Source: Pedosphaera sp.
GTDB lineage: Bacteria > Verrucomicrobiota > Verrucomicrobiia > Limisphaerales > JADLHS01
Length of the DNA stretch: 64,000 bases
Direction of reading: 5' to 3'
Assembly: GCA_009695195.1 (NCBI GenBank)
Contig: SIBJ01000003.1
Span: 1 to 64,000 of the forward strand
Shown here: piece after piece, positions 1 through 64,000 of the stretch
How positions within the stretch are numbered: position 1 is the stretch's first letter
Layout: the number at the start of each line of letters is the position of its first letter
The notes under the pieces: model-generated
What the model was told of the DNA's origin: nothing
The model's database searches: none
Seen by the model: the letters and a program-made list of their open reading frames with translations, nothing else
Translations under genes and position numbers: made by a program

Positions 1-114
1 GTTTGTTTCATGCGCCACTTTGAAACAACTCGCTCCAAGGATCCAGTTATATTCGCGTACAATTGCTGACGCGTTTTTCCTTATCTAAGCGCCATTCACG
101 GGTGAGGGCATTAT

Positions 115-231
115 GGACTGCGGTGGCAAGTCGGACGCGCCACCGCTTTGGCCCCGACGACGGCGCTGGCAATGAGCCACCCGCCCCGTTCGCTCGCAAG
201 CGGTGTCGCGTCCGACTTGCCACCGCAGTCC
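115..231. repeat. long inverted repeat, 34-nt arms
   Basis: Arms at 115-148 and 198-231 are reverse complements with about one mismatch, separated by about 49 nt. The left arm reads ggactgcggtggcaagtc outward-in. Nothing else in positions 1-349 looks like a gene: the two overlapping ORFs there simply translate the arms on opposite strands. The architecture (two long arms around a short spacer in a gap between genes) matches the other palindromic repeats in this window, so I treat it as one member of a dispersed repeat population. Confidence 0.7.
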
Positions 232-349
232 AAAAATACCGCCAGCACCCGCTCACCCGCACCCGCCTTTAATCGTACCCCGTACCGCTACCTCGCCGCG
301 TTTGAGATTGCGCCGCCGCCAGCCTGCGCGATAATCCAAAAACATTTCG

Positions 350-937
350 ATGAACGATTGGAACATCCAGTCCCGCGCGCACGCCTGTGAAGCTTGCGAG
401 AAACCTTTCGCCGACCAGCAGCCGTATCACACGGTGTTGTTCGACGAGCAGCAGGACTTCCGGCGCCAGGACATTTGCGCCGAATGCTGGCAGGCCAAGT
501 TTTCCGACGCGGCCTGGCTGCCGGGTTTCATTTCGCACTGGCAAGGGGTTTACGAAGCGCCGCCGCCCGTCGTGGACGCGATCCAAAAAGAAACCGCCGA
601 GACAATCCTGCGAAAGCTCATCGAGTTGAACGACCCGCGCTACATCCCCGCCGGCTTCATCCTCGCCGTCATGCTCGAACGCAAACGCGTGCTCAAGGTG
701 AAGGAACAAATCATCCGCGAGGGCAAACGCACCTTCATCTACCAGCAGCCGCGGACGGGCGAAGTTTTCACCATCACCGATCCCGCGTTGCATCTCAATC
801 AACTGGAAGAAGTCCAGCGTGACGTCGCGGCGTTGCTGGAACATGGGTTGAATCCGCCCGCGCCCGCGCCGGAAGTCCCGTCCGTTCCAGCGGAAGCTGC
901 CGCCGAAACCAGCGCCGGGCAGACTGTCCAAACGTGA
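350..937 (+). CDS. conserved hypothetical protein with N-terminal zinc-ribbon-like cysteines
   Basis: This is a 195-residue protein that I do not recognise by function. The N-terminal 50 residues hold two CxxC pairs (CEAC near residue 13 and CAEC near residue 43), the layout of a treble-clef or zinc-ribbon knuckle. The middle is helical and charged. The last 30 residues are a Pro/Ala-rich tail with low information. The ATG at 350 gives the cysteine pairs close to the start. It precedes rnc in the same direction, separated by a repeat of the 'atccaac' word family, so an operon is uncertain. No catalytic motif is visible. Intracellular, since no signal peptide is seen. Confidence 0.75.
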   Translation: MNDWNIQSRAHACEACEKPFADQQPYHTVLFDEQQDFRRQDICAECWQAKFSDAAWLPGFISHWQGVYEAPPPVVDAIQKETAETILRKLIELNDPRYIPAGFILAVMLERKRVLKVKEQIIREGKRTFIYQQPRTGEVFTITDPALHLNQLEEVQRDVAALLEHGLNPPAPAPEVPSVPAEAAAETSAGQTVQT

Positions 938-940
938 GAA

Positions 941-1028
941 CATCCAACAACCAACAACCAACATCCAACCTCCAAAGAACGGCGAGCGACCGGAAAATAG
1001 GATGTTGGATGTTGGATGTTGGATGTTC
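941..1028. repeat. 'atccaac' heptad-word inverted repeat
   Basis: The left half is built of catccaac/aaccaac words and the right half of ggatgtt words, so the two halves can fold back on each other. It fills almost all of the gap between the 195-residue gene and rnc. The same word family recurs at 46921-47025. The periodic 7-nt word makes it look like a microsatellite that has been arranged as a palindrome. Confidence 0.8.
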
Positions 1029-1047
1029 GTTGTTTCCTTTGTGATCC

Positions 1048-1749
1048 ATGTCCGACCTCGCCGCGCTCCAGGAAAAACTCGGTTACACTTTTCGCGCTGA
1101 GTCGCAATTGCAGCTCGCGCTCACGCATCCGTCCGTCGCGCACGAACAGGGCGAGCCGGTGCAACAAAACCAGCGCCTCGAATTTCTCGGCGACGCCGTG
1201 CTGCAACTCGTGTTGACCCGCGAGCTGTACGAAAAATTTCCCGAATACGAGGAAGGCCCATTGACGAAAGCCCGCGCCAAACTCGTCAACCGCCGCGCCC
1301 TCGCCGTCCACGGCCGTATGGCTGGCTTGGGCGAGCACCTCGTCCTCAGTCGCGGCGAGGAGTTGCACGGCGGCCGCGAACGCTCCTCCGCGCTGGCGGA
1401 CGCGTTCGAGGCGCTGGTCGGCGCGGTGTTTCTCGACGGCGGTTACGAGGCCGCGCGCGAATTCATCCTGCGCGAATTCGGCCACGCGTTCGGCGAACTG
1501 AGCCACCTCCCGATTCTCGACAATCCGAAAGGCGAGCTTCAGGAACTCCTGCAATCCGCTTCCGCCGAAGCGCCGCAATATCAGGTCGCCTCCGCCACCG
1601 GGCCGGACCACGACCGCATGTTCGAGTGCATCGTGCGCCACGCCGGCGTCGAACTCGCGCGCGGCCAGGGTAAGAGCAAGAAGGCGGCGGAGAGCGAAGC
1701 GGCACTGGCGGCGTTGAAGAAGCTGCGCGAACAACCTGCGACCGCATGA
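1048..1749 (+). CDS. rnc: ribonuclease III
   Basis: The product is a 233-residue double-strand-specific endoribonuclease that processes rRNA precursors and structured mRNAs in the cytoplasm. The RNase III signature NQRLEFLGDAVL lies at residues 41-52 with the catalytic Glu and Asp. A second acidic cluster, ADAFEALVGAVFLD, follows near residue 115. The C-terminal 70 residues form a double-stranded RNA binding domain ending GQGKSKKAAESEAA. Length and domain order are standard for the family. The ATG at 1048 sits directly after a repeat, so the native promoter may be displaced. The C-terminus runs into another repeat that begins at the stop codon. Confidence 0.96.
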   Translation: MSDLAALQEKLGYTFRAESQLQLALTHPSVAHEQGEPVQQNQRLEFLGDAVLQLVLTRELYEKFPEYEEGPLTKARAKLVNRRALAVHGRMAGLGEHLVLSRGEELHGGRERSSALADAFEALVGAVFLDGGYEAAREFILREFGHAFGELSHLPILDNPKGELQELLQSASAEAPQYQVASATGPDHDRMFECIVRHAGVELARGQGKSKKAAESEAALAALKKLREQPATA

Positions 1750-1855
1750 AAATCTCCAAACTCCAAGCTCCCACATCCAGAGAAGCTCCAAACACCAAGC
1801 TTCAAAATTTGCCGGTGCGCGACCGCGATCTTGGTGCTTGGAGCTTTAATTTTCG
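1749..1855. repeat. 'ctccaa / caccaagc' word inverted repeat
   Basis: This gap between rnc and the BtpA-family gene consists of ctccaaactccaagctcc-type words followed, after a short spacer, by their complements (cttggtgcttggagc). The same words occur at 3483-3565 and 45191-45320. The unit starts at the rnc stop codon, leaving no room for an ordinary terminator. Confidence 0.75.
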
Positions 1856-1861
1856 ATTGCC

Positions 1862-2653
1862 ATGAAATCCATCTTCACCTCCGCCAAAAAAATCCTGATC
1901 GGCGTCGTCCACTTGAAACCGCTGCCCGGCGCGCCGCGCTTCACTGGTCGCCTGCGCGATATCATTGATTTCGCCGTCGCCGATGCGCGCGCCTACGAAC
2001 GCGGCGGAGCGCACGCCATCTTCATCGAGAATTTTGGTGACGTGCCGTTCACCAAGAGCAACGTCGCGCCGGAAACCATCGCCGCCATGACCGCCGCCGG
2101 TTGCGCCGTGCGCGCGGCGGTGAACTTGCCCATCGGTTTCAACGTTCTGCGCAACGACGCGCAAGCCGCGCTCGCGCTCTGCGCCGCGTGCGGCGGCAGT
2201 TTCATCCGCGTGAACGTCCACAGCGGCGCGATGCTCACCGACCAAGGAATCATCGAAGGCGACGCCTATCACACGCTCCGCTATCGTGAGCGCATTGCGC
2301 CCGGCGCGGAAATTTTTGCGGATGTCCACGTCAAACACGCCGTGCCGCTCGGCGATTGGTCGCTTGAAGACGCCGCGCACGACACGGTGGACCGCGGCCT
2401 CGCCGACGCACTCATCGTTTCCGGTGTCGGCACAGGCCAGGCCGCGGACCTCGGCGATGTCGAACGGGTCCGCAACGCATGTCCGAAAGCAAAACTTCTC
2501 CTCGGCAGCGGCGTGAAAGTTGAGAACGTGAAAAGCTATCTGCGTTTCGCCGATGGCGTCATCGTCGGCTCATCGCTGAAGCGCGGCGGCAAACTGTCGA
2601 ACCCGGTGGATCCCAAACGCGTCGCGGCGCTCGTGAAGGCCATGACGCTATAG
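1862..2653 (+). CDS. BtpA/SgcQ family protein
   Basis: A 263-residue TIM-barrel protein of the BtpA/SgcQ family. BtpA is needed for photosystem I stability in cyanobacteria, but in heterotrophs the role is unknown, and this window has no photosynthesis genes. Recognisable family features are the N-terminal GVVHLKPLPGAP, the DARAYERGGAHAIFIENFGD segment, NVLRNDAQAALALCAACG, FADVHVKHAVPLG, and the C-terminal VIVGSSLKRGG phosphate-binding-like loop. Length is as expected for the family. It stands alone between two repeats. Its TAG stop lies inside the left arm of the 27-nt inverted repeat that follows. Cytosolic, since no signal peptide is present. Confidence 0.9.
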   Translation: MKSIFTSAKKILIGVVHLKPLPGAPRFTGRLRDIIDFAVADARAYERGGAHAIFIENFGDVPFTKSNVAPETIAAMTAAGCAVRAAVNLPIGFNVLRNDAQAALALCAACGGSFIRVNVHSGAMLTDQGIIEGDAYHTLRYRERIAPGAEIFADVHVKHAVPLGDWSLEDAAHDTVDRGLADALIVSGVGTGQAADLGDVERVRNACPKAKLLLGSGVKVENVKSYLRFADGVIVGSSLKRGGKLSNPVDPKRVAALVKAMTL

Positions 2654-2734
2654 GAGGCGACGCAAGGAGGCTCTAACTTTTTTGCTGGCTGACTTACCCA
2701 AGAATCAGTCAGAGCCTCGTTACCTCGTCTCCTA
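2651..2734. repeat. 27-nt inverted repeat pair (type 'gtcagagcctccttacgtcg')
   Basis: Arms at 2651-2677 and 2708-2734 are imperfect reverse complements with about six mismatches and a 30-nt spacer. Solo right arms of the same sequence family occur inside the downstream permease gene at 5645-5671 and 6928-6954. Having both a paired and solo copies suggests that the single 27-mer is the basic mobile or recombining unit. Confidence 0.8.
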
Positions 2735-2782
2735 CAAAAAAATGTTCTGTCTCCGCTCCGGTCTTTGCGTCACATATACTCC

Positions 2783-3523
2783 ATGCCTGCGCCCTTGCTC
2801 CAGTTGAAGGAAGTGACCAAACGCTATGCCGCCAGCGGCGGCGCGGACGGCGTCAGCGTGCTGGCCGGCATCACACTCGAAGTCGCGCGCGCCGAAACGC
2901 TCGCCATCGTCGGCCCGAGCGGCTCGGGCAAAAGCACGTTACTGCAAATTATCGGCACGCTCGACCGCGCCACGAGCGGCGAGGTTTTGCTCGACGGAAA
3001 AAATCTCGCCGCGCTCGACGACCTTCAGCTCGCCGCCGTGCGCAATCAACAAATCGGTTTCGTCTTCCAATCGCACTACCTGTTGCCGCAATGCACGGTG
3101 ATTGAAAACGTCCTCGTGCCGACGCTGGCCCAGTCCAAAGCAGAAAGCAGAAAGCTGAAAGCTGAAATTCCCGCGGCCTGCGCCGAACGCCTGCTCAAGC
3201 GCGTCGGTCTCGGCGAGCGGTTGCACCATCGCCCCGGACAGTTGAGCGGCGGCGAACGCCAGCGCGTGGCCGTCGTCCGCGCGCTCATCAACCAGCCGCA
3301 ACTTCTCCTCGCCGACGAACCCACCGGCGCGCTCGATCACGCATCCGCCACTTCGCTCGGCCAGTTGCTCGTCGAGTTGAACAAGGAAGAGGGCGTGACG
3401 CTCATCGTCGTGACGCACGCGATGGAACTGGCGAAGCGGATGGCTCGGGTGCTGACGTTATCTGACGGACGGCTGGCGGAAGCACCAAGCACCAACATCC
3501 AAGCACCAGAGAAGCTCCAATGA
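2783..3523 (+). CDS. ABC transporter ATP-binding protein, LolD/MacB type
   Basis: A 246-residue ATPase that should energise the FtsX-type permease encoded next. From the ATG at 2783 the Walker A motif GPSGSGKST lies at about residues 44-52, the Q-loop is FVFQSHYLLPQ, the signature is LSGGERQRV and the Walker B region is [12 protein letters not shown], as in lipoprotein-release and macrolide-export ATPases. A TTG 18 nt upstream is possible but less likely. Two oddities are visible. The segment SKAESRKLKAE, before the signature, is encoded by an aaagcagaaagc-type word repeat inserted in frame. The final residues EAPSTNIQAPEKLQ are encoded by the 'caccaagc' repeat, so the native C-terminus seems overwritten. 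Confidence 0.92.
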   Translation: MPAPLLQLKEVTKRYAASGGADGVSVLAGITLEVARAETLAIVGPSGSGKSTLLQIIGTLDRATSGEVLLDGKNLAALDDLQLAAVRNQQIGFVFQSHYLLPQCTVIENVLVPTLAQSKAESRKLKAEIPAACAERLLKRVGLGERLHHRPGQLSGGERQRVAVVRALINQPQLLLADEPTGALDHASATSLGQLLVELNKEEGVTLIVVTHAMELAKRMARVLTLSDGRLAEAPSTNIQAPEKLQ

Positions 3524-3565
3524 CCAAACTCCAAACAATCATCGCGCGATCGCTGTGCTGGAGCT
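3483..3565. repeat. 'caccaagc / ctccaa' word repeat overlapping an ATPase 3' end
   Basis: Words such as agcaccaagcaccaac and gagaagctccaatgac run across the last 14 codons and stop of the ATPase gene, followed by partial complements. It is the same family as 1749-1855 and 45191-45320. Here the repeat supplies the stop codon of a real gene. Confidence 0.7.
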
Positions 3566-3651
3566 TCGAATCGTTTTTGGGAAGCTTTGGTCGGAAGACT
3601 CGCGGGTGCTCAACCGGATGTTGCCTTGTCAATGGTTGTGACGTCGAAACG

Positions 3652-3786
3652 CGCGCCAGCGTCTTGGAGTGCGGTGGCTGGCGGGGAATGGGGCTGACAC
3701 CGCTTTCGGGGGATGACTGTCCCAGCGCGCGGAAAAGCGGCGTGTGCCCCCAACCCTCACCCGCCGCACTCCAAGACGCTGGCGCG
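3652..3786. repeat. inverted repeat with 25-nt arms and about 85-nt spacer
   Basis: The left arm 3652-3676 (cgcgccagcgtcttggag...) and right arm 3762-3786 are reverse complements with one mismatch. It occupies most of the gap between the ATPase and permease genes of one transporter, so the two reading frames are about 340 nt apart instead of adjoining. An ATG/GTG-started extension of the permease through the right arm is open but is repeat-derived and was not taken as the start. Confidence 0.75.
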
Positions 3787-3866
3787 TTGAACCAGTCACC
3801 AGAGTTAGTTCGACCCGCCACATTGCAATTCAAGCCCGGTCGGGTCCGACTTGGAATGTGTCGCTG

Positions 3867-6800
3867 ATGAATTTCCGCACGCTCATCCGGCGCAACTTGC
3901 GGTATCACTGGCGCGCGCATCTGGGCGTGGTGCTCGGCGCGGCGGTGGGCAGCGCGGCGCTCATTGGCGCGCTCGTCGTGGGCGATTCGGTGCGGGAAAG
4001 TTTGTACGAGAGCGCGCTGCAACGGCTCGGCTGGGTTGAGATCGCCTTGGACGGCAATGACCGTTTGTTTCCCACGAAGCTTGCCAAGCGAGTAATTCCA
4101 GTGAATCGAGCAAATCCTGACGCATTTGTTTACTGCAACTCCGAAGCGATGTTAAGACTTCCGGCCACTGCTACCTCTCGGGATGGAGGCGCGCGCGCGA
4201 ACAACGTAAATGTCCTCGGCGTGGGCTATCGGAATTTCTGGCAGATAAGTCGCAACACGAATGCTCCTCCAGCCTTTGGGCTGGTGCCGAAGGGCGGTGT
4301 CGCCATCAACGAAGCGCTCGCCGCACAGCTTCGAGCGAAGCCGGGAGATGAAATACTGTTGCGTCTACACAAACCTTCGGCGCTTTCTCGGGACGCGATG
4401 ATTTCGACTCGCGGCGATACCACCGTCGCTTTGCGTCTTAAGGTCCACGGAATTGTGCCTGCGCCATATATTGGAAATTTCAGCCTGCGCTCTGGACAAT
4501 CCGCGCCGCTCAATGCGTTCTTACTCGTTGATGATTTGGCGTCTGCCGTTGGCTTGAACGGCAAAGCGAATGTGATTTTGCTTGGCGATATTAGGACAGA
4601 CCAATTTCCGAAGATGCCTTCATGGGAACGTTGGTGTCGCCGAATGCAGTTAAGCCTGGCACGGCACGGCTACGACTTGCTGCCAAATTTAATTCCATCC
4701 GACATCATCCGGCCTGACATCGTTAAGATGTCCGATTGGCGCATCGCATGGGAACCTCGCTTCGAAGATTACTCCCTCAACCTGCGTTTGCTCCCCATCG
4801 AATCGGGCCTCGAACTTCGAAGCGAACGTATTTTCCTCGACCCGCCAATCACCACGGCAGTGTTTCATCCTGATGCTGATCGTCCTCCACCGGAACGGTT
4901 ACCGGTTTGGGCTGTTTCTGCCGAACCCACAAAGGCAGTAAGTGATAAATGGACCGCCTCTCAGGCTTGCCCAATTCTCACGTATCTAGTGAACCTTCTG
5001 CGCGCCCGAAACAACGCCACGCCGTACTCGATGGTCACCGCCGCGGGCGCACCGTGGACGCCAGCGGATTTGCGCGATGACGAAATCGTCGTCAGCCAGT
5101 GGCTCGCGGAGGATTTGCGGGTGAAGCCGGGCGATGAAATCGCGCTGAGCTATTTCCTACCCGAGTCCGGCGCGAAGTTGACCGAGGCCACGAACACGTT
5201 TCGCGTCCACAGCATCGTGCCGCTGGAAATGCCGTGGGCGGATCGCACGCTCATGCCGGATTTTCCGGGCCTGGAAAAGGCCGAGAGCACGAGCGAATGG
5301 GACGCAGGCTTCCCACTCGTTCACAAAATTCGACCGAAGGACGAGGAGTATTGGAAAAAATATCGCGGCACACCCAAGGCGTTCATCACGCTCGCCGCCG
5401 GGCAGAAGATGTGGGGGAATCGGTTCGGGAATCTGACGGCAATCCGGTTTCCGATTCCGACGAATGGAACAACCGCCCTCACCCCGGCCCTCTCCCCCGG
5501 GGAGAGGGAGAATCGTTCTCGGGTTTCTGGGAAAATCGAGACCGGTGAAAGCTCGGCGGCTTCAGAAAAATCAAGAGCCACGCAACGGCTGTCCCCTCTC
5601 CCTGGGGGAGAGGGCCAGGGTGAGGGCGAGCGTCAAACAAATCAGTCAGAGCCTCCTTACGTCGTCTCCTACAAAAAAGCGCTCGAGAAAAAAATCCTCG
5701 CCAACCTCAAGCCGGAGGAACTCGGGCTGCGCTTCGAGCCGGTGCGCGAGCAGGCGCTCAAGGCGGCGGCGGAATCGCAGGACTTCGGCGGGTTGTTTCT
5801 CGGCTTCAGTTTCTTCCTCATCATCGCGGCGTTGCTGCTGATGGCGATGTTGTTTCAATTCGGTCTCGAACAACGCGCGCCGGAAATCGGTACGCTGCTC
5901 GCGCTCGGGTTCACGCCGAAGCAGGTGCGGAAACTTTTGCTTCGCGAGGGCGTGGCGCTGGCGTTTCTCGGCGGCGTGCTTGGGGCGGTCGGAGGAATTT
6001 ATTTTGCCAAGGCGATGTTGCACGGCTTGACGACGATCTGGCGCGACGCCGTCGGCGCTACGGCGCTGAGTTTTCATTTCACAGCGCAGACGCTGGTCGT
6101 CGGAATCTTCGCCAGCGTGATCGTGAGCGCGGTGACGATCTGGCTGGCGCTGCGGAAGTTTGTAAAACGGCCGGCGCGGGAATTACTCGTCGGGGAAATC
6201 GGAAGCGCGGAGTCTAAAGTTCAAAATCTAAAGTCTAAAGTTGTTGCGGTGGGGGCGTTGCTGGCGGCGGTCGGATTGGTCGGGTGGACTTTGGCGAAGG
6301 GAGATACGGCGAATGCGGGGGCGTTCTTTGGCGCAGGGGCGTTGGTGTTGATCGCGGGCCTGGGTTTCGCGAGCGCGTGGCTGGCCCGTTTTGGCGGAGC
6401 GCCGAGCACCGTCTCGGCTCGAACCAACGACGTTCACCAACGAGCCGAGACGGTGCTCGGCGCTCCCATCACGCTGGCGTCGCTCGCGGTGCGGGGGTGT
6501 GCGCGGCGGCGGAAGCGGAGTCTGGCCACGGTCGCGATGCTGGCGTGCGGAAGTTTTCTAATCGTGAGTATCGGCGTGTTCCGGCTGGATGCGAACCGGG
6601 ATGCGACCAAAAAGGATTCCGGCACGGGCGGGTTCGCGCTCATTGGCGAAGCGACGATGCCGGTGGTGCAGGATTTGAACTCGCAGTCGGGCCGGGAATT
6701 TTTTGCGTTGAACGAAGCGGATTTGAACGGCGTGAATTTCGTGCCGTGCCGTGTGCGCGAGGGCGACGAGGCGAGTTGTTTGAATTTGAATCGCGCGCAG

Positions 6801-7682
6801 AAGCCGCGGTTGCTCGGCGTGAAGCCGGAGAGGTTGGCGGGAAGGTTTGGTTTTGCGAAAGGCGAAGGCTGGGCGGCGCTTCGCGCAATCGCCGATGGCC
6901 AATCGCCAAATCCGAAATCCGAAAGCGGTCAAAGACTCCTTACGTCGTCTCCTACAAATGCGGTGGAAATCCCCGCCATCGGCGACGCGAACTCGATCCA
7001 GTGGGCGATGCACAAAAAGGTCGGCGATACGATTGATTACGTGGACGAGCGCGGGCAGCCGTTCAAGGTGCGCATCGTTGGCGCGGTGGCAAATTCGATT
7101 TTGCAGGGGCAACTCATCATTGACGAAGCGGAGTTCGTGAAACGGTTTCCGGGCGAGAGCGGGTATCGAATGTTTCTCGTGGACGCGCCGTCGAACGCCG
7201 TGTCCCAAGTCTCGGCGACGCTGTCGCGCGCGATGCAAGACGTGGGGCTGGAGTTGACGCCGGCGGCGCAGCGGCTCGCGCAGTTCAACGCGGTGCAGAA
7301 CACGTATCTCGGGACGTTTCAAGTGCTCGGCGGATTGGGATTGTTGCTTGGCAGCGTCGGGCTGGGCATCGTGGTGCTGCGAAATGTTTTGGAGCGGCGC
7401 GGCGAACTGGCGGTGCTGCTGGCGGTGGGTTTTCGCAAACAACAATTGCAGCGGCTGTTGCTGACGGAGAACGGCGCGTTGCTGATCGCCGGCCTGACGT
7501 TGGGAATCATCGCCGCGGTGGTGGCGGTGTTGCCGGCGGTGCTTTCGCCGTCGGCGCGGTTGCCGTATGCTTCGCTGGCGGTGACGCTGGCGGCGGTGCT
7601 GGTCAACGGCGCGTTGTGGACGTGGGCGGCGACGCGGCTGGCGGTGCGCGGGGATTTGTTGAAGGCGTTGCGGAACGAATGA
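3867..7682 (+). CDS. giant FtsX/MacB-type ABC transporter permease carrying in-frame repeat insertions
   Basis: From the ATG at 3867 (MNFRTLIRRNLRYHW) this is a 1271-residue inner-membrane permease. It has an N-terminal anchor helix, a long periplasmic MacB-like region, an FtsX block with three helices (near GLFLGFSFFLIIAALLLMAM), a second anchor, a second periplasmic part and a C-terminal FtsX block (GGLGLLLGSVGLGIVVLRN onward). It pairs with the upstream LolD-like ATPase, and export of a lipid or lipoprotein substrate is inferred. Four separate stretches are repeat DNA translated in frame: 5474-5671, 6211-6243, 6396-6466 and 6893-6954. All fall in linkers or loops between recognisable domains, and the frame stays open, so the gene may still work. 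A start at 3744 is possible but lies in a repeat. Confidence 0.88.
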   Translation: MNFRTLIRRNLRYHWRAHLGVVLGAAVGSAALIGALVVGDSVRESLYESALQRLGWVEIALDGNDRLFPTKLAKRVIPVNRANPDAFVYCNSEAMLRLPATATSRDGGARANNVNVLGVGYRNFWQISRNTNAPPAFGLVPKGGVAINEALAAQLRAKPGDEILLRLHKPSALSRDAMISTRGDTTVALRLKVHGIVPAPYIGNFSLRSGQSAPLNAFLLVDDLASAVGLNGKANVILLGDIRTDQFPKMPSWERWCRRMQLSLARHGYDLLPNLIPSDIIRPDIVKMSDWRIAWEPRFEDYSLNLRLLPIESGLELRSERIFLDPPITTAVFHPDADRPPPERLPVWAVSAEPTKAVSDKWTASQACPILTYLVNLLRARNNATPYSMVTAAGAPWTPADLRDDEIVVSQWLAEDLRVKPGDEIALSYFLPESGAKLTEATNTFRVHSIVPLEMPWADRTLMPDFPGLEKAESTSEWDAGFPLVHKIRPKDEEYWKKYRGTPKAFITLAAGQKMWGNRFGNLTAIRFPIPTNGTTALTPALSPGERENRSRVSGKIETGESSAASEKSRATQRLSPLPGGEGQGEGERQTNQSEPPYVVSYKKALEKKILANLKPEELGLRFEPVREQALKAAAESQDFGGLFLGFSFFLIIAALLLMAMLFQFGLEQRAPEIGTLLALGFTPKQVRKLLLREGVALAFLGGVLGAVGGIYFAKAMLHGLTTIWRDAVGATALSFHFTAQTLVVGIFASVIVSAVTIWLALRKFVKRPARELLVGEIGSAESKVQNLKSKVVAVGALLAAVGLVGWTLAKGDTANAGAFFGAGALVLIAGLGFASAWLARFGGAPSTVSARTNDVHQRAETVLGAPITLASLAVRGCARRRKRSLATVAMLACGSFLIVSIGVFRLDANRDATKKDSGTGGFALIGEATMPVVQDLNSQSGREFFALNEADLNGVNFVPCRVREGDEASCLNLNRAQKPRLLGVKPERLAGRFGFAKGEGWAALRAIADGQSPNPKSESGQRLLTSSPTNAVEIPAIGDANSIQWAMHKKVGDTIDYVDERGQPFKVRIVGAVANSILQGQLIIDEAEFVKRFPGESGYRMFLVDAPSNAVSQVSATLSRAMQDVGLELTPAAQRLAQFNAVQNTYLGTFQVLGGLGLLLGSVGLGIVVLRNVLERRGELAVLLAVGFRKQQLQRLLLTENGALLIAGLTLGIIAAVVAVLPAVLSPSARLPYASLAVTLAAVLVNGALWTWAATRLAVRGDLLKALRNE
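5474..5671. repeat. paired 'ccctcacc...ctctcccc' palindromic units plus a solo 27-mer, in frame inside a gene
   Basis: A unit of the type ccctcaccccggccctctcc begins at 5474 and its inverted partner ends at 5635 with ccagggtgagggcgagc. A solo copy of the 27-nt repeat follows at 5645-5671. Together they add about 66 codons to the permease, reading LTPALSPGERE, then [11 protein letters not shown], then EPPYVVSYKK. The same palindromic unit occurs at 22993-23040, 44468-44628, 54530-54660 and 57114-57276. Confidence 0.85.
6211..6243 (+). repeat. 'gtctaaagt' word repeat in frame inside the permease
   Basis: Four copies of a tctaaagt/tcaaaatct word encode ESKVQNLKSKVV within the permease, directly after the FtsX helices. 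The base composition is AT-rich against a GC-rich gene. It is low-complexity sequence of the kind seen in the intergenic word repeats of this window. Confidence 0.65.
6396..6466. repeat. perfect 26-bp inverted repeat in frame inside the permease
   Basis: The arms at 6396-6421 (starting ggagcgccgagcaccgtc) and 6441-6466 are exact reverse complements with a 19-nt spacer. The translation is GAPSTVSART ... RAETVLGAP. A perfect hairpin of this size within a coding region is not needed for protein function and looks like an inserted element that happened to keep the frame. Confidence 0.85.
6893..6954 (+). repeat. 'ccaaatccgaaatccg' words plus a solo 27-mer in frame inside the permease
   Basis: The words gccaatcgccaaatccg/aaatccgaaag at 6893-6925 run directly into a solo 27-nt repeat at 6928-6954. 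The 27-mer is read here in a different frame (LLTSSPT) from the copy at 5645-5671 (PPYVVSY), showing that the DNA, not the peptide, is what is conserved. Confidence 0.75.
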
Positions 7683-7689
7683 TTTTTGA

Positions 7690-7718
7690 CCACGGATGGA
7701 CACGGATGGACACGGATG
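7690..7718 (+). repeat. 'cacggatgga' word repeat at a gene start
   Basis: Three tandem copies of (c)cacggatgga end exactly at the ATG of the next gene. It sits 7 nt after the permease stop and occupies the whole gap, so it must also be the translation-initiation region of the downstream gene. I see only one half of the usual palindrome. Confidence 0.65.
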
Positions 7719-8360
7719 AAAAACATTTTGCTTTGTGGACTATTGAGTTTAGGCGTGATTGTCCGCGCCGATGAGGCGGCGAAGCCGCTGTACGAAAACA
7801 ACTTTGAAAAGGCCGACGTGGGCAAACTGCCGGACGAACTGATGGTGCTCGGCGGTGAGTTCACGGTGAAGAGTGACGGCACGAACAAGTTCGTCGAACT
7901 GCCGGGCGCGCCGCTGGACAGTTTCGGTTTGCAGTTCGGTCCGGTGGAAAAAGAAAACGTCGCGGTGAGCGCGCGGATTTTCGGCACGGTGAAGGGCCGG
8001 CGCGCGCCGACGTTTGGCGTTGGACTGGGCGGTGTGGGCGGTTGGAAGTTGCAGGTTTCGCCGGGGAAAAAAACTTTGGAACTGTTGAAAGATCAGGAGG
8101 CCAAGGCGAGCGCGGTATTCGAGTGGAGGAGCGGCGGTTGGACGCAGTTGCGATTGCAGATCCGCAAACTCAAAGACGGAGAATGGAAGATCGAGGGCAA
8201 GGCGTGGCCGCAAAGTGAAGCCGAGCCGAAGGAGTGGATGATTTCAGCGGAGGAAAAAGAGGAACCCATCGCCGGCAAGGCGTCGGCGCTGGCGAGTCCG
8301 TATGCGGGGACGGCGATCGGGTTTGATGATCTGGTGGTGGAGCGGGTTTCTGGAAAGTAG
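7716..8360 (+). CDS. secreted protein with a possible concanavalin-like (DUF1080-like) fold
   Basis: From the ATG at 7716 (MKNILLCGLLSLGVIVRA) this is a 214-residue protein with a clear signal peptide, hence periplasmic or secreted. The body (YENNFEKADVGKLPDELMVLGGEFTVK ... AVSARIFG ... GWTQLRLQIRKLKDGEWKIEGKAWP) has the beta-rich pattern of laminin-G or 3-keto-disaccharide hydrolase-like domains, where an 'LxNDFEsgx' opening and an 'fxvSaki' strand recur. No catalytic residues can be assigned. It lies close behind the permease and may be cotranscribed with it. The assignment to the fold is by pattern only. Confidence 0.75.
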   Translation: MKNILLCGLLSLGVIVRADEAAKPLYENNFEKADVGKLPDELMVLGGEFTVKSDGTNKFVELPGAPLDSFGLQFGPVEKENVAVSARIFGTVKGRRAPTFGVGLGGVGGWKLQVSPGKKTLELLKDQEAKASAVFEWRSGGWTQLRLQIRKLKDGEWKIEGKAWPQSEAEPKEWMISAEEKEEPIAGKASALASPYAGTAIGFDDLVVERVSGK

Positions 8361-8361
8361 C

Positions 8362-8426
8362 CGTGTTGCGTGTTGCGTGTTGCGTCAAGCATTGAACGGA
8401 CGTCCCCTGCCACTTGACGCAACACG
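8362..8426. repeat. 'gtgttgc' word inverted repeat
   Basis: Tandem cgtgttgcgtgttgcgtg words (8362-8389) face cttgacgcaacacg (8413-8426). It lies between the secreted protein and metF, ending about 45 nt before the metF ATG. Confidence 0.65.
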
Positions 8427-8471
8427 TCTTCGCTTGGTTTTTCCCGCGCGTTCCGCATAATCCGCCACCAC

Positions 8472-9359
8472 ATGCAATTCATCGGTGACATCTACGCCGC
8501 GAAACGATTGTTGAAACGACCGGTCATTTCGCTGGAATTTTTTCCGCCGAAGACCGACGAGGGCGACAAGGCCCTGCTGGAAAAACACATTCCCGCGCTG
8601 ATGCAGACGCGTCCGGACTTTTGTTCCGTCACCTACGGCGCCGGCGGCAGCACGCGGGAGAAGACGTTGATGATCGTGGACCGCATCCAGCGCGAACACA
8701 AACTCACCGCGCTCGCGCACCTCACCTGCGTCAACCATACGCGCGAACAGGTCGGCGAATTGTTGCGAAAGATCAAGGACATCGGCTGCAAAAACATTCT
8801 CGCGCTCCGCGGCGATCCGCCTCCGGGCAGCGAATTTCAGATGACACCGGGCGGTTTTGAATATTCGTCACAGCTCGTGAAATTCATCCGGGAGCAAAAA
8901 GATTTTGGCATCGGTGTCGCCGGTTTCCCCGAGGGCCATGTCGCGTGCCAGGAAGGCAAACTCGCCGACTGGCAGCACTTGAAGGAGAAGGTCGCAGCCG
9001 GCGCGGATTTCGTCATCACGCAATTGTTTTTTGACAACGCGGATTATTTTGAGTTCCGCGATCACCTCACCACCAAGCTGGGCGTGAATGTGCCGCTCGT
9101 GCCCGGCGTCATCGCCATCGTCAGTGCGGCGGGCATCCGGAAATTCACGCAGCTCTGCGGCGCGAAGATCCCGCCGGCGCTTGGCGCGCGGCTGGACGCC
9201 ATCGGCGCGGACGACGCGGCGGCGGCGGAGTTCGGCATCGAATACGCCACCCAACAGTGCGACGCGTTGCTCAAGGCCGGCGCGCCGGGATTGCATTTCT
9301 ACACGCTGAACAAGGCAGCCTCGACGGTGCGCGTCCTGAAGAACCTCGGTCTGGCCTGA
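8472..9359 (+). CDS. metF: methylenetetrahydrofolate reductase
   Basis: A 295-residue flavoprotein that reduces 5,10-methylenetetrahydrofolate to 5-methyltetrahydrofolate for methionine synthesis in the cytosol. Family hallmarks are VISLEFFPPKTDEGD at the N-terminus, SVTYGAGGS, THLTCVNHT-like AHLTCVNHTREQ, NILALRGDPP, GVAGFPEGH, ITQLFFDNADYF and the C-terminal GLHFYTLNKA. Length is typical for the bacterial enzyme. The ATG at 8472 is well placed before EFFPPK. I looked for a SAM-type riboswitch in the 110-nt gap upstream and saw only the 'gtgttgc' repeat. No other methionine gene is adjacent. Confidence 0.96.
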   Translation: MQFIGDIYAAKRLLKRPVISLEFFPPKTDEGDKALLEKHIPALMQTRPDFCSVTYGAGGSTREKTLMIVDRIQREHKLTALAHLTCVNHTREQVGELLRKIKDIGCKNILALRGDPPPGSEFQMTPGGFEYSSQLVKFIREQKDFGIGVAGFPEGHVACQEGKLADWQHLKEKVAAGADFVITQLFFDNADYFEFRDHLTTKLGVNVPLVPGVIAIVSAAGIRKFTQLCGAKIPPALGARLDAIGADDAAAAEFGIEYATQQCDALLKAGAPGLHFYTLNKAASTVRVLKNLGLA

Positions 9360-9405
9360 AAAGTTGCGCGCGGCTCGTTAGTCGGGCAACTTGCCTCTAA
9401 TCGTT

Positions 9406-12147
9406 GTGAAAATCCGTTGTGCCCCCGCCATCTTGTCCCTGCTCACGCTCGCACTCCGTTCCCTCGCGACCACGAACATCGTCGAGTCCGATATCTGCGT
9501 TTACGGCGGAACTTCCGGCGGCGTTTCCGCGGCGGTCGCGGCGGCTCGGCTCGGCAAATCCGTGGTTCTCCTCTCGCTCAACAATCACGTCGGCGGCATG
9601 ACCGCCAGCGGCCTCGGCGTCACGGACATCGGCCCCGGCAATGATACGAGTTACGTCTGCGGGATTGCGCGCGAGTTCTACAAACGCGTCGGCACCAACT
9701 ACAGCTCGACGAATCTCGTCATCTGGTTCGAGCCGCACGTGGCGGAAAATGTTTTCCAACAAATGCTCGCCGGCGCGGCGGTAAATGTTTATTCCAACCG
9801 CCTGCTCGCCGCCGCCACGATGGTGAGCAATCGAATCACGCAAATCACGATGCAGGACGGCTCAGTGTTTCGCGCGAAGCAGTTCATTGACACGACCTAC
9901 GAAGGCGATTTGATGGCGGCGGCGGGCGCGACGTTCACGTGGGGGCGCGAGGGCACTAATGTTTACAACGAATCGCTCGCGGGCATCCGCGGGCTGGGCG
10001 GCAGTTACAGTTACGACCCGTACGTCACGCCGGGAAATCCCGCGAGCGGATTGCTGCCGCTCGTGCAGACCAACACCAGCGGCAATGTCGGCGACGGCGA
10101 CAAGCGGCTGCAGACTTACAACTTCCGTCTCTGCCTGACGCAAAACGCGACGAACAAGATCGCCATCATCGCACCGACGAATTATTCCGAGGCGAACTAT
10201 GAACTCGTCCGCCGCTACATCACGAATCGCGTCGCGGTGAACGGCAGCGTCTCGCTCGCCAACGTCATTGACATCCAGACCATCATCCCGAACGGCAAGA
10301 CCGATATCAACGCGCGCGACGAACTCTCGACCGATTACATCGGCTACAATCACACCTGGGCCACGAACTCTTACGCCGGGCGCGAACAGCTCCGCGCGGC
10401 GCACGAGAATTACATCCGGGGCCTGCTTTATTTTTACGCCACGAGCACGAACGTGCCCGCGAACCTGAACGCCGACGCGCAATCGTGGGGGCTGGCGAAG
10501 GATGAGTTCACCGACACCGGCGGCTGGCCGTGGCAGATTTACGTGCGTGAGGCGCGGCGCATGGTCAGCGATTACGTGATGACCCAATCGAACGCGGAGG
10601 CGCGCGTCACAGCGCCGGATTCGATCTGCCTCGCGCGTTACAACATTGATTCACACGGCGTGCAGCGGCTGGCGTCGGGCAACAACGCGCGTTGGGAAGG
10701 CAGCATCGGCGGGACTCCGCCGTATCCGTATCCGATCAGCTACCGCGCGATCATCCCGCGCACCGGCGAATGCCAGAATGTTTTTTGCACCTTCGCGCTA
10801 TCGGCGAGCCATGTGGCGTTCGCGTCGTGCCGGATGGAGCCGGTGTTCATGATGACGAGCCAGGCGGCAGGCACGGCGGCGGCGTTCGCGATTGACGACC
10901 ACATTCCCGCGCAGCAACTCAACTACGCGAAACTCTCGGCGCAGTTGCGCGCGGACGGACAGTTGCTCGACTGGGCCGCCGCCACTTCGGCGACGAACGG
11001 CTACATTCTCGATCAAAGCGGATCGGGCACGGCGAACTCCGGCGGCTGGACTGCCGGCGCGAATGCCGGCGGGTGGAATGGCGATTACTGGCACGACAAC
11101 GCGACCAGCAAAGGCACGCGGTGGGTCAGCTACACGCCGACGCTGCCGACGAATGGGACTTACGAAGTTTATGCGTGGTGGGTTGAGTCTTCGAACCGCG
11201 CCACGAACACGCCGATTGATATTGTTCACGTCGCCGGCACGAACCGTGTGCTGGTGAATCAAAAAATCGCCAGCGGCGGCTGGTTCAAACTGCTCACGAC
11301 CAACTTCAACGCCGGCACGAGCGGAAAAGTTTTTGTCCGCAACGACAACACGGCGGTCGGGACGTACTGCATCGCCGACGGCATCCGCTTTCAACCCATC
11401 GGCGGCGCGGTCATTTTGCCGCCGCCAACCATCGAAATTGTCGCCAGCGATGCGGTGGCGAATGAGTTCACCGCGAACCAGGCGCGCTTCGCCATCGTGC
11501 GCAGCGGCGACACGAACGCGGCGGTGACGGTGAATTATTCCGTGACGGGGACGGCGACGGCGGCCGTGGATTACGCCGCGCTGCCGGCCAGCGTCGCGCT
11601 CACGGGCGGCGTGATGACGGCGAACATTTTTCTCACGCCCATCGCGGACAATCTCGTCGAGGGCGACGAAACGGTGACGCTCACACTGCAACCGTCCGCG
11701 AGTTACACCCTCACGTCCGTCAGCAACGCGACCGCCGTCATCAAAGACCGGCCCGTGGACGACTGGCGCAAGGCGAATTTCACCGCGCCCGAACTCGCGG
11801 ACGCGACAATCAGCGGGGACCTCGCCGACCCGGACTACGACGGATTGGCGAATTTGATGGAACATGCGCTTGGCTCGAATCCGAAGACCGCGGACGTGAA
11901 TTTTTTTTTGCCGCGCGTGACGGGTGGTTTTTTCACGCTGACCTACACACGGTCGAAATCGGCCATTGATGTATCGCTCGTCGTGGAGCAATCAACCGAC
12001 CTCGTCACCTGGCAAAACGGCCCGGCGGTAATTGAAGAACTCGATTTCGTGGACGAGGGCGCGATTCAACGCGTCACCGTCCGCCTCGCTGCGCCCGTGA
12101 GCGCCGGGGAAAAGTCCTTCGTTCGCCTGAAAGTTTCCCAGCTGTGA
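9406..12147 (+). CDS. secreted FAD-dependent oxidoreductase with golvesin-like and Calx-beta domains
   Basis: A protein of about 913 residues. The GTG at 9406 gives a short signal peptide (VKIRCAPAILSLLTLAL), and a TTG at 9391 is an alternative. Residues about 25-530 are an FAD-dependent oxidoreductase of the PF12831 type: the nucleotide-binding CVYGGTSGGVSAAVAAARLGKSVV, then MTASGLGVTDIG and a C-terminal MMTSQAAGTAAAFAI. Residues about 540-680 form a golvesin-C-like beta domain (GGWNGDYWHDN ... YEVYAWW), and a Calx-beta domain follows with EGDETVTLTL. The tail has a VEQSTDLVTWQ motif typical of verrucomicrobial secreted proteins. The substrate is unknown, and a role in polysaccharide or organic-matter attack is inferred. 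Confidence 0.88.
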   Translation: MKIRCAPAILSLLTLALRSLATTNIVESDICVYGGTSGGVSAAVAAARLGKSVVLLSLNNHVGGMTASGLGVTDIGPGNDTSYVCGIAREFYKRVGTNYSSTNLVIWFEPHVAENVFQQMLAGAAVNVYSNRLLAAATMVSNRITQITMQDGSVFRAKQFIDTTYEGDLMAAAGATFTWGREGTNVYNESLAGIRGLGGSYSYDPYVTPGNPASGLLPLVQTNTSGNVGDGDKRLQTYNFRLCLTQNATNKIAIIAPTNYSEANYELVRRYITNRVAVNGSVSLANVIDIQTIIPNGKTDINARDELSTDYIGYNHTWATNSYAGREQLRAAHENYIRGLLYFYATSTNVPANLNADAQSWGLAKDEFTDTGGWPWQIYVREARRMVSDYVMTQSNAEARVTAPDSICLARYNIDSHGVQRLASGNNARWEGSIGGTPPYPYPISYRAIIPRTGECQNVFCTFALSASHVAFASCRMEPVFMMTSQAAGTAAAFAIDDHIPAQQLNYAKLSAQLRADGQLLDWAAATSATNGYILDQSGSGTANSGGWTAGANAGGWNGDYWHDNATSKGTRWVSYTPTLPTNGTYEVYAWWVESSNRATNTPIDIVHVAGTNRVLVNQKIASGGWFKLLTTNFNAGTSGKVFVRNDNTAVGTYCIADGIRFQPIGGAVILPPPTIEIVASDAVANEFTANQARFAIVRSGDTNAAVTVNYSVTGTATAAVDYAALPASVALTGGVMTANIFLTPIADNLVEGDETVTLTLQPSASYTLTSVSNATAVIKDRPVDDWRKANFTAPELADATISGDLADPDYDGLANLMEHALGSNPKTADVNFFLPRVTGGFFTLTYTRSKSAIDVSLVVEQSTDLVTWQNGPAVIEELDFVDEGAIQRVTVRLAAPVSAGEKSFVRLKVSQL

Positions 12148-12219
12148 CCACCCGGCGGCGCGCCTCTTCCCAAAACATATTTTTTTGCGCTGCCCGCGCG
12201 GGTGCCGCATACTTGCGGC

Positions 12220-12912
12220 ATGAAGAAAATATTTTCGCTGCTCGTTTCGTTGTGCCTGACCCTGCCGGTCCTGGCCGGGGACAAGGCTCAATTGGATAAT
12301 CAACTGCGCAAGCTGACCGCGAAGTTCGAGGCCATGCAGGCCAAGCCGGACAAGGCGATTCCCGCCGAGACGTTGCGCAAAGCTCAAGGCGTCGTGCTGC
12401 TCGACCGCACGAAGGCGGGATTTATTTTTGCGTTTCAAGGTGGTGGCGGCGTGGCGATGGTGCGCGACGCGAAGTCATCGAATTGGGGGCCGGCCGCGTT
12501 TCTCACCGCCACGGAGGCGAGCCTCGGTTTTCAAGTCGGCGGCCAGCAATCGTTCATCGTCATCCTGCTGATGAACACCAACGCCACGCGCCTGTTGACC
12601 GATGGCGACATCGAATTCGGCGGCGAAGCGCGCGGCACGGCTGGAAACTCCACCGCCGGGGCCGAGGGCGTGGTGAAGCCCGTGCCGTCCGTCCTCGTTT
12701 ACGACGACCGCAAGGGGCTTTACGGCGGCGCGGCGCTCAAAGGCGGCGCCATTTCCCCGGACGATGACGCCAACACGGTTTATTACGGCCAATACGCCCC
12801 GCTCAAAGACATCCTCCACGACAAAAAATTCAAACCCTCCGACGTCACCAAAGAGTTGATCGGAAAAATTGAGCAGGCCGCAAATAGAACGGGTGACGGA
12901 CTGAACCGGTGA
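12220..12912 (+). CDS. SYLF (Ysc84-like) lipid-binding domain protein
   Basis: From the ATG at 12220 (MKKIFSLLVSLCLTLPVLAG) this is a 230-residue exported protein. The mature part starts with a helix that contains the AIPAETLRKAQGVVLLD element and continues GFIFAFQGGGGVAMVRD ... WGPAAFLTATEASLGFQVGGQQS, the signature of SYLF domains, which bind phosphoinositides in eukaryotes and are periplasmic and of unclear role in bacteria. Length fits single-domain bacterial members. An upstream in-frame start at 12202 would spoil the signal peptide. No operon partner is obvious, since the next genes are remnants. Confidence 0.88.
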   Translation: MKKIFSLLVSLCLTLPVLAGDKAQLDNQLRKLTAKFEAMQAKPDKAIPAETLRKAQGVVLLDRTKAGFIFAFQGGGGVAMVRDAKSSNWGPAAFLTATEASLGFQVGGQQSFIVILLMNTNATRLLTDGDIEFGGEARGTAGNSTAGAEGVVKPVPSVLVYDDRKGLYGGAALKGGAISPDDDANTVYYGQYAPLKDILHDKKFKPSDVTKELIGKIEQAANRTGDGLNR

Positions 12913-13143
12913 AAGTTTTCGCTGGCGTCCACTGTGGGGCACATGAAGGGCCAATGGAAATCGCGCGTGGTGCTGCTGCCGGTTTTGGTCGCGCTGGTTT
13001 GCATTGCGGCCTTCGCGCTCGGTGAAGTTACCTCCGTGGTGCGGAATCCCGGCCAAACCGTGCCGTCAAAGAAGGGGCGTGAGGTCCGACAATCGTTGGC
13101 GGGGGTTCGGGGGCGATTGTTGCTGCGAGTTGTTGTCAGAGAA

Positions 13144-13215
13144 ACCAACGTCGCTTACCATGTCGTCACGGCATACAAAACGAGCAAAGTTTCAAAATAC
13201 TGGATCCCGCCATGA
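13144..13215 (+). pseudogene. C-terminal remnant of a DUF4258-type gene
   Basis: The last 23 codons of the open frame 12934-13215 read NVAYHVVTAYKTSKVSKYW and a stop, which resembles the C-terminus of DUF4258 proteins. It is followed with a 4-nt overlap by a DUF2283 gene, the usual neighbour. The codons before 13144 do not look like DUF4258 and appear to be unrelated sequence joined in frame. I read this as a decayed partner of which only the 3' end survives. Confidence 0.5.
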
Positions 13216-13412
13216 AGATCATTTACGACAAAGAATCCGATACGCTCTCGATCATCCTGCGCGCCGGCAAGGTGGCCGAGAGTGACGAAGTGCGCGAGGG
13301 ACTGATCTTCGACTACGACGAGAGCGGGCGCATTCTTTCACTGGAACTGTTGGACGCCTCCGAGCAGGTGAAGCAGCCGCGGGCCGTGGAGTTCGCTTTG
13401 GCCGGGGATTGA
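13212..13412 (+). CDS. DUF2283 family small protein
   Basis: A 66-residue protein with the DUF2283 pattern: MKIIYDKESDTLSIIL at the start, an EVREGLIFDYDESGRILSLELLDAS core, and a short tail. DUF2283 proteins often follow DUF4258 genes in pairs resembling toxin-antitoxin loci, but the function is not established. Here the upstream DUF4258 gene survives only as a 3' remnant, so this is an orphan. The start ATG overlaps the remnant's stop (ATGA), and the 3' end overlaps the TTG start of the radical SAM gene. Confidence 0.85.
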   Translation: MKIIYDKESDTLSIILRAGKVAESDEVREGLIFDYDESGRILSLELLDASEQVKQPRAVEFALAGD

Positions 13413-14596
13413 TCCTCGCGGACAAAGAAAGCTTGCCGCTGAGAATTGCGGCGGTGCAAGCTGTGAGCGTGGCAACCCTGCAAAACACGGCCAAACGGCT
13501 TAAACCCAAGCAGCGCTTCAATTGGGTGGTCAGTGACATTTATCGGAAGCTCCTCGTCTGGAAACTGGAGTGGCAGGCGAAATTTTCCGGGCGTGGCTAC
13601 TACTGCGGCGCGTTGCACGGCGAGTCGGATTACAACCTCACCATCAACTCGGATCGCACCGTCTCGTGCAACTGCCAGGATTACGATGGCTCGGGGCACA
13701 TGGGCGATCTGCGGAAGAATTCATTCGAGGATATTTACTTCGGCCCGGTGGCGCAGAAACTTCGTGACGATCTCGCCAAAGGCAAGATGCCCATCCCGAC
13801 CTGCGCGCGGTGTGGCGATTTGAAACGGCTGGCGCGCGGGGCGAAACCGCCGGAGACGAAGCTGCCGCATCGCGGGATGCTTTTGGAGAACACGGTGCGG
13901 TGCAACGTGGATTGCACGGGCTGCGCGCGGGAGACGGCGGCGGGTTTGCGCGCGGACAAACAGTTGCAGATGTCGCTCGCGGACATGGAGAAGATGGGCG
14001 ACATGATGAGCCGGCTCGGGATGAAACAAATTTTTTATCTGAACCTTGGTGAGCCGTTTCTCTCGCCGACCATCGGGCAGGAACTGCCGATGTTGCGGAA
14101 GAAAAATCCGGGCTGCCGCATCGTGACTTCAACGAATGGCATTTTGTTGAACACCGACGCCAAGCGCGAGGCGGCGTTGAACTTCAGCCACATCTTTTTC
14201 TCCGTGCACGGCATCACCGATGAGATGTCGGAGAAATACATGCACCGCGGGAATTTCGAGAAGGCTTACGAGGCGATGAAACTGATGGCGGAGTTCCGCA
14301 ACGCGCGCGGGCTGACGGAGCCGATCCTGGAATGGAAATATCTCCTCTTCAACTGGAACGACCACCCGCGGCACCTCGAGCGCGCGATCGAAATGGCCCG
14401 CGCGGCGAAGCTGGATTTCATTTCGTTCTGGCCGACGAACAATCCGTTCTACGGCATCTCGTGGCGCTGGCGGTTGGGGATGTTGAACCGCTTTGGCGTG
14501 AAGAGCTGGAAGGGACGCGAGGTGGATTTGCGTCCCGAGGGCCGGCGGGGCACGCCGACGCATCCGTTTCTGGCGGAAGCAGTGGCGGCGGCGTGA
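13409..14596 (+). CDS. radical SAM protein with an N-terminal SPASM-like region
   Basis: A 395-residue iron-sulfur enzyme. The radical SAM cluster motif CNVDCTGC (CxxxCxxC) lies near residue 165, followed by a YLNLGEPFLSP element matching the family 'GGEP' loop and SSTNG-like TSTNGILL. Unusually, a SPASM-like cysteine set (YYCGALHG, SCNCQDYDG, CARCGD) precedes the core instead of following it. The TTG at 13409 overlaps the DUF2283 stop, and a GTG at 13463 is an alternative. Such proteins modify peptides or carbohydrates. No precursor peptide is visible nearby, so the substrate is open. Confidence 0.82.
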   Translation: MILADKESLPLRIAAVQAVSVATLQNTAKRLKPKQRFNWVVSDIYRKLLVWKLEWQAKFSGRGYYCGALHGESDYNLTINSDRTVSCNCQDYDGSGHMGDLRKNSFEDIYFGPVAQKLRDDLAKGKMPIPTCARCGDLKRLARGAKPPETKLPHRGMLLENTVRCNVDCTGCARETAAGLRADKQLQMSLADMEKMGDMMSRLGMKQIFYLNLGEPFLSPTIGQELPMLRKKNPGCRIVTSTNGILLNTDAKREAALNFSHIFFSVHGITDEMSEKYMHRGNFEKAYEAMKLMAEFRNARGLTEPILEWKYLLFNWNDHPRHLERAIEMARAAKLDFISFWPTNNPFYGISWRWRLGMLNRFGVKSWKGREVDLRPEGRRGTPTHPFLAEAVAAA

Positions 14597-14721
14597 GGTG
14601 TGGTTGATGAGACCAATGTGGCGAATGGGACTAATGCGCGCCGTGGAACAAACTTTTGCGCCGGGCTGCCTGAACAAAATTCTTTTTTGCCCGCGCCGCT
14701 TCGTGTTGAATCCCGCCTTGC

Positions 14722-15063
14722 ATGAGCCAGACGCATCCCTTGACGACGACGACGTTTGAATTGCCCGGGTATCGCGTGGTCAAATCGTTCGGCGTGGTGC
14801 GCGGGATCGTGGTGCGGTCGCGTTCGATCATTGGCAACTTCGGCGCGAGCATCCAGGCGGTGTTCGGCGGGAACATCTCGTTGTACACCGAACTGTGCGA
14901 GCGGACGCGCGAGGAGGCGTTCAGCCAGATGCTGACGCACGCCGGCCAGCTCGGGGCGAACGCCATCGTCGGCGTGCGGTATGACGCGACGGAAATCGCG
15001 CAGGGCATCACGGAAGTTTTGTGCTACGGAACGGCGGTGGCGGTGGAGGCGGAGAGAAGTTGA
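14722..15063 (+). CDS. YbjQ/UPF0145 family protein
   Basis: A 113-residue protein of the YbjQ (UPF0145, DUF74) family. Signature parts are [22 protein letters not shown], the central [13 protein letters not shown] segment, and the [13 protein letters not shown] strand that is almost invariant. The family forms pentameric rings resembling dodecin or heavy-metal-binding folds and has no proven function. Length is normal. The gene is isolated between a 125-nt gap and a repeat. Confidence 0.9.
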
Positions 15064-15075
15064 GAGCGAGACCGA

Positions 15076-15131
15076 GTTGAGAGTTGAGCGGAAGCCCACG
15101 GCGGGAATCCGCTCAACTTTCAACTCTCAAC
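15076..15131. repeat. 'gttgaga' word inverted repeat
   Basis: The segment gttgagagttgagcgga and its complement tccgctcaactttcaactctcaac face each other across about 15 nt. It fills the gap before the yebC relic. A related in-frame word repeat lies in the amidohydrolase gene at 33093-33152. Confidence 0.65.
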
Positions 15132-15144
15132 GAACAACTGACGC

Positions 15145-15273
15145 ATGGCTGGTCACAGCAAATGGGCGAACGTCAAGCATGGCAAAGGTGTGATTGACGC
15201 GAAGCACGGGAAGTTTTTTTCCGCGTGGGGCCATGACATCACGCGCGCGACGAAGTGGCGCGCGGCGATATGA
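15145..15273 (+). pseudogene. truncated yebC (PmpR-type regulator) relic
   Basis: A 42-codon ORF begins [18 protein letters not shown], which is the near-invariant N-terminus of YebC/TACO1 family proteins, continues AKHGKFF and then degenerates after a run of seven T. The normal protein is about 240 residues, so over 80 percent is missing. Its TGA overlaps the ATG of the MMPL gene, so the relic may now act only as a coupled upstream ORF. An intact yebC is expected elsewhere in the genome but cannot be seen here. Confidence 0.8.
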
Positions 15274-18158
15274 AAATTCTCAGCGCTGATGGTTTCGTGG
15301 CCCGCTTGCTGGGCCGGCTCGCCCGGGCGGTGATCCACCGGCCGCGCTGGTTTTTTTATCCGCAGGTCGTTCTGTTTTTCGTCTGCATCGTTTACACGAT
15401 CAAGTATCTCCAGTTCGACACGAGCCGGAACGATCTCGTGGGCGCGAACAAGAAGTACCACCAGAATTTTCTGAAGTTCAAAAAGGAGTTCCCGACGCAG
15501 GACGACCTCGTGGTGGTGGTGGAGAGCGACAACGAAGGCAAGAACCGGCAGTTCGTGGAGCGGCTGGGCGCGAAGCTGGAGGCGGAGACGAACCTGTTCA
15601 CGGATGTTTTCTACAAGGGCGATCTGAAGATGCTGGGGCCGAAGGCGCTGTTGTTCCTGCCCGAGGCGGACCTGGTGGAATTCAGGAAGAAGATCCACGA
15701 GTTCCGGCCGTTCATCGAGCCGTTCGCGCGCACGACGAATCTGGTCACGTTGTTCGAGATGGTGAACAAGCAGTTCGCGTCGGCGAAGCCGGAGCAGAAC
15801 GAGCAGACGGATTCGCTGGTGCAGGCGTTGCCGGCGATCACCCGCATTGTGAATGAAGCCGCGGATTCGTTGCGCCGGCCCGGCGTGCCGCCGTCGCCGG
15901 GGGTGACGGCGCTGTTCAGTCCCGAAGGCGAGGCGGCGCAACAGGAGTACATCCGGTTCGATCGCGGACGCATTTATCTGGTGACGGCGCAGGCGCCGGC
16001 GCCGCGGGCGTTGAAAGAGGACGCCAGCAAAGCGTCGTGGCTGCAGCGGTGGTGGAAAAGTTTTCGTTACGAGGAGAAGGCGGCCGAGGAGGATTTGACC
16101 GGCCGGTCGGTGGAACGATTGCGCCGGCTCGTCGAAGAAACCAAAGCCGAAGTGCCCGGCTTGAACGTCGGCATCACCGGCGAGCCGGTGCTGGAACTGG
16201 ACGAGATGTCGCAGTCACAGACGGACTCGCTCGTGGCGAGCGTGGTGTCGCTGATTTTGTGCGCGTTGATTTTTATTTACGGCTATCAGGAAACGGGCCG
16301 GCCGGTGAAGGCGACGATCTGTTTGATCGTCGGAATCGCCTACACGATGGCGTTCACGACGGCGACGGTCGGGCATTTGAATATTTTGACGATCACGTTC
16401 GTGCCGATCCTGATCGGGCTGGCGATAGATTTCGGCGTGCATCTGGTCACGCGTTACGAAGAGGAGTTGCGCCATGGGAAAACGAATGCGGACGCGCTGA
16501 CGAAGGCGCTCGTTTTTACGGGACAGGGAATTTTCACGGGCTGCTTCACGACGGCGGGCGCGTTCCTGGCGATGGGGTTCACGGATTTCAAGGGCATTCA
16601 AGAAATGGGCATCATCTGCGGCGGGGGATTGCTGGTGTGCCTGGTGCCGATGCTGACGCTGCTGCCGGTGCTGTTGTTGCGCGGACGGCAGAACGTGCTC
16701 GACCACGACCACGTCGGTGTGGATCACCGGGAGCGGATCGAGAATCTCTGGCTGCGCCGGCCGGTGATGGTGGTGGTGGCGACGGCAATCACGTGCGCGC
16801 TCGCGGCGTCGCAACTGGGCCGGGTGTTCTTCGATTACAACCTGTTGAACATGCAGAGCGCCGGCTTGCCGGCGGTTGAGTTCGAGGAGAAATTGATCCG
16901 CACGGCGACCGCCGGAGGGGACACGAACTCCAACGGCCGGTCGGTTTTGTTTGCGGCGGTGATCGCGGATTCGGCGGGCGACGTGGTCAAGCTGGAGGAA
17001 AAAATCCGGAGACTCACCAACACGGTGGCGGAAGTTGATTCCATCGCGCGTTTCACGACGGGCGACGAGGCGCGCAAGCTGGCCTTGATCGGCGAAATCA
17101 AGCGCGACTTGGCGGACATCCGGTTCGCCGAGCCGGACCCGCGCCCGGCAAACGTGCCGGAATTGAGCCGGACGCTTTATTCCCTGAACGGTTACGTCGG
17201 CCTCGGGCGCGATCAGGCGCAGCCGGAGTCGCCGGAAGTGGCGCGACAACTCACGGGGTTGCGCAAGGCGATCGAAGGCTTGCGCTGGGAAATGTTTCAG
17301 GGCTCACCCGCCGAACAGGCCACCCGCGCCGCCAAACTCGGCGAGTTTCAGCGCGCATTGTTTGGCGATTTAGGCGGGACGTTCGACGCGTTGCGCGAAC
17401 AGGACGATCGCGAAGGGCTGCGGATTGAAGATCTGCCGCCTGCCTTGCGGCACCGGTTTGTGGGCCGGACCGGGAAGCAATTGTTGCAGGTGTACCCGAA
17501 GAAGAATGTCTGGCAGCGCGCGAACCAGGAAGAATTCGTCCGCGAACTACGCCAGGCGCTCGACCCGAACGGCACGGACCTTCCGGTCATCACCGGTACC
17601 CCCGTGCAACTCTACGAATACACGCGGTTGCTCAAACGGAGCTACGAGGAAGCGGCGTTATATTCGTTGGCCGCCATCGTCGTGTTGGTGTTGATTCATT
17701 TTCGCAGTCTCGGTTCGGTGGTGCTGGCACTGCTCCCGGTCGCCATCGGCTCCGTCTGGCTGGGCGGTTTGATGGGTTGGTGGGGCATCCCCCTCAACCC
17801 GGCGAACATCATGACCCTGCCGTTGATCATCGGCATCGGCGTCACGAACGGGATTCACATTCTCAATCGTTTTGCCGAGGAACAGACTCCCAGTATCCTG
17901 GCCAAGAGCACCGGCAAGGCGGTTTTGGTTTCCGGGCTGACAACCATCGCGGGGTTCGGGAGCCTGGCGTTGGCGAAGCATCGCGGCATTGAAAGTTTGG
18001 GTTACGTGATGGCGACGGGCGTGGCGACCTGCATGTTCGCGGGATTGACGTGCCTGCCCGCCTTGCTCAACCTGACAACACGCAGAAAAAATCTGGCGAC
18101 AAAACAACCCAGTGCCGACAATGCACGATCGACACTGGGTCGGGAGGAACCGAGGTGA
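15270..18158 (+). CDS. MMPL/RND family lipid transporter (HpnN-like)
   Basis: A 962-residue inner-membrane RND protein with two MMPL repeats. Each has an anchor helix, a large periplasmic loop (about residues 35-310 and 510-790) and a five-helix bundle. The first bundle contains [22 protein letters not shown] and the second [22 protein letters not shown], the conserved helix-4 elements with acidic residues used in proton coupling. Length and layout fit hopanoid-biosynthesis-associated HpnN and other lipid exporters. The ATG at 15270 overlaps the stop of the yebC relic. Genes for MlaEFD follow 1.6 kb downstream, supporting a role in moving lipids to the outer membrane. The lipid itself is not deducible. 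Confidence 0.88.
18109..18142. repeat. 8-bp hairpin at the MMPL 3' end
   Basis: The arms acccagtg and cactgggt are exact complements across an 18-nt loop and overlap the last codons of the MMPL gene. No T-run follows, so it is not a convincing intrinsic terminator. It could be an mRNA 3'-end stabiliser. Confidence 0.4.
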
Positions 18159-18288
18159 AAACCTAAAAACTGAGGCAAGACCTCAAGTGCGATGGCAGCT
18201 TAGTGGAACCGCATCGAAAGTCAATCTCTATGTTGATTTGCCGGCAAACCAGCAACCCGATAACGATACTGGATGGTCGAGCCGAAAC

Positions 18289-18316
18289 TTGACGCGTTGC
18301 CTCCGACCTCTAACTT
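18289..18316 (+). promoter_or_regulatory. candidate sigma-70-type promoter for the W-P repeat gene and mla operon
   Basis: A TTGACG hexamer at 18289-18294 is followed after 16 bp by TAACTT at 18311-18316, which would place the transcript start a few bases before the ATG at 18332. The surrounding gap (18159-18331) has lower GC than the genes. The match is moderate and unsupported by other data. Confidence 0.35.
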
Positions 18317-18331
18317 TCCGCCAAACCGACG

Positions 18332-19804
18332 ATGCTTTCCCTTCGCTCAATCTCCAAAAGATCGGCCGGGTTTCTTTGCGCCATCACGCTGCCGTTCACC
18401 GCGTTCTCGGCGGAGAAATTGAATCGCTCCGCGGGACCGCTGTTTAGTCATTTCGCGTTGACGTTGGAAGTTGGCCAACGCACGGAAGCGGTTGGACCGC
18501 TCTTTTACCGGCAACTGCGCGAAGATGATCAGACCGTTGCTTTTCCTCCGCTCTTTTCGCATGTCACGGACGTTGCCATCGACTCGGAGGAATACGATTT
18601 CGCCTACCCGCTGCTGACCTACGACCGGTTTGGCAGCGAATACCGGTGGCAACTATTTCAACTGTTCAGTTTTGCCGGCGGCAAGAATCAGGCGGACACG
18701 AATGCCAGACGCTTCACGCTTTTTCCGATTTACTTTCAACAACGCTCGCCGGATCCGGCATTGAACTACACGGCGCTGCTCCCGTTCTACGGCCACATCA
18801 AAAACCGTTTATTCCGTGACGAGATTTTTTTTGTGATGTTTCCCGCTTACAGCCAGACCCGCAAACGCGATGTCGTCACCGACAATTACCTTTACCCGAT
18901 TTTTCACCGGCGACGCGGCGAGAACTTGAGCGGTTGGCAATTCTGGCCGCTCGTCGGCGCGGAGCACAAAGGCATCACGACCAAAACCAATGGTTGGGGC
19001 GACGCTGAGTTGATTGCCGGGCACGAGTCCGTCTTTGCGTTGTGGCCGATTTACCTGAACGCGACCACGGGCATCGGCACGGAGAATCCGCAAAAGGAAT
19101 TCGCCGTGCTGCCGCTTTACACCTCACTCCGGTCCACCAACCGCGACTCGACGACGGTGATCTGGCCGTTCTTCACCCGGACGGATGATCGGGTGAAAAA
19201 ATATCGCGAATGGGACGTGCCGTGGCCGCTGTTGGTCTTCGCCCGCGGCGAGGGCAAGACGACGACGCGGGTTTTTCCGCTCTTCAGCCAGTCCCATAAC
19301 GCCGCGCTCGAAAGTGATTATTATCTCTGGCCGCTCTACAAATACAACCGCCTTCATGCCGACTCGCTCGACCGCGACCGCACTCGCATCCTGTGGTTCC
19401 TTTACTCCACCGTGAACGAGAAAAACCTCGAAACCGGCGCGGCCAGACAGCGCACGGACTTCTGGCCGTTCTTCACTCGCCGCCGCGATTTCAACGGCAA
19501 TTCCCGGTGGCAAATCCTCGCTCCGCTCGAACCGTTCCTGCCAAACCACAAAAGCATCGAGCGCAATTATTCGCCCGTCTGGTCGGTCTGGCGTTCGGAA
19601 AAAAATCCGAAGACCGGTCACGCCAGCCAGTCGCTGCTTTGGAATTTGTATCGCCGCGAAACAACGCCCGACGCCAGAAAGTGCTCGCTCCTTTTTGGTC
19701 TTTTCCAGTATCAATCCACTCCGGACACCAAACACTGGCGGCTCTTCTACATTCCGGTGTCGAAACCGCAAAAGAATTCCGACCATGTTCCAGAACATCG
19801 GTGA
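18332..19804 (+). CDS. envelope protein built of about twenty 'WP-hydrophobic' strand repeats
   Basis: A 490-residue exported protein (signal MLSLRSISKRSAGFLCAITLPFTAFS). The rest is a chain of about twenty short units with an aromatic-Pro-hydrophobic core: FAYPLLTY, FTLFPIYF, ALLPFYG, WQFWPLV, FALWPIY, AVLPLYT, VIWPFFT, VPWPLLV, RVFPLFS, YLWPLYK, DFWPFFT and others, each followed by a polar turn with Arg, Asp or Asn. This periodic beta-strand pattern suggests a barrel or a long beta sheet. Its last 20 nt overlap mlaE, so it is almost certainly translated with the Mla lipid-transport genes. I do not know a named family. An outer-membrane or periplasmic partner of the Mla system is inferred from position. 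Confidence 0.8.
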   Translation: MLSLRSISKRSAGFLCAITLPFTAFSAEKLNRSAGPLFSHFALTLEVGQRTEAVGPLFYRQLREDDQTVAFPPLFSHVTDVAIDSEEYDFAYPLLTYDRFGSEYRWQLFQLFSFAGGKNQADTNARRFTLFPIYFQQRSPDPALNYTALLPFYGHIKNRLFRDEIFFVMFPAYSQTRKRDVVTDNYLYPIFHRRRGENLSGWQFWPLVGAEHKGITTKTNGWGDAELIAGHESVFALWPIYLNATTGIGTENPQKEFAVLPLYTSLRSTNRDSTTVIWPFFTRTDDRVKKYREWDVPWPLLVFARGEGKTTTRVFPLFSQSHNAALESDYYLWPLYKYNRLHADSLDRDRTRILWFLYSTVNEKNLETGAARQRTDFWPFFTRRRDFNGNSRWQILAPLEPFLPNHKSIERNYSPVWSVWRSEKNPKTGHASQSLLWNLYRRETTPDARKCSLLFGLFQYQSTPDTKHWRLFYIPVSKPQKNSDHVPEHR

Positions 19805-20522
19805 AATGGTGCTGCTGTTTTGGCACACCCTGCTCGCGCTGCCGCTCATGTGGCGACAGCGGGACAAGGTCTTTGACCAGTTCTACGAGATCGGCAACGC
19901 CAGCCTCTTGATGGTCTGTGTTCTCTCGTTTTTCATCGGCGGCGTGCTCGCGCTTCAAACCGGCCCCACCCTCGTCGAACGCGGCCTGCACAATTACGTC
20001 GGCGGTCTCGTCGGCTTCTCGATGGCCAAGGAGCTCGCGCCCATCATGATGGCCATCCTCATCGCCGGCCGTATCGGCTCGGCCATGGCCGCGGAAATCG
20101 GCTCCATGCGCGTCTATCAGGAAATTGACGCGCTCCAGACGATGAACATCAATCCCGTGCATTACCTCGTGCTGCCGCGGCTCGTCGCCATCGCCTTTGC
20201 GCTCCCGATGCTCGTGGTTTTTTCCATCCTCGTCGGCTGGCTCGGCGGCGCGGTCGTCGCGTCGGCCACCAGCCAGATTGATATCACCATGCAGGCGTTC
20301 TTCGTCAGCATGCGCGACGCCGTCAAACTCGAGGATGTGGCCAACGGTGTTTTCAAAGGCTTCTGTTTCGCGTGGATCGTCGGCGTGGTCTCCTGCCACC
20401 AGGGACTCGTCACCCGCGGCGGACCACGCGGCATCGGCCGCTCCGTCACCAAGGCGGTCGTCAACTCCATCATCCTCATCGTCGTGTTCGACTACGTGCT
20501 CACCCGGATCCTGTTGAAATGA
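19785..20522 (+). CDS. mlaE: MlaE-family lipid ABC transporter permease
   Basis: A 245-residue inner-membrane permease. The start at 19785 (MFQNIGEMVLLFWHT) is preferred to the in-frame ATG 90 nt upstream because MlaE proteins begin with this amphipathic helix. Family motifs include VLSFFIGGVLALQTGPTL, KELAPIMMAILIAGRIGSAMAAEIGSMRVYQEIDAL and NPVHYLVLPRLVA. With MlaF and MlaD it moves phospholipid or related lipids between the inner membrane and a periplasmic carrier. The gene overlaps its upstream neighbour by 20 nt and MlaF by 4 nt, indicating a tightly coupled operon. Confidence 0.95.
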   Translation: MFQNIGEMVLLFWHTLLALPLMWRQRDKVFDQFYEIGNASLLMVCVLSFFIGGVLALQTGPTLVERGLHNYVGGLVGFSMAKELAPIMMAILIAGRIGSAMAAEIGSMRVYQEIDALQTMNINPVHYLVLPRLVAIAFALPMLVVFSILVGWLGGAVVASATSQIDITMQAFFVSMRDAVKLEDVANGVFKGFCFAWIVGVVSCHQGLVTRGGPRGIGRSVTKAVVNSIILIVVFDYVLTRILLK

Positions 20523-21277
20523 TGAGCACCCCGTCGAACAATCATTCCGGTGTCAGCGTTGAAGTGCGCGGATTGCGCCGCAGCTTCAACAACCAGGAAG
20601 TCCTCAAGGGCCTCGACCTCGTCGTGCGGCCCGGTGAAATCTTCGTCATCATGGGTCCGAGTGGCAGCGGCAAGAGCGTGCTCCTCCGCCACATCATCGG
20701 CCTCGAAGCCCCCAACGCCGGCGAAATCCTCATCAACGGAGAATCCATCCAGACGCCCGGCGTGATGAACAAGTACCGCATGGCGATGGTGTTTCAGTCC
20801 GGTGCGTTGTTCAACTCGCTCACCGTCGGCGAGAACGTCGGTATCTATCTCACGGAACACCACCTGAGGCCACCGGAGGAAATCACGCGCATTGTCGCCG
20901 AAAAACTCGAAACCGTCGGCCTCAAAGGCACCGAAAGCAAACTGCCTTCCGAACTTTCCGGCGGCATGAAGAAACGCGTCGCCATCGCCCGCGCCCTCGT
21001 CATCGAACCGCAACTCATTCTTTACGACGAACCCACGAGCGAACTCGATCCCATTTCCGCCGTCGTCATCGCCGAGGAAATATTCGAGCTCAACCGCCGC
21101 ATTGGCGTCACCTCGCTCGTCGTTTCCCACGACCGAGACCTCGCCTTCGGCATCGCGCACCGCATCGCCGTCATCAACGAAGGCGAGATCATCGCCATCG
21201 GATCGCCCGATGAGGTGAAACGCAGTTCCCATCCCGTCATCCGAAACTTTCTCCACGCCGACTTCAAACCCCAATGA
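20519..21277 (+). CDS. mlaF: MlaF-family lipid ABC transporter ATP-binding protein
   Basis: A 252-residue ATPase beginning at an ATGATG that overlaps the mlaE stop. Walker A is GPSGSGKS, the Q-loop is MVFQSGALFNSLTVGENV (a 'gLF' feature typical of MlaF), the signature is LSGGMKKRVAIARAL and Walker B is LILYDEPTSELDP. The SGGMKKR signature rather than SGGQQQR separates MlaF from export ATPases. It energises MlaE at the cytoplasmic face. The frame upstream of 20519 belongs to an out-of-frame extension across mlaE and was excluded. Confidence 0.95.
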   Translation: MMSTPSNNHSGVSVEVRGLRRSFNNQEVLKGLDLVVRPGEIFVIMGPSGSGKSVLLRHIIGLEAPNAGEILINGESIQTPGVMNKYRMAMVFQSGALFNSLTVGENVGIYLTEHHLRPPEEITRIVAEKLETVGLKGTESKLPSELSGGMKKRVAIARALVIEPQLILYDEPTSELDPISAVVIAEEIFELNRRIGVTSLVVSHDRDLAFGIAHRIAVINEGEIIAIGSPDEVKRSSHPVIRNFLHADFKPQ

Positions 21278-21284
21278 ATCACTT

Positions 21285-22256
21285 ATGAAAAACACCCTTG
21301 AAACCCGTCTCGGCCTGTTCGTGGCCCTCATCGTCATCGCCGCCTTCTTCATCATGTTCATCCTCGGCGGCTTTGAACTGTTCCAACGCAACTACCGCCT
21401 GCACGCGCTCTTCAACACCGCGCAGGAACTCAAGATCGGCGACCGCGTCAAGATGGCCGGCGTCGAGATCGGCAAGGTGGACGACATCCAGCTCGCCGAC
21501 GGCAAGGTCAAGGTCACCATGAAAATGCGCGAGGGCGTGGTCGTGCGCACCGACAGCATCGCCGCCATCCACTTCGCCGGCTTGATGGGGCAGAATTTTG
21601 TCTCGATTGATTTCGGCAGCGCCACCGCGCCAAAACTCGACCCGGAGCAAAACGTCAAAACCGCCGAACAACCCGACCTCAACACCATCATGGCCCGGCT
21701 CGACAGCGTCGCCGGCGGCATCGAGAACATCACCAAGACTTTCTCCGGCGACAAGATTGACAACATCCTCGGCCCCTTCACCGACTTCCTGAAGCAAAAC
21801 AGCGCCCCGCTCACCGCCACCATCGCCAACCTTCGCGCCATGTCCGGCGAGATCGCCGAGGGCAAGGGCACCATCGGCAAACTCATTTACAGCGACGCGC
21901 TCTACAGTTCGACGCTCACGACCGTTTCCAATCTGCAAAACACCAGCGACGAAATCAAACTGACCCTTGGCGACGCGCGCAAGATCATTGACGGCGTGAA
22001 CGCCGGCGAAGGTTCGCTCGGCAAACTCGTGAAGGATGAAAAACTTTACGCGGAGACCACGACGGCCATGACCAACCTCAAAGAGATTCTCCAGAAGATG
22101 AACAACGGCCAGGGCACCGTCGGCAAACTCATCAACGATCAGGAATTCTACAAGAACGCCAAGCTCACCCTGCAAAAGATGGAAAAGGCCGCCGATGAAC
22201 TGGAAGACACGGGCCCGTTGTCCGTGATCAACTCCGTCATCGGAAAATTATTCTAA
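21285..22256 (+). CDS. mlaD: MlaD-family MCE-domain lipid-binding protein
   Basis: A 323-residue protein with one N-terminal transmembrane helix (GLFVALIVIAAFFIMFILGG) and a periplasmic MCE domain at about residues 35-115 (YRLHALFNTAQELKIGDRVKMAGVEIGKVDDIQL). The C-terminal half is helical with MgtE-like 'GTIGKLIYSD', 'GSLGKLVKDEKLY' and 'GTVGKLINDQEFY' repeats, each a G-x-G-K-L motif seen in long MlaD homologues. It should form the periplasmic ring on MlaE. It is the last gene of the cluster. The next gene is convergent and begins 38 nt after the stop. Confidence 0.94.
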   Translation: MKNTLETRLGLFVALIVIAAFFIMFILGGFELFQRNYRLHALFNTAQELKIGDRVKMAGVEIGKVDDIQLADGKVKVTMKMREGVVVRTDSIAAIHFAGLMGQNFVSIDFGSATAPKLDPEQNVKTAEQPDLNTIMARLDSVAGGIENITKTFSGDKIDNILGPFTDFLKQNSAPLTATIANLRAMSGEIAEGKGTIGKLIYSDALYSSTLTTVSNLQNTSDEIKLTLGDARKIIDGVNAGEGSLGKLVKDEKLYAETTTAMTNLKEILQKMNNGQGTVGKLINDQEFYKNAKLTLQKMEKAADELEDTGPLSVINSVIGKLF

Positions 22257-22293
22257 CGACCGGCGGACCGGTGCGCGCGCCAGGTCCCGGGCG

Positions 22294-23574
22294 TCACGCT
22301 CGAAGGTAAATGGCCTTGAGGTATTCCGCTTCCTTGAACGTCGCCGGATGGTCGGGCGCGTGCCGCGTCGTTCGCAATTCCTCGAACTTCCGGCCGGATT
22401 TTCCCGCGGCACTCCGCATCGCGCCGAAGAATTCCTCCGCGCCCACGTGCGCCGAGCACGAGCACGCCACCAGAATCCCTCCCGGCGATAAATGTTTGAT
22501 CCCGTCCGCGGCCAGTTTCCCGTAAGCCCGGATCGCCCCCACCCGCTCCGTTTCCCGTTTCGCGAGCGACGGCGGATCGAGCACGATCAAATCAAACTTC
22601 CGCTCCGCATTCGCCGCCAGCCACGCAAAGGCGTCGGCCTGCACGGCTTCACGCCGGCACTGCGCGATCTTCGGATTTTTCTGGTTCAGTTGGAAATTCC
22701 GCTGCGCCGCCGCCAGCGCGTGCGAACTGATGTCCAGATCAGCCACCGACTTCGCCCCGCCGCGCGCCGCGTACAGCGAGAACCCGCCGGAAAAACTGAA
22801 CGCGTTCAGCACCGTGCGTCCGTGTGCCAGCAATTCCACTTCACGCCGGTTCTCGCGTTGATCGAGGAAGAATCCGGTTTTCTGCCCGCGCAGAACATCC
22901 GCTTCAAAACGCAATCCGCTCTCGGCGAACACCGCCGGTTCTCTCAACCGCTCGCCAAAAACAATCGCGCCGCCTTCACCCGCGGCGGAAAATGATTCTC
23001 CCTCTCCCCCGCCCAGGGGGAGAGGGCCGGGGTGAGGGGGCATTTTTTGTGAAACCACACGGACTTGAATGTTCCGGCTCGTCCGCAAAACCACCCGCTC
23101 CAACTTCAACCGCGCGCGCACCAGCGCGCTGATCTCCTCCACTCTCGGCAGCCACGCCGACGCGTAAATCTTCATCACCACCGTTGCGTCGTAACGATCC
23201 AGCACCAGCCCCGGCCAGCCGTCGCTCTCGCCATTGATCAGCCGGTAACCCGTCGTGCGCTCGTCGAACAATCCCTCGCGCCGCCGCAACGCCGCGTCCA
23301 GTCGCGCCCGCCAAAACTCCGCGTCAATCGTCAGCGGTTTCCCGATATGCAGCACGCGCACGCGGATCGGCGAATCCGGATCAAAGAAACCCACGGCGAG
23401 AAATTTATCCTGGCGGTCGAAGATGACGGCGAGTTCTCCGGAGATCCCATCGCGATTCTGTTCGCGCACGCTCTCGGCGAAAACCCACGGATGCCCGCCG
23501 CGCACGCAATTCTCCGCCGCCGCCGTGAGCCGGAGCCGGAGCCGGTTCGCGGGCGGGGGATTGGTTTTTCGCAT
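22294..23574 (-). CDS. rlmI: RlmI-type class I SAM-dependent rRNA methyltransferase with in-frame repeat insertion
   Basis: From the ATG at 23574 ([17 protein letters not shown]) this is about 426 residues. An N-terminal PUA domain ([14 protein letters not shown] ... [18 protein letters not shown]) precedes a central linker and a Rossmann methyltransferase ([27 protein letters not shown], with DPPSLAKRE as motif IV). This is the architecture of RlmI, which makes m5C1962 in 23S rRNA. The repeat at 22993-23040 adds [19 protein letters not shown] in frame between the PUA and methyltransferase parts. The track start at 23721 runs through plsC and is not used. Gene spacing to plsC is 14 nt. Confidence 0.87.
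22993..23040. repeat. single 'ctctcccc' palindromic unit in frame inside rlmI
   Basis: gattctccctctcccccg and its complement ggggagagggccggggtgag form one palindromic unit of 48 nt, the same unit that occurs in pairs at other sites. Here it appears singly. It is a multiple of three and contains no stop in the frame used, so rlmI stays open. Confidence 0.85.
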
Positions 23575-23588
23575 CTCGTCGGGCGGGT

Positions 23589-24785
23589 TCACTTCACCTC
23601 GGGCTGCAGCAAAGCCTCCATCCGGCTGCGAAGTTGAATCATCAACGGATCCGAACTCGTTCCGTTCCACGCGACGCCGTTTACCTCGATCGCTTCCCCG
23701 ACCTCGATGACGACACGCCACGGGCGAAAGACCTGCGCCCGGCCCGTCAGCGCTTCCTCAATCCGCTCGACCGTCTCGATCAACTGCTCCGGCGTGTCGC
23801 ACGTCCGCAGATGATTGGGTGGCTGACGGTAAAGCCGTTCCGCGTCGTCAATCTCGTCGAGTTGCTTCCAGCGCCGGGCGGTTTCGCTTTCGGAAAGTTT
23901 TTTGGTGATCAGGCCCGGCAGAATTCTTGCGCGCAATTGTTTCATCCGCGTGAAAGCCTCGCCTTCGTATGCACGCCAGAGCCATTCCGTTTCGAGCGGC
24001 CGCAAAATATGTTCCACCAACCGCGTGCGCCGCTCGGAATTGTCTCCGGCCTGCCGCGCTCCGAGATATTTTTCCTCGCTGCGGGCCACGACTTCCGCGC
24101 CGACTTTGAAAATCCGCTCAACCAGCGACAGCTTGCTCCCCGGCGCCAAACCAACCCGCACTTCGAGTTCCGCAATCACGGGCGCGACCACCGCCTCCGC
24201 ATTGCCGCAAAAGGAATACCGGATCACCACCGGATGCAACGCGACCCCGGCGGCGCGTCGTCGCGCTGCGCCGCGCGCGATGGCCGCCGTACCGTCCATG
24301 AAGGGCCGCAGAAAATCGTTTGCGTGCGAACACAAACCTTCGGGAAAGATGACCAGCGGGCGACGCGCTTCGACGAGGATTTTGATCGCCGTCTTGAAAG
24401 CCATGCGGTCCGGGCCTTCGCGATACACGCTGAACCCGCCGATGCGCCGCAACAGCGCCGCCAGAATCCGACCCTGCTTAAACAGATGCCACGTCGCCAT
24501 CACGTGGACAGGTTGGCCGATCTCCTTGTTCAGCCAGCCGAACACGAACGGATCGGAATGGCGCGAATGATTCGCGCCCAGCAAAATGCCCTGGCCGCGT
24601 GCGATCGAGCGGCGCACGTGTTGCGCACCGTGAACTTTCGTTTCGATCACGCCAAAACGGCGACTCAACGTGCCCGGATAGAGCGGCCACAGCGCCGTCG
24701 TCCAGAACGTGCCGCGATACGGCGGCACGAACCGGTACGGCTCCGCGAGGATGATGCTCCCCGCCCGGATGTTTGAAAATGCCAT
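23589..24785 (-). CDS. PlsC-type 1-acyl-glycerol-phosphate acyltransferase domain protein
   Basis: A 398-residue protein. The acyltransferase signature NHSRHSDPF (H-x4-D) lies near residue 93 and the substrate-binding FPEG near residue 150, as in the PlsC family that acylates lysophospholipids or related acceptors at the membrane. The C-terminal 200 residues extend beyond a plain PlsC and are helical and charged. No clear transmembrane helix is seen, so peripheral membrane association is likely. It sits in a minus-strand run with rlmI downstream and the ABC exporter upstream, and a lipid-related role would fit the nearby Mla and MMPL genes. Confidence 0.87.
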
Positions 24786-24898
24786 GCTGTGTTTGCGCCC
24801 GGCGCAGTTCGATTCTGCAAGATTTCTCGGGTGCCAGCCAGCCGATTCTGCAAGTCTCGTTTCGCCTTTTCAGCGGATGACTGTCCCATGCGGCCGGC

Positions 24899-26021
24899 TT
24901 ACGCCAGCCTTCTGCGATAGCGCACCGCGCAGAGGACGAACAGAACGGCGCCCATCCCGGCGAGGATGGCGATGTGCTCCCAGAATTCGGAGAAGGTCGC
25001 GCCGCGCAGAATGATCGCGCGCAGGAGCTCGATGTAATACGTCGAAGGCATCGTCGTGCTGATCGCGTAAAAAATCCACGGCATGGTTTCGCGCGGGAAG
25101 ATGAAACCGGAAAAGAAAATCGTCGGCAGCAGGAACACCATCGCCATCTGCATCGCCTGCATGTGGTTTTGCGCCGCGGTCGAGATCAGCAAACCCAGGC
25201 TCAACAGCGCGAACACATAAAGAAACGTCGCGAGGAACAACGTCGCGAGACTTCCGGCGATGGGAATATCAAACAGCCAGCGCAACACGGCGAACAGTCC
25301 CGCCGCCATCGTCATCGAGATGCAAAGATACGGCACGAGCTTGCCGAGCATGAGTCCCCAGCGCGAGAGCGGGCTGACCAGCAGTTGTTCGAGCGTGCCA
25401 CGCTCGCGTTCGCGCACGATTGAAAGCGCGGTCGCGAACACGGTCGCGATCTGCAACGCCACGCCGATCACGCCCGGCACGAAAAAATTCGGACTGAGCA
25501 TCGCCGGGGTTGTAGAGCACCTGGGGCCGGACTTCGACGGGCAGGCCGGTGCGACCTAGTTTCGCATTGAGCACCGTCAACGATTCGCGAAAGGCCACCG
25601 CCACCGAGGTGTTGAGCGCCTGCATGGCGGTGGTCGAGTTCGACCCGTCAATCAACACCTGCACCCGCGCGGTATGGCCGGCGTGGAGTTCGCGCGTGAA
25701 GCCCGGCGGGATCTGGATGCCGACGTAAGCGTGACCGCGCCGGATTTCGGCGGAAAGTTCTTCGATGCTCCCGACCTGGCTCACGATGCGAAAGCTGTGG
25801 GTGTTCACGAAATGTTCCACCAACTGCCGGCTCTCCACCGTGCGATCTTCGTCCAGCACGACCGTCGTGATGTTCTTCACGTCGTTGTCGAGCGCGTAGC
25901 CGAAGGCGATGATCTGCATCACCGGCGGAAAGAACATGAAGAACAGCGTGGTGTAATCGCGGATGATGATCGTGAACTCTTTGAATAAAATGGCCGTGAA
26001 GCCGCGGAAGAGGGTTCTCAC
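24899..26021 (-). pseudogene. ABC-2 type exporter permease (YbhR/YhhJ-like) with one +1 frameshift
   Basis: Two overlapping frames make one family-length permease. The first, from GTG 26021, gives MRTLFRGFTAILFKEF, the periplasmic domain and VRPQVLYNPG. The second, ending 24899, gives SPNFFVPGVIGVALQIATVFATALSIVRERERGTLEQLLVSPL and the remaining helices. Removing one base in 25484-25503 joins them as YNPGDA-SPNFFVPG or YNPGDAQSEFFVPG, a product of about 373 residues. The tract contains A6 (25484-25489) next to the break. It is the membrane part of the HlyD/ATPase exporter upstream. Whether this is decay, sequencing error or recoding cannot be told. The start overlaps the preceding gene by 4 nt. 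Confidence 0.8.
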
Positions 26022-26698
26022 TTGGATGGCTTGACGCCGGAAAGTTTGGTTTTCAGTCCCTGCCCCGCTCCGCCGTAAGCGCGGCGGCGGTCTGCCAGCG
26101 CCGGCGTAATGATGGTTGCGCGCACGTCTATCTCCCGGCCGAAAAATTCGCGCCAGAGAACCTGGGTGTTGTGCAACGGATTGCCCGCGCTTTCTTCGTC
26201 GAAGGAAGGCCGGAAGATGTCCACGACGCGCCGCAACGCTTGAATCAACTCCGCTTCATTCGGGTGGCCGGTCATTTCGCGCACGAGTCTGAACGCCCGC
26301 AGGTCTTTTTCTTCCAGCCGTTTGATTTTGGAAACGAGGATGTCAATCGGATGTGGGAAGGTGAACGTCACGTGTCGCCGCTCACAACGAAACGCGCGCA
26401 CAAACCAGTCCGGGCTGGCAGTGAACGCCACGCTCGCGCAAGGCTCGACGTAGATCGCCGCCTGGCCTTTGAGTAATTTGGCGCGCTCGCAGTGCGCCGT
26501 GATATCTTCGTCGGGAATCACACCCACGTCGCCGCTCAAAAACCGGGCGTCCACGCCGAGCTGAAGCGGGGACGAGCCAAAGACAATGATTTCCCATTGG
26601 CGGCTCGGCGGAAGGGCGGCCACAAGTTGATCCAGCACCCGCCCCGCGGGGGCCGACCAGTCAAGCTGTGGGTGCCAGGGTTGATCGAAGGAGGTCAT
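26018..26698 (-). CDS. nucleotidyltransferase-fold hypothetical protein
   Basis: A 226-residue cytosolic protein starting MTSFDQPWHPQLDW. The segment WEIIVFGSSPLQLG followed by an acidic DVGVIPDEDI matches the GS...DxD layout of nucleotidyltransferase folds as in AbiEii and DUF6036-like proteins. The later KIKRLEEKDLRAFRLV resembles the helical part of that family. No partner antitoxin of the AbiEi type is seen, but a small helical protein gene overlaps it upstream by 38 nt. The pair is inserted between the ATPase and permease genes of an ABC exporter, and its stop overlaps the permease start. Function unknown. Confidence 0.65.
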   Translation of the reverse strand: MTSFDQPWHPQLDWSAPAGRVLDQLVAALPPSRQWEIIVFGSSPLQLGVDARFLSGDVGVIPDEDITAHCERAKLLKGQAAIYVEPCASVAFTASPDWFVRAFRCERRHVTFTFPHPIDILVSKIKRLEEKDLRAFRLVREMTGHPNEAELIQALRRVVDIFRPSFDEESAGNPLHNTQVLWREFFGREIDVRATIITPALADRRRAYGGAGQGLKTKLSGVKPSK

Positions 26699-26951
26699 GG
26701 TAGTTCTGAATCCCGCACCCGGCACAGAGGCAGGCCAGCGCCTGATCCATCAGCCGGTCCGTCACCCCAGGGTCCTCAGCGAAACGGCGCGCGAGCCGGG
26801 CGTCGCGCGGCAAAACGCGACCCGCCCGCTGGCGCAATAAAATGCGGGCGGCAATTCGCGCTTTAACCCAGGACGGATCGCGTTTCATACACTTCAAAAT
26901 CCATTCGACCGCGGCAAGAATACGTTCATCGCCTGGCCGGGTCAATCTCAC
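26661..26951 (-). CDS. small helical protein paired with the nucleotidyltransferase-like gene
   Basis: About 97 residues from the GTG at 26951 (RLTRPGDERILAAVEW). An ORF start at 27047 exists but would overlap the ATPase gene. The sequence is helical and Arg-rich (DPSWVKARIAARILLRQRAG) with three Cys near the C-terminus (CLCAGCG). I do not recognise a family. The overlap with the nucleotidyltransferase-like gene suggests a two-gene unit, possibly a toxin-antitoxin-like module, but nothing in the sequence proves that. Confidence 0.5.
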   Translation of the reverse strand: MRLTRPGDERILAAVEWILKCMKRDPSWVKARIAARILLRQRAGRVLPRDARLARRFAEDPGVTDRLMDQALACLCAGCGIQNYHDLLRSTLAPTA

Positions 26952-27003
26952 CCCAAAACAGCCAAAAACCGGACCGCGCAGGATTTGTTTGAAATTTGGA
27001 GCT

Positions 27004-27954
27004 TCATTTTCCGTTGTTTCGGTTGCTGGTGAGTGCGACGAAAACATCCTCCAACGACGGCCCGATCGGCCGGATGTCCACCTGCGGGATCTTCACCTTC
27101 GCCAGTTCGTCGCGAATGAACTGCTCGGACATCTTCTGTTCGACGAGCAGGTGCATGGATTGACCGAACACCGTCGCCGCCAGCACGCCCGGCAGCCGTC
27201 GCAGCACTTGCAAGCCCACCGTCACATGATCGCACGTCACATCCAGCCGCCGCGTGCCTGGCGGATTGACCTGCGGCAACTGTTTCAAATCATCCGGCAG
27301 CCCGCAAACGACCAGCTTCGACGTGTCAATGTAGCCGACCTTTGTGCAGCGCTCCGCCTCGTCCATGTAATGCGTGGTGACAAAGAGCGTCACGCCCTGG
27401 CTGGAAAACTCGAAGAGCAAATCCCACAACTCGCGCCGCGCCACCGGATCAATGCCGGCGGTCGGCTCGTCGAGGAACAACACCTGCGGTTTGTGGACGA
27501 GCGCGCACGCCATCGCCAGCCGCTGCCGCCAGCCGCCGGAGAGCAGCGCCGCGCGGCGATTCAAGTACGGTTGCAAGTGCGTGATTTCGATCAGTTCGTT
27601 CAGCCGCTCTTTCAACGTGTGACCGCCCAGACCATAGAGCCGGCCGTAGAACAAAAGATTTTCCGTCGCGGTCAACTCGTCGTAGAGCGAAAACTTTTGC
27701 GACATGTAGCCGACGAGACCTTTGAGCTGGGCTGTATCGCGCGCCACATCAATCCCGGCGATGCGCCCGAAGCCGTCGCTCGGCTCCAGCAATCCGCACA
27801 ACATGCGGATGACCGTGGACTTGCCCGAGCCGTTCGGCCCGAGAAAACCAAAGATGGAACCCTTGGCGATGGAAAACGAAACATGATCCACCGCCGTGAA
27901 ATGCCCGAACCGCCGGGTCAGGTTTTCACATTCGATCATGGTTTCGGCGGGCAT
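27004..27954 (-). CDS. ABC exporter ATP-binding protein (YbhF/NatA type), intact copy
   Basis: A 316-residue ATPase with Walker A GPNGSGKST near residue 42, Q-loop YMSQKFSLYDELTATENL, signature LLSGGWRQRLAMACAL, Walker B VLFLDEPTAGIDP and switch His in FVTTHYMDEAERC. SGGWRQR and the 'SLYdeLT' stretch are typical of multidrug ATPases that work with HlyD adaptors and ABC-2 permeases. The C-terminal 80 residues end PSLEDVFVALT, a common ending in this group. The first 150 nt (27805-27954) exist in two further copies, at 28624-28773 and 29745-29870. The gene is now 1.9 kb from its HlyD partner because of the intervening cassettes. Confidence 0.93.
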   Translation of the reverse strand: MPAETMIECENLTRRFGHFTAVDHVSFSIAKGSIFGFLGPNGSGKSTVIRMLCGLLEPSDGFGRIAGIDVARDTAQLKGLVGYMSQKFSLYDELTATENLLFYGRLYGLGGHTLKERLNELIEITHLQPYLNRRAALLSGGWRQRLAMACALVHKPQVLFLDEPTAGIDPVARRELWDLLFEFSSQGVTLFVTTHYMDEAERCTKVGYIDTSKLVVCGLPDDLKQLPQVNPPGTRRLDVTCDHVTVGLQVLRRLPGVLAATVFGQSMHLLVEQKMSEQFIRDELAKVKIPQVDIRPIGPSLEDVFVALTSNRNNGK

Positions 27955-28019
27955 GGAAAATCAGTTTGAACTTCTCACCGCCAAGTGAAGCGCGACGAAC
28001 GGACAAACGCGAGCCTGAA

Positions 28020-28343
28020 TCAATCGCCGAAATCCAGTTCTCGATACTCACCCGGTTTGAGCGAGTTCGCGGCGGTCAAGATTTTCTCCGCGTGTTTCTG
28101 AATCTTTGGCCAGCTTGTCGTCGGCAGAACCAGAATGGCGAGCTTCCGGCCGCGGAGATTTTGTTGATACTTCAGATTTTGGTCGGTGGTGATCAGCACC
28201 TCGAAGTCATCCGCCTCGGCCACGCGAATCAGATCGCCGTTTTGCAAATTGCTCCAGCCTTGCTCGAAGGCGGTGGCGACCAGATGACCAGTGAGCGCGC
28301 GGCGCAGCGGAGCGGGTGTGCCTTGGTCAAAGAGGATCTTCAT
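28020..28343 (-). CDS. DUF5615 PIN-like toxin candidate
   Basis: A 107-residue protein starting MKILFDQGTPAPLRRALTGH, the DUF5615 opening in which an Asp after 'iLfD' is part of a PIN-like active site. A second acidic site is in FEVLITTDQNLKYQQNL, again a family hallmark. PIN-like proteins are RNases, and DUF5615 genes typically pair with DUF433 antitoxins, exactly as here with a 6-nt gap. Length is normal. The pair is inserted between the exporter ATPase and a duplicated ATPase fragment. Toxicity is inferred from family and context. Confidence 0.88.
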   Translation of the reverse strand: MKILFDQGTPAPLRRALTGHLVATAFEQGWSNLQNGDLIRVAEADDFEVLITTDQNLKYQQNLRGRKLAILVLPTTSWPKIQKHAEKILTAANSLKPGEYRELDFGD

Positions 28344-28349
28344 CCTCCG

Positions 28350-28577
28350 TCAGCGTTGCTCGGCCACGGCGAGACTTTGGCCGGCGAATTCCAGGACGGT
28401 TTCAACTTGTTCCTTCGTCACGCCGGGAAACCATTCGAGAAACTGGCTGACCGTCGCGCCGTCTTCGAGGTTGTCGAACAGCGCCTTCACCGGGACGCGG
28501 GTGCCGCGAAAGGTCCACGCGCCGCTGACCTTGCCGGGCACACATTCCACCGCTGAACACTGACTCCAGTTGAGCAT
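28350..28577 (-). CDS. DUF433 antitoxin candidate
   Basis: A 75-residue protein with the DUF433 pattern: SAWTFRGTRVPVKALFDNLEDGATVSQFLEWFPGVTKEQVETVLEFA. This is a winged or simple helix-turn-helix-type domain that usually precedes a PIN-like toxin gene and is taken as the antitoxin and autorepressor. Start and spacing to the DUF5615 gene fit translational coupling. A promoter was not identified in the 46 nt between its start and the duplicated ATPase fragment. Confidence 0.88.
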   Translation of the reverse strand: MLNWSQCSAVECVPGKVSGAWTFRGTRVPVKALFDNLEDGATVSQFLEWFPGVTKEQVETVLEFAGQSLAVAEQR

Positions 28578-28623
28578 GGCCTCAGCTTACGCCGAACCCC
28601 GGCCAAGGCAAGCCGCACCACCG

Positions 28624-28773
28624 GCGGATGACCGTGGACTTGCCCGAGCCGTTCGGCCCGAGGAAACCGAAGATCGAACCCTTGGCGATGGAAAACGAAA
28701 CGTGATCCACCGCCGTGAAATGCCCGAACCGCCGGGTCAGGTTTTCACATTCGATCATGGTTTCGGCGGGCAT
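28624..28773 (-). pseudogene. duplicated 5' fragment of the exporter ATPase gene, copy B
   Basis: This 150-nt segment matches 27805-27954 at 146 of 150 positions without gaps. It encodes the first 50 residues (MPAETMIECENLTRRFGHFT through Walker A, SGKSTVIR), after which the reading frame continues for 13 unrelated codons. It lies on the same strand as the intact gene, between the two toxin-antitoxin cassettes. Some weaker similarity may continue past the break. It is a sequence scar and not a working ATPase. Confidence 0.92.
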
Positions 28774-28825
28774 GGCGGAGAAAACTAAACCCGTTTCCGG
28801 CGACCACGGCAAGCAGGACGTGGCG

Positions 28826-28934
28826 AGGAGCGCGGACTTCAGTCCGCTTCACCGCACGAATGCCAACGCGCAAGGGATTATTCCAACGCGTCGCGAACTT
28901 GAATGTTGAAGCGGACTGATGTCCGCGCTCCTGC
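28826..28934. repeat. 24-bp inverted repeat
   Basis: The arms 28826-28849 (aggagcgcggacttcagtcc...) and 28911-28934 are reverse complements with one mismatch around a 61-nt spacer. It lies between ATPase fragment B and the broken PIN gene. Its arms each contain a smaller ggact/agtcc palindrome. Confidence 0.8.
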
Positions 28935-28940
28935 CTGCTT

Positions 28941-29426
28941 CTACGACGGTTTGCGGGCCTTGTCGCGCTCAAGTGCCGCAAGAAGAAGCTTTGTATCAAG
29001 ACGGGCGTTGGTTTGCTGCAACCGGGTAATCGCCTCCGGCAGGTCAAGCAATCCGCGCGCGGCTGCTTGTTCAAGCAACCCAATCGTCCCGACCACCGCG
29101 AGGCCGCAACGTTGTGCAGCGGTGCGACCGGCCCGGTCGTCCATCAGCACGGCGGCGGCCTTGATCTCTTGCGCCAGACAGATCGCTTCCAATTCGCCGG
29201 CGTCCACGTCCAGCTTGAGATTGAGCGAACTGGGTTACTGAACGGTGGCCCACATCGGCAGCGAGCCAGCCCATTGCTTCACCGACGCCGGAGTGTTTGG
29301 TTGTTGAAGTTCTTGGAAGACCGTCGGCGGGATGACCACCTGCTGGAAAAGCTGGGGCAGAATTGCTTCCGCTCCGCAGAGAATGAGGTAATGCAACGGC
29401 GAGGTGTCCGAGATGACAACGCTCAC
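28941..29426 (-). pseudogene. DUF3368 PIN-domain toxin gene with an in-frame stop
   Basis: The frame reads MSVVISDTSPLHYLILCGAE ... SLPMWATVQ, then TAA (29235-29237), then continues in the same frame PSSLNLKLDVDAGELEAICLAQEI ... LMDDRAGRTAAQRCGLAVVGTIGLL. Both halves are DUF3368: the first has the catalytic SDTSPL Asp, the second the D-x-GE and MDDRxGR acidic sites. Read through, it is about 161 residues, the family length. One nonsense mutation therefore splits a probable RNase toxin. The upstream UPF0175 antitoxin gene overlaps its start. A downstream ATG at 29207 could make only the C-terminal half. Confidence 0.85.
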
Positions 29427-29689
29427 GAGCCGGCCAGGATTTTATCGAGCGTCGCGCGGTCGGCATCCAGATCCGCCGGGGAATAATTCAGCGGCACGCC
29501 GCGCTGCTTGAGGAAAGCTTCCGTCTGCCAGTAATCGAGGCCGAGCAGATCGCCGACCTGCCGGTGCGAGAGCCGACCCTCGCGGTAGCGTTCAATCGCC
29601 GCGTCCTCCAGGACGTGACGGCCCACCGCGTCCGGCGTGTCTCCCCACTGTGGGGCGCATTGATCGGGCATTTCCACGGTGAATTGCAT
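29423..29689 (-). CDS. UPF0175-type antitoxin
   Basis: About 88 residues from the ATG at 29689 (MQFTVEMPDQCAPQ), or 91 from an ATG three codons upstream. The pattern of a short beta strand, AVGRHVLEDAAIERYREGRLSHRQVGDLLGLDYWQTEAFLKQRGVPLNY, is that of UPF0175 helix-turn-helix proteins, which accompany DUF3368 PIN toxins. The stop overlaps the toxin start (ATGA). It appears intact although its toxin is broken. Confidence 0.87.
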   Translation of the reverse strand: MQFTVEMPDQCAPQWGDTPDAVGRHVLEDAAIERYREGRLSHRQVGDLLGLDYWQTEAFLKQRGVPLNYSPADLDADRATLDKILAGS

Positions 29690-29744
29690 CGCGGCCAATC
29701 TAGCACGACGGCGAGGGTGCTGGCAACAGCCTCAATTTGGCCGC

Positions 29745-29870
29745 GCCGTTCGGCCCGAGGAAACCAAAGATCGAACCCTTGGCGATGGAAAACGAAACGT
29801 GATCCACCGCCGTGAAATGACCTAACCGCCGGGTCAGGTTTTCACATTCGATCATGGTTTTGGCGGGCAT
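29745..29870 (-). pseudogene. duplicated 5' fragment of the exporter ATPase gene, copy C
   Basis: A 126-nt segment that matches the intact ATPase start at 120 of 126 positions and copy B at 122 of 126, all without gaps. It keeps the ATG, codons 1-42 up to Walker A, and the 9-nt spacing to the HlyD stop codon, so it marks the original HlyD-ATPase junction. Downstream it runs into unrelated sequence before the UPF0175 gene. Confidence 0.92.
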
Positions 29871-29879
29871 GGGGTGGGA

Positions 29880-30812
29880 TCACTTCGGCACTTTCGGGAA
29901 CGACACATCCGCCGCCATGCCGGCGCGGAGTTTGCCCTCGGCGTTGTCGAGCCGCACCTTCACGCCGAAAACCTGTTTCACACGTTCGCCCACGGTCTGC
30001 ACGTTGCGCGGGGTGAACTCGGCGCTGCGCGCGATCTGCTCGACCGCGCCGGCGAAATCTTTTCCGGGGAACGAATCCACGCGCACCTTCACCGCGTCGC
30101 CCACGGCGATGTGTCCCAGCCACGGCTCGGGCGCGAACACCCGCACCCAGATGTGATTCGTCAACAGCACGGTAGCCACCTGCTGGTTCGGCGCGAGCAC
30201 GTCGCCGGGCTTCACGCTCAAGACTTCCAGCACACAATTCGTCGGCGCGAAGATTTTCATCTCGCGCAACTGCGTGTCCAGTTCGGCCAGTTGCGCACGG
30301 GCCAGCGCGATGCGTTCGGGCCGTGTGCCCGCGAGCAACAGATCGTAGCGGCTCTTCGCCGCGGCCACGGTCTTCTCCAGCGCCTGCTCGCTCGTCACGG
30401 CGCGATCGCGCTCGATCTCGGAAATGGTTTTGGCGGCGAACAATTCTTCCGCGCGTTTGCGTTCGAGGCGCGCGAGGTTCAATTGCGCCACCTGGGCCTC
30501 CCATTCGGCTTTCATCGTGGCGATCTCCTCCTTGCGCGGGCCGGCCTCGGCTTCGGCCAGTTGCGCGGCGATCTGATCGCGTTTCGCGTGCAGTTCGGCG
30601 GCGTCGAGTTCAACGATCACCTGCCCGCCGGAAAGTCCTTCGCCTTCCTGCGCCAGGATTTTTTCAACGCGCCCGCCGTAACGTGACGCCACGCGCGCAT
30701 CATCGGTTTCAATCGTGCCGGAGACGCTGTCCGGGCTGGCGGGCGGCTGGCACGAGAGTCCGACGACGGCGAGCGCCGCCACGCAAACGAGGTTGAGGAG
30801 ATGCTTTTCCAC
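29880..30812 (-). CDS. HlyD-family efflux adaptor lipoprotein
   Basis: About 310 residues from the GTG at 30812. The N-terminus NLVCVAALAVVGLSC ends in a lipobox with Cys, so it is a lipoprotein adaptor. The following parts are a beta strand block (SVSGTIETDDARVASRYGGRVEKILAQEGEGLSGGQVIVELD), a coiled-coil hairpin (about residues 75-180, rich in Ala, Glu, Arg), a lipoyl half-motif (KIFAPTNCVLEVLSVKPGDVLAPNQQVATVL) and a barrel. This is a membrane-fusion protein linking the ABC exporter to an outer-membrane channel. The longer ORF upstream is repeat DNA (30906-31020). Confidence 0.88.
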   Translation of the reverse strand: MEKHLLNLVCVAALAVVGLSCQPPASPDSVSGTIETDDARVASRYGGRVEKILAQEGEGLSGGQVIVELDAAELHAKRDQIAAQLAEAEAGPRKEEIATMKAEWEAQVAQLNLARLERKRAEELFAAKTISEIERDRAVTSEQALEKTVAAAKSRYDLLLAGTRPERIALARAQLAELDTQLREMKIFAPTNCVLEVLSVKPGDVLAPNQQVATVLLTNHIWVRVFAPEPWLGHIAVGDAVKVRVDSFPGKDFAGAVEQIARSAEFTPRNVQTVGERVKQVFGVKVRLDNAEGKLRAGMAADVSFPKVPK

Positions 30813-30905
30813 GCCCGCGGAGACTAGCACCCGCCCGCAGTCGCGGCAAGCGGGCGGCGGAGAGAACAGAGGCAACTGGAAGCGACGACAAGTTCTGAGG
30901 GCGCG

Positions 30906-31020
30906 CTTCTCCCTCTCCTCTGCGAAGCGGAGGAGAGGGCCGGGGAGAGGAGGAGCGCCAACTTCAAATTTCCCCTCTCTCCGGCTCTCTCCCCACTCGT
31001 TCCTCGCGGGGAGAGAGTGC
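30906..31020. repeat. 'ctccctctcc / ggagagagg' palindromic repeat
   Basis: Two palindromic blocks: tctccctctcctctgcg with cggaggagagggccgg, then cccctctctccggctctc with a ggggagagagtg end. It is related to the ctctcccc family but with different internal words. It lies between the divergent HlyD and rhodanese-like genes, a 290-nt gap in which I saw no other element. Confidence 0.7.
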
Positions 31021-31102
31021 CCGCAATGAACCACGCGAAGCTTAACGAACCTTTGCGCTCCGGGCGGAAGGTGCGTTATAGTTCGGCGACAACTTGTATT
31101 TT

Positions 31103-31654
31103 ATGATCGCGGCCACCGACACCATCAATCCGCACTCGCCGATGAGCGCGGTGCTGGAAAATTTTCCCGGCGCGCAACGCGCGTTGTTCCGCCGCTATCA
31201 CATCGGCGGCTGCAGCAGTTGCGGATTTCAGCCGACGGAAACGCTCGCGCAGGTTTGCGAACGGAACGGCGGTCTGGACGTGAACGAAGTGTTCGCCCAC
31301 ATCCAATCCAGCCACGAGCAGGACGCGAAGATTCTCATCGAACCGAAGGAACTCGCCGAGTGGCGAACGCAAGACCCGTCCGTGCGGCTCGTGGACGTGC
31401 GGTCGCGCGAGGAATTTGAAGCGGTGCATATCGAAGGCGCTTTGTTCATGTCGCAGGACGCGATGCGGCAGATCATGGGCGACGGCTCGAACATCCGCCC
31501 ACTGGTGATCGTGGATCATCAGGGCAAGGGCGCGCTCGACGCGGCGGCGTATTTCATGGGACACGGGTTGCAAAACGTGCGCTGCCTGCGCGGCGGCATT
31601 GATGCGTGGGCGCAAGAAGTGGAGCCGGGGATGAGGAGATACAAACTTGGTTGA
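31103..31654 (+). CDS. DUF1858-like plus rhodanese-like protein lacking the catalytic Cys
   Basis: From the ATG at 31103 (MIAATDTINPHSPMSAVLEN) 183 residues. Residues about 15-60 hold a DUF1858-like motif with RYHIGGCSSCGF, seen with iron-sulfur or redox proteins. Residues about 75-180 are a rhodanese fold (VRLVDVRSREEFEAVHIEGALFM ... VRCLRGGIDAW). At the active-site loop, where CRSGxR is normal, the sequence is VDHQGKGALDAA, so no sulfur-carrying Cys is present. The next gene is a NifU-like scaffold in the same direction, which points to a binding role in sulfur or Fe-S metabolism. This is inference. Confidence 0.85.
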   Translation: MIAATDTINPHSPMSAVLENFPGAQRALFRRYHIGGCSSCGFQPTETLAQVCERNGGLDVNEVFAHIQSSHEQDAKILIEPKELAEWRTQDPSVRLVDVRSREEFEAVHIEGALFMSQDAMRQIMGDGSNIRPLVIVDHQGKGALDAAAYFMGHGLQNVRCLRGGIDAWAQEVEPGMRRYKLG

Positions 31655-31655
31655 A

Positions 31656-31720
31656 CAGGAGGAAACAAGGGGAACAGAGGATGAAAAATGATTTCTCCGT
31701 TTCCTCCGTTAGCTCCTGTT
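31656..31720. repeat. 'aacaggagg / cctcctgtt' inverted repeat
   Basis: aacaggaggaaac (31656-31668) faces gtttcctccgttagctcctgtt (31699-31720). It fills the 74-nt gap between the rhodanese-like and NifU-like genes and ends 8 nt before the latter's ATG, so an mRNA hairpin would sit directly in front of the start codon. Confidence 0.65.
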
Positions 31721-31728
31721 AAATTCTT

Positions 31729-32223
31729 ATGAACGACGATTTGCAAAAACGGATCCAGGATGCGATGGCCAATCCGCAGAACATGGGCGAGTTGGCCAAC
31801 GCCGACGCCATCGGCACGGTGGGCAATTCCGATTGCGGCGAGATGCTGCGGATGTGGGTGAAGTTCAAGCAGCAGGATGGCCGGAAGGTGATTGATCGCG
31901 CCACGTTCCAATCGTTCGGCTGCGAGACGGCCATCGCGGTGGCCAGCCTCGCGACGGAATTGATTCGCGGCAAGACGGCGGAGGAAGCGCTCTCACTCAA
32001 GACCGAGGAACTCGCCGGAGAACTCGGCCCACTGCCGCCGATGAAAATTCATTGCGCCCAACTCGTCGAAGGCGCTCTGCGCTCGGCGCTGAGTCCACAG
32101 GCGGAGACTTGCGCGAAGCCGGTTGAAGCAACGAAGCCCACGGGGAATTCATCCGCGCCGACGTTGTTGGACAGTTTTTCCAAGCCGAAAGAGGGCGGGG
32201 TGAAGATCACCTTTCTTGAATAG
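31729..32223 (+). CDS. NifU/IscU N-terminal domain Fe-S scaffold protein
   Basis: A 164-residue protein with the three Cys ligands of the NifU/IscU fold: Cys36 in VGNSDCGEMLRMWVKF, Cys65 in ATFQSFGCETAIAVASLATELIRGK, and Cys108 in LGPLPPMKIHCAQLVEGAL. It should assemble Fe-S clusters in the cytosol. The family usually has LPP-K-HC, present here. The C-terminal 45 residues are a low-complexity tail (QAETCAKPVEATKPTGNSSAP) not found in IscU. Its 3' end overlaps the convergent amidohydrolase gene by 17 nt. No IscS cysteine desulfurase is seen in the window. Confidence 0.9.
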   Translation: MNDDLQKRIQDAMANPQNMGELANADAIGTVGNSDCGEMLRMWVKFKQQDGRKVIDRATFQSFGCETAIAVASLATELIRGKTAEEALSLKTEELAGELGPLPPMKIHCAQLVEGALRSALSPQAETCAKPVEATKPTGNSSAPTLLDSFSKPKEGGVKITFLE

Positions 32224-34066
32224 CATCCGGAATGGCCGGTGCTCGCCCCTCCCAAACAATTTTTCCGCCCACCATCGTTAGTAAAACCTTCGTCGCGCGC
32301 ACTTCGTCCACCGGGCACTTCGTCACGTCGCGATCAATCACGATCAGGTCGGCGAGTTTGCCGGGTTCGAGCGAGCCTTTCTTTTTCTCGTCGAATGTGA
32401 GCTTTGCATTGTTGATCGTGTAGAGACGAATCGCCTGCTCGCGGGTGAGCCGTTCCGCCGGATTGAGCATCCCGATTTTGAATCGGGACTCCGTCTGGCG
32501 CGTGAGGGCGATCCACATCCCGAGCCACGGATTCCACGGGTTCGTGCCATCAACCGAATCAAGGATGACCATGTGGTCGCTGCCGCCGCCGATGGTGAGG
32601 CCATTGGCCAGCCAGGATTTCAGCGGCATGAACCATTTCATCCGTTCTTCGCCGAGCGTGCGGAGCAGGCTCGCGCCGTCTTTGTAAAGCCACGCGGGCT
32701 GCACATCGGCAACGATCCCGAGCGCGCGGCAGCGTTTGAAATTTTCCGCTGACTGAAAGTTCGCGTGGCAAATCTCAAAGCGGCGTGAGCGGATGTCGGT
32801 CTGCTTCTGGATGCTTTCGTAGCAATCCAGCAACACGTCCATCGCGGCCTCGCCCGTGCAGTGCGCGGCGAGTTGCCAGCCGCGTCGCGCGGCCTCGGCG
32901 TAGAGTGCGTTGAGCAATTCCGGTTTCACGTTGAGGAGGCCGCGATAATTTCCGTCGCGGATTTGATACGTGTCGCCGATGCCCCACGGCTGGCGCATGT
33001 AAGCCGTGCCGATCAACATGCCGCCGTCGAGCAACACTTTGAGCGGACCGATGCGCACCCAGTCGTCGCCGGCGCCGGTGGGGCCGTAGGAGAGTTGAGA
33101 GTTGAGAGTTGAACCGCCTTCGCTCCGCTCCGGCGCGCCGGGGAGTTGAGGGCCGCGCGTCATCTCGTCGAGTTTCTTCAAACATTCGTCGAGCGTCTTT
33201 GGCACCGGGTCCATCATGCGCGTGCAATTGACGCGCACGGTCAACTCGCCGGACTGCGCGAGGTCGCGGAACAGATCTATCGCCGCAAACTCCGTCCGCC
33301 GTTCGTCAATGCTCGTGATGCCTTGCTGGTTGTAAAGTGAATGAAGTTTCTTCACCGCCGTGCGTTCCTCGGCAGGAGTGGGCTTGCGCACGAGCGCGAC
33401 GACTTTGAGCAGGTGCGCAGCGTTGCGCAGCAGGCCGGTGGGCGCGCCGGATTCGAGATCGCGGACGATCTCGCCGGGCGACGGATCGGGCGTGTCGCCG
33501 GTGATGCCGGAAACGTCCAGCGCCTTCTGGTTCGCCATCGAGACGGGGCCGCAGTTCCAATAGACCGGATGGTTCGGCGCGGCGAGGTCGAGTTCGTACT
33601 TGGTTGGCAACCGGCCCTCCGTCATGCGCGTTGGGTAAACACGTTCGAGAATGATCCAACCGCCCGCTGGAATTTTCGCGGCCTGCTCGCGGATGTGATC
33701 GAACGCCTGCGCCAGCGAGGTGAGGACGGGTTTCGGCTCGCCGAATTCGCTGAGCGCCGCGCGATACGAATGAACGTGGCTGTCAATCAAGCCGGGCAAA
33801 ACGGTTTTGCCCCGCGCATCCAGCACGCGAGTGCTCGCGCCGATCAGCGGAGAAATTTTCTGGTTGCGTCCGACGGCAATGATTTTATCCCCGCGAACCG
33901 CGAGCGCCTCGGCGCGCGAAAAGTTTTTGTCCACCGTGATGACGTTCGCATTGGTGATAACGAAATCGGTGGGCGGTGCGGCGGCCGTCCAGCCCGCCAC
34001 CGGCACCGTGACGAACCACGCAGCGACTCCAACCGTTTCCAGATGCTTCCAGCGAAGACTTGGCAC
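32207..34066 (-). CDS. YtcJ-type amidohydrolase with in-frame repeat insertion
   Basis: A 619-residue amidohydrolase-superfamily protein with a probable signal (LETVGVAAWFVTVPVAGWTAAA), then DFVITNANVITVDKNFSRAEALAVRGDKIIAVG, the metal site LPGLIDSHVHSY, HCTGEAAMD, FEICHANF and GGSDHMVI, and the C-terminal LADLIVIDRDV. This is the YtcJ-like exoenzyme group (PF07969), which hydrolyses amide or related bonds. The substrate is unknown. The segment PGAPERSEGGSTLNSQLS (33093-33152) is encoded by repeat words and interrupts the barrel between TRGPQL and YGPTGAGDDW. The gene remains open. Confidence 0.88.
   Translation of the reverse strand: MPSLRWKHLETVGVAAWFVTVPVAGWTAAAPPTDFVITNANVITVDKNFSRAEALAVRGDKIIAVGRNQKISPLIGASTRVLDARGKTVLPGLIDSHVHSYRAALSEFGEPKPVLTSLAQAFDHIREQAAKIPAGGWIILERVYPTRMTEGRLPTKYELDLAAPNHPVYWNCGPVSMANQKALDVSGITGDTPDPSPGEIVRDLESGAPTGLLRNAAHLLKVVALVRKPTPAEERTAVKKLHSLYNQQGITSIDERRTEFAAIDLFRDLAQSGELTVRVNCTRMMDPVPKTLDECLKKLDEMTRGPQLPGAPERSEGGSTLNSQLSYGPTGAGDDWVRIGPLKVLLDGGMLIGTAYMRQPWGIGDTYQIRDGNYRGLLNVKPELLNALYAEAARRGWQLAAHCTGEAAMDVLLDCYESIQKQTDIRSRRFEICHANFQSAENFKRCRALGIVADVQPAWLYKDGASLLRTLGEERMKWFMPLKSWLANGLTIGGGSDHMVILDSVDGTNPWNPWLGMWIALTRQTESRFKIGMLNPAERLTREQAIRLYTINNAKLTFDEKKKGSLEPGKLADLIVIDRDVTKCPVDEVRATKVLLTMVGGKIVWEGRAPAIPDAIQER
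33093..33152. repeat. 'gagttga' word repeat in frame inside the amidohydrolase
   Basis: gagagttgagagttgagagt at the left is followed by gcttcgctcc-like words and a final gagttgag. In the gene's frame this gives STLNSQLS and PERSEGG. It is the same word family as the palindrome at 15076-15131. Confidence 0.7.
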
Positions 34067-34222
34067 GAAGCGAAACTGACAGCCCCATCCACCGCTGGCA
34101 AGGGCGGAACGGGCTTGGTCGCGCGCGCAAATTCATTTGAGTTTTGCTCCGAGATTTTGGATGCTTGGAATGAGCAAAGGCTCGCTTTGTATTGAACCAA
34201 AAACATGAACTCAGAAAATAGA

Positions 34223-34654
34223 ATGAAACGAAACATAGTTACTTTGACACTCGTGGCCGGACTGGCGCTGGCGTTCGCCGGTTGCAGCAAGGACGAATCG
34301 AAAACCATCGCGGACGACGTGAAGAAAGCCGCGAACACCACCGGCGACGCCATCGCCAAAACCGCCGAGGCCGCCAAAGCCGAAGGCGTCAAAGTCGTGG
34401 ACGCGGCCAAGGAGCAGGTGAAGGCAGCTACCGCCACCGCCACGGCAAAAGCCCAGGAGTTGATTGACAAGGCGAAGAGCCTCGTCAGCGAAAGGAAATT
34501 CTCGGACGCCTCGGCGGCGCTGGACAAGCTCGCCGGACTCACGCTCACGGCGGACCAGCAAAAATCGGTGGACGCCTTGAAGGAACAGATCAAGAAAGCC
34601 ATCGCCGCGACCAAAGATGGCGCTTCCGCCGTCGGCGATCTGTTCAAGAAGTAA
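34223..34654 (+). CDS. small helical lipoprotein
   Basis: From the ATG at 34223 (MKRNIVTLTLVAGLALAFAGC) 143 residues. The lipobox FAGC gives a lipoprotein with mature Cys21. The mature part is an Ala/Lys/Asp-rich helix (KTIADDVKKAANTTGDAIAKTAEAAKAEGVKVVDAAKEQVKAAT), much like LEA or apolipoprotein-type 11-mer repeats, followed by a helical bundle that resembles a TPR-like fragment (DASAALDKLAGLTLTADQQKSVDALK). An envelope structural or stress role is inferred. A good intrinsic terminator follows at 34671. I do not know a named family. Confidence 0.82.
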   Translation: MKRNIVTLTLVAGLALAFAGCSKDESKTIADDVKKAANTTGDAIAKTAEAAKAEGVKVVDAAKEQVKAATATATAKAQELIDKAKSLVSERKFSDASAALDKLAGLTLTADQQKSVDALKEQIKKAIAATKDGASAVGDLFKK

Positions 34655-34670
34655 TCGCCGGATTTTTTGC

Positions 34671-34703
34671 AAGCCGCGCCTCGTTGGGGCGCGGCTTTTT
34701 ATT
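34671..34703 (+). terminator. intrinsic terminator of the lipoprotein gene
   Basis: Stem aagccgcgcc (34671-34680) pairs with gggcgcggctt (34687-34697) around a 6-nt loop and is followed by tttattttg. It starts 17 nt after the lipoprotein stop codon. This is a convincing intrinsic terminator on the plus strand. Confidence 0.88.
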
Positions 34704-34801
34704 TTGATGAATCGTCTGATTCTGTCCCGCCCCCGGACGCCATCCCGAAAACAGGACAATCCCCGCTCCCGCCTTCTGGGTTTTCCCCGATAAAACGGCC
34801 G

Positions 34802-34817
34802 TGGCATTGCGAGTGCT
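34802..34817 (+). promoter_or_regulatory. candidate sigma-54 (-24/-12) promoter
   Basis: TGGCA at 34802-34806 and GTGC at 34813-34816 have the GG-N10-GC spacing of sigma-54 promoters, and most consensus positions match. The predicted transcript start (about 34828) is only about 5 nt before the ATG of the 52-residue gene, which is tight and lowers confidence. No enhancer-binding protein is encoded in the window. Confidence 0.35.
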
Positions 34818-34832
34818 AAAGACGAAACCGTG

Positions 34833-34991
34833 ATGACGGTATTACTCATCGTGGCGGCGTTGCTGGCGGGCGGCCTGTTCATTGAACTGGTCTCGGCGGC
34901 GACAGCTCCCCTCGGCTACCAGGACGAAAACGGTTTTCATTTCGGATCAGACCCGGTCACGGACCCGGCTGACTTCGAAAATCCCAGTTAA
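34833..34991 (+). CDS. 52-residue membrane or exported peptide
   Basis: A short ORF not flanked by any longer gene: MTVLLIVAALLAGGLFIELVS forms a hydrophobic N-terminal helix, followed by a polar tail, AATAPLGYQDENGFHFGSD, and about 15 more residues rich in Asp and Pro. The composition and the single helix look like a small bitopic membrane protein and not a chance ORF in GC-rich DNA. A GTG directly before the ATG is an alternative start. The strand is opposite to aroF. I recognise no named family. Surrounding positions 34707-34832 and 34992-35193 show no other gene. Confidence 0.5.
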   Translation: MTVLLIVAALLAGGLFIELVSAATAPLGYQDENGFHFGSDPVTDPADFENPS

Positions 34992-35193
34992 CCGGCGGCA
35001 GTGACCGCGGACTGGGAGATGGTTTGTCCGTCCGGTTTGGACGACAGAATGGCCCGGCCCCCCGACTGTAGGTCGCGGTGCCGGCAAGCCATTCATCAAG
35101 TCCCCTGTCGGTGAAGATGACGGTCGGTCGTGTTAAACCATTGTGTCACGGCGGAACGCGCTCCCGGACGGGGGATTTTGTTTTTTTGCGGCG

Positions 35194-36213
35194 CTACTCG
35201 CGACCTGCCGCCGCGATGAAAGGCTTCAACTCGTTCATCAAATTCACGAAACCTTCCAGTGTGACCTGCTGCGCCCCGTCGCTCCACGCCTCGGCGGGAT
35301 TCGGATGCACCTCGATCAACAGGGCGTCCGCGCCCATCGCCACCGCGCCCTTGCACATCGCGGCCACGAGGTCCGCGCGGCCCGCGCCCTGGCTCGGATC
35401 AATCACGATCGGCGCGTGCGACTCGCGCTTGATGATGGGGATCGTTGAGAGATCGAGCGTGTTGCGCGTGTAAGTCTCGAACGTGCGGATGCCGCGCTCA
35501 CAGAACATCAGGTTCGGGTTCTCGTTGGCCAGCACGTATTCGCCGGCCAGCAGCCATTCCTCGATCTTCATGGCCAGCCCGCGCTTCAACAGCACCGGCT
35601 TGCCGGTTTTTGCCGCCGCGATGAGCAACTGGAAATTCTGCGCGTTGCGCGCGCCGATCTGGATGATGTCCGTGTACTCGGCGACCAGCTCGACGTGCGA
35701 TTCGGAAAGCAACTCGGTGATGATGGCGAGACCGGTTTCCTTGCGGGCTTTGGCGAGCAGTTTCAAACCTTTCTCGCCGAGACCTTGAAATTCGTACGGC
35801 GAGGTGCGCGGCTTGAACGCCCCGCCGCGCAGCATCGTCGCGCCCGCCGCCTTCACGGCCTTCGCCGTGGTGAGCAGTTGCTTTTCGCTCTCAACCGAAC
35901 AAGGCCCGGCCATGACGTGGAAAGTTTTTCCCCCGAGCGTGTGCTCGCGCACGCGAATGGTCGAGTTGGCTGGATGTGCTTCGCGGCTGACCAGTTTGTA
36001 GCGCTTCTGGATGGGCAGGACGCTCTCGACCAGCTTGGGAAATTGCGCCGTGAGTGTTTCGAGATTGGAGTGGGTAAGTTCGTCGCCGATGGCACCGACG
36101 ACCGTACGGGCCACGCCGCGCATGACGTGCGGCTGGTAGCCAAGCTTGCGGATCTCGGCGAGGACCGTGCGTTCATCCGCCTTCGAGATGCCGGGTTTAA
36201 GGACAATGATCAT
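35194..36213 (-). CDS. aroF: 3-deoxy-7-phosphoheptulonate (DAHP) synthase, Thermotoga/Bacillus type
   Basis: From the ATG at 36213 (MIIVLKPGISKADERTVLAE) 339 residues. It condenses phosphoenolpyruvate and erythrose-4-phosphate in the first step of aromatic amino acid synthesis. Residues 1-75 are the ferredoxin-like regulatory domain of the AroA-beta class, where Tyr or Phe can bind. The rest is the TIM barrel with FHVMAGPCSVES, MLRGGAFKPRTSPYEFQGLG, DIIQIGARNAQNFQLL, PVLLKRGLAM and HAPIVIDPSQGAGRADLV. It stands alone on the minus strand, preceded by a leader with a candidate aromatic-sensing attenuator (36241-36404). So both protein feedback and transcriptional attenuation are likely. Confidence 0.96.
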   Translation of the reverse strand: MIIVLKPGISKADERTVLAEIRKLGYQPHVMRGVARTVVGAIGDELTHSNLETLTAQFPKLVESVLPIQKRYKLVSREAHPANSTIRVREHTLGGKTFHVMAGPCSVESEKQLLTTAKAVKAAGATMLRGGAFKPRTSPYEFQGLGEKGLKLLAKARKETGLAIITELLSESHVELVAEYTDIIQIGARNAQNFQLLIAAAKTGKPVLLKRGLAMKIEEWLLAGEYVLANENPNLMFCERGIRTFETYTRNTLDLSTIPIIKRESHAPIVIDPSQGAGRADLVAAMCKGAVAMGADALLIEVHPNPAEAWSDGAQQVTLEGFVNLMNELKPFIAAAGRE

Positions 36214-36240
36214 GGTTCGTTTTGGGTTGGCCGCGCCTCG

Positions 36241-36279
36241 CAACAAAAACGCCGCAGGGCGTCATTGCGACCTGCGGCG
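36241..36279 (-). terminator. intrinsic terminator of the aroF attenuator (segments 2 and 3)
   Basis: Read on the minus strand, cgccgcagg (36279-36271) pairs perfectly over 9 bp with cctgcggcg (36258-36250) around a 12-nt loop and is followed by tttttgttg (36249-36241). It ends 28 nt before the aroF ATG. No gene ends between it and the GDSL stop 190 nt upstream, so its place is a leader, not a gene end. Confidence 0.85.
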
Positions 36280-36313
36280 ATTTTGGTTGAAAGAATTTAT
36301 CGCTGCCGCAGGT
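36270..36313 (-). promoter_or_regulatory. candidate antiterminator stem competing with the aroF leader terminator
   Basis: Segment 1, acctgcggc (36313-36305), is a perfect 9-bp complement of gccgcaggt (36278-36270), which overlaps the 5' arm of the terminator. Stems 1:2 and 2:3 are therefore mutually exclusive. Segment 1 covers codons 16-19 of the leader ORF, directly before its stop codon. A ribosome that reaches the stop masks segment 1 and lets the terminator form. A ribosome stalled at the aromatic codons 5-12 would leave more of segment 1 exposed. Confidence 0.75.
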
Positions 36314-36359
36314 GCGCGTTGGTAAACCAATAAAAAAAGAAATGCCAGCCCCGACACAT
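36297..36359 (-). CDS. aroF leader peptide, aromatic-codon-rich
   Basis: A 20-codon ORF, ATG at 36359 and TAA at 36299-36297. Codons 5-12 read W-H-F-F-F-Y-W-F, seven of eight being aromatic residues whose synthesis begins with the adjacent DAHP synthase. Such clustering of regulatory codons in a short ORF before a terminator defines classical attenuator leaders such as pheL. The ORF ends within the antiterminator strand. There is no good Shine-Dalgarno sequence. An in-frame GTG at 36392 could extend it by 11 codons. A caution: the Phe codons lie in the T-run following an upstream hairpin, so the sequence may also serve as a terminator. Confidence 0.7.
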   Translation of the reverse strand: MCRGWHFFFYWFTNAHLRQR

Positions 36360-36379
36360 CGGGGAAACTGCTGGCTGGC
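36331..36379 (-). terminator. hairpin around the leader start codon with following T-run, possible GDSL-gene terminator
   Basis: Read on the minus strand, ccccga (36364... inner stem 36349-36364) with loop tgtg is nested in gccag/ctggc arms (36379-36375, 36348-36344). The leader ATG falls in the loop and closing pair. A T-rich tract (36343-36331) follows. It could terminate transcripts from the GDSL gene, hide the leader start, or pause RNA polymerase to synchronise it with the leading ribosome, as in enteric attenuators. Confidence 0.6.
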
Positions 36380-36398
36380 GGAGCGAATTCACAACTGG

Positions 36399-36426
36399 AA
36401 AGTAACCCTCGGCCTTCCACAGTCAA
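36399..36426 (-). promoter_or_regulatory. candidate promoter of the aroF leader transcript
   Basis: On the minus strand TTGACT (36426-36421) is followed after 16 bp by TACTTT (36404-36399), directly after the GDSL stop codon. Transcription would start near 36392, giving a 5' region of about 30 nt before the leader ATG. The -35 box is good and the -10 is weak. Confidence 0.45.
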
Positions 36427-36434
36427 GCCCGGCA

Positions 36435-37493
36435 TCAAAGCCCAAGCCCCAACAGCGCCTGAAAATAAATCCAGTGCCCGAAATCATTCGGATGATTGAT
36501 GTTGTTCGCGAGCAGGTCCTCGGGCTTCTTGCGCGCGACAAAATCCTGCCACCAGTGAAACACATCGGCGAACGCGCAGCGCTTCTCGCGCGCGACCTCT
36601 TCAGTTGTGTCCGCATAGGCCGCCATGTTGTGCGATCCGAAATGCCATTTCGGATTCGGCGGGAAGGCGGAGAATAAAACGATCTCCGCGCCCGTGTCGG
36701 CGCGAATCCGGTCAATCATCACGCGCAAGTTTTCTGCAAACTGGCCGAGCGGCACGCCAAAGCCTTCGCGGTTATGGTCGTTCATGCCGAACCCGATCAG
36801 CACCAGGTCCGGCTTTTGCGACAACACTTTCGCCGGCAACCGCTGCAAACCTTGCGCCGTGGAGTCGCCACCGGTTGCGCCGTTCGTGATGGCAATGTGG
36901 GCGCGCGGATATTTCTTCCGCAACACCTCGGCCCAACGCTCCCAGAAAATCAAACCCGACTCGGTGGCTTCACCGCCCGCTGTGATGCTGTCGCCATACG
37001 CGACGATGCAGAGTGATTCCCCGGCGTGAAGTTTCCCGCTGGTGACGGGCAGTGCCGCAGCCGACAGCCCGGGTTTCACCCGCAACGGCTGCCACGCCTC
37101 ACGATGTTGATAATCCACGTAAACGAAAAATGGCCCGTTGCCGTAGCCGGGAAACTCGCCGTGATTGAAATCTTCCTTTCGGTAAAGAATGTTCGAGCCG
37201 AAATCGGGAATGCGCGAGTTGGGTGTTCGTTGAATCGCCCCCGCGCTGGTCACCACAAAGTCGCGTCCCGCCTGGTAATGAAACGTCTTGGGCAAGGCAT
37301 CGCGATAGGTGCTGCGAAGGTCAATCAGCTTTGACGGCGTGAACGCCAGATTCGCCGGCTCCTGGCCGATCAGGACAACCGATTCCCCGGTCCGGAAGTG
37401 AGCCGCCCTGTGCGTGGGTGGACTGCCGCAACCGGCAAGCAGGAGCGCGGTGGCGAAGGAAGCGCCAAGGTGTTTTGCAAAGTGATTGGGCAT
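36435..37493 (-). CDS. SGNH/GDSL-type esterase lipoprotein
   Basis: From the ATG at 37493 (MPNHFAKHLGASFATALLLAGC) 352 residues. The lipobox LLAGC predicts a lipoprotein. After an N-terminal jelly-roll-like region of about 150 residues the SGNH hydrolase domain has block I VAYGDSITAGG (catalytic Ser), block II ITNGATGGDSTAQG (Gly), block III LIGFGMNDHN (Asn) and block V NNINHPNDFGHW (Asp and His). It should be an extracytoplasmic esterase or deacetylase acting on carbohydrates or lipids. It is divergent from the secreted protein at 37602. An upstream ORF extension to 37679 overlaps that gene and was rejected. Confidence 0.88.
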   Translation of the reverse strand: MPNHFAKHLGASFATALLLAGCGSPPTHRAAHFRTGESVVLIGQEPANLAFTPSKLIDLRSTYRDALPKTFHYQAGRDFVVTSAGAIQRTPNSRIPDFGSNILYRKEDFNHGEFPGYGNGPFFVYVDYQHREAWQPLRVKPGLSAAALPVTSGKLHAGESLCIVAYGDSITAGGEATESGLIFWERWAEVLRKKYPRAHIAITNGATGGDSTAQGLQRLPAKVLSQKPDLVLIGFGMNDHNREGFGVPLGQFAENLRVMIDRIRADTGAEIVLFSAFPPNPKWHFGSHNMAAYADTTEEVAREKRCAFADVFHWWQDFVARKKPEDLLANNINHPNDFGHWIYFQALLGLGL

Positions 37494-37601
37494 AATTGAT
37501 TCTCGCGCAGCCTGACCCTCCGCCGCGGAAAATTCAAGCCGCGCCTGCCGCAACTCTGGCTTTGCACTTGCTGAATTCCGGCGGAGACTATGACCGTACG
37601 C

Positions 37602-39143
37602 ATGACATTTCGGCTGCCAACAATTTTTTTCTTTCTGGTTTTGCTCGCACAACCGTGCCTGGCCGAACGCATCAACCACGAGGGCCGAATCCTTGGCGCG
37701 TTGCCAGTCGTGACGAACACCACCCTGTTCAACACCCCGAACGCGGACGCGATTGTTTCTGCGTTGCAGATCTTCCCGGTGACCAATCCTTGGAACGAAG
37801 ACATCGCGCGCCGCCCGTTGCTAACAAATTCGGACGCGCTGATCACGCAGATCAATTCGGACGTGCCCTCGGCGTCGAACCGGAAATTGAAATTGTTTCA
37901 GGAAATGAATTACGTGCTCGTGCCGGCGAATCAGCCGCTCGTGACGATCTCCTTTCTGGGCGGCTACCCGGACGAGTCGGATTTGAACGGCGGAGTTTTT
38001 CCGAACGGGCTGTATCCCATCGCGACGAACCTCCCCATGGAAACCTGGCCCACGGGCACTGGCAGTCAGACGCTCACGCAATGGCAGCAAACTGACGACG
38101 GCGGCGACCGGCACTCGATCACCGTGCAGCCGGGCAGCGGACTGATCTTTGAAACCTGGCGCACCTTGCGCAATGGCGTGAACTGGTATGCAACCAACGG
38201 CGCGATTTTCAACCTGACCAATAACAATCTGCGACCGGACACCTGGACCTCTGGCGACGCCGCGGGCTTTCCCATGTTCCCCGCGCTCGTGCGTTACGAC
38301 GAATGTCAACGCGGCATGGTCGAGCACGCGTGCCGGCTCATCGTCGTGAAATCGCGCAATCAACACATTTATCCCGCGACGCATCACGCCGGATCGGTGT
38401 CGGCTTCGCAGACAAATTATCCCGCGATGGGCCAGCGCCTCCGACTGAAAGCGAGCTACGTGATTCAGACAAATTGGACAAAGGAAGAAAAAGCACTGCT
38501 GCTCGGCTTGAAAAAATACGGCGCGCTGGTTTCGGACAACAGCAGTTCATTCTTCTCGATTTCCATCACGCCGGACGATCGCTGGGGAACTGCGTTCGAT
38601 CACATCGGCAGCGTCGGCATCGGCATCACGAATTTTGAAGTTGTCCAAACCACCGGCCCGACTGAAGGCCCGCGCTCGGCGGGCGCAGCCACGGCCTATG
38701 CCGGCCCAGATACAATCGCGACCGTCGGCGTGCCGTTTCAACTGCAAGGATTCGCCAGCCTCACAATTCCCCCGACGACGAATCAATGGAAGCTCTACTC
38801 CGGCCCGACGAATTTCACGTTCGCCAACGCCGCACTGACGAACACGACGGTGACCTTTAACACCAACGGCGTTTTTACGCTCATGCTGAGCGCAGACGAT
38901 GGCGTTCATGCCGTTGCCTACGATGCCGTCGTGATCGCCGCCGCACCGCCGCCCATCTCGCTGGCCATCGCGCGCGCCGGCACGAATGCAAATTTGAACT
39001 GGACGGGTGGCGCCGCGCCGTTCGTGATCGAACGGACAGATACATTTCCCGCGGCGTGGAGTGGAATCGTGACAACCGCCCTGCAATCGGCGACCATCCC
39101 GATCACCAATGCGAGCCGTTTCTTTCGGGTACGCGGCTCGTGA
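37602..39143 (+). CDS. secreted protein with a PKD-like domain
   Basis: From the ATG at 37602 (MTFRLPTIFFFLVLLAQPCLA) about 513 residues, secreted. The first 330 residues (ALQIFPVTNPWNEDIARRPL ... GGVFPNGLYPIATNLPMETWP ... RYDECQRGMVEHACRLIVV ... YPATHHAGSVS) form a domain that I recognise only as recurrent in Verrucomicrobiota and soil bacteria with no named function. The His-rich EHACR and THHAGS parts could be a metal site. Residues 370-450 look like a PKD domain, and the tail has an ITNASRFFRVR ending typical of verrucomicrobial secreted proteins. Substrate unknown. Confidence 0.8.
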   Translation: MTFRLPTIFFFLVLLAQPCLAERINHEGRILGALPVVTNTTLFNTPNADAIVSALQIFPVTNPWNEDIARRPLLTNSDALITQINSDVPSASNRKLKLFQEMNYVLVPANQPLVTISFLGGYPDESDLNGGVFPNGLYPIATNLPMETWPTGTGSQTLTQWQQTDDGGDRHSITVQPGSGLIFETWRTLRNGVNWYATNGAIFNLTNNNLRPDTWTSGDAAGFPMFPALVRYDECQRGMVEHACRLIVVKSRNQHIYPATHHAGSVSASQTNYPAMGQRLRLKASYVIQTNWTKEEKALLLGLKKYGALVSDNSSSFFSISITPDDRWGTAFDHIGSVGIGITNFEVVQTTGPTEGPRSAGAATAYAGPDTIATVGVPFQLQGFASLTIPPTTNQWKLYSGPTNFTFANAALTNTTVTFNTNGVFTLMLSADDGVHAVAYDAVVIAAAPPPISLAIARAGTNANLNWTGGAAPFVIERTDTFPAAWSGIVTTALQSATIPITNASRFFRVRGS

Positions 39144-39155
39144 GCGTGTCGTCGA

Positions 39156-39524
39156 ATGAGAATTCTCGAACTCAATCACGTGGCGCTCCACGTTTCGGAC
39201 GTGGCGCGAAGCTGCGCATTTTATTCCCACGTGCTGCGGCTTGAATCCATGCCGCGACCGGCTTTTGATTTTCCGGGCGCGTGGTTCCGGTTGGGAACAC
39301 AACAGGAACTGCATCTCATCGGCCGGACAAACGAACCAATCGAACCGCGCAGCCGGAACAATCACTTCGCGCTGAAAGTGGACGACATCACATCGTGGGA
39401 AGAGCACTTGCGGAAAGTTGATGCAGATTTTCGCCCGCCGAAACCGCGACCCGATAGTGCGATGCAGATTTTTGTGCGCGACCCGGACGGACATTCCATT
39501 GAACTCTTCACGCCGCCGGGGTGA
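39156..39524 (+). CDS. VOC-family (glyoxalase/bleomycin-resistance fold) protein
   Basis: A 122-residue cytosolic protein with paired beta-alpha-beta-beta-beta units: MRILELNHVALHVSDVARSCAFYSHVLRLES and NHFALKVDDITSWEEHLRKVD ... QIFVRDPDGHSIELFTP. Metal-ligand candidates are His8, His in NHFALKV and Glu in IELF, as in VOC metalloenzymes. Such proteins isomerise, cleave or bind small molecules, so the name gives no substrate. The gene starts 13 nt after the secreted-protein stop and ends in a repeat arm. Confidence 0.88.
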   Translation: MRILELNHVALHVSDVARSCAFYSHVLRLESMPRPAFDFPGAWFRLGTQQELHLIGRTNEPIEPRSRNNHFALKVDDITSWEEHLRKVDADFRPPKPRPDSAMQIFVRDPDGHSIELFTPPG

Positions 39525-39580
39525 AGTACCCAAACACCCAAAATCAAGCGACCGGTGGCTGGGTGGGTGTTTGGGTACTT
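39524..39580. repeat. 'gggtgtttgggtactt' inverted repeat
   Basis: aagtacccaaacaccca (39524-39540) and tgggtgtttgggtactt (39564-39580) are perfect 17-bp complements with a 23-nt loop. It lies between the convergent VOC gene and the next minus-strand gene and could serve both as a terminator-like hairpin, but there is no long T-run. Confidence 0.8.
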
Positions 39581-39590
39581 GGGTATTTTC

Positions 39591-40067
39591 TTAAATTCCC
39601 ATCTTCGCCAGTTCGTTCTGCAACGCGAGTTGGAATTGCTGCACGTCTGCGGCGGCAGGTTTGTAACCCTGCACCGCCGGCACCACACCCAACCGACCCG
39701 TCTGATCCAGATACCAATCGGCATTCTGGCCGTCGCTGAACGTGACCTTGCCGCTGACCATCGTGCCGGGACGCGCGAGTTGATCCACCGCCACGGAAAC
39801 GCCGCCCGCCGGCGCGTCGGCGCCGGGAACTTCAGGTGCGAGCGGTGACGCAGCGGCAGCCGGCGCCGTCAACGGGCTGGGAGCGGGCGGCTTCGGCGGC
39901 TCCGGGTCTTTGGGCGTGAGCTTGAGATCGTCCACGAGAAAGCGGACTTCCATGTAAGTCATCTGAACCCCCAGTTCCTTGCCGATGCGGTTCTGGATTT
40001 CGGAAAGTTTGAGTCCGTCCGCGATCCACGCGGCGACCTTCTGACGTTGATTCTCGTCCAATTTCAT
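39591..40067 (-). CDS. hypothetical protein with N-terminal helix-turn-helix-like region
   Basis: From the ATG at 40067 (MKLDENQRQKVAAWIADGLK) 158 residues. The first 55 residues (LSEIQNRIGKELGVQMTYMEVRFLVDDL) look like a small helical DNA- or protein-binding domain. A Pro/Ala linker (EPPKPPAPSPLTAPAAA) follows, then a compact C-terminal beta domain (GTMVSGKVTFSDGQNADWYLDQTGRLGVVP). I remember this arrangement from conserved verrucomicrobial proteins, but no function is known. It is divergent from the sigma factor gene. Confidence 0.75.
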   Translation of the reverse strand: MKLDENQRQKVAAWIADGLKLSEIQNRIGKELGVQMTYMEVRFLVDDLKLTPKDPEPPKPPAPSPLTAPAAAASPLAPEVPGADAPAGGVSVAVDQLARPGTMVSGKVTFSDGQNADWYLDQTGRLGVVPAVQGYKPAAADVQQFQLALQNELAKMGI

Positions 40068-40225
40068 AATGCGATACGATGGGTATTTTGGACGAACCGC
40101 CAGCGTTTCAACAGAAATCTTTTCTATCACCACGGTTCAGGCCAATTTCCTAGGCGAAGCCTGCCCAAACATTTCCGCAAAATGTTTTCGGTTTTCCGTT
40201 CAGGGCGGCAGCCTATCGGTGAAAC

Positions 40226-41917
40226 ATGAACGAGCGACGTCAAGATTTTGAACTGCTCCAGCGGTTCGCGCGCCACGGCGAGCAATCCGCCTTCGCCGAT
40301 GTCGTGCGCCGACATCTTGATCTCGTCTTCGCAACGGCGCTACGAAAACTGGAAGACCCGGGCGCGGCGCAGGAGGTCGCGCAAAACGTCTTCACCGTGC
40401 TGGCCCGCAAAGCGTGGCGGTTCGCGCCGGACGATTCCCTTCCGGCGTGGCTCTACAAGACGGCGTTGCTCGAATCCAAATCCTGGCTGCGCGGCGAACT
40501 GCGCCGTCGTCGCCGCGAAGAAACCGCCGCCGAACTGGGCACGACCATGAAAACCCCGAACGAACAACCCGCGTTCAACGCCCTCGTGCAGTTGCTGGAT
40601 GAAGCGTTGCTTTCTCTCCGCGAAAAGGACCGCACCGCGCTGCTGCTGCGCTTCTACGAAAGCCTATCGCTGCGTGACGTGGGCGTCTCGCTCGGCGTGG
40701 GCGAGGACGCGGCGCAGAAGCGCGTGCAAGGCGCGCTCGAAAAACTTTCTCAATTCTTTCAGCACCGTGGTTTCAAGACCGTAACCGTGGCCGCGTCCGC
40801 CGCCGCGCTTCAGCACACGGCCGCATCAGCATCGGCGGCTACGGCCAGCGCCGTGGTGAGTTTTGCATTGGCAGCGGCACCACCGGCGCTGGCCGGTTTG
40901 ACCGCGCTGCTCGCGCGGCTGGCGAGTTTGTCCACGCCACAAGTTGCGGCGTTGTGCCTCGCGTTGGCCGCCGTGCCCGTGGGGTTGCAATTAAACGAGC
41001 GGCGCGGCGCGAGCGAAGAAGCGAGGCGGATTCAAACACAACTTCTCGCCACCCGTAACGAACGTGCAACTGTGCAAGCGGAGATTGAACGGTTGCGGGC
41101 GAGTTCCGAAAGCTTGGAGATGTCCCTCGCCAAAGCGAACGAGAGTTCAGCCCGCGCCGCGGAGTCCACAGAAAAATTCGAGGCGTGGAAGAGGCGGATT
41201 CGCGAGCAGCTCACCGGCGCCGAATACCGTTGGCCGGAGGATTCGCCGTTGGTGCGGATTCCGAAATCGGCCCTGCCCAAACTAAGTGCTGGCACGCCAA
41301 TTCTACCACCGGGCGTCATCAAACCTTCTGCGCGTAAACTGATGGGTTTGACGCCGTCGGAACGTCAGACTTTGGAAGAAACACTTCGCCGGCATTTTGC
41401 GGAGGTAGAAGGAGACATGGAAGCCGGGGTCTATGAGACAAACAAACCCTGGCGCGGCAGTTTTCCAGACACCGTGATCGCCACCAAGGTGTTCGTCGTT
41501 CCAGCATTGGGTGATGAAACAAAAGCGCGCGCGGATCGGGTGCTGGCAGATATGCGCGCCATTCTTGGGGAGGTACGGTGGCCGCTGGTGCGGGCCAAAC
41601 TCGAGGAGCACGGCACTTACACGCTGGACCAGGTCCTGCATCTCGACGTGAATAAATCGGCGCAGCAACTGTTGGTCTGGGTCGCACCTGGCGACAAGGG
41701 AACGCCGACCATGGGTTATTCATGGGCGAACGATCAAATGATGATGAGCATGAATAGGGGGACGCTTTCCATGTTTCTTCCGGATGGCGACCCGAACAAA
41801 ACAGTACGCTCCGAGGAACTCGGCCGATCCTATCTGGCGGAAGCCCTGCGCCGACGGGGATTGAGTTGGTTTGAGGAACAGGCGATCAGCCGATGGGGAA
41901 AGGAGACCAAGCGATGA
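40226..41917 (+). CDS. ECF-family RNA polymerase sigma factor with long C-terminal membrane extension
   Basis: A 563-residue protein. Residues about 8-85 are sigma region 2 (RFARHGEQSAFADVVRRHLDLVFATALR) and about 120-175 region 4 (LREKDRTALLLRFYESLSLRDVGVSLGVGEDAAQKRVQGALEKL). After an Ala-rich stretch with one or two hydrophobic helices (about 210-260) comes a coiled-coil and a periplasmic or cytosolic domain of 300 residues unlike a sigma factor. The extension may act as its own anti-sigma or sensor part, common in Verrucomicrobiota. The stop overlaps the start of the next gene (ATGA), whose product has a similar domain, so they probably work as a pair. Confidence 0.88.
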   Translation: MNERRQDFELLQRFARHGEQSAFADVVRRHLDLVFATALRKLEDPGAAQEVAQNVFTVLARKAWRFAPDDSLPAWLYKTALLESKSWLRGELRRRRREETAAELGTTMKTPNEQPAFNALVQLLDEALLSLREKDRTALLLRFYESLSLRDVGVSLGVGEDAAQKRVQGALEKLSQFFQHRGFKTVTVAASAAALQHTAASASAATASAVVSFALAAAPPALAGLTALLARLASLSTPQVAALCLALAAVPVGLQLNERRGASEEARRIQTQLLATRNERATVQAEIERLRASSESLEMSLAKANESSARAAESTEKFEAWKRRIREQLTGAEYRWPEDSPLVRIPKSALPKLSAGTPILPPGVIKPSARKLMGLTPSERQTLEETLRRHFAEVEGDMEAGVYETNKPWRGSFPDTVIATKVFVVPALGDETKARADRVLADMRAILGEVRWPLVRAKLEEHGTYTLDQVLHLDVNKSAQQLLVWVAPGDKGTPTMGYSWANDQMMMSMNRGTLSMFLPDGDPNKTVRSEELGRSYLAEALRRRGLSWFEEQAISRWGKETKR

Positions 41918-42810
41918 AAAAAATCCTGCTGGGCTTGATCGTTCTCGGCATCGGCGGCGGAGTATTCCTTGCCGCACATCGGTCAACGAAACTACTTCGA
42001 GGAGAAACGCGCGTTGCCCGGGAGTCGTGGATGACGCAAACTCAATCGGTAGCCCACGCACAGCGCGCGCAGATTGAACTAGTCAGCCGTGTTCGCAAGT
42101 TGAAGCAAACACTCGCGCGGTCGCAAGCTGCGGCAGAGAGCGCCCTCTGGTCAGCCCTCAAAACCAATCACGCGCGGCGCTTCACGCCGGAGTTACGGGA
42201 GCTTCTGCTCGAGGAATTGGGTTTCAACTGGCGGTCTGCGGAGGAATACATCGTCGTCAGCAAAGAAACGCTTCGGGATGTTTCCATGCCTGCCGTCCGC
42301 CGCGGCAAGCTGAGCGATCTCGCCGCCACGATTCTGGCCATGACGCCGGAAGAGCGCGGGCAGGTCGAAGCGGCCATCCAACGCGGCCAGGTGGAGTTCA
42401 AGGAATGGTCGTTGTCACACACGGAAAGAAGCGAGCCGAAGGATGACGTTGTGGCGCAATACACCTTGACAAACGATCCAGCCATGTCGCAGAGCTTGAG
42501 CAACACCTTTGCCGCCGGAGTTTTTGACGCGCTCGGTACGGAACGGGCGGAGTTGTTGCTGAATTACGCGAGCGACTGGATGAGAGACATCGGTGTTCAG
42601 GGCGAAACGACGACAATGACGGTCAAACGCTACCTGGCCGGAGATGAGCAACACTTGAATGTCCAGTTACAGCAAGCAGGCGGCACCAGCTCTCAGGACG
42701 TATCGCCACATTTCTTCCCGGAAGTATTTCGGCCGCTATTTCCGAAAGGTTGGGTTGATCTGGCGAAGCGGGAAGGCTTCGAGTTGCCCAAGGAGTTTCT
42801 AGAGAAGTAA
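41914..42810 (+). CDS. membrane-anchored partner of the ECF sigma factor
   Basis: From the ATG at 41914 (MKKILLGLIVLGIGGGVFLA) 298 residues: an N-terminal membrane anchor or signal helix, a coiled-coil (AHAQRAQIELVSRVRKLKQTLARSQAAAES) and an alpha/beta domain of about 200 residues. The pattern (LTPEERGQVEAAIQR-like TPEERGQVEAAIQRGQVEF ... YASDWMRDIGVQG ... FRPLFPKGWVDLAKREGFELP) parallels the C-terminal extension of the sigma factor (LTPSERQTLEETLRRHF), suggesting a shared origin. It is translated by stop-start overlap with the sigma gene. Regulator function is inferred from that coupling only. Confidence 0.72.
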   Translation: MKKILLGLIVLGIGGGVFLAAHRSTKLLRGETRVARESWMTQTQSVAHAQRAQIELVSRVRKLKQTLARSQAAAESALWSALKTNHARRFTPELRELLLEELGFNWRSAEEYIVVSKETLRDVSMPAVRRGKLSDLAATILAMTPEERGQVEAAIQRGQVEFKEWSLSHTERSEPKDDVVAQYTLTNDPAMSQSLSNTFAAGVFDALGTERAELLLNYASDWMRDIGVQGETTTMTVKRYLAGDEQHLNVQLQQAGGTSSQDVSPHFFPEVFRPLFPKGWVDLAKREGFELPKEFLEK

Positions 42811-42943
42811 CCGGCGTTGACCAGGAACAAAACAGTCAGACGCACGCGATGCCGTTTGTTCTGCGAAGGAACTGAGCGCAGACTTGCCAGACTGGCCAAA
42901 TCGCCCGCTTGCATCCGGCCTCGACCACTCATAAATTGCGGCC

Positions 42944-43156
42944 ATGACACTCGCGGATTTTCCAGCGTTGACGAATCTCCCCAAGCGCCAGCGCCTCCAA
43001 CTCGCGGAGGAGCTATGGTTCTCGAGCGTGGACGACACTTCCCCCGTCAGCCCGCGCCAGCGAGCCGTGCTGGATGAGCGTTGGAGCGCCTATAAAAACG
43101 GTCGCGCAAAACGCCTGTCCCTTGCCGAATTGGAACGCCGACTCGCGCGCAAGTGA
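42944..43156 (+). CDS. addiction-module antitoxin component (PF09720 type)
   Basis: A 70-residue protein: LPKRQRLQLAEELWFSSVDD ... SPRQRAVLDERWSAYKNGRAKRLSLAELERRL. This is the pattern of the short 'putative addiction module component' family, which regularly precedes ParE/RelE toxins. The stop overlaps the GTG start of the toxin gene. Upstream, positions 42811-42943 show no obvious promoter. Confidence 0.88.
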   Translation: MTLADFPALTNLPKRQRLQLAEELWFSSVDDTSPVSPRQRAVLDERWSAYKNGRAKRLSLAELERRLARK

Positions 43157-43473
43157 GGACCCAGCCCGTCGAATTCCTGGAGTTTGTCGAGTTCGACCTG
43201 CGACAGGCGCGCGGATTTTACGATTCGTGGCTGCCGCGAGGCGCGGAACAGTTTCGGGACAAATTTCGTGAAACCATTTCGTGGATCGAATGGAATCCGG
43301 AACTTTTTCAACGGAAGTACAAACACTACCGCCGAGCCATCATCCGCCGGACGTACTTTGGCATCTTCTACGTGATCGAGCCGGAAGTGACCGTGGTGGT
43401 GGCGGTGTTGGACTTGCGCCGTGAGCCGAAAGTAATCCGCCGGATGCTGAAAGCCCGAAGCGAGCGCGAGTAA
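43153..43473 (+). CDS. ParE/RelE-superfamily toxin
   Basis: A 106-residue protein starting at a GTG (43153) that overlaps the antitoxin stop. It has the ParE pattern: VEFLEFVEFDLRQARGFYDSWLPRGAEQF at the N-terminus, IEWNPELFQRKY and the C-terminal RAIIRRTYFGIFYVIEPEVTVVVAVLDLRREP, whose beta strand and Arg cluster are typical. ParE toxins poison gyrase and RelE toxins cleave mRNA. The sequence favours ParE because the RelE catalytic set is not evident. It is convergent with pyrB, 11 nt apart. Confidence 0.88.
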   Translation: MRTQPVEFLEFVEFDLRQARGFYDSWLPRGAEQFRDKFRETISWIEWNPELFQRKYKHYRRAIIRRTYFGIFYVIEPEVTVVVAVLDLRREPKVIRRMLKARSERE

Positions 43474-43484
43474 CGTCAGGAATG

Positions 43485-44429
43485 TCAGCCCGCCGCGATT
43501 TCCTGCGGGCCTTTGCCGCCGTTCACGAGGAACAACACGGCCATGCGCACAGCGATGCCGTTCGTCACCTGCTCCAATATCAACGAGCGGGCGCTGTCGG
43601 CGATGTCACTGTCAATTTCCACACCGCGATTCACCGGGCCGGGGTGCATGATGAGCGCGTCAGGTTTTGTCTGCGCGAGCCGGGCTTTGTTCAGGCCGAA
43701 GAGTTGCGTGTATTCGTTGAGGCTCGGGAACATTGTCTGGCGCTGGCGCTCGTGCTGGATGCGCAGCAGGTGAATGATGTCCGCGTCGCGGATGGCGTCG
43801 TCCAAATGATGCGTCACGCGGCAGCCCATCGCCTCGAAGGTGCGCGGGACGAGCGTGGCCGGGCCGCAGAGCGTGACCTTCGCGCCGAGCTTCGTGAGCG
43901 CCCAGATGTTCGAGCGGGCGACGCGGCTGAACAAAATGTCGCCGAGGATCGTGACGTTCAGGCCTTCAATCTTGCCTTTGCGCTCGCGGATGGTGAATGC
44001 GTCGAGCAACGCCTGCGTGGGATGTTCGTGCGCGCCGTCGCCGGCGTTGATGACGTGGGCGTTGAGCACGCGCGAAAGAAAATGCGCCGCGCCCGCCGCG
44101 CTGTGGCGGATGATGATGAAATCAATGTTCAACGCCTCCAGATTTTTCGCCGTGTCCTTGAGCGTCTCGCCTTTCTTCAATGACGATGCTTCGGCGGTGA
44201 AGTTGATGATGTCGGCGGAGAGGCGTTGCTCAGAAAGCTCGAAACTGGTGCGCGTGCGGGTGGACGGCTCGACGAACAGGTTCACCACCGTGCGACCGCG
44301 CAATGCCGGAACTTTCTTGATCGCTCGCTCGCCGACGGCTTTAAAAGCGCGCGCGGTGTCGAGCACGGTGACGATCTCGTCCGCCGTGAGCGATTCGATG
44401 TCGAGGAGATGTTGGCGATTCCAGCTCAT
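43485..44429 (-). CDS. pyrB: aspartate carbamoyltransferase catalytic chain
   Basis: A 314-residue enzyme for the second step of UMP synthesis (carbamoyl phosphate plus aspartate). Motifs are [18 protein letters not shown] (phosphate loop), [49 protein letters not shown], and the C-terminal [17 protein letters not shown]. Length is usual for the class-B type that works without PyrI. pyrR lies 227 nt upstream on the same strand, separated by a repeat pair. pyrC, its common third partner, is absent. Confidence 0.96.
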
Positions 44430-44467
44430 GTGCGCGCGAAAAAGCGGAAATGAGGTTTGTATGTTGG

Positions 44468-44628
44468 CTCGCCCTCACCCTGACCCTCTCCCCCGGGGAG
44501 AGGGGACAGCAATCGGCAATTCTCTCTTACTTCAAGGTCGCTTGACCACCTCAGCCGCCGGTTCTCGCCAGTGACAGCGAATAATTCTCCCTCTCCCCGG
44601 GGGCGAGGGCCGGGGTGAGGGCGAGCGT
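44468..44628. repeat. paired 'ctctcccc' palindromic units between pyrR and pyrB
   Basis: gccctcaccctgaccctctcc (44470 on) with a gagaggggacagc end, and ttctccctctccccggggg (about 44585) with ggccggggtgagggcgagc, form an inverted pair. They fill most of the 227-nt space between pyrR and pyrB, where an attenuator might otherwise be looked for. Confidence 0.85.
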
Positions 44629-44655
44629 CACACGAATTCAATGTCAGGCGTAAAA

Positions 44656-45189
44656 TCATTTTCTTTCCACCACAACCTCATCCTCCACGCCCGCTTCCCC
44701 AACGCGCACACGAACCTTTTCCGCGAGCGAGGTGGGCACGTTTTTGCCGACAAAGTCCGCCTTGACCGGCAGTTCGCGATGGCCGCGGTCAATCAGCACA
44801 GCAAGTTGGATTTTTTTGGGCCGGCCAAAATCGTTCAGCGCATCCATCGCGGCGCGGATCGTCCGTCCGCTGAACAGCACGTCGTCCACCAGCACGACGG
44901 TTTTGCCGGTCACGTCGAATGGGATGACGGTCGGATGAATCTTCGGCGCGGCGCGTTGATCGAGATCGTCGCGGTGCATGGAAACGTCGAGGCTGCCGGA
45001 GGAAACGGCGCCGCCCCAGATGCCAGCGAGCAACGTGGCCAATCGCTCCGCCAGCGGCACACCGCCGCGCTGGATGCCGACGAGCACCACATCGCCGCCG
45101 CCTTCGTTGCGCTCGGTGATCTCGTGCGCGATGCGCGTGAGCGCGCGCTGGATGGCCGCAGCGTTGAGGACGATGGCGGATTCAGGCAT
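44656..45189 (-). CDS. pyrR: PyrR-type bifunctional regulator/uracil phosphoribosyltransferase
   Basis: From the ATG at 45189 ([20 protein letters not shown]) 177 residues. Hallmarks are [30 protein letters not shown] followed by a beta hairpin, and the PRPP-binding loop [23 protein letters not shown]. PyrR in Gram-positives binds pyr mRNA to cause attenuation. It also has weak uracil phosphoribosyltransferase activity. Next to pyrB this indicates pyrimidine-responsive control. An upstream ORF extension comes from the 'caccaagc' repeat and was excluded. Confidence 0.94.
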
Positions 45190-45190
45190 A

Positions 45191-45320
45191 CAAGAAAGCT
45201 CCAAATTCCAAGCACCAAGCTCCAGAGAAATTCCAAGCACCAAGCTCCAACTCCGACAACGGGCACAGCCGTTCGGCTGTTTGGAGCTTGGCGCTTCTCT
45301 GGATGTTGGAGCTTGGAGGT
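45191..45320. repeat. 'caccaagctccaa' word inverted repeat
   Basis: Repeated aagctccaaattccaagcac words (45191-45250) face tttggagcttggcgcttctc-type complements up to about 45320. It lies directly before pyrR and displaces its native leader. Same family as 1749-1855 and 3483-3565. Confidence 0.8.
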
Positions 45321-45351
45321 TGGTGCTTGCCGAAATCCGGTCGCCGGTCGC

Positions 45352-45388
45352 ACCAAAGAAAAATGCGAACCCAAGGCGGCGGGTTCGC
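45352..45388 (-). terminator. intrinsic terminator upstream of pyrR
   Basis: On the minus strand gcgaaccc and gggttcgc (45388-45381 and 45372-45365) form a perfect 8-bp stem with an 8-nt loop and are followed by atttttcttt. It lies 76 nt after the stop of the 73-residue gene and about 165 nt before pyrR, so it may simply end the upstream gene. A PyrR-controlled attenuator is possible but no antiterminator was found. Confidence 0.75.
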
Positions 45389-45464
45389 GGTTGAAAGAGT
45401 TTTTTTCATGTTGCGCCTTCGCGACCTCGCAGGGCCGCGTTAAAGGTGCTGTGGTTCCGAAAGT

Positions 45465-45686
45465 TTAGTTTTGCGTCTGGGTCTGGCGCTGCCGGCGCCA
45501 TTTGGAGCGGTGCTTGACGATCCAGTCCGTCAGCGCGCGCTCGAAGCCGATGTCATGTCCGGCTTTTTCCGACTCGATCCATTTGTGTTTCAAAATCTCC
45601 TCGCGCTCGGCCTGGAACTCGCGGTAGAGCGACGAATTTTTCAGCAGGTCGCCCGGCTGGAGGGATTCTTTAGGTTGATCCGACAT
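45465..45686 (-). CDS. conserved small protein
   Basis: From the ATG at 45686 (MSDQPKESLQPGDLLKNSSL) 73 residues. The centre YREFQAEREEILKHKWIESEKAGHDIGFERALTDWIVKHRSKWR is a charged helical motif that I remember as a widespread small-protein family found next to nucleotide or stress genes, without an assigned function. The final seven residues (RQTQTQN) look like low complexity. Followed by an intrinsic terminator. Cytosolic. Confidence 0.7.
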   Translation of the reverse strand: MSDQPKESLQPGDLLKNSSLYREFQAEREEILKHKWIESEKAGHDIGFERALTDWIVKHRSKWRRQRQTQTQN

Positions 45687-45805
45687 ACGCCAAAAGTTCA
45701 ATTTCACTGGACACTACGCCCGCGGTGGTTCTGTGACAATTCAATTTTCATCGGGGAAAAGCCTGAATTGTCTCCGGGGCGGTCCGGTGGGAATGGCTCG
45801 ATTGA

Positions 45806-46864
45806 TTAACTGAATTTTTGTTTTACCGCCTCCGCAATCTTCAAGAACGCCTGGCCCGCCGGTTTGTCCGGTGCGGAAACCACCACCGGCACGCCGCGGT
45901 CGCCGCCTTCGCGGATTTCGGTGAAGATCGGGACTTCGCCGAGGAACGGAATTTTCAACCGCTCCGCCTCCTTGCGTCCGCCGCCGTGGCCGAAGATTTC
46001 CACGCGCTCGCCGTTCGGCGTGGTGTAGTAACTCATGTTCTCCGCGATGCCGAGGATGGGCACGTTCACTTTCTCGAACATCGCGATGCCTTTGCGCACG
46101 ACGCCGAGCGACGCTTCCTGCGGCGTGGTCACGATCACGCCACCGTCCAGCGGCACGGTCTGGCAAAGGGTGAGTTGCGCGTCGCCGGTGCCCGGCGGCA
46201 GATCCACGAGCAGAAAATCCAGTTCGCCCCAGTCCACCACCGTGATGAACTGCTGGATCGTCCGCTGAATCATCGGTCCGCGCCAGATGACGGGCTGGTC
46301 GTCGTTCAACAGGAAGCCCATGCTCATCAACTTCACGCCGTGGCTCGTCGGCGGAATCATTTTCTCGTCATCGCTCAGGCCGGGCCGTTGATTGATGCCC
46401 ATCATCAGCGGAATGCTCGGGCCGTAGATGTCGCAGTCCAGCAGGCCGACGCGCGCGCCGAGATGCCGCAGGCCGCACGCGAGATTCACCGACATGGTGG
46501 ACTTGCCCACGCCACCCTTGCCGCTGGCGACGGCCACGATGCGTTTGATGCCGGGCACGCGGTTTTGATTCGCCCACGGAGCCCCGCCGCCGGCGGGTGC
46601 AGCGCCCGGCGCGGCAGCGGGTTGTTTCACTTCCACGTGAACGTGCTGCACGCCCGGCAACGCCTTCAGCACGCGTTCACAATCGGTTTTGATCTGCGCG
46701 GCGGCCTCGGCGTTGGCGGTGGTCAGCAGCATCGAGACACTGACCGCGCCGTTGGCGGCGTTGGCTTCCTTGATGAGGCCGAAGGAAACGATGTCGCGCG
46801 AATAGCCGGGATATTTCACGGCCTTCAACGCGTTCTTGATGTCGTCGGACGAAAGGTTGCTCAT
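45806..46864 (-). CDS. mrp: Mrp/NBP35-type Fe-S cluster carrier ATPase
   Basis: From the ATG at 46864 (MSNLSSDDIKNALKAVKYPG) 352 residues. Residues 1-90 are the MIP18/DUF59 domain. A Pro/Ala linker with GAAPAGGGAPWANQNRVPG follows, then the P-loop ATPase with deviant Walker A VASGKGGVGKSTMSVNLA, DCDIYGPSIP, DYLLVDLPPGTGD-like LDFLLVDLPPGTGDAQLT and NMSYYTTPNGERVEIFGHGGG. The CxxC of classic Mrp is replaced by the YYTTPNG region. It helps deliver Fe-S clusters. An ORF start at 47083 is repeat-derived. Confidence 0.93.
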   Translation of the reverse strand: MSNLSSDDIKNALKAVKYPGYSRDIVSFGLIKEANAANGAVSVSMLLTTANAEAAAQIKTDCERVLKALPGVQHVHVEVKQPAAAPGAAPAGGGAPWANQNRVPGIKRIVAVASGKGGVGKSTMSVNLACGLRHLGARVGLLDCDIYGPSIPLMMGINQRPGLSDDEKMIPPTSHGVKLMSMGFLLNDDQPVIWRGPMIQRTIQQFITVVDWGELDFLLVDLPPGTGDAQLTLCQTVPLDGGVIVTTPQEASLGVVRKGIAMFEKVNVPILGIAENMSYYTTPNGERVEIFGHGGGRKEAERLKIPFLGEVPIFTEIREGGDRGVPVVVSAPDKPAGQAFLKIAEAVKQKFS

Positions 46865-46920
46865 GAGCGAAACCAAGTTGCCAGCCACGCGCGTGAAGGC
46901 AAGTTCCGTTGAGAGGGAAA

Positions 46921-47025
46921 CCAGGAAACATCCAACGTCCAACAACCAACATCCAACATCCAACATCGAACAATGAACCGCGCCGGACATTGGATGTTCG
47001 ATGTTGGATGTTGGATGTTCGTCCC
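46921..47025. repeat. 'atccaac' heptad-word inverted repeat
   Basis: catccaacgtccaacaacc words (46928 on) are answered by ggatgttcgatgttggatg words up to 47025. It lies between the divergent mrp and PuuD-like genes. Same family as 941-1028, about 46 kb away. Confidence 0.82.
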
Positions 47026-47099
47026 ATCCCGAATTCTTCCTTGACCCTCCACCGCAGCCGCGCACCCTGCTGCCGTCCGACAACCAAACCGTCTCAGCT

Positions 47100-47909
47100 A
47101 TGAACGCCGAATTTCAACAATGGCTCGAAATCGCGCTCCGATGGGCGCACGTCTTCGCTGGCATCATGTGGGTGGGCGCCACGTTCTTCTTCACCTGGCT
47201 GGACGGGCGGTTCGAGGAACTGGCGAAAGAACCGGCGCCGCCCGGCGAAAAGAAATTCGTCTGGATGGTCCACAGCGGCGGCTTCTACGCGGTGGAAAAG
47301 CAAAAAGTCCCGCAGCTCATGCCGGGCACGTTGCACTGGTTCAAGTGGGAGGCCGGCATCACGTGGATCACGGGCATCCTTTTGTTCGGGCTGCTGTTTT
47401 ATCACGGCGGCTACCTGATCAACTTTGAAGACGCGCCGATCACCAAAGGTGCGGCCATCGGACTGAGCGTCGGCCTGCTGCTCGCGGGCTGGGTCGTTTA
47501 CGATCTGTTCTGGAAATTTTGCAAGAGCGACGCGCTCGGCGTTGCCGTTTGTTACGCGTTCGTGGTGCTGACGTCGTGGATTTGCTGCAAGTATTTCACC
47601 GGTCGCGCCGCCTACATGCAACTCGGCGCGATGTTCGGCACCATCATGGCCGCGAACGTCTGGATGCGCATCCTCCCCGCGCAACGCCGCATGGTCGCAG
47701 CGCTCAAAGCGGGCCAACAACCGAACCTCGAAGAAGGCGCGCGCGCCAAGACCCGCTCGAAGCACAACACCTTCATCGTGCTGCCGGTCGTCTTCACGAT
47801 GATCAGCAATCACTACTCCGGCACGTACGGCAGCCGTTACAACTGGATCATTCTTTCAGCGCTGGTGCTCGTCGGCTGGATTTCGGCGAAGCTCATCCGG
47901 CGGGCGTGA
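47100..47909 (+). CDS. PuuD-like (urate hydroxylase) membrane protein without cytochrome domain
   Basis: From the ATG at 47100 (MNAEFQQWLEIALRWAHVFA) 269 residues. It has about seven or eight transmembrane helices with the GIMWVGATFFFTWLDGRFEEL segment, HSGGFYAVEKQKV, LHWFKWEAGITWITGILLFGL and the C-terminal RSKHNTFIVLPVVFTMISNHY, all typical of the DUF989/PuuD membrane domain. PuuD of Agrobacterium has an added cytochrome c for urate oxidation, absent here, so the activity is open. No purine catabolism genes flank it, although purC is next. Confidence 0.87.
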   Translation: MNAEFQQWLEIALRWAHVFAGIMWVGATFFFTWLDGRFEELAKEPAPPGEKKFVWMVHSGGFYAVEKQKVPQLMPGTLHWFKWEAGITWITGILLFGLLFYHGGYLINFEDAPITKGAAIGLSVGLLLAGWVVYDLFWKFCKSDALGVAVCYAFVVLTSWICCKYFTGRAAYMQLGAMFGTIMAANVWMRILPAQRRMVAALKAGQQPNLEEGARAKTRSKHNTFIVLPVVFTMISNHYSGTYGSRYNWIILSALVLVGWISAKLIRRA

Positions 47910-48018
47910 AAGTTGGCGTCCACGCTGTGGCGTGTTTCCGGACAAGCTGAAGGGTGAACTCCGGCGCTGCCTTCGTTTGAGTCTTGAACCGCGAAATCCG
48001 ATTCGCATACTTCGCCGC

Positions 48019-48930
48019 ATGGCAAACGCAAACGACACCCTGCTTTCACTCGATCTGCCCGGAATCAAAAAACTCCGCAGCGGCAAGGTCCGCGAACTCT
48101 TCGACCTCGGCGACCGCTACCTGATGGTCGCCAGCGACCGTATCTCCGCCTTCGACGTCATCATGCCCAACGGCATCCCGCGCAAGGGCGAAGTGCTCAC
48201 GCAGATTTCCCATTTCTGGTTCGAGAAGTTTTCCAATCTCGTGCCGAATCATTTACTGGCGCGCGCGGGCGAACCGTTCGGCGTTCCGGCCTTGGCCGGT
48301 CTCCCCGCCGATTTGCAAAACCAACTCGCCCGCCGCAGCATGATCGTGAAGAGGGCGCAACCGCTCGCCATCGAGTGCGTGGTGCGCGGCTACGTGGCCG
48401 GCTCGGGGTGGAAGGATTATCAAAAGACCGGCGCGATCTGCGGCATCAATCTGCCCGCCGGTTTGAAGGAATCATCGGAACTGGCCGAGCCGATCTTCAC
48501 ACCGGCGACGAAAGCCGAAACCGGTCACGACGAAAACATTTCCTTCGCGCAGGCGTGTGAAATCACCGGGCGAGAAATCGCCGAACAGGCGCGCGACTTG
48601 AGCGTGAAGATTTACAACACGGCCCGCGCCTACGCCCGCGAGCGCGGCATCATCATCGCGGACACGAAATTTGAGTTCGGGATGTTCGAGGGGAAACTGA
48701 TCCTGATTGACGAAGTGCTAACGCCCGACTCGTCGCGCTTCTGGCCCGCCGATCAATACTCCCCCGGCAAAAGCCAGCCCAGCTACGACAAACAATTCGT
48801 CCGCGATTATCTCGAAACACTCGACTGGAACAAGACCCCGCCCGGCCCGCGCCTGCCCGACGATGTTGTCGCGAAGACGACAGCGAAATATCTGGAGGCA
48901 TACGAACGGTTGACAGGTAGCGCGCTCTGA
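48019..48930 (+). CDS. purC: phosphoribosylaminoimidazole-succinocarboxamide synthase
   Basis: From the ATG at 48019 (MANANDTLLSLDLPGIKKLR) 303 residues. It makes SAICAR from CAIR and aspartate with ATP in purine synthesis. Motifs: SGKVRELFDLGDRYLMVASDRISAFDVIMPNGIP, ECVVRGYVAGSGWKDYQKTG, the nucleotide-binding HDENISFAQA, GIIIADTKFEFG, LIDEVLTPDSSRFWP and a C-terminal TAKYLEAYERLTG. It is the longer eukaryote-like class of PurC. No other pur gene is visible. The 109-nt gap to the PuuD-like gene carries no recognisable riboswitch. Confidence 0.96.
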   Translation: MANANDTLLSLDLPGIKKLRSGKVRELFDLGDRYLMVASDRISAFDVIMPNGIPRKGEVLTQISHFWFEKFSNLVPNHLLARAGEPFGVPALAGLPADLQNQLARRSMIVKRAQPLAIECVVRGYVAGSGWKDYQKTGAICGINLPAGLKESSELAEPIFTPATKAETGHDENISFAQACEITGREIAEQARDLSVKIYNTARAYARERGIIIADTKFEFGMFEGKLILIDEVLTPDSSRFWPADQYSPGKSQPSYDKQFVRDYLETLDWNKTPPGPRLPDDVVAKTTAKYLEAYERLTGSAL

Positions 48931-49037
48931 CGAAACTCAGGTCAGCCAATGCAACACAGCGTCATCGCGGAGGAAATGAGAAAGATCATTTCTGCGAAGA
49001 AGTTTGTCCAAAAAGGCCAAGAAGTTTACGCTAGGGC

Positions 49038-50363
49038 ATGAGCACGAAGACCAAACTCAACTGGCACGCCCGAAAGAGGGCGAATTCCCCGGACAAGTCG
49101 TCGCCCGAAGTGTGGTCATTCTTCAGCGGAGCGATGGGGCTCGACTTGGGTTTGGAAATGGCCGGAGTCCATCCGACGCTCGCCGTCGAAATTGATTCTT
49201 GGTGCTGCACAACCGTTCGACGCAATCGCCCTTCCCTGACACTGCTCGACGGGGACGTGACGAAACTGACGGGTGCAAAACTCCGCGAACTTCGAGAGTG
49301 CTCCGGTGAAGTCGAATTGATGGTGGGCGGGCCGCCTTGTCAGAGCTTTTCGCCCGGTGGCAAACGAGCGGCGCTGAGTGACCCGCGCGGCAACCTGATT
49401 TACGAATACTTCCGCCTCATCAGCGAAGTTCGTCCGAGATATTTCGTGATGGAGAACGTTGCCAACCTCATCACAGCAGCACTGAACCACAGGCCAATTA
49501 AGGACCGTCCGGGCAAGCATTGGAATTTGCGCTCTTATTCCAACGGCGACGCATTGACAGAAGATGGCGTTGCGCCGTTGGCGGATGACGAGCTTTCCGG
49601 TTCAGCAATTCGCCAAATCCTCAACGATGTTCAGAGTCTTAACTATCAAGTGACGTTCGGAGTTTTGGATGCAGCAGACCTCGGCGCTCCACAGCATCGT
49701 TTGAGATTCGTCATGTTCGGTGCGCGTGATGGCTTTCCTCCAGCGTTGCCAAAGCCTACTCACGGAGACGGCGTCCGTGGTTTGTTGCCATTCAGAACTG
49801 TGCGGGACGCCATTTGGGATATTCGACTGAACCCAGGGCCGCACAGTTCCTACACGGAAGATACGGCGGCTTATTTCGCACTGATTCCGCCGGGAGGCAC
49901 TTGGCGTAATCTGCCAATCGAACTCCAAAAGAAAGGACTTGGCCCGGCCTACGAGTCAGGCGGCGGCAAGACGGGGTTCTTCCGTCGCCTCGATTATGAC
50001 GGATTGTCACCAACCGTCACCACCAAGCCCAATCGGAAGGGGAGTGCGATGTGTCATCCCGAATTCGTGCGCCCGATTTCCGTTTGGGAATGCGCCCGCC
50101 TTCAAGGCTTCCCGGACGACTGGATAATCGAAGGCCCGATGAACCAGCAGTATCAGCAGATTGGAAACGCCGTTCCAACCTTTCTAGGAAAGGCGATTGG
50201 AGAGAGGTTCGCTCCGCTGCTTGAGAATGAGGCTGACGCCTGCGTCTCGCCAGCACCGCGTTTGGAACATCTGCTTGAAGTCGCCAGTGCTCGGCTTCGC
50301 AAAGCGGCGTGCAACAAGCGTGGCAGGAACACCACTCCCGACCTCTTTGGCCAACCCGCATGA
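49038..50363 (+). CDS. DNA (cytosine-5) methyltransferase
   Basis: A 441-residue enzyme with motif I WSFFSGAMGLDLGLEMAG (residues 26-43), motif IV GGPPCQSFSPGG (98-109, catalytic Cys101), motif VI ENV (139-141), motif VIII GAPQHRLRF and motifs IX-X, with QQIGNAVPTFLGKAIG near residue 375. The target-recognition region is about residues 240-330 (HGDGVRGLLPF ... TVTTKPNRKGSAM), which cannot be assigned to a DNA sequence. Its stop overlaps the start of a gene for a probable restriction enzyme, so it is the protecting half of a type II system. Codon use looks less GC-biased than its neighbours, suggesting transfer. Confidence 0.95.
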   Translation: MSTKTKLNWHARKRANSPDKSSPEVWSFFSGAMGLDLGLEMAGVHPTLAVEIDSWCCTTVRRNRPSLTLLDGDVTKLTGAKLRELRECSGEVELMVGGPPCQSFSPGGKRAALSDPRGNLIYEYFRLISEVRPRYFVMENVANLITAALNHRPIKDRPGKHWNLRSYSNGDALTEDGVAPLADDELSGSAIRQILNDVQSLNYQVTFGVLDAADLGAPQHRLRFVMFGARDGFPPALPKPTHGDGVRGLLPFRTVRDAIWDIRLNPGPHSSYTEDTAAYFALIPPGGTWRNLPIELQKKGLGPAYESGGGKTGFFRRLDYDGLSPTVTTKPNRKGSAMCHPEFVRPISVWECARLQGFPDDWIIEGPMNQQYQQIGNAVPTFLGKAIGERFAPLLENEADACVSPAPRLEHLLEVASARLRKAACNKRGRNTTPDLFGQPA

Positions 50364-51637
50364 GCCAACCCATACTCCATTTGCCGCCTGAGCATCCGCT
50401 TCATAAACTTCCAGAGCCGTTGCGTGAACGGCTCGCAGCAGCGCAACGCAACCTTATCCACTTGGAGTTTCCGACGGCGGGCGCGATTTGCGCAAAAGTG
50501 TTTGATGAACTCCGTATCCAAGTCGCGACACCAATAGATTTGGCAGAAAAGCCGGTTGGCGAACTCGTGGACCTGCCGTTTCAAAAACTGTCCAAACTTA
50601 TGCTCGGGATTCTTCAGCGCGCGCGAGTGCCAGAGGCGTCCGTTGACAGCCTTTCCAAGACTATTGCCCAACGCATTCAACTCCTTCGCGCGTTTCCCAA
50701 CCCGGACAAAACACTCGAAGCCATAGAGGCCAAGATTCTTGATGTCGTGAACAGCCTCCCGAAGACGGCGGCAGACATTGAGCGAGGCAAGAATCCCGGT
50801 GACGTGCTTGATCCCTATATCTTGGCAGCATCCCAGCACCTGCTCTTTGCCGGTGATTTTGGACCGAGTGTCAGCGCAACCGTTGCACACAAGGCGTTGA
50901 TGATGATCGAAGGATTGATTGGGCATTTGCACGAAGACGTTCTCGGCGAGATGCGCGGAAACATCCGAGCGCCTGAACCGCGCGGCGAAAACCAAGAGCA
51001 AATCAGTCTCGAAATGAACCCATTTCCCGGCGCGGACTTGGTTCAGCCACCGTGGAGTTCGAAGATTCCGCTGAGGCTTCACCAAATCAAGAACAAGACC
51101 GGTTCGGCAAAAGGAGGAGATGGTAAACGCTTGGGCGACCAGTTGCAGCGACTCAAGGACACCTATGGCGGGGAAATTTTCTACGATGCGTTGATTGGAA
51201 ACACGCTGCGCGGTCATCGCTCGCGAGCTGGCGTGCAAGCCGCAGCGCCGACTGTCGTTGTTCTTGTCGGCGAGGCGGCGTTTGAAGAACTCACTGCCAG
51301 CCGCCAAGGTCCGCAGCTTCTGCTTCGCGTTTACCAGTCGGCCTTTCAAGAGGTCGCAAGAAAGTCCGGTTACAGCGTTGAACAAATTTCCGCTACGATT
51401 CTTGAGGCGTTTCGAGCGCGAGCCGATCAACTCGGCGAAGGCTTTCTCGAATCAGTCCTTCGAGTAGCAACGGGAGGGCTGAAATCTGTCCAAGACAGTC
51501 GCTACGAGCATGACACCGAGGGAATGTCCGGCTCAACCGTTAAGGATGAAGCGGTCGAGTCCAAAGCGTGGCTTTTCACAACCGATAATTCTTCAAATTC
51601 GGTGAGTTATCGAAAAAAACGCAAATCACAACCTTAG
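50360..51637 (+). CDS. probable restriction endonuclease partner of the cytosine methyltransferase
   Basis: From the ATG at 50360 425 residues, overlapping the methyltransferase stop. I recognise no named family. Residues 1-170 are helical (PLHKLPEPLRERLAAAQRNL ... KILDVVNSLPKTAADI). A candidate nuclease centre is PGADLV (223-228, Asp226) followed 16 residues later by HQIKNKTGSAKGG (241-253), which fits a D-x(n)-(Q/E)-x-K site in which Gln replaces Glu. The C-terminal 150 residues include RGHRSRAGVQ and TVVVLVGEAAFEELT. No transmembrane or signal segment. Context makes a type II endonuclease the best guess. Confidence 0.72.
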   Translation: MSQPILHLPPEHPLHKLPEPLRERLAAAQRNLIHLEFPTAGAICAKVFDELRIQVATPIDLAEKPVGELVDLPFQKLSKLMLGILQRARVPEASVDSLSKTIAQRIQLLRAFPNPDKTLEAIEAKILDVVNSLPKTAADIERGKNPGDVLDPYILAASQHLLFAGDFGPSVSATVAHKALMMIEGLIGHLHEDVLGEMRGNIRAPEPRGENQEQISLEMNPFPGADLVQPPWSSKIPLRLHQIKNKTGSAKGGDGKRLGDQLQRLKDTYGGEIFYDALIGNTLRGHRSRAGVQAAAPTVVVLVGEAAFEELTASRQGPQLLLRVYQSAFQEVARKSGYSVEQISATILEAFRARADQLGEGFLESVLRVATGGLKSVQDSRYEHDTEGMSGSTVKDEAVESKAWLFTTDNSSNSVSYRKKRKSQP

Positions 51638-51660
51638 CAGGTGCCTGAACTGGAATTCCC

Positions 51661-51939
51661 ATGAACCCGCGTCACCCGACTTTTGAATTACTCCGCGAGA
51701 AACGCGTTCTGGCCGTCGTGAATCCAGCAAGCGGCGTGCGCTTCAAGATTACGCTGCGCGACTGGCAGGGGGCGCTGTGGGCGGTGCGCGTCCATCTGCA
51801 CGCGCGCCAACGCGAACCATGGAATCCTTTCACCCGCGCGCACCGGCTCATGGCGCGGGAACGGATTGAGAACTGGCTGGCATCGCTTCGCTTCACGCGG
51901 TCACGCCGTCGCAGATCACCGGTCGCCGAAATGACTTGA
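51661..51939 (+). CDS. small basic hypothetical protein
   Basis: A 92-residue protein, MNPRHPTFELLREKRVLAVV at the start, then FKITLRDWQGALWAVRVHLHARQREPWNPFT and RERIENWLASLRF, ending in an Arg-rich tail. The beta-strand content and DWQGALW pattern suggest a small folded domain, but I do not know its family. It begins 24 nt after the probable restriction gene, so it could belong to that unit, for example as a controller, although no clear helix-turn-helix is visible. Confidence 0.5.
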   Translation: MNPRHPTFELLREKRVLAVVNPASGVRFKITLRDWQGALWAVRVHLHARQREPWNPFTRAHRLMARERIENWLASLRFTRSRRRRSPVAEMT

Positions 51940-52009
51940 GGCAGACGGCAGGATGAAGCTCATCATCCGCGGCTTGCAATTATCCGCCGCCTGCCAAATG
52001 GTGTGCCGC

Positions 52010-53467
52010 ATGAACCCGATTTTACTCGGCATTCGGCGGGCGACCGCGCTTGCTATCGTCATGGCCTCGACGGCAGTTCCCCTTCACGCGCAAACGAGTC
52101 CTGCCGAACGACCGTTCCGCGCCGGCGCGGCGGCGGCCAACATCACGCCGTGGATGGGCGTCTCCATCAACGGCAACATGACCGATCACAAAGGCGCGAG
52201 CGTCCACGATCAGTTGCATGCGCGGGCCATCGTGCTCGACGACGGCCAGACGCGGCTCGCCATCGTCGTGGCGGACAGTTGCATGATTTACCGCGAGACG
52301 TTTGACGCGGCCAAGAAACTGGTTCGCGAACGCACCGGGCTGCCGGCGGAGAATATTTTGATGTCCGCCACGCATACGCATTCCGGGCCGGCGTCGGCCT
52401 CGGTTTTCCAGAGCGACGCGAACCCGGAGTATCAACATTTTCTTACGCTGCGGCTCGCGGATGCCGTGCAGCAAGCCATCGCAAATCTCGCGCCGGCGCA
52501 GATCGGCTGGGGCGTGGGCAGCGAGCCGCGGCATGTTTCCAATCGTCGCTGGCGCATGAAACCCGGCGTGCTCATCCAGGACGTCTGGGGCAACACCAAC
52601 GATGTCGTGAAGATGAATCCCAAGCCCGGCAGCCCGGAACTGCTCGAGCCCGCCGGCCCGACCGATCCCGAAGTGCCGGTGCTGGCCGTGCAATCGCCCG
52701 ACGGAAAACCCATCGCGCTGCTGGCGAACTACTCGATGCACTACGTCGGCGGCGTGCCGGGCGGAACGTATTCGGCGGATTATTTTGGCGCGTTCTGTGA
52801 TCGCATCCAGGAGTTGCTCGGCGCGGACCGGCAGGACCCGCCGTTCGTGGCGCTGATGTCGAACGGCACCAGCGGCGATTGCAACTGCATGAACTTCCGC
52901 GAAGCGCCGAAGCCGGAAGCCGCGTTTGTGAAAATCCGCCGCGTCGCCAATGACCTGGCGGACGACGCGCTGGGAGTTTGGCGGAAAATCCAGTGGCACG
53001 ACCGCGTGGAATTGAAATCAGCGCAGAAGGAAATTCAACTTGCCGTGCGCAAGGCATCGGCGGACGAGTTGGCGCGGGCGAGAGCGCTGTTGTCCACAGC
53101 CAAAAAAACCAACGGCCAGTACGGCGGCTGGGGGCCGGAAGTTTATGCGCGCGAATGGCTGTTGCTCGATGAATTTCCCGATCGCGTGCCGCTCGTCATC
53201 CAGACGTTCAAGATCGGCGAGTTGGGCATAGCGGCGATTCCGTGCGAGGTGTTCGTGGAGATTGGGCTGGAAATCAAAAAACACAGTCCGCTCAAGCCGA
53301 GCTTCACCATCGAACTCGCGAACGGTTACAACGGCTATCTGCCCACGCCCGCGCAGCACAAACTCGGCGGTTACGAAACCTGGCGCGCGCGCTCCAGCTA
53401 TCTCGAAGTGGACGCCGCGACGAAAATTTTCGACACGGTGATGGAATTGTTTGCGCGGGTGAAGTAG
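52010..53467 (+). CDS. neutral/alkaline ceramidase-like exported hydrolase
   Basis: From the ATG at 52010 (MNPILLGIRRATALAIVMAS) about 485 residues with a signal peptide ending near LHAQ. The mature part starts FRAGAAAANITPWMGVSINGN, then HDQLHARAIVLDDGQTRLAIVVADSCMIYRETFD, LMSATHTHSGPAS, NYSMHYVGG and MSNGTSGDCNCMNF, in the order of the neutral ceramidase N-terminal domain with its Zn-binding histidines (THTHSGP, YSMHY). True ceramidases are longer (about 650) with a C-terminal immunoglobulin-like domain, lacking here. A hydrolase of another amide or ester is possible. Confidence 0.85.
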   Translation: MNPILLGIRRATALAIVMASTAVPLHAQTSPAERPFRAGAAAANITPWMGVSINGNMTDHKGASVHDQLHARAIVLDDGQTRLAIVVADSCMIYRETFDAAKKLVRERTGLPAENILMSATHTHSGPASASVFQSDANPEYQHFLTLRLADAVQQAIANLAPAQIGWGVGSEPRHVSNRRWRMKPGVLIQDVWGNTNDVVKMNPKPGSPELLEPAGPTDPEVPVLAVQSPDGKPIALLANYSMHYVGGVPGGTYSADYFGAFCDRIQELLGADRQDPPFVALMSNGTSGDCNCMNFREAPKPEAAFVKIRRVANDLADDALGVWRKIQWHDRVELKSAQKEIQLAVRKASADELARARALLSTAKKTNGQYGGWGPEVYAREWLLLDEFPDRVPLVIQTFKIGELGIAAIPCEVFVEIGLEIKKHSPLKPSFTIELANGYNGYLPTPAQHKLGGYETWRARSSYLEVDAATKIFDTVMELFARVK

Positions 53468-53543
53468 CCGCGCGCTGTTTCTGCCACTTTCGGCCAATCG
53501 CCCGATGCATTGGGTGCGACTAGGGGTGGCGGTCATGTTCTGT

Positions 53544-53642
53544 TCTTACTCTTAATCTTCATCGTAATCTTAATCTCCCCTCCGGATCCGGCCGTCGAGA
53601 TTTCAAAAAGGGATTAAGAGTAAGATGAAGATTACGAATAAG
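53544..53642. repeat. 'cttaatctt' word inverted repeat
   Basis: Left words cttactcttaatcttcatcg (53545-53577) face ggattaagagtaagatgaag words (53611-53642). AT-rich relative to the surroundings. It lies between the ceramidase-like gene and the ABC ATPase gene. Confidence 0.75.
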
Positions 53643-53725
53643 ACCGGGACAAACCTTCCTGCCACTTTCGGCCCACACCCGCAAGCTTGCTGGCGCGTGG
53701 CGCAGACGCCAAACTGTTCCCGGCG

Positions 53726-54469
53726 ATGGAACCGTTCACTCCCAAAACTTCAATCAGCGACGCCGGGCGAAAAGTCTTTCACGTCCGCGGCCTCACGAAG
53801 GTCTATGGCATGGGCCAGGCGGAAGTCCACGCGCTCGCGGGCGTGGACCTCGATCTGCACGCGGGCGAACTCGTCGTGCTGCTCGGGCCGTCGGGCAGCG
53901 GCAAGACGACGTTGCTCAACAATCTGGGCGGACTCGACGTGCCCACGGCGGGCGAATTGCGCTATCGCGATTTCGATCTCACCTGCGCGAACGAAACGGA
54001 TCTCACGCGTTACCGCCGTGACTCGGTCGGTTTCATTTTTCAATTCTACAATTTGATTCCGAGCCTCACGGCGCGCGAGAACGTGGCGCTCATCACCGAG
54101 GTCGCGCGCGACCCGATGCCGCCGGAGGACGCGTTGAACATGGTCAATCTCGGCGCGCGGCTCGATCATTTTCCCGCGCAACTTTCCGGCGGCGAACAGC
54201 AACGTGTCGCCATCGCCCGTGCCATCGCCAAGCGTCCGGAAGTTTTGCTCTGCGACGAACCGACCGGCGCGCTCGATGTGCGAACGGGCATCGTGGTTCT
54301 GGAAGCTCTCGAACGCGCGAACCGCGACCTCGGCACGCTCACGGTCGTCATCACGCATAACGCCGTCATGGCCGAGATGGCGGACCGCGTGATCCACTTG
54401 TCGGATGGCCGCGTGCTGAGCGAACATCGCAACGCGAAGCGCGCCGCCCCGAGCACTTTGAACTGGTGA
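53726..54469 (+). CDS. ABC transporter ATP-binding protein, MacB type
   Basis: From the ATG at 53726 ([20 protein letters not shown]) 247 residues with Walker [22 protein letters not shown]-loop [20 protein letters not shown], signature [16 protein letters not shown], Walker [12 protein letters not shown] and the switch ITHNAVM. The 'FQFYNLIP' Q-loop and short C-terminus are typical of the export group that works with FtsX-like permeases and HlyD adaptors, which follow in the same operon. Substrate unknown. Confidence 0.93.
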
Positions 54470-54529
54470 TGAAAAAAGCCCACGTCAACGAATTCAAAGA
54501 AACGCCAGCTTTGCAAACAGCCTGGCGGC

Positions 54530-54660
54530 GATTCTCCCTCTCCCCTTCGGAAGGGGAGAGGGCCGGGGTGAGGGGTGGCTGCTGTTTTGTACGAACCTCG
54601 CAATGTGTTCGGCCCCCTCACCCTGACCCTCTCCCCCTCGGAGGGGGAGAGGGAACAGCC
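54530..54660. repeat. paired 'ctctcccc' palindromic units between ATPase and permease genes
   Basis: gattctccctctccccttcg with ggccggggtgaggggt (about 54530-54577), then ccccctcaccctgaccctct with gagggggagagggaac (to 54660). The order of the two units is opposite to that at 5474 and 57114. It lies in the 242-nt gap between two genes of one transporter. Confidence 0.88.
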
Positions 54661-54711
54661 GTGGACGCCACTCGACCGTCCGACGCAAAATTTGCCGTCG
54701 CCGACTAGCCC

Positions 54712-57078
54712 ATGCTCCCGAACCTCGATCGCAAGCTGCTGCGTGACCTGAACCGGATGAAAGGTCAGGCGGTCGCGGTGTCGCTCGTGATGGCGTGCGG
54801 GCTGGCGATGCTCATCATGGCGCGCAGCCTGATCCATTCGCTCGAGAGCACGCGGCAGGAATATTACGAGGCGCAACGGTTCGCTGAAGCGTTCGCGCAT
54901 TTGAAACGCGCGCCGAACTCGCTGGCGGCGCGCGTCGCCGAAATTCCCGGCGTGGCCACGGCCCAAGCGGGCGTCGCGGTGATGGTGACGCTCGATCTCG
55001 ACGGCCTCGACGAACCGGCGACCGGGCAGGTGCGGTCATTGCCCGACTTCGGCCAGCCGGAATTGAACCGCCTTTTCCTCCGTACCGGAAGCTGGCTGTC
55101 GCCGGGCAGCCGGGGCGAAGTGCTTGTCAGCGAAGCCTTCGCGGAAGCCAACAACCTGCATCCCGGCGACAAGCTGGCGATGTTGCTCAACGGGCGGCGG
55201 AAAGAATTCCGCGTCACCGGCATCGTGCTGTCGCCGGAAATTATTTTCGAGGCGCGGCCCGGCGCGTCGCTGCCGGACAACCGCACCTACGGCACGTTCT
55301 GGATGCCGTACAAGGAAATCGCCACGGCGTTCGATCTTTACGGCGCTTTCAATTATCTCACCCTCACGCTGGCGCCGGGCGCGGAGTTGCGGCCCGTGCT
55401 CGCGGAGGTGGATCGCCTGCTGCAACCGTACGGCGGACGCGGCGCGTACGGGCGGGCGGATCATCCGTCGCACATCCGCGTGTCGGACGAGATCCGCATT
55501 CTGCAAACGCTCTCCATCGGTTTCCCGGCCGTGTTCCTCAGTGTGGCGGCGTTCATGGTCAACGCGGTGTTGTCGCGCTTGCTCACATTGCAGCGGGAAC
55601 AGATCGCGATCCTGAAGGCGTTCGGTTTTACGAACCGGCAAATCGTTTTCCACTACTTGAAGTTCGCCTTCGTGATGGTCATCGGCGGCGCGGTGGTGGG
55701 CGCGGTGGGCGGCGTGGCGCTGGGAAACAAACTCGTCGTGATGTACCACTTGTTTTTCCGCTTTCCGGATTTGTCTTTCCGGCTGGACCGTTCGGCGCTG
55801 GTGATGGCGCTCGCCGTGGGCGCGGGCGCGGCGATGGTCGGCGTTTTCAGCGCGGTGCGGCGTGCGGCGAAACTCCCGCCCGCCGAGGCGATGCGACCGG
55901 AGCCGCCCGCGAATTTCCGCCCGGCACTGATCGAGCGCACGGGCATCGGGCATCTGTTCTCGCATTCGTTCCGCATCGCGGTACGAAATCTGGAACGGCG
56001 TCCGGCGCAGGCATTGTTCACGGTAGCGGGGCTGGCGCTGGCGACGGGCATCCTGATCATTCCAAATAGTTTTCGCGATAGCGTGACGGAGTTGCTCGGC
56101 TTTCAATGGGACGTGGTGCAGCGGCAGGACATGAACCTCGGACTCGTTGAACCCGCGAGCATCCAGGTGCGCGATCTCCTGCGGCAATTGCCCGGCGTGA
56201 TCGCGGCGGAACCGTTTCGCGGCGCGGCGGCACGGATCCGTTTTGGCCATCGCAGCCGGCAGATTGGAATTATCGGCACGCCCGCGGACACGCAACACAG
56301 CCGGGTGATTGACGGGAAGTATCGCGAGATCGTGCTGCCGCCGGAAGGACTGGTCGTGTCCACCAAGCTCGCGGAGGTGCTCGATGTCAAAGTCGGCGAC
56401 GAACTCACAGTGGAATTTCTGGAAGGACGGCGGGCGTTGCGCACCGTGCCGCTGGTCGGTGTTTGCGAAGACCTCACGGGCATCGCCGCGCACATGGACC
56501 TGCGCGCGCTGAACCGGTTGCTTGGCGAAGGCGACGTGATCAACGGCGCGAGCTTCACGCTCGACATGGCGCACCGCGCGGAGTTTCTGCACGCGCTGAA
56601 AAAAATCCCGCGCGTGAGCTGGGTCGGCATCAAGGAATCGTTGCGGGAAAATTTCCGGCAGACCACGGCGGCGAGCATCAATCTCATCCAGAGCATCTAT
56701 CTCGTGTTCGCCATCGTCGTCGCGTTCGGCGTGGTGTACAACAACGCGCGGATTTCGCTGGCCGAGCGGTCGCGCGAGCTGGCGACGTTGCGCGTGATCG
56801 GATTTTCCGAGCGCGAAGTCGGCGCGGTGTTGATCACCGAATTGACGATCCTCGCGCTGATCGCGCTGCCCATCGGGCTGCTGCTGGGCACGGGCTTCGC
56901 CAAAGGCATCGTGAGCGCCGTGAACACGGAGACGGTGCGGTTGCCGGTGATTTTCACGCTGCACAATTACGCCTTCGCCACGATGGTCGTGACGGTGGCC
57001 TCGGCGATTTCCGCGCTGGTGGTATTGCGGCGGTTGAAAGAATTGAATCTCGTCAGCGCGCTCAAAGCGCCGGAGTAA
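54712..57078 (+). CDS. FtsX-family ABC transporter permease with two FtsX blocks
   Basis: A 788-residue inner-membrane permease: N-terminal anchor helix (MKGQAVAVSLVMACGLAMLIM), a periplasmic MacB-like region to about residue 260, a first FtsX block (GFPAVFLSVAAFMVNAVLSRLLTLQREQIAILKAFGFTN), a second anchor and periplasmic region, and a second block (IQSIYLVFAIVVAFGVVYNNARISLAERSRELATLRVIGFSE). The ELATLRVIGFS and EIAILKAFGFT loops are the ATPase-coupling segments. The flanking genes complete an ABC exporter with adaptor. Unlike the permease at 3867, no repeat lies inside. Confidence 0.92.
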   Translation: MLPNLDRKLLRDLNRMKGQAVAVSLVMACGLAMLIMARSLIHSLESTRQEYYEAQRFAEAFAHLKRAPNSLAARVAEIPGVATAQAGVAVMVTLDLDGLDEPATGQVRSLPDFGQPELNRLFLRTGSWLSPGSRGEVLVSEAFAEANNLHPGDKLAMLLNGRRKEFRVTGIVLSPEIIFEARPGASLPDNRTYGTFWMPYKEIATAFDLYGAFNYLTLTLAPGAELRPVLAEVDRLLQPYGGRGAYGRADHPSHIRVSDEIRILQTLSIGFPAVFLSVAAFMVNAVLSRLLTLQREQIAILKAFGFTNRQIVFHYLKFAFVMVIGGAVVGAVGGVALGNKLVVMYHLFFRFPDLSFRLDRSALVMALAVGAGAAMVGVFSAVRRAAKLPPAEAMRPEPPANFRPALIERTGIGHLFSHSFRIAVRNLERRPAQALFTVAGLALATGILIIPNSFRDSVTELLGFQWDVVQRQDMNLGLVEPASIQVRDLLRQLPGVIAAEPFRGAAARIRFGHRSRQIGIIGTPADTQHSRVIDGKYREIVLPPEGLVVSTKLAEVLDVKVGDELTVEFLEGRRALRTVPLVGVCEDLTGIAAHMDLRALNRLLGEGDVINGASFTLDMAHRAEFLHALKKIPRVSWVGIKESLRENFRQTTAASINLIQSIYLVFAIVVAFGVVYNNARISLAERSRELATLRVIGFSEREVGAVLITELTILALIALPIGLLLGTGFAKGIVSAVNTETVRLPVIFTLHNYAFATMVVTVASAISALVVLRRLKELNLVSALKAPE

Positions 57079-57113
57079 ATGTTTTCAAACACGACTGAAA
57101 TGAAATCCGAAAA

Positions 57114-57276
57114 AACCCTCACCCTGACCCTCTCCCGTCCGACGGGAGAGGGAACAGCGATGGGATGTTTCCATCTTGCTCGAAGCGCCTCGTGCGATCA
57201 CAGACTCACAACATTCCAACCAGCGGCGGATGATTCTCCCTCTCCCATCGGATGGGAGAGGGCCGGGGTGAGGGCC
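57114..57276. repeat. paired 'ctctcccc' palindromic units between permease and adaptor genes
   Basis: accctcaccctgaccctctc with cgggagagggaacagc (57114-57158) and gattctccctctcccatcgg with gggccggggtgagggc (57232-57276) form an inverted pair about 75 nt apart. The space is 233 nt between the permease stop and the adaptor ATG, a near copy of the situation at 54530-54660 in the same operon. Confidence 0.88.
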
Positions 57277-57311
57277 TTTTCAAATCCATTTCTTCACGCA
57301 CAACTTTTTCC

Positions 57312-58541
57312 ATGAACTCAAATCCAACTCCTTCACCCGCGCCGGCGGTGGCGCGGCGAAACAATCAACGTCGGGCGAAGCGCTGGCTGCCGTGGCTGGG
57401 CGCGGCGGTGCTGGTCGCGCTGATCATCATCGGTTTCATTCCGCGACCGATCCCGGTGGAAATCACGCGCGTCACGCAAGGCAAACTGCGCGCCACGGTG
57501 AACGAGGAGGGCAAGACGCGCATCAAACAACGCTACGTCTTGTCCGCGCCGGTGACCGGGCATCTCCGGCGGATTCCGTTCAAGGCCGGCGCGGAAGTCG
57601 CGGCGGGCAAGACCGTGGTGGCGGTGATTGATCCGGTCGCGCCCGCGATGTTGGACGCCCGCAACCGCGCGCTGGCCGAGGCGCGGCGCGACACGGCGGC
57701 GGCGAATCTCGACCGGGCGCGCGAGCAACAGCGATTCGCCGCGAGCGAATTGAAGCGGGTGGAAAAACTTTTTGTCGAAAAATCCATTTCCCAGCAGGAC
57801 CAGGAGAACGCGCAGTGGCGCGAAATCTCGGCGGCTAAGGAACTGACCGCCGCCGAAAGCTCGTTGCGCCAGGCCGAGGCGGAGTTGAAGGAGTTCCCCG
57901 TGGTTGGCGGTGGGACGACGAACGTGGTCCGCGCACCGGTGGAAGTTACCTCACCGACGAGCGGAAGAATTTTGCACGTGTTCGAGGAGAGCACGCGCGT
58001 GGTCGCCGCGGGCACCGCGTTGTTGGACGTCGGCGATCCGGCTGACTTGGAAGCGGTCATCGAAGTCCTCTCGCGCGACGGCGCGGGGATTCCGCCGGGC
58101 GCGAAGGTGGAATTGGAACAGTGGGGCGGCGGCGAAGTGCTCCAGGCCAAAGTGCGGCTCGTCGAGCCGGCGGCGTTTCTGAAAATTTCCGCGCTCGGCG
58201 TCGAGGAGCAGCGCGTGAACGTGGTCGTGGATTTCGTCACGCCCTACGAGCAGCGCCGAAATCTCGGCGACAACTTCCGCGTCGAGGCGCGCATCGTGAT
58301 CTGGGAATCGGACAACACCTTGAAATTGCCCGCGGGCGCGTTGTTCCGGCGCGGGCAGAACTGGGCGGCGTTCGTGCTGGCCAATGGCCGCGCGGAGTTG
58401 CGTCGCGTGCAAGTTGGGCGCACCAGCGGAATCGAAATGCAAATCCTCGACGGTTTGAAGGACGGCGAGGAAGTGATCCTGTATCCGGGCGACCGCGTCA
58501 AAGCCGGGCAGCGCGTGAGGCCGATCCAGATTGCGCAGTAA
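57312..58541 (+). CDS. HlyD-family efflux periplasmic adaptor
   Basis: From the ATG at 57312 (MNSNPTPSPAPAVARRNNQR) 409 residues. A transmembrane helix (WLPWLGAAVLVALIIIGFIP) anchors it in the inner membrane. Beyond are VEITRVTQGKLRATVNEEGKTRIKQRYVLSAPVTGHLRRIPFKAGAEVAAGKTVVAVID (beta and lipoyl half), a coiled-coil hairpin (about residues 125-200), the second half and the barrel, with a C-terminal LKDGEEVILYPGDRVKAGQRV. Layout is that of MacA-like adaptors. It is the third gene of the 53726-58541 exporter operon. An outer-membrane channel is not encoded here. Confidence 0.92.
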   Translation: MNSNPTPSPAPAVARRNNQRRAKRWLPWLGAAVLVALIIIGFIPRPIPVEITRVTQGKLRATVNEEGKTRIKQRYVLSAPVTGHLRRIPFKAGAEVAAGKTVVAVIDPVAPAMLDARNRALAEARRDTAAANLDRAREQQRFAASELKRVEKLFVEKSISQQDQENAQWREISAAKELTAAESSLRQAEAELKEFPVVGGGTTNVVRAPVEVTSPTSGRILHVFEESTRVVAAGTALLDVGDPADLEAVIEVLSRDGAGIPPGAKVELEQWGGGEVLQAKVRLVEPAAFLKISALGVEEQRVNVVVDFVTPYEQRRNLGDNFRVEARIVIWESDNTLKLPAGALFRRGQNWAAFVLANGRAELRRVQVGRTSGIEMQILDGLKDGEEVILYPGDRVKAGQRVRPIQIAQ

Positions 58542-58547
58542 CGTGCG

Positions 58548-58700
58548 GAGCGCGAGCCGTCCCGGCTCGCAGCGGCATGGATGCGGGGAAGGTTTGGAAG
58601 TTCTGATGGCGGCATCGAGTTGCGGCGCGCTGCGGACGGGGACCGTCCGCAGTCCGGATTCCGGGCTTGCGAAGGCGCGCGGCGTGGAGACAATCGCGCC
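58548..58700. repeat. hairpin-rich repeat block
   Basis: Two separate palindromes lie here: gcgagccgtcccggctcgc at about 58551-58569 and tgcggacggggaccgtccgcag at about 58630-58651. A third, weaker, region follows. The block fills the gap between the adaptor and the Dabb protein genes and resembles the other repeat-filled gaps, though I did not find a second copy in the window. Confidence 0.6.
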
Positions 58701-58702
58701 CC

Positions 58703-59002
58703 ATGTTTTCACACGTTGTCATTTTCTGGACGGACCCGGCGCAACCGAACGCCGCGGAAGAATTGCTCGCCGGTGCGAACAAATATCTGAAGCCGATTCC
58801 CGGCGTGCTGTCATTTCACGCCGGCAAAATGGCGGGCAGCCATCGGCCCGTGGTGGACCAAAGCTATCAAGTGGCGTTGAACCTGATTTTCCCGAGCCGG
58901 CAGGCGCAGGATGATTACCAGGTGCATCCGTTGCACGTGGAGTTCGTGGAGAAAGTTTTTAAGCGCGTGTGCCAGCGCGTGGTGGTTTACGATTTTGAGT
59001 GA
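58703..59002 (+). CDS. Dabb (stress-responsive A/B barrel) domain protein
   Basis: From the ATG at 58703 (MFSHVVIFWTDPAQPNAAEE) 99 residues. The dimeric alpha/beta barrel pattern is MFSHVVIFWTDP, then LKPIPGVLSFHAGKMAGSHRPVVDQSYQVALNLIFPSRQAQDDYQVHPLHVEFVEKV and a final strand VVVYDFE. The H-P-x-H-xxFv part is typical for Dabb proteins, which are of various or unknown function. It stands alone after the repeat block. Cytosolic. Confidence 0.9.
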   Translation: MFSHVVIFWTDPAQPNAAEELLAGANKYLKPIPGVLSFHAGKMAGSHRPVVDQSYQVALNLIFPSRQAQDDYQVHPLHVEFVEKVFKRVCQRVVVYDFE

Positions 59003-59003
59003 A

Positions 59004-59064
59004 ACGTGAATCGTGAAACGTGAACTTGATGGTCGCACTTCTGGTTCACGTTTCACGCATCACG
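59004..59064. repeat. 'cgtgaaacgtgaa' word inverted repeat
   Basis: gtgaatcgtgaaacgtgaac at the left faces gttcacgtttcacgcatcac (to about 59064). It follows the Dabb gene stop and is located between convergent genes. Confidence 0.7.
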
Positions 59065-59147
59065 CAACACGCGCCTCACGACCTCGGATGAAACTTCCGG
59101 TGAAGGTCCCGCCAATGGCCGCAGGCCCGGCTTTCCGCTTGGAGAAA

Positions 59148-60005
59148 TCAGGAACTGGCGCTGGCGTAACGGCGCAACGCCACGCGCCAGACGAGGTGCG
59201 ACACCAGGAAACACACGACGCTCATCGCCAGCATCAGCACGATCTCCGACGGCGAATTGAGTTTTGCCAGGAGCACCTTCACCGGCACGTTGGCCACCAG
59301 CAGCATCGGAATCGCCAGGGTGAAGATTACGCGTCCCGCGCCCCGGAAGGCCGCATCCGGAATTCGCGCGACGCTGAACAGGTTGTAATACGCCATCACC
59401 ATGCCTTGCGCCCGTACCGTCCAGAAGCTAATGCTGGCCATCAGGAACATCAGCGAGTAATGCACGAGCATCGCCAGCGCGCACAAGAGCGCGAAGCCCA
59501 GCACCTGAGCCGGCGAGGGCACGACGTGCAACTGGTGCGCCGCGTAACCCACCACTGCCAGCCCGGACGCCGCGCTGACAAAGCCGCCCAGGTCCACATG
59601 CCGCAGTGAGATCAGGAAGCGCGTGTTCACGGGCAACAAGAGCATGAAATCCATCTTGCCACTGTGAACCAGTTCCGCGAGTTGCGCGCAGTTGACGAGG
59701 AAGAACGCCTGGAAAAGTTGCTGCACAAAGTGGCTCGCGCCAATCAACATCACGACCTCCCATTTCGTCCAGCTTCCGATGCTGTCGGTGTGCAGGTAAA
59801 GGACGCTGTTGAATCCCAGTTGCAACGCGAACCACAGCAGCTCGACAAAGAGCCAGAAAACGAAGTTGGCCTGAAAGCCCATCTCGCGCATCACGGAGTT
59901 TCGCCACAGCGCAGCATAGATATCCGCGTAATGCCGCCAGCCGCGCAGCGCCGGTGCGGGCGGATTGGCGCCGGGCAGGGCGTGGATGATGGTTTCGCCG
60001 GTCAT
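59148..60005 (-). CDS. ABC-2 family exporter permease, second subunit
   Basis: From the ATG at 60005 (MTGETIIHALPGANPPAPAL) 285 residues with six predicted transmembrane helices. The patterns YAALWRNSVMREMGFQANFVFWLFVELLWF, HSGKMDFMLLLPVNTRFLISLRHV and FWTVRAQGMVMAYYNLFSVARIPDAAF belong to the DUF990/ABC-2 permease group that usually comes as two permeases with a NatA-like ATPase. The gene starts 5 nt after permease 1 and is the last of the minus-strand operon. The upstream ORF extension to 60377 overlaps permease 1 and is spurious. Confidence 0.87.
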   Translation of the reverse strand: MTGETIIHALPGANPPAPALRGWRHYADIYAALWRNSVMREMGFQANFVFWLFVELLWFALQLGFNSVLYLHTDSIGSWTKWEVVMLIGASHFVQQLFQAFFLVNCAQLAELVHSGKMDFMLLLPVNTRFLISLRHVDLGGFVSAASGLAVVGYAAHQLHVVPSPAQVLGFALLCALAMLVHYSLMFLMASISFWTVRAQGMVMAYYNLFSVARIPDAAFRGAGRVIFTLAIPMLLVANVPVKVLLAKLNSPSEIVLMLAMSVVCFLVSHLVWRVALRRYASASS

Positions 60006-60010
60006 ACGCT

Positions 60011-60810
60011 TCAGCCTCCCACCACGGTGTAAGTTTTCAGGCCGCGCTGCCAGACCAGCCGGGCCAGCGCGTAGATCGCCCCGACCCAAAGCAACTGCAT
60101 GAGCAAACCTTGCGCGAGCGCGGCGCCGGTCACCTTGCCCATGTAAACGCTTACCGGGAAGAACATGCCATAGGGAAAAGGCGTCCACATCATGGCCTGC
60201 GTCAGCCAGTGCGGCAGGAGGTCCAGCGGGAACATCTGCCCACTGGCCATTCGCTCGAACGCCAGCAGGATGAAAACAAACGTCGAAATTTCCAGCACCC
60301 AAAACGCGAGCATGGCCGTGAGGTAAGAGAGCAGGAACTGGAGCAAGGCCGCCAGCCCGAGCGAAACGAGGAAGCAAACGAAGGTCGCCAGGTCCGCCGG
60401 CGGCAGCAAGAATTCGCGGTTACAAAACACCAGCAACCCCACCGGCACCAGCGCCGCCACCGTATAGACGACCCGGCCCGAGACGAAGAGGCAGAACCGA
60501 TAGTGCAGATAGTCCATCGGCCGGATGAGGAACTGACTGATGTGACCGTCCTTGATGTCGGCGGCGATTTGCCATTCATCCTCCGTCACCGAGGTCGTCG
60601 CCTCGACGATCGTGACCAGCAGGTAATACGAGAGCATCTGCGCCAGCGTGTAACCCGCGATCTCGCCCGGTTTGTCCGCGTAGATTGCCCGCCACAAGGC
60701 CATCGTCGCGATCAGCGGGACCAGGTTGAACAACGCGCGGCAAAAAAATTCGTCCGGTACACCAGCGTGTTCTGGATGCCGATGTTCAGGATGTGCCAGT
60801 AGGTTTTCAC
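60011..60810 (-). pseudogene. ABC-2 family exporter permease, first subunit, frameshifted in a T7 run
   Basis: The GTG at 60810 starts KTYWHILNIGIQNTLVYRTNFF, the normal start of this permease family. After seven T (60752-60758 on the plus strand as A7) the frame must shift by one base to continue CRALFNLVPLIATMALWRAIYADKPGE ... DGHISQFLIRPMDYLHYRF to the stop at 60011. An eighth T would restore a product of about 266 residues. Homopolymer length error in sequencing or a real slippage mutation are both plausible. The ORF start at 60949 overlaps the ATPase and is wrong. Six helices are predicted. Confidence 0.82.
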
Positions 60811-60824
60811 GCTCTCTGGTGCGG

Positions 60825-61880
60825 TCACGCTGCGACCGGTTTGAGCAAGGCCGGGTCGGCCACGGCAGATGACGCGCGAGGGCGGCGCGAACCGGAGCGG
60901 GCGAAAATATTGCGGATGACTTCCTCGGCGGAGACTTCCTGGATGTCAATGTCGGCCACGGGCAACCGCTCCAGCAGGGCCTTGCAGACCGGGATGACCC
61001 GGTCGCGGCTGACTTTCAATTTGAGCCGGTCGCGGCTTTCCTCCAGCACCGTGCCGAACTGTTGCCAGTCCCAGGCCGACAGGTGGGCGCCGCTTTCGAG
61101 TTGGACAGTGACCAGTTTGAAGTCGGCAAAGCGGTCAATCACTTCCTCCAGCGCACCGTCGAAGAAAATCCTGCCCTCATCAATGATGATCACGCGGCGG
61201 CACAGGGCCTCGATGTCCGACATGTAATGGCTGGTGAGCAGGATGGTGGTGCGGAAGGTTTCGTTGTAGGTCCGCAGAAATTCGCGCACAACTTTTTGGG
61301 AGACGACATCCAGGCCGATGGTCGGTTCGTCGAGGAACAAGACCTTGGGCCGATGCAACAGCGCCGCGATCAGTTCCAGCTTCATGCGTTCGCCAAGGGA
61401 AAGCTCGCGCACCATCACGTCGAGCTTGTCCTCGACTTGGAGCAGTTCCGCCAGATCGCCGACCGTGCGCTCGAAGTCGCGGCGGGGGATGCCGTAAATC
61501 TTGCCATTGAGTTCGAGTGATTCGCGCGCGGGCAGGTCCCACCAGAGCTGGTTTTTCTGGCCGAGCAGCAGCGCGAATTGCCGGCGATACTCCACGGGCC
61601 GCTCCCACGGGGTGTAGCCCAGCACCGAGGCCGAGCCGCCGGAAGGATGGAGCAGACCGGCGAGCATTTTCAGCGTGGTGGTTTTCCCCGCGCCGTTCGG
61701 GCCGAGGAAGCCGACGAACTCGCCCTCTTCGACGGCAAAGCTGATGCCATCAACCGCCGCGGTCAGTTCGTAGTCGCGGCGGAAGAGTCCTTTGACGGCG
61801 CCGAGGAGGCCGGGCTGCTTCTTGTAGGTGCGGAACGCGCGGCTGAGTTTCTGCACTTGAATGATCGGAGCAGTTTTCAT
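60825..61880 (-). CDS. ABC exporter ATP-binding protein (NatA/DUF990-operon type)
   Basis: A 351-residue ATPase with Walker A GFLGPNGAGKTTTLKMLAGLL, the Q-loop LLLGQKNQLWWDLPARESLELNGKIYGI, signature LSLGERMKLELIAALLHRP, Walker B VLFLDEPTIGLDVVSQK and the switch LLTSHYMSDIEAL. 'GQKNQLWWDLP' is characteristic of ATPases next to paired DUF990 permeases. The C-terminal domain of about 100 residues (RFADFKLVTVQLESG ... VADIDIQEVSAEEVIRNIFARS) is regulatory. It lies 14 nt upstream of permease 1 and 8 nt after the outer-membrane protein gene. Confidence 0.93.
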   Translation of the reverse strand: MKTAPIIQVQKLSRAFRTYKKQPGLLGAVKGLFRRDYELTAAVDGISFAVEEGEFVGFLGPNGAGKTTTLKMLAGLLHPSGGSASVLGYTPWERPVEYRRQFALLLGQKNQLWWDLPARESLELNGKIYGIPRRDFERTVGDLAELLQVEDKLDVMVRELSLGERMKLELIAALLHRPKVLFLDEPTIGLDVVSQKVVREFLRTYNETFRTTILLTSHYMSDIEALCRRVIIIDEGRIFFDGALEEVIDRFADFKLVTVQLESGAHLSAWDWQQFGTVLEESRDRLKLKVSRDRVIPVCKALLERLPVADIDIQEVSAEEVIRNIFARSGSRRPRASSAVADPALLKPVAA

Positions 61881-61888
61881 GGCGACAG

Positions 61889-62836
61889 TCAGAACCGAAC
61901 CGAGGCGCCCAGGAAGGGGTTGACGTCAGGCGCAGCGCGGGTCACGCCCAGCAGCACGCCGGCGTCGAGCTGAATGTTTTTTTTGAGCAGATAGGTCAGA
62001 CCGAAGTCCACGGTGCCGACCCAGCGACTACCGCGCTCGAAGCTGACCCAACTGGAGAACTCGAGGTAGCCGGAAAGTTTGCCGATGATCTCGTGCCACA
62101 GGTAGGCGATGTTGGCGAAGGCGGGCGAGTAGCCGCGCCCGCTGCTGTTCCGCAGGAACGAGAGTTCCGGGCTGAGGCCGAGCCACCAGCCTCGCGGAAG
62201 TTCGACCGCGATAGGCACGGTCAAACCGCCTTCGACGGCGTCATTGCCCAAGCCATCCTGGCTGGTTGGAAATTTTACAAACGGCGCGAGTGCGAGCGCG
62301 GTCGAACCGCCGTCATTGCCCCAGAGATTGAGCTTGGCCCTGGCCGTAAGATCGCCGAAGCCGCTTTGTGTGGTCGTCATTCCCGTGACGCGATCCGCGG
62401 TGCGCACGCGAGTGTAGGGTGCGAGGTCGAGTTGGAGGTCGAGATGGTTGAGCACGCCAAACTTCAATGTGGTGGGAGCGATCCGCCAGGTTTCTGTGCG
62501 CGTGTCGGCGCCGCTGGCCGTGTCGCGGTCGTGAGCGTAACCGACAAGGTAGGTTTCGATCTGCGCGTGGCCGGCGTCCACGGTGTAGGGGCTTTTGTAG
62601 AGCGCCTCCATCTCACGAAGGTGCGGCTGGGGCGTCGGGTTCAAGAGCGTGTAGCTGCTTTTGTCAATCTTTGTCAAATCCACGGACGTGCTGGGTTTGG
62701 CCGCCTCCTGATTCAGGGAAGTCGCCAGGTGTCGCATCACGAGTAAAGGCGCGTCCAGTACCGCGTCCTCAGCAAACCCAACGGCCGGGACCGAGAGCAA
62801 ACCCATGCTGAGCAAGGCATAAATTCGTTTTCGCAT
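61889..62836 (-). CDS. outer-membrane protein, MetA-pathway-of-phenol-degradation-like family
   Basis: From the ATG at 62836 (MRKRIYALLSMGLLSVPAVG) 315 residues with a signal peptide cut after VGFA. After an N-terminal region of 70 residues comes a beta-barrel-like pattern: YTVDAGHAQIETYLVGYAHD, WRIAPTTLKFGVLNHLDLQLDLAPYTRV, GFGDLTARAKLNLWG, ALALAPFVKFPTS, LTVPIAVELPRGWWLG and a C-terminal Phe-ended strand FLGASVRF. The series SGFGDLtxraKyrl is typical of the Phenol_MetA_deg family, whose function is not proven. It is cotranscribed with an ABC exporter 8 nt downstream, which suggests an export partner. Confidence 0.84.
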   Translation of the reverse strand: MRKRIYALLSMGLLSVPAVGFAEDAVLDAPLLVMRHLATSLNQEAAKPSTSVDLTKIDKSSYTLLNPTPQPHLREMEALYKSPYTVDAGHAQIETYLVGYAHDRDTASGADTRTETWRIAPTTLKFGVLNHLDLQLDLAPYTRVRTADRVTGMTTTQSGFGDLTARAKLNLWGNDGGSTALALAPFVKFPTSQDGLGNDAVEGGLTVPIAVELPRGWWLGLSPELSFLRNSSGRGYSPAFANIAYLWHEIIGKLSGYLEFSSWVSFERGSRWVGTVDFGLTYLLKKNIQLDAGVLLGVTRAAPDVNPFLGASVRF

Positions 62837-62881
62837 AATCGCTTTGTTCGTGCCCACATTTGTCGGCGTGAGGTCACGCAA

Positions 62882-63601
62882 CTACCGCTGACCCTCTGCG
62901 GCCGCAACCAGGTCGGACGAGTCCAGCGCAAATGGGGATTGACCGACCATGACCGCTCCCGTCTCCAGCCGCCCCAAAAAAACCGTTTCATCTCGCAGCA
63001 ACCCGCGCCAGAATGCCGTCTTGGCCGTGCGTTCGTTGATGACCATCAGGTCATATTTCTGCCGGTACTTATGGCCCGCCAGCAGGCAAAACCCGCTTTT
63101 GTCCATGTGCAGATACCCGGCCGTTCCGCTCGCGATGGCGAATCCCGCATGGAAGCAAATTTCGTGTGCAATACGAAACCGTTCCACGTCCAGGAGCAGG
63201 CTGCCGTACATGGCGGCCAGGTGATGCGGCGCGTCGCTCACCACGGACGAAAAATAGATGGAGGGCTGCGCCGAGCGCGGCCCCGCCGTCCACGGCGTCA
63301 ATTCAGATTCCGGAATCCGGCCGGCGATCATCTGGTCGCGCGAAAGGCTGGTGGTGATCAAGACCGAAACCACCGAGAGAATTCTCCGGCGCCCGGCCAC
63401 GGCCTCGCCGCACACAGCCGAGTACATCAGACAATCCGAATCAACCCACGGTTGGATTTGCGCGAGGTCACAGGCGAAGTCCGGCCCGAACACCGCGTTC
63501 TCATAATCATTGAGCGGCGCGCATAATTCCCGGCACTGACGGTTGTCGAGCAACTCCGTGGAAAGCGTGTTCGGATCGGTTTGGGAAAGGTGCTGGCTCA
63601 T
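62882..63601 (-). CDS. hypothetical protein, possible GNAT/N-acyltransferase fold
   Basis: A 239-residue soluble protein that I do not recognise with certainty. The C-terminal half, FHAGFAIASGTAGYLHMDKSGFCLLAGHKYRQKYDLMVINERTAK, has a strand-helix-strand rhythm compatible with GNAT or N-acyl amino acid synthase enzymes, but no acetyl-CoA loop is clear. The N-terminal CRELCAPLNDYENAVFGPD and FSSVVSDAPHHLAAMYGSLLLDVERFR are unfamiliar. Its ATG overlaps the stop of a 35-codon ORF, and the OMP/ABC exporter genes follow, which would fit a synthesis-and-export unit. Confidence 0.6.
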   Translation of the reverse strand: MSQHLSQTDPNTLSTELLDNRQCRELCAPLNDYENAVFGPDFACDLAQIQPWVDSDCLMYSAVCGEAVAGRRRILSVVSVLITTSLSRDQMIAGRIPESELTPWTAGPRSAQPSIYFSSVVSDAPHHLAAMYGSLLLDVERFRIAHEICFHAGFAIASGTAGYLHMDKSGFCLLAGHKYRQKYDLMVINERTAKTAFWRGLLRDETVFLGRLETGAVMVGQSPFALDSSDLVAAAEGQR

Positions 63602-63705
63602 GGCGTGGAAAGAATCAGATCACCGGCCGGGCCGCAGCGGGCAAGTGGCATCGCCAGTTTTATGGCGCGGCTTTCAGCCAGGCTGAACGGAGTTTGATCT
63701 TGCAT
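63598..63705 (-). CDS. 35-residue peptide, translationally coupled to the acyltransferase-like gene
   Basis: MQDQTPFSLAESRAIKLAM, then PLARCGPAGDLILSTP and TGA, with the stop overlapping the ATG of the next gene. It is acidic-polar at the N-terminus with a helical SLAESRAIKLAMPLA part and a single Cys. Such a short ORF could be a leader for translation coupling, a peptide precursor for modification and export by the downstream genes, or chance. A longer in-frame start at 63831 exists but the preceding part has no sign of selection. Speculative. Confidence 0.4.
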   Translation of the reverse strand: MQDQTPFSLAESRAIKLAMPLARCGPAGDLILSTP

Positions 63706-64000
63706 AGTTTTACTTCGACCCTTACCCGTTGACCGCAGGATGAGAGGGTGCGACGGCGGCTTCGCATCGCTCTGTTCCGCAAAAACGATGCCGCCGGAGA
63801 GCGTGGTCGCAAATTCAAGCGTTTCCTCCAAATTCCTTCAAAGCGCGATCCGTCGTGTCCCGTTCATGGCGCTTCAAGTTAATTCCGTCCCGTATCCGGA
63901 CTCCTGCGCGCAGGCATCGGCGTGAAACCGGGTTGGGTTGTTCCAGCCAGCGCGTGGCATTTTAGGTGCTTATGAAGGCCGGAACCTTCCGCTTGTTTTG
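63706..64000. other. terminal stretch with no supported gene
   Basis: I see no convincing coding region, RNA gene or repeat here. Small ORFs on both strands (61 to 77 codons) have no recognisable composition. The operon promoter of the minus-strand exporter genes probably lies between 63706 and about 63850 but I found no clear -35/-10 pair. Confidence 0.5.

Follow-up and report, generated by a model that had tools for sequence, protein, structure and literature searches.

Sequence comparison indicates that aroF of Pedosphaera sp. (Limisphaerales) is very probably controlled by a ribosome-mediated transcription attenuator, whose parts, conservation, covariation and spacing are directly observed. 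The window, i.e., the whole analyzed stretch of 64,000 nt (contig SIBJ01000003.1, positions 1-64,000), carries this element on its minus strand, between a GDSL hydrolase gene (ending at 36435) and the DAHP synthase gene aroF (ATG at 36213). An initial annotation had proposed such an attenuator, and this interpretation is supported by the presence of the element in 72 of 90 classifiable aroF upstream regions, by three RNA segments that change together, and by a spacing that fits masking by the ribosome. The downstream gene starts the synthesis of the same amino acids that the leader codons specify (Phe, Tyr and Trp).

Anatomy of the aroF leader region

The promoter read from the sequence (minus strand, as are all features below) consists of a -35 box TTGACT (36421-36426) and, after a spacer of 16 nt, a -10 box TACTTT (36399-36404). 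The -10 box is weak and was not called in the window by a strict consensus promoter scan; a pattern of the form TTGAC-TANNNT-RTGAA does pick up the window promoter. Homologues and a covariance model delimit a leader peptide ORF of 31 codons with a GTG start (VNSLRQPAVSPMCRGWHFFFYWFTNAHLRQR, stop TAA; 36297-36392). A 20-codon ORF had been claimed here; its frame, its ATG at 36359 and its TAA at 36297 are confirmed, but its start is not, since homologues begin at the position of an in-frame GTG at 36392, which is most likely the start codon used and makes the leader longer than first described. This GTG coincides with the predicted transcription start, 34 nt from the -35 box, and the leader is therefore probably leaderless. 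TTGAC precedes the leader start by 34-40 nt in 68 of 68 homologous leaders, a figure that refers to predicted starts and to a search in which both TTGA[CT] and a start 32-42 nt downstream were among the criteria. With this spacing, only a few bases separate the -10 box from the start codon in these 68 leaders, too few for a Shine-Dalgarno site.

Control codons W-H-F-F-F-Y-W-F occupy positions 36324-36347 and are recognized both in the sequence and by the aromatic enrichment of 68 homologues; direct reading agrees with their description as codons 5-12 counted from ATG 36359 (TGG CAT TTC TTT TTT TAT TGG TTT). Segment 1 (ACCTGCGGC; 36305-36313), the 5' arm of the putative antiterminator, forms the end of the leader ORF and pairs without mismatch with 36278-36270 (GCCGCAGGT) over the claimed 9 bp. 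It is followed by the shared arm, segment 2 (CGCCGCAGGT; 36270-36279), and by the 3' arm of the terminator, segment 3 (CCTGCGGCG; 36250-36258), with a T5 tract at 36245-36249. The other 9-bp stem of the initial annotation is equally exact, segment 3 being the reverse complement of 36279-36271, so that the terminator pairing uses segment 2 shifted by one base relative to the antiterminator pairing. The terminator thus lies between the leader ORF and the gene and shares segment 2 with the antiterminator; both are identified by sequence and structure, the antiterminator also by covariation. The gene itself (35194-36213) is, as annotated, a DAHP synthase, of the type I beta with an N-terminal ferredoxin-like domain (PF00793, PF18152; TIGR01361, PRK08673).

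Chance rarely produces these parts. For the window, 21 of 20000 shuffled versions of the leader contained a 9-nt complement of the arm, the pairing energy of the antiterminator duplex (-19.7 kcal/mol) was equalled in 3 of 2000 trials with a shuffled segment-1 region, and 1 of 200 shuffles of the leader yielded a qualifying ORF with 7 or more aromatic codons. Over all loci, such an ORF arose in 0.07% of the trials in which the sequence from promoter to terminator was shuffled, vs. 40 of 68 real leaders with 7 or more. The antiterminator duplex outdid those formed with shuffled versions of segment 1 (p<0.05) in only 45 of the 68 loci.

Conservation and covariation across the order

Comparison of 91 distinct upstream regions of aroF genes gathered from relatives in the order revealed the complete element (promoter, aromatic leader, antiterminator and terminator) in 72, the others being decayed (5), devoid of the element (13) or unclassified (1). 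Of the 72, 68 satisfied an automatic screen for a promoter, a start codon 32-42 nt further downstream, an ORF and a terminator, and four were added by eye: L005 and L062, which are cut by contig ends, L024, where the terminator abuts the gene, and L091, situated behind a tRNA. The 68 leaders span 20-33 codons with 3-10 aromatic codons each, and Phe, Tyr and Trp codons are found in 68, 66 and 59 of them, respectively (all three in 58). Phe, Trp and Tyr together account for 24% of the leader residues in frame vs. 6.6% and 8.6% when the other two frames are read, and for 6.3% in the long ORFs at these loci. Trained on 35 leaders with the window excluded, a covariance model matches the window element end to end (36392-36245; 48.5 bits, E 1e-11); applied to the same genome, it yielded no further convincing copy.

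Several loci of this collection show partial or unusual arrangements. Upstream of aroF, L031 and L079 retain the promoter and terminator with the leader ORF mostly gone, a natural deletion; L016 keeps its leader and has lost the T-run, and L019 has a leader and no terminator. In L091, no TTGAC promoter precedes the leader, which directly follows the end of an apparent tRNA gene; aroF and the tRNA may therefore share a transcript there. Some contigs are titled Akkermansia, Klebsiella or Proteobacteria (L063, L079, L082, L085, L086, L102, L109); their aroF genes group with Limisphaerales, and these record titles are probably wrong.

Aromatic clusters in homologous leaders are accompanied by compensatory changes in the stems. 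Because the core stems are nearly invariant (CCTGCG/CGCAGG), these changes were evaluated by setting the native pairings of the segments against pairings with partners swapped between species. Segments 1 and 2 pair at -20.0 kcal/mol with their own partners vs. -17.2 kcal/mol with those of other species, and segments 2 and 3 at -19.4 vs. -17.1 kcal/mol; in neither case did any of 2000 permutations reach the observed value, shared descent being handled by thinning only and hence not fully corrected. These duplex tests were used in place of a whole-region consensus (MAFFT/RNAalifold), which recovered only the terminator because leader lengths vary. The antiterminator covariation score was 0.164 vs. 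0.101 for shuffles and 0.035-0.097 for slid controls, and one column pair of the second antiterminator helix (87-126) occurs as CG (10), GC (6), UA (6), GU (2) and UG (1). In L088, L089 and L095 all three segments have switched to GCCGG-type stems, and in L104, L028 and L027 the antiterminator extension is altered in step; segment 1 of the congener L004 is weaker.

Outside the order, the control probably recurs in other Verrucomicrobiota classes, as judged by 85 sequences upstream of aroF, most of which come from other families and classes of the phylum. In 23 of the 85, aroF is preceded by an ORF in which 5 or more of 9 residues are aromatic (vs. 4 when the reverse strand is read and 3.9 predicted by shuffling), and in 8 of the 85 by one in which 7 or more of 9 are (none on the reverse strand or in shuffles). 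Aromatic-rich leaders with terminators were located at L131, L207, L216, L225, L226, L237, L213 and L167, and the stems of such leaders (including L131, L216, L225 and L237) are unrelated in sequence. A covariance model limited to the terminator pairs (R1) was tried beyond the order and rejected, as it retrieved mostly lookalike terminators; one of its matches, L131, is a true aroF leader.

Proposed mechanism and alternative explanations

Between the end of the last aromatic codon and segment 1 there is a median of 10 nt (IQR 8-13), about the distance at which the leading edge of a ribosome with that codon in its A site should lie. Segment 1 begins 14 nt before the stop codon in the window (mostly 7-29 nt in the leaders), and 14 nt is a distance that a ribosome positioned on the stop codon would cover. 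In the scheme that we infer for the cell, transcription would start at or beside GTG 36392 and the ribosome would begin on the 5' end of the RNA. With charged Phe, Tyr and Trp tRNAs in ample supply, it would reach the stop codon and cover segment 1, segment 2 would pair with segment 3, and the resulting terminator would keep aroF from being transcribed. Should any of the three amino acids run short, the ribosome would stall at the aromatic codons; segment 1, left uncovered, would then pair with segment 2, block the terminator and permit aroF transcription.

Two further hairpins bear on this scheme. In most relatives, the loop of a short, covarying hairpin holds or adjoins the aromatic codons (e.g., AGCGGT-tactt-TACCGCT in L028 and GAAGGT-tactt-TACCTTC in L104). 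With arms taken at fixed distances from the codons, own pairings gave -9.0 vs. -6.8 for swapped ones (0 of 5000 permutations, the same result being obtained with the 41 loci left by thinning). This is probably a pause hairpin, at which RNA polymerase would wait for the ribosome to catch up; its counterpart in the window is weak (TTGG-TTTA-CCAA). The window carries instead a strong hairpin inside the leader ORF and before most of the control codons (36344-36376; CCAGC..CCCCGA-TGTG-TCGGGG..), identified by folding (-17.3 kcal/mol) and in the congener L004. Together with the U-rich tract behind it (36376-36327 as a whole), it looks like an intrinsic terminator, and it is found in this genus only (L002, L004), not in other relatives.

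This second hairpin invites a reading of the region as two ordinary terminators, one (36376-36344 with its U-rich tract) ending the upstream hydrolase gene and the other at 36279-36250, with the aromatic codons arising by accident from a U-tract that happens to be in frame. The U-rich tract and the location of the hairpin, 59 nt past the stop of the GDSL gene, agree with it. However, nearly all relatives lack the upstream hairpin and yet retain the aromatic codons, promoter spacing, frame and segments 1-3, and the promoter stands upstream of both hairpins; a role of 36376-36344 as an ordinary terminator was rejected on the homologues, and we give the two-terminator reading very little credence.

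The same homologues speak to the possibility that a trans-acting protein or a small-molecule riboswitch operates the terminator, the ORF being incidental or merely helping. The conserved codon-enclosing hairpin and the invariant terminator sequence could indeed serve as a binding site, but what is retained is the codons rather than a fixed RNA core (in L088, L131 and L225 the stems are wholly changed and the aromatic codons stay), and a search of Rfam, including its amino-acid leaders and T-box, gave no match over threshold for the window region or 12 homologous loci, making such a switch highly improbable. A function in trans of the leader peptide or of the terminated short RNA, besides or instead of attenuation, has a precedent in the trp leader of Sinorhizobium meliloti (PMC7298713), a leaderless small mRNA with a terminator, as the aroF leader RNA would be. 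The peptide sequence outside the aromatic cluster varies freely between relatives, which counts against a conserved peptide function, and we see only a very slim chance of this explanation. Attenuation by the translating ribosome remains our preferred reading of the aroF leader.

Related leaders, known systems and significance

Attenuation may also operate at other amino acid genes of the same genome, outside the window. A leaderless-looking leader with a GTG start (VNKNLNLGLLLVNALLLAGAAVGF) and a terminator precedes leuA (2-isopropylmalate synthase; G000:C27:3445-3620, L246), where the antiterminator is clear (0 of 1000 shuffles as good), and a leader with a Val run (MNGQIRQVSLVVVVVGDAVRACRS) and a terminator precedes ilvB (acetolactate synthase; G000:C126:13386-13550, L250), where the antiterminator pairing in this genome does not exceed that of shuffled sequence (402 of 1000). 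Both have the same promoter-to-start spacing as the aroF leader. So far as sequence can tell, attenuation appears before leuA and probably before ilvB. A Leu-rich leuA leader is present in 19 of 25 relatives and a similar Val-rich ilvB leader in 24 of 30, from which it follows that the clade uses leader-peptide control. Reading upstream of trpE and pabB of this genome disclosed no such leader, nor is a leader peptide visible at its second DAHP synthase gene (type I alpha, AroFGH type; L001, G000:C2:59655-60542); a type II DAHP synthase is absent from the genome.

The proposed logic resembles that of E. coli trpL, pheL and pheM, in which codon-specific stalling chooses between antiterminator and terminator. 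Those leaders have four segments and a Shine-Dalgarno start, unlike the aroF leader with its three segments and segment 1 at the end of the ORF, a design in which untranslated RNA should therefore default to readthrough. The DAHP synthase genes of E. coli are under repressors.

Leader-peptide attenuators are established for E. coli trpL, pheL and pheST (PMC11802643), and a 2010 survey (PMC2965389) added Firmicutes to the Proteobacteria and Actinobacteria in which alone its authors had known such systems. The closest likeness in codons and gene is aroR-aroF of C. glutamicum (Neshat et al., 2014), which, as far as its description in PMC11802643 extends, has aromatic codons (Phe-Tyr-Phe) before an operon with a DAHP synthase gene, shows raised transcription upon stalling, and is reported to respond to Phe and not to Tyr. 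Compared by that description, it differs in phylum and in its codons, given that 58 of 68 leaders here combine Phe, Tyr and Trp. The C. glutamicum ilvBNC attenuator shares the overlap of terminator and antiterminator and a hairpin near the leader start proposed to pause polymerase, but has branched-chain codons and no aromatic control (PMC11857589). Leaderless leader ORFs are known in S. meliloti (PMC7298713) and in Streptomyces (PMC8079986); trpL, leuL and ilvL of S. lividans share with the present leaders TTGAC/TAnnnT promoters and an amino acid gene downstream, have their start codon at the transcription start, as is predicted here, and differ in phylum, in genes and, in several cases, in lacking a U-tract terminator (PMC8079986).

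As the initial annotation had surmised, our search of the open literature found no description of leader-peptide attenuation in Verrucomicrobiota. On this basis, and as no Rfam family covers it, we classify the aroF leader as a new family of attenuators of already known mechanism in a phylum for which no earlier report was found, with features of its own in the three-aromatic leader, the probable leaderless start and the hairpin around the codons.

A broader joint reading, offered tentatively and in our estimate somewhat more likely to fail than to hold, is that amino acid synthesis in Verrucomicrobiota is largely under leaderless leader-peptide attenuators (aroF, leuA, ilvB). The aroF leader would sense Phe, Tyr and Trp jointly, with control codons in the loop of a conserved pause hairpin and stems wholly replaced between classes, and the genus of the window would add, ahead of most of the control codons, a terminator-like hairpin that shuts the gene off if the leader is untranslated.

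Overall, the aroF leader would place attenuation logic at the entry to the shikimate pathway in most of one Verrucomicrobiota order, and would provide a testable control circuit for a phylum with few known regulators. It also supplies a large natural set of three-way covarying stems and, with codons kept and stems replaced, is relevant to the question of an ancient or a repeated origin of attenuation.
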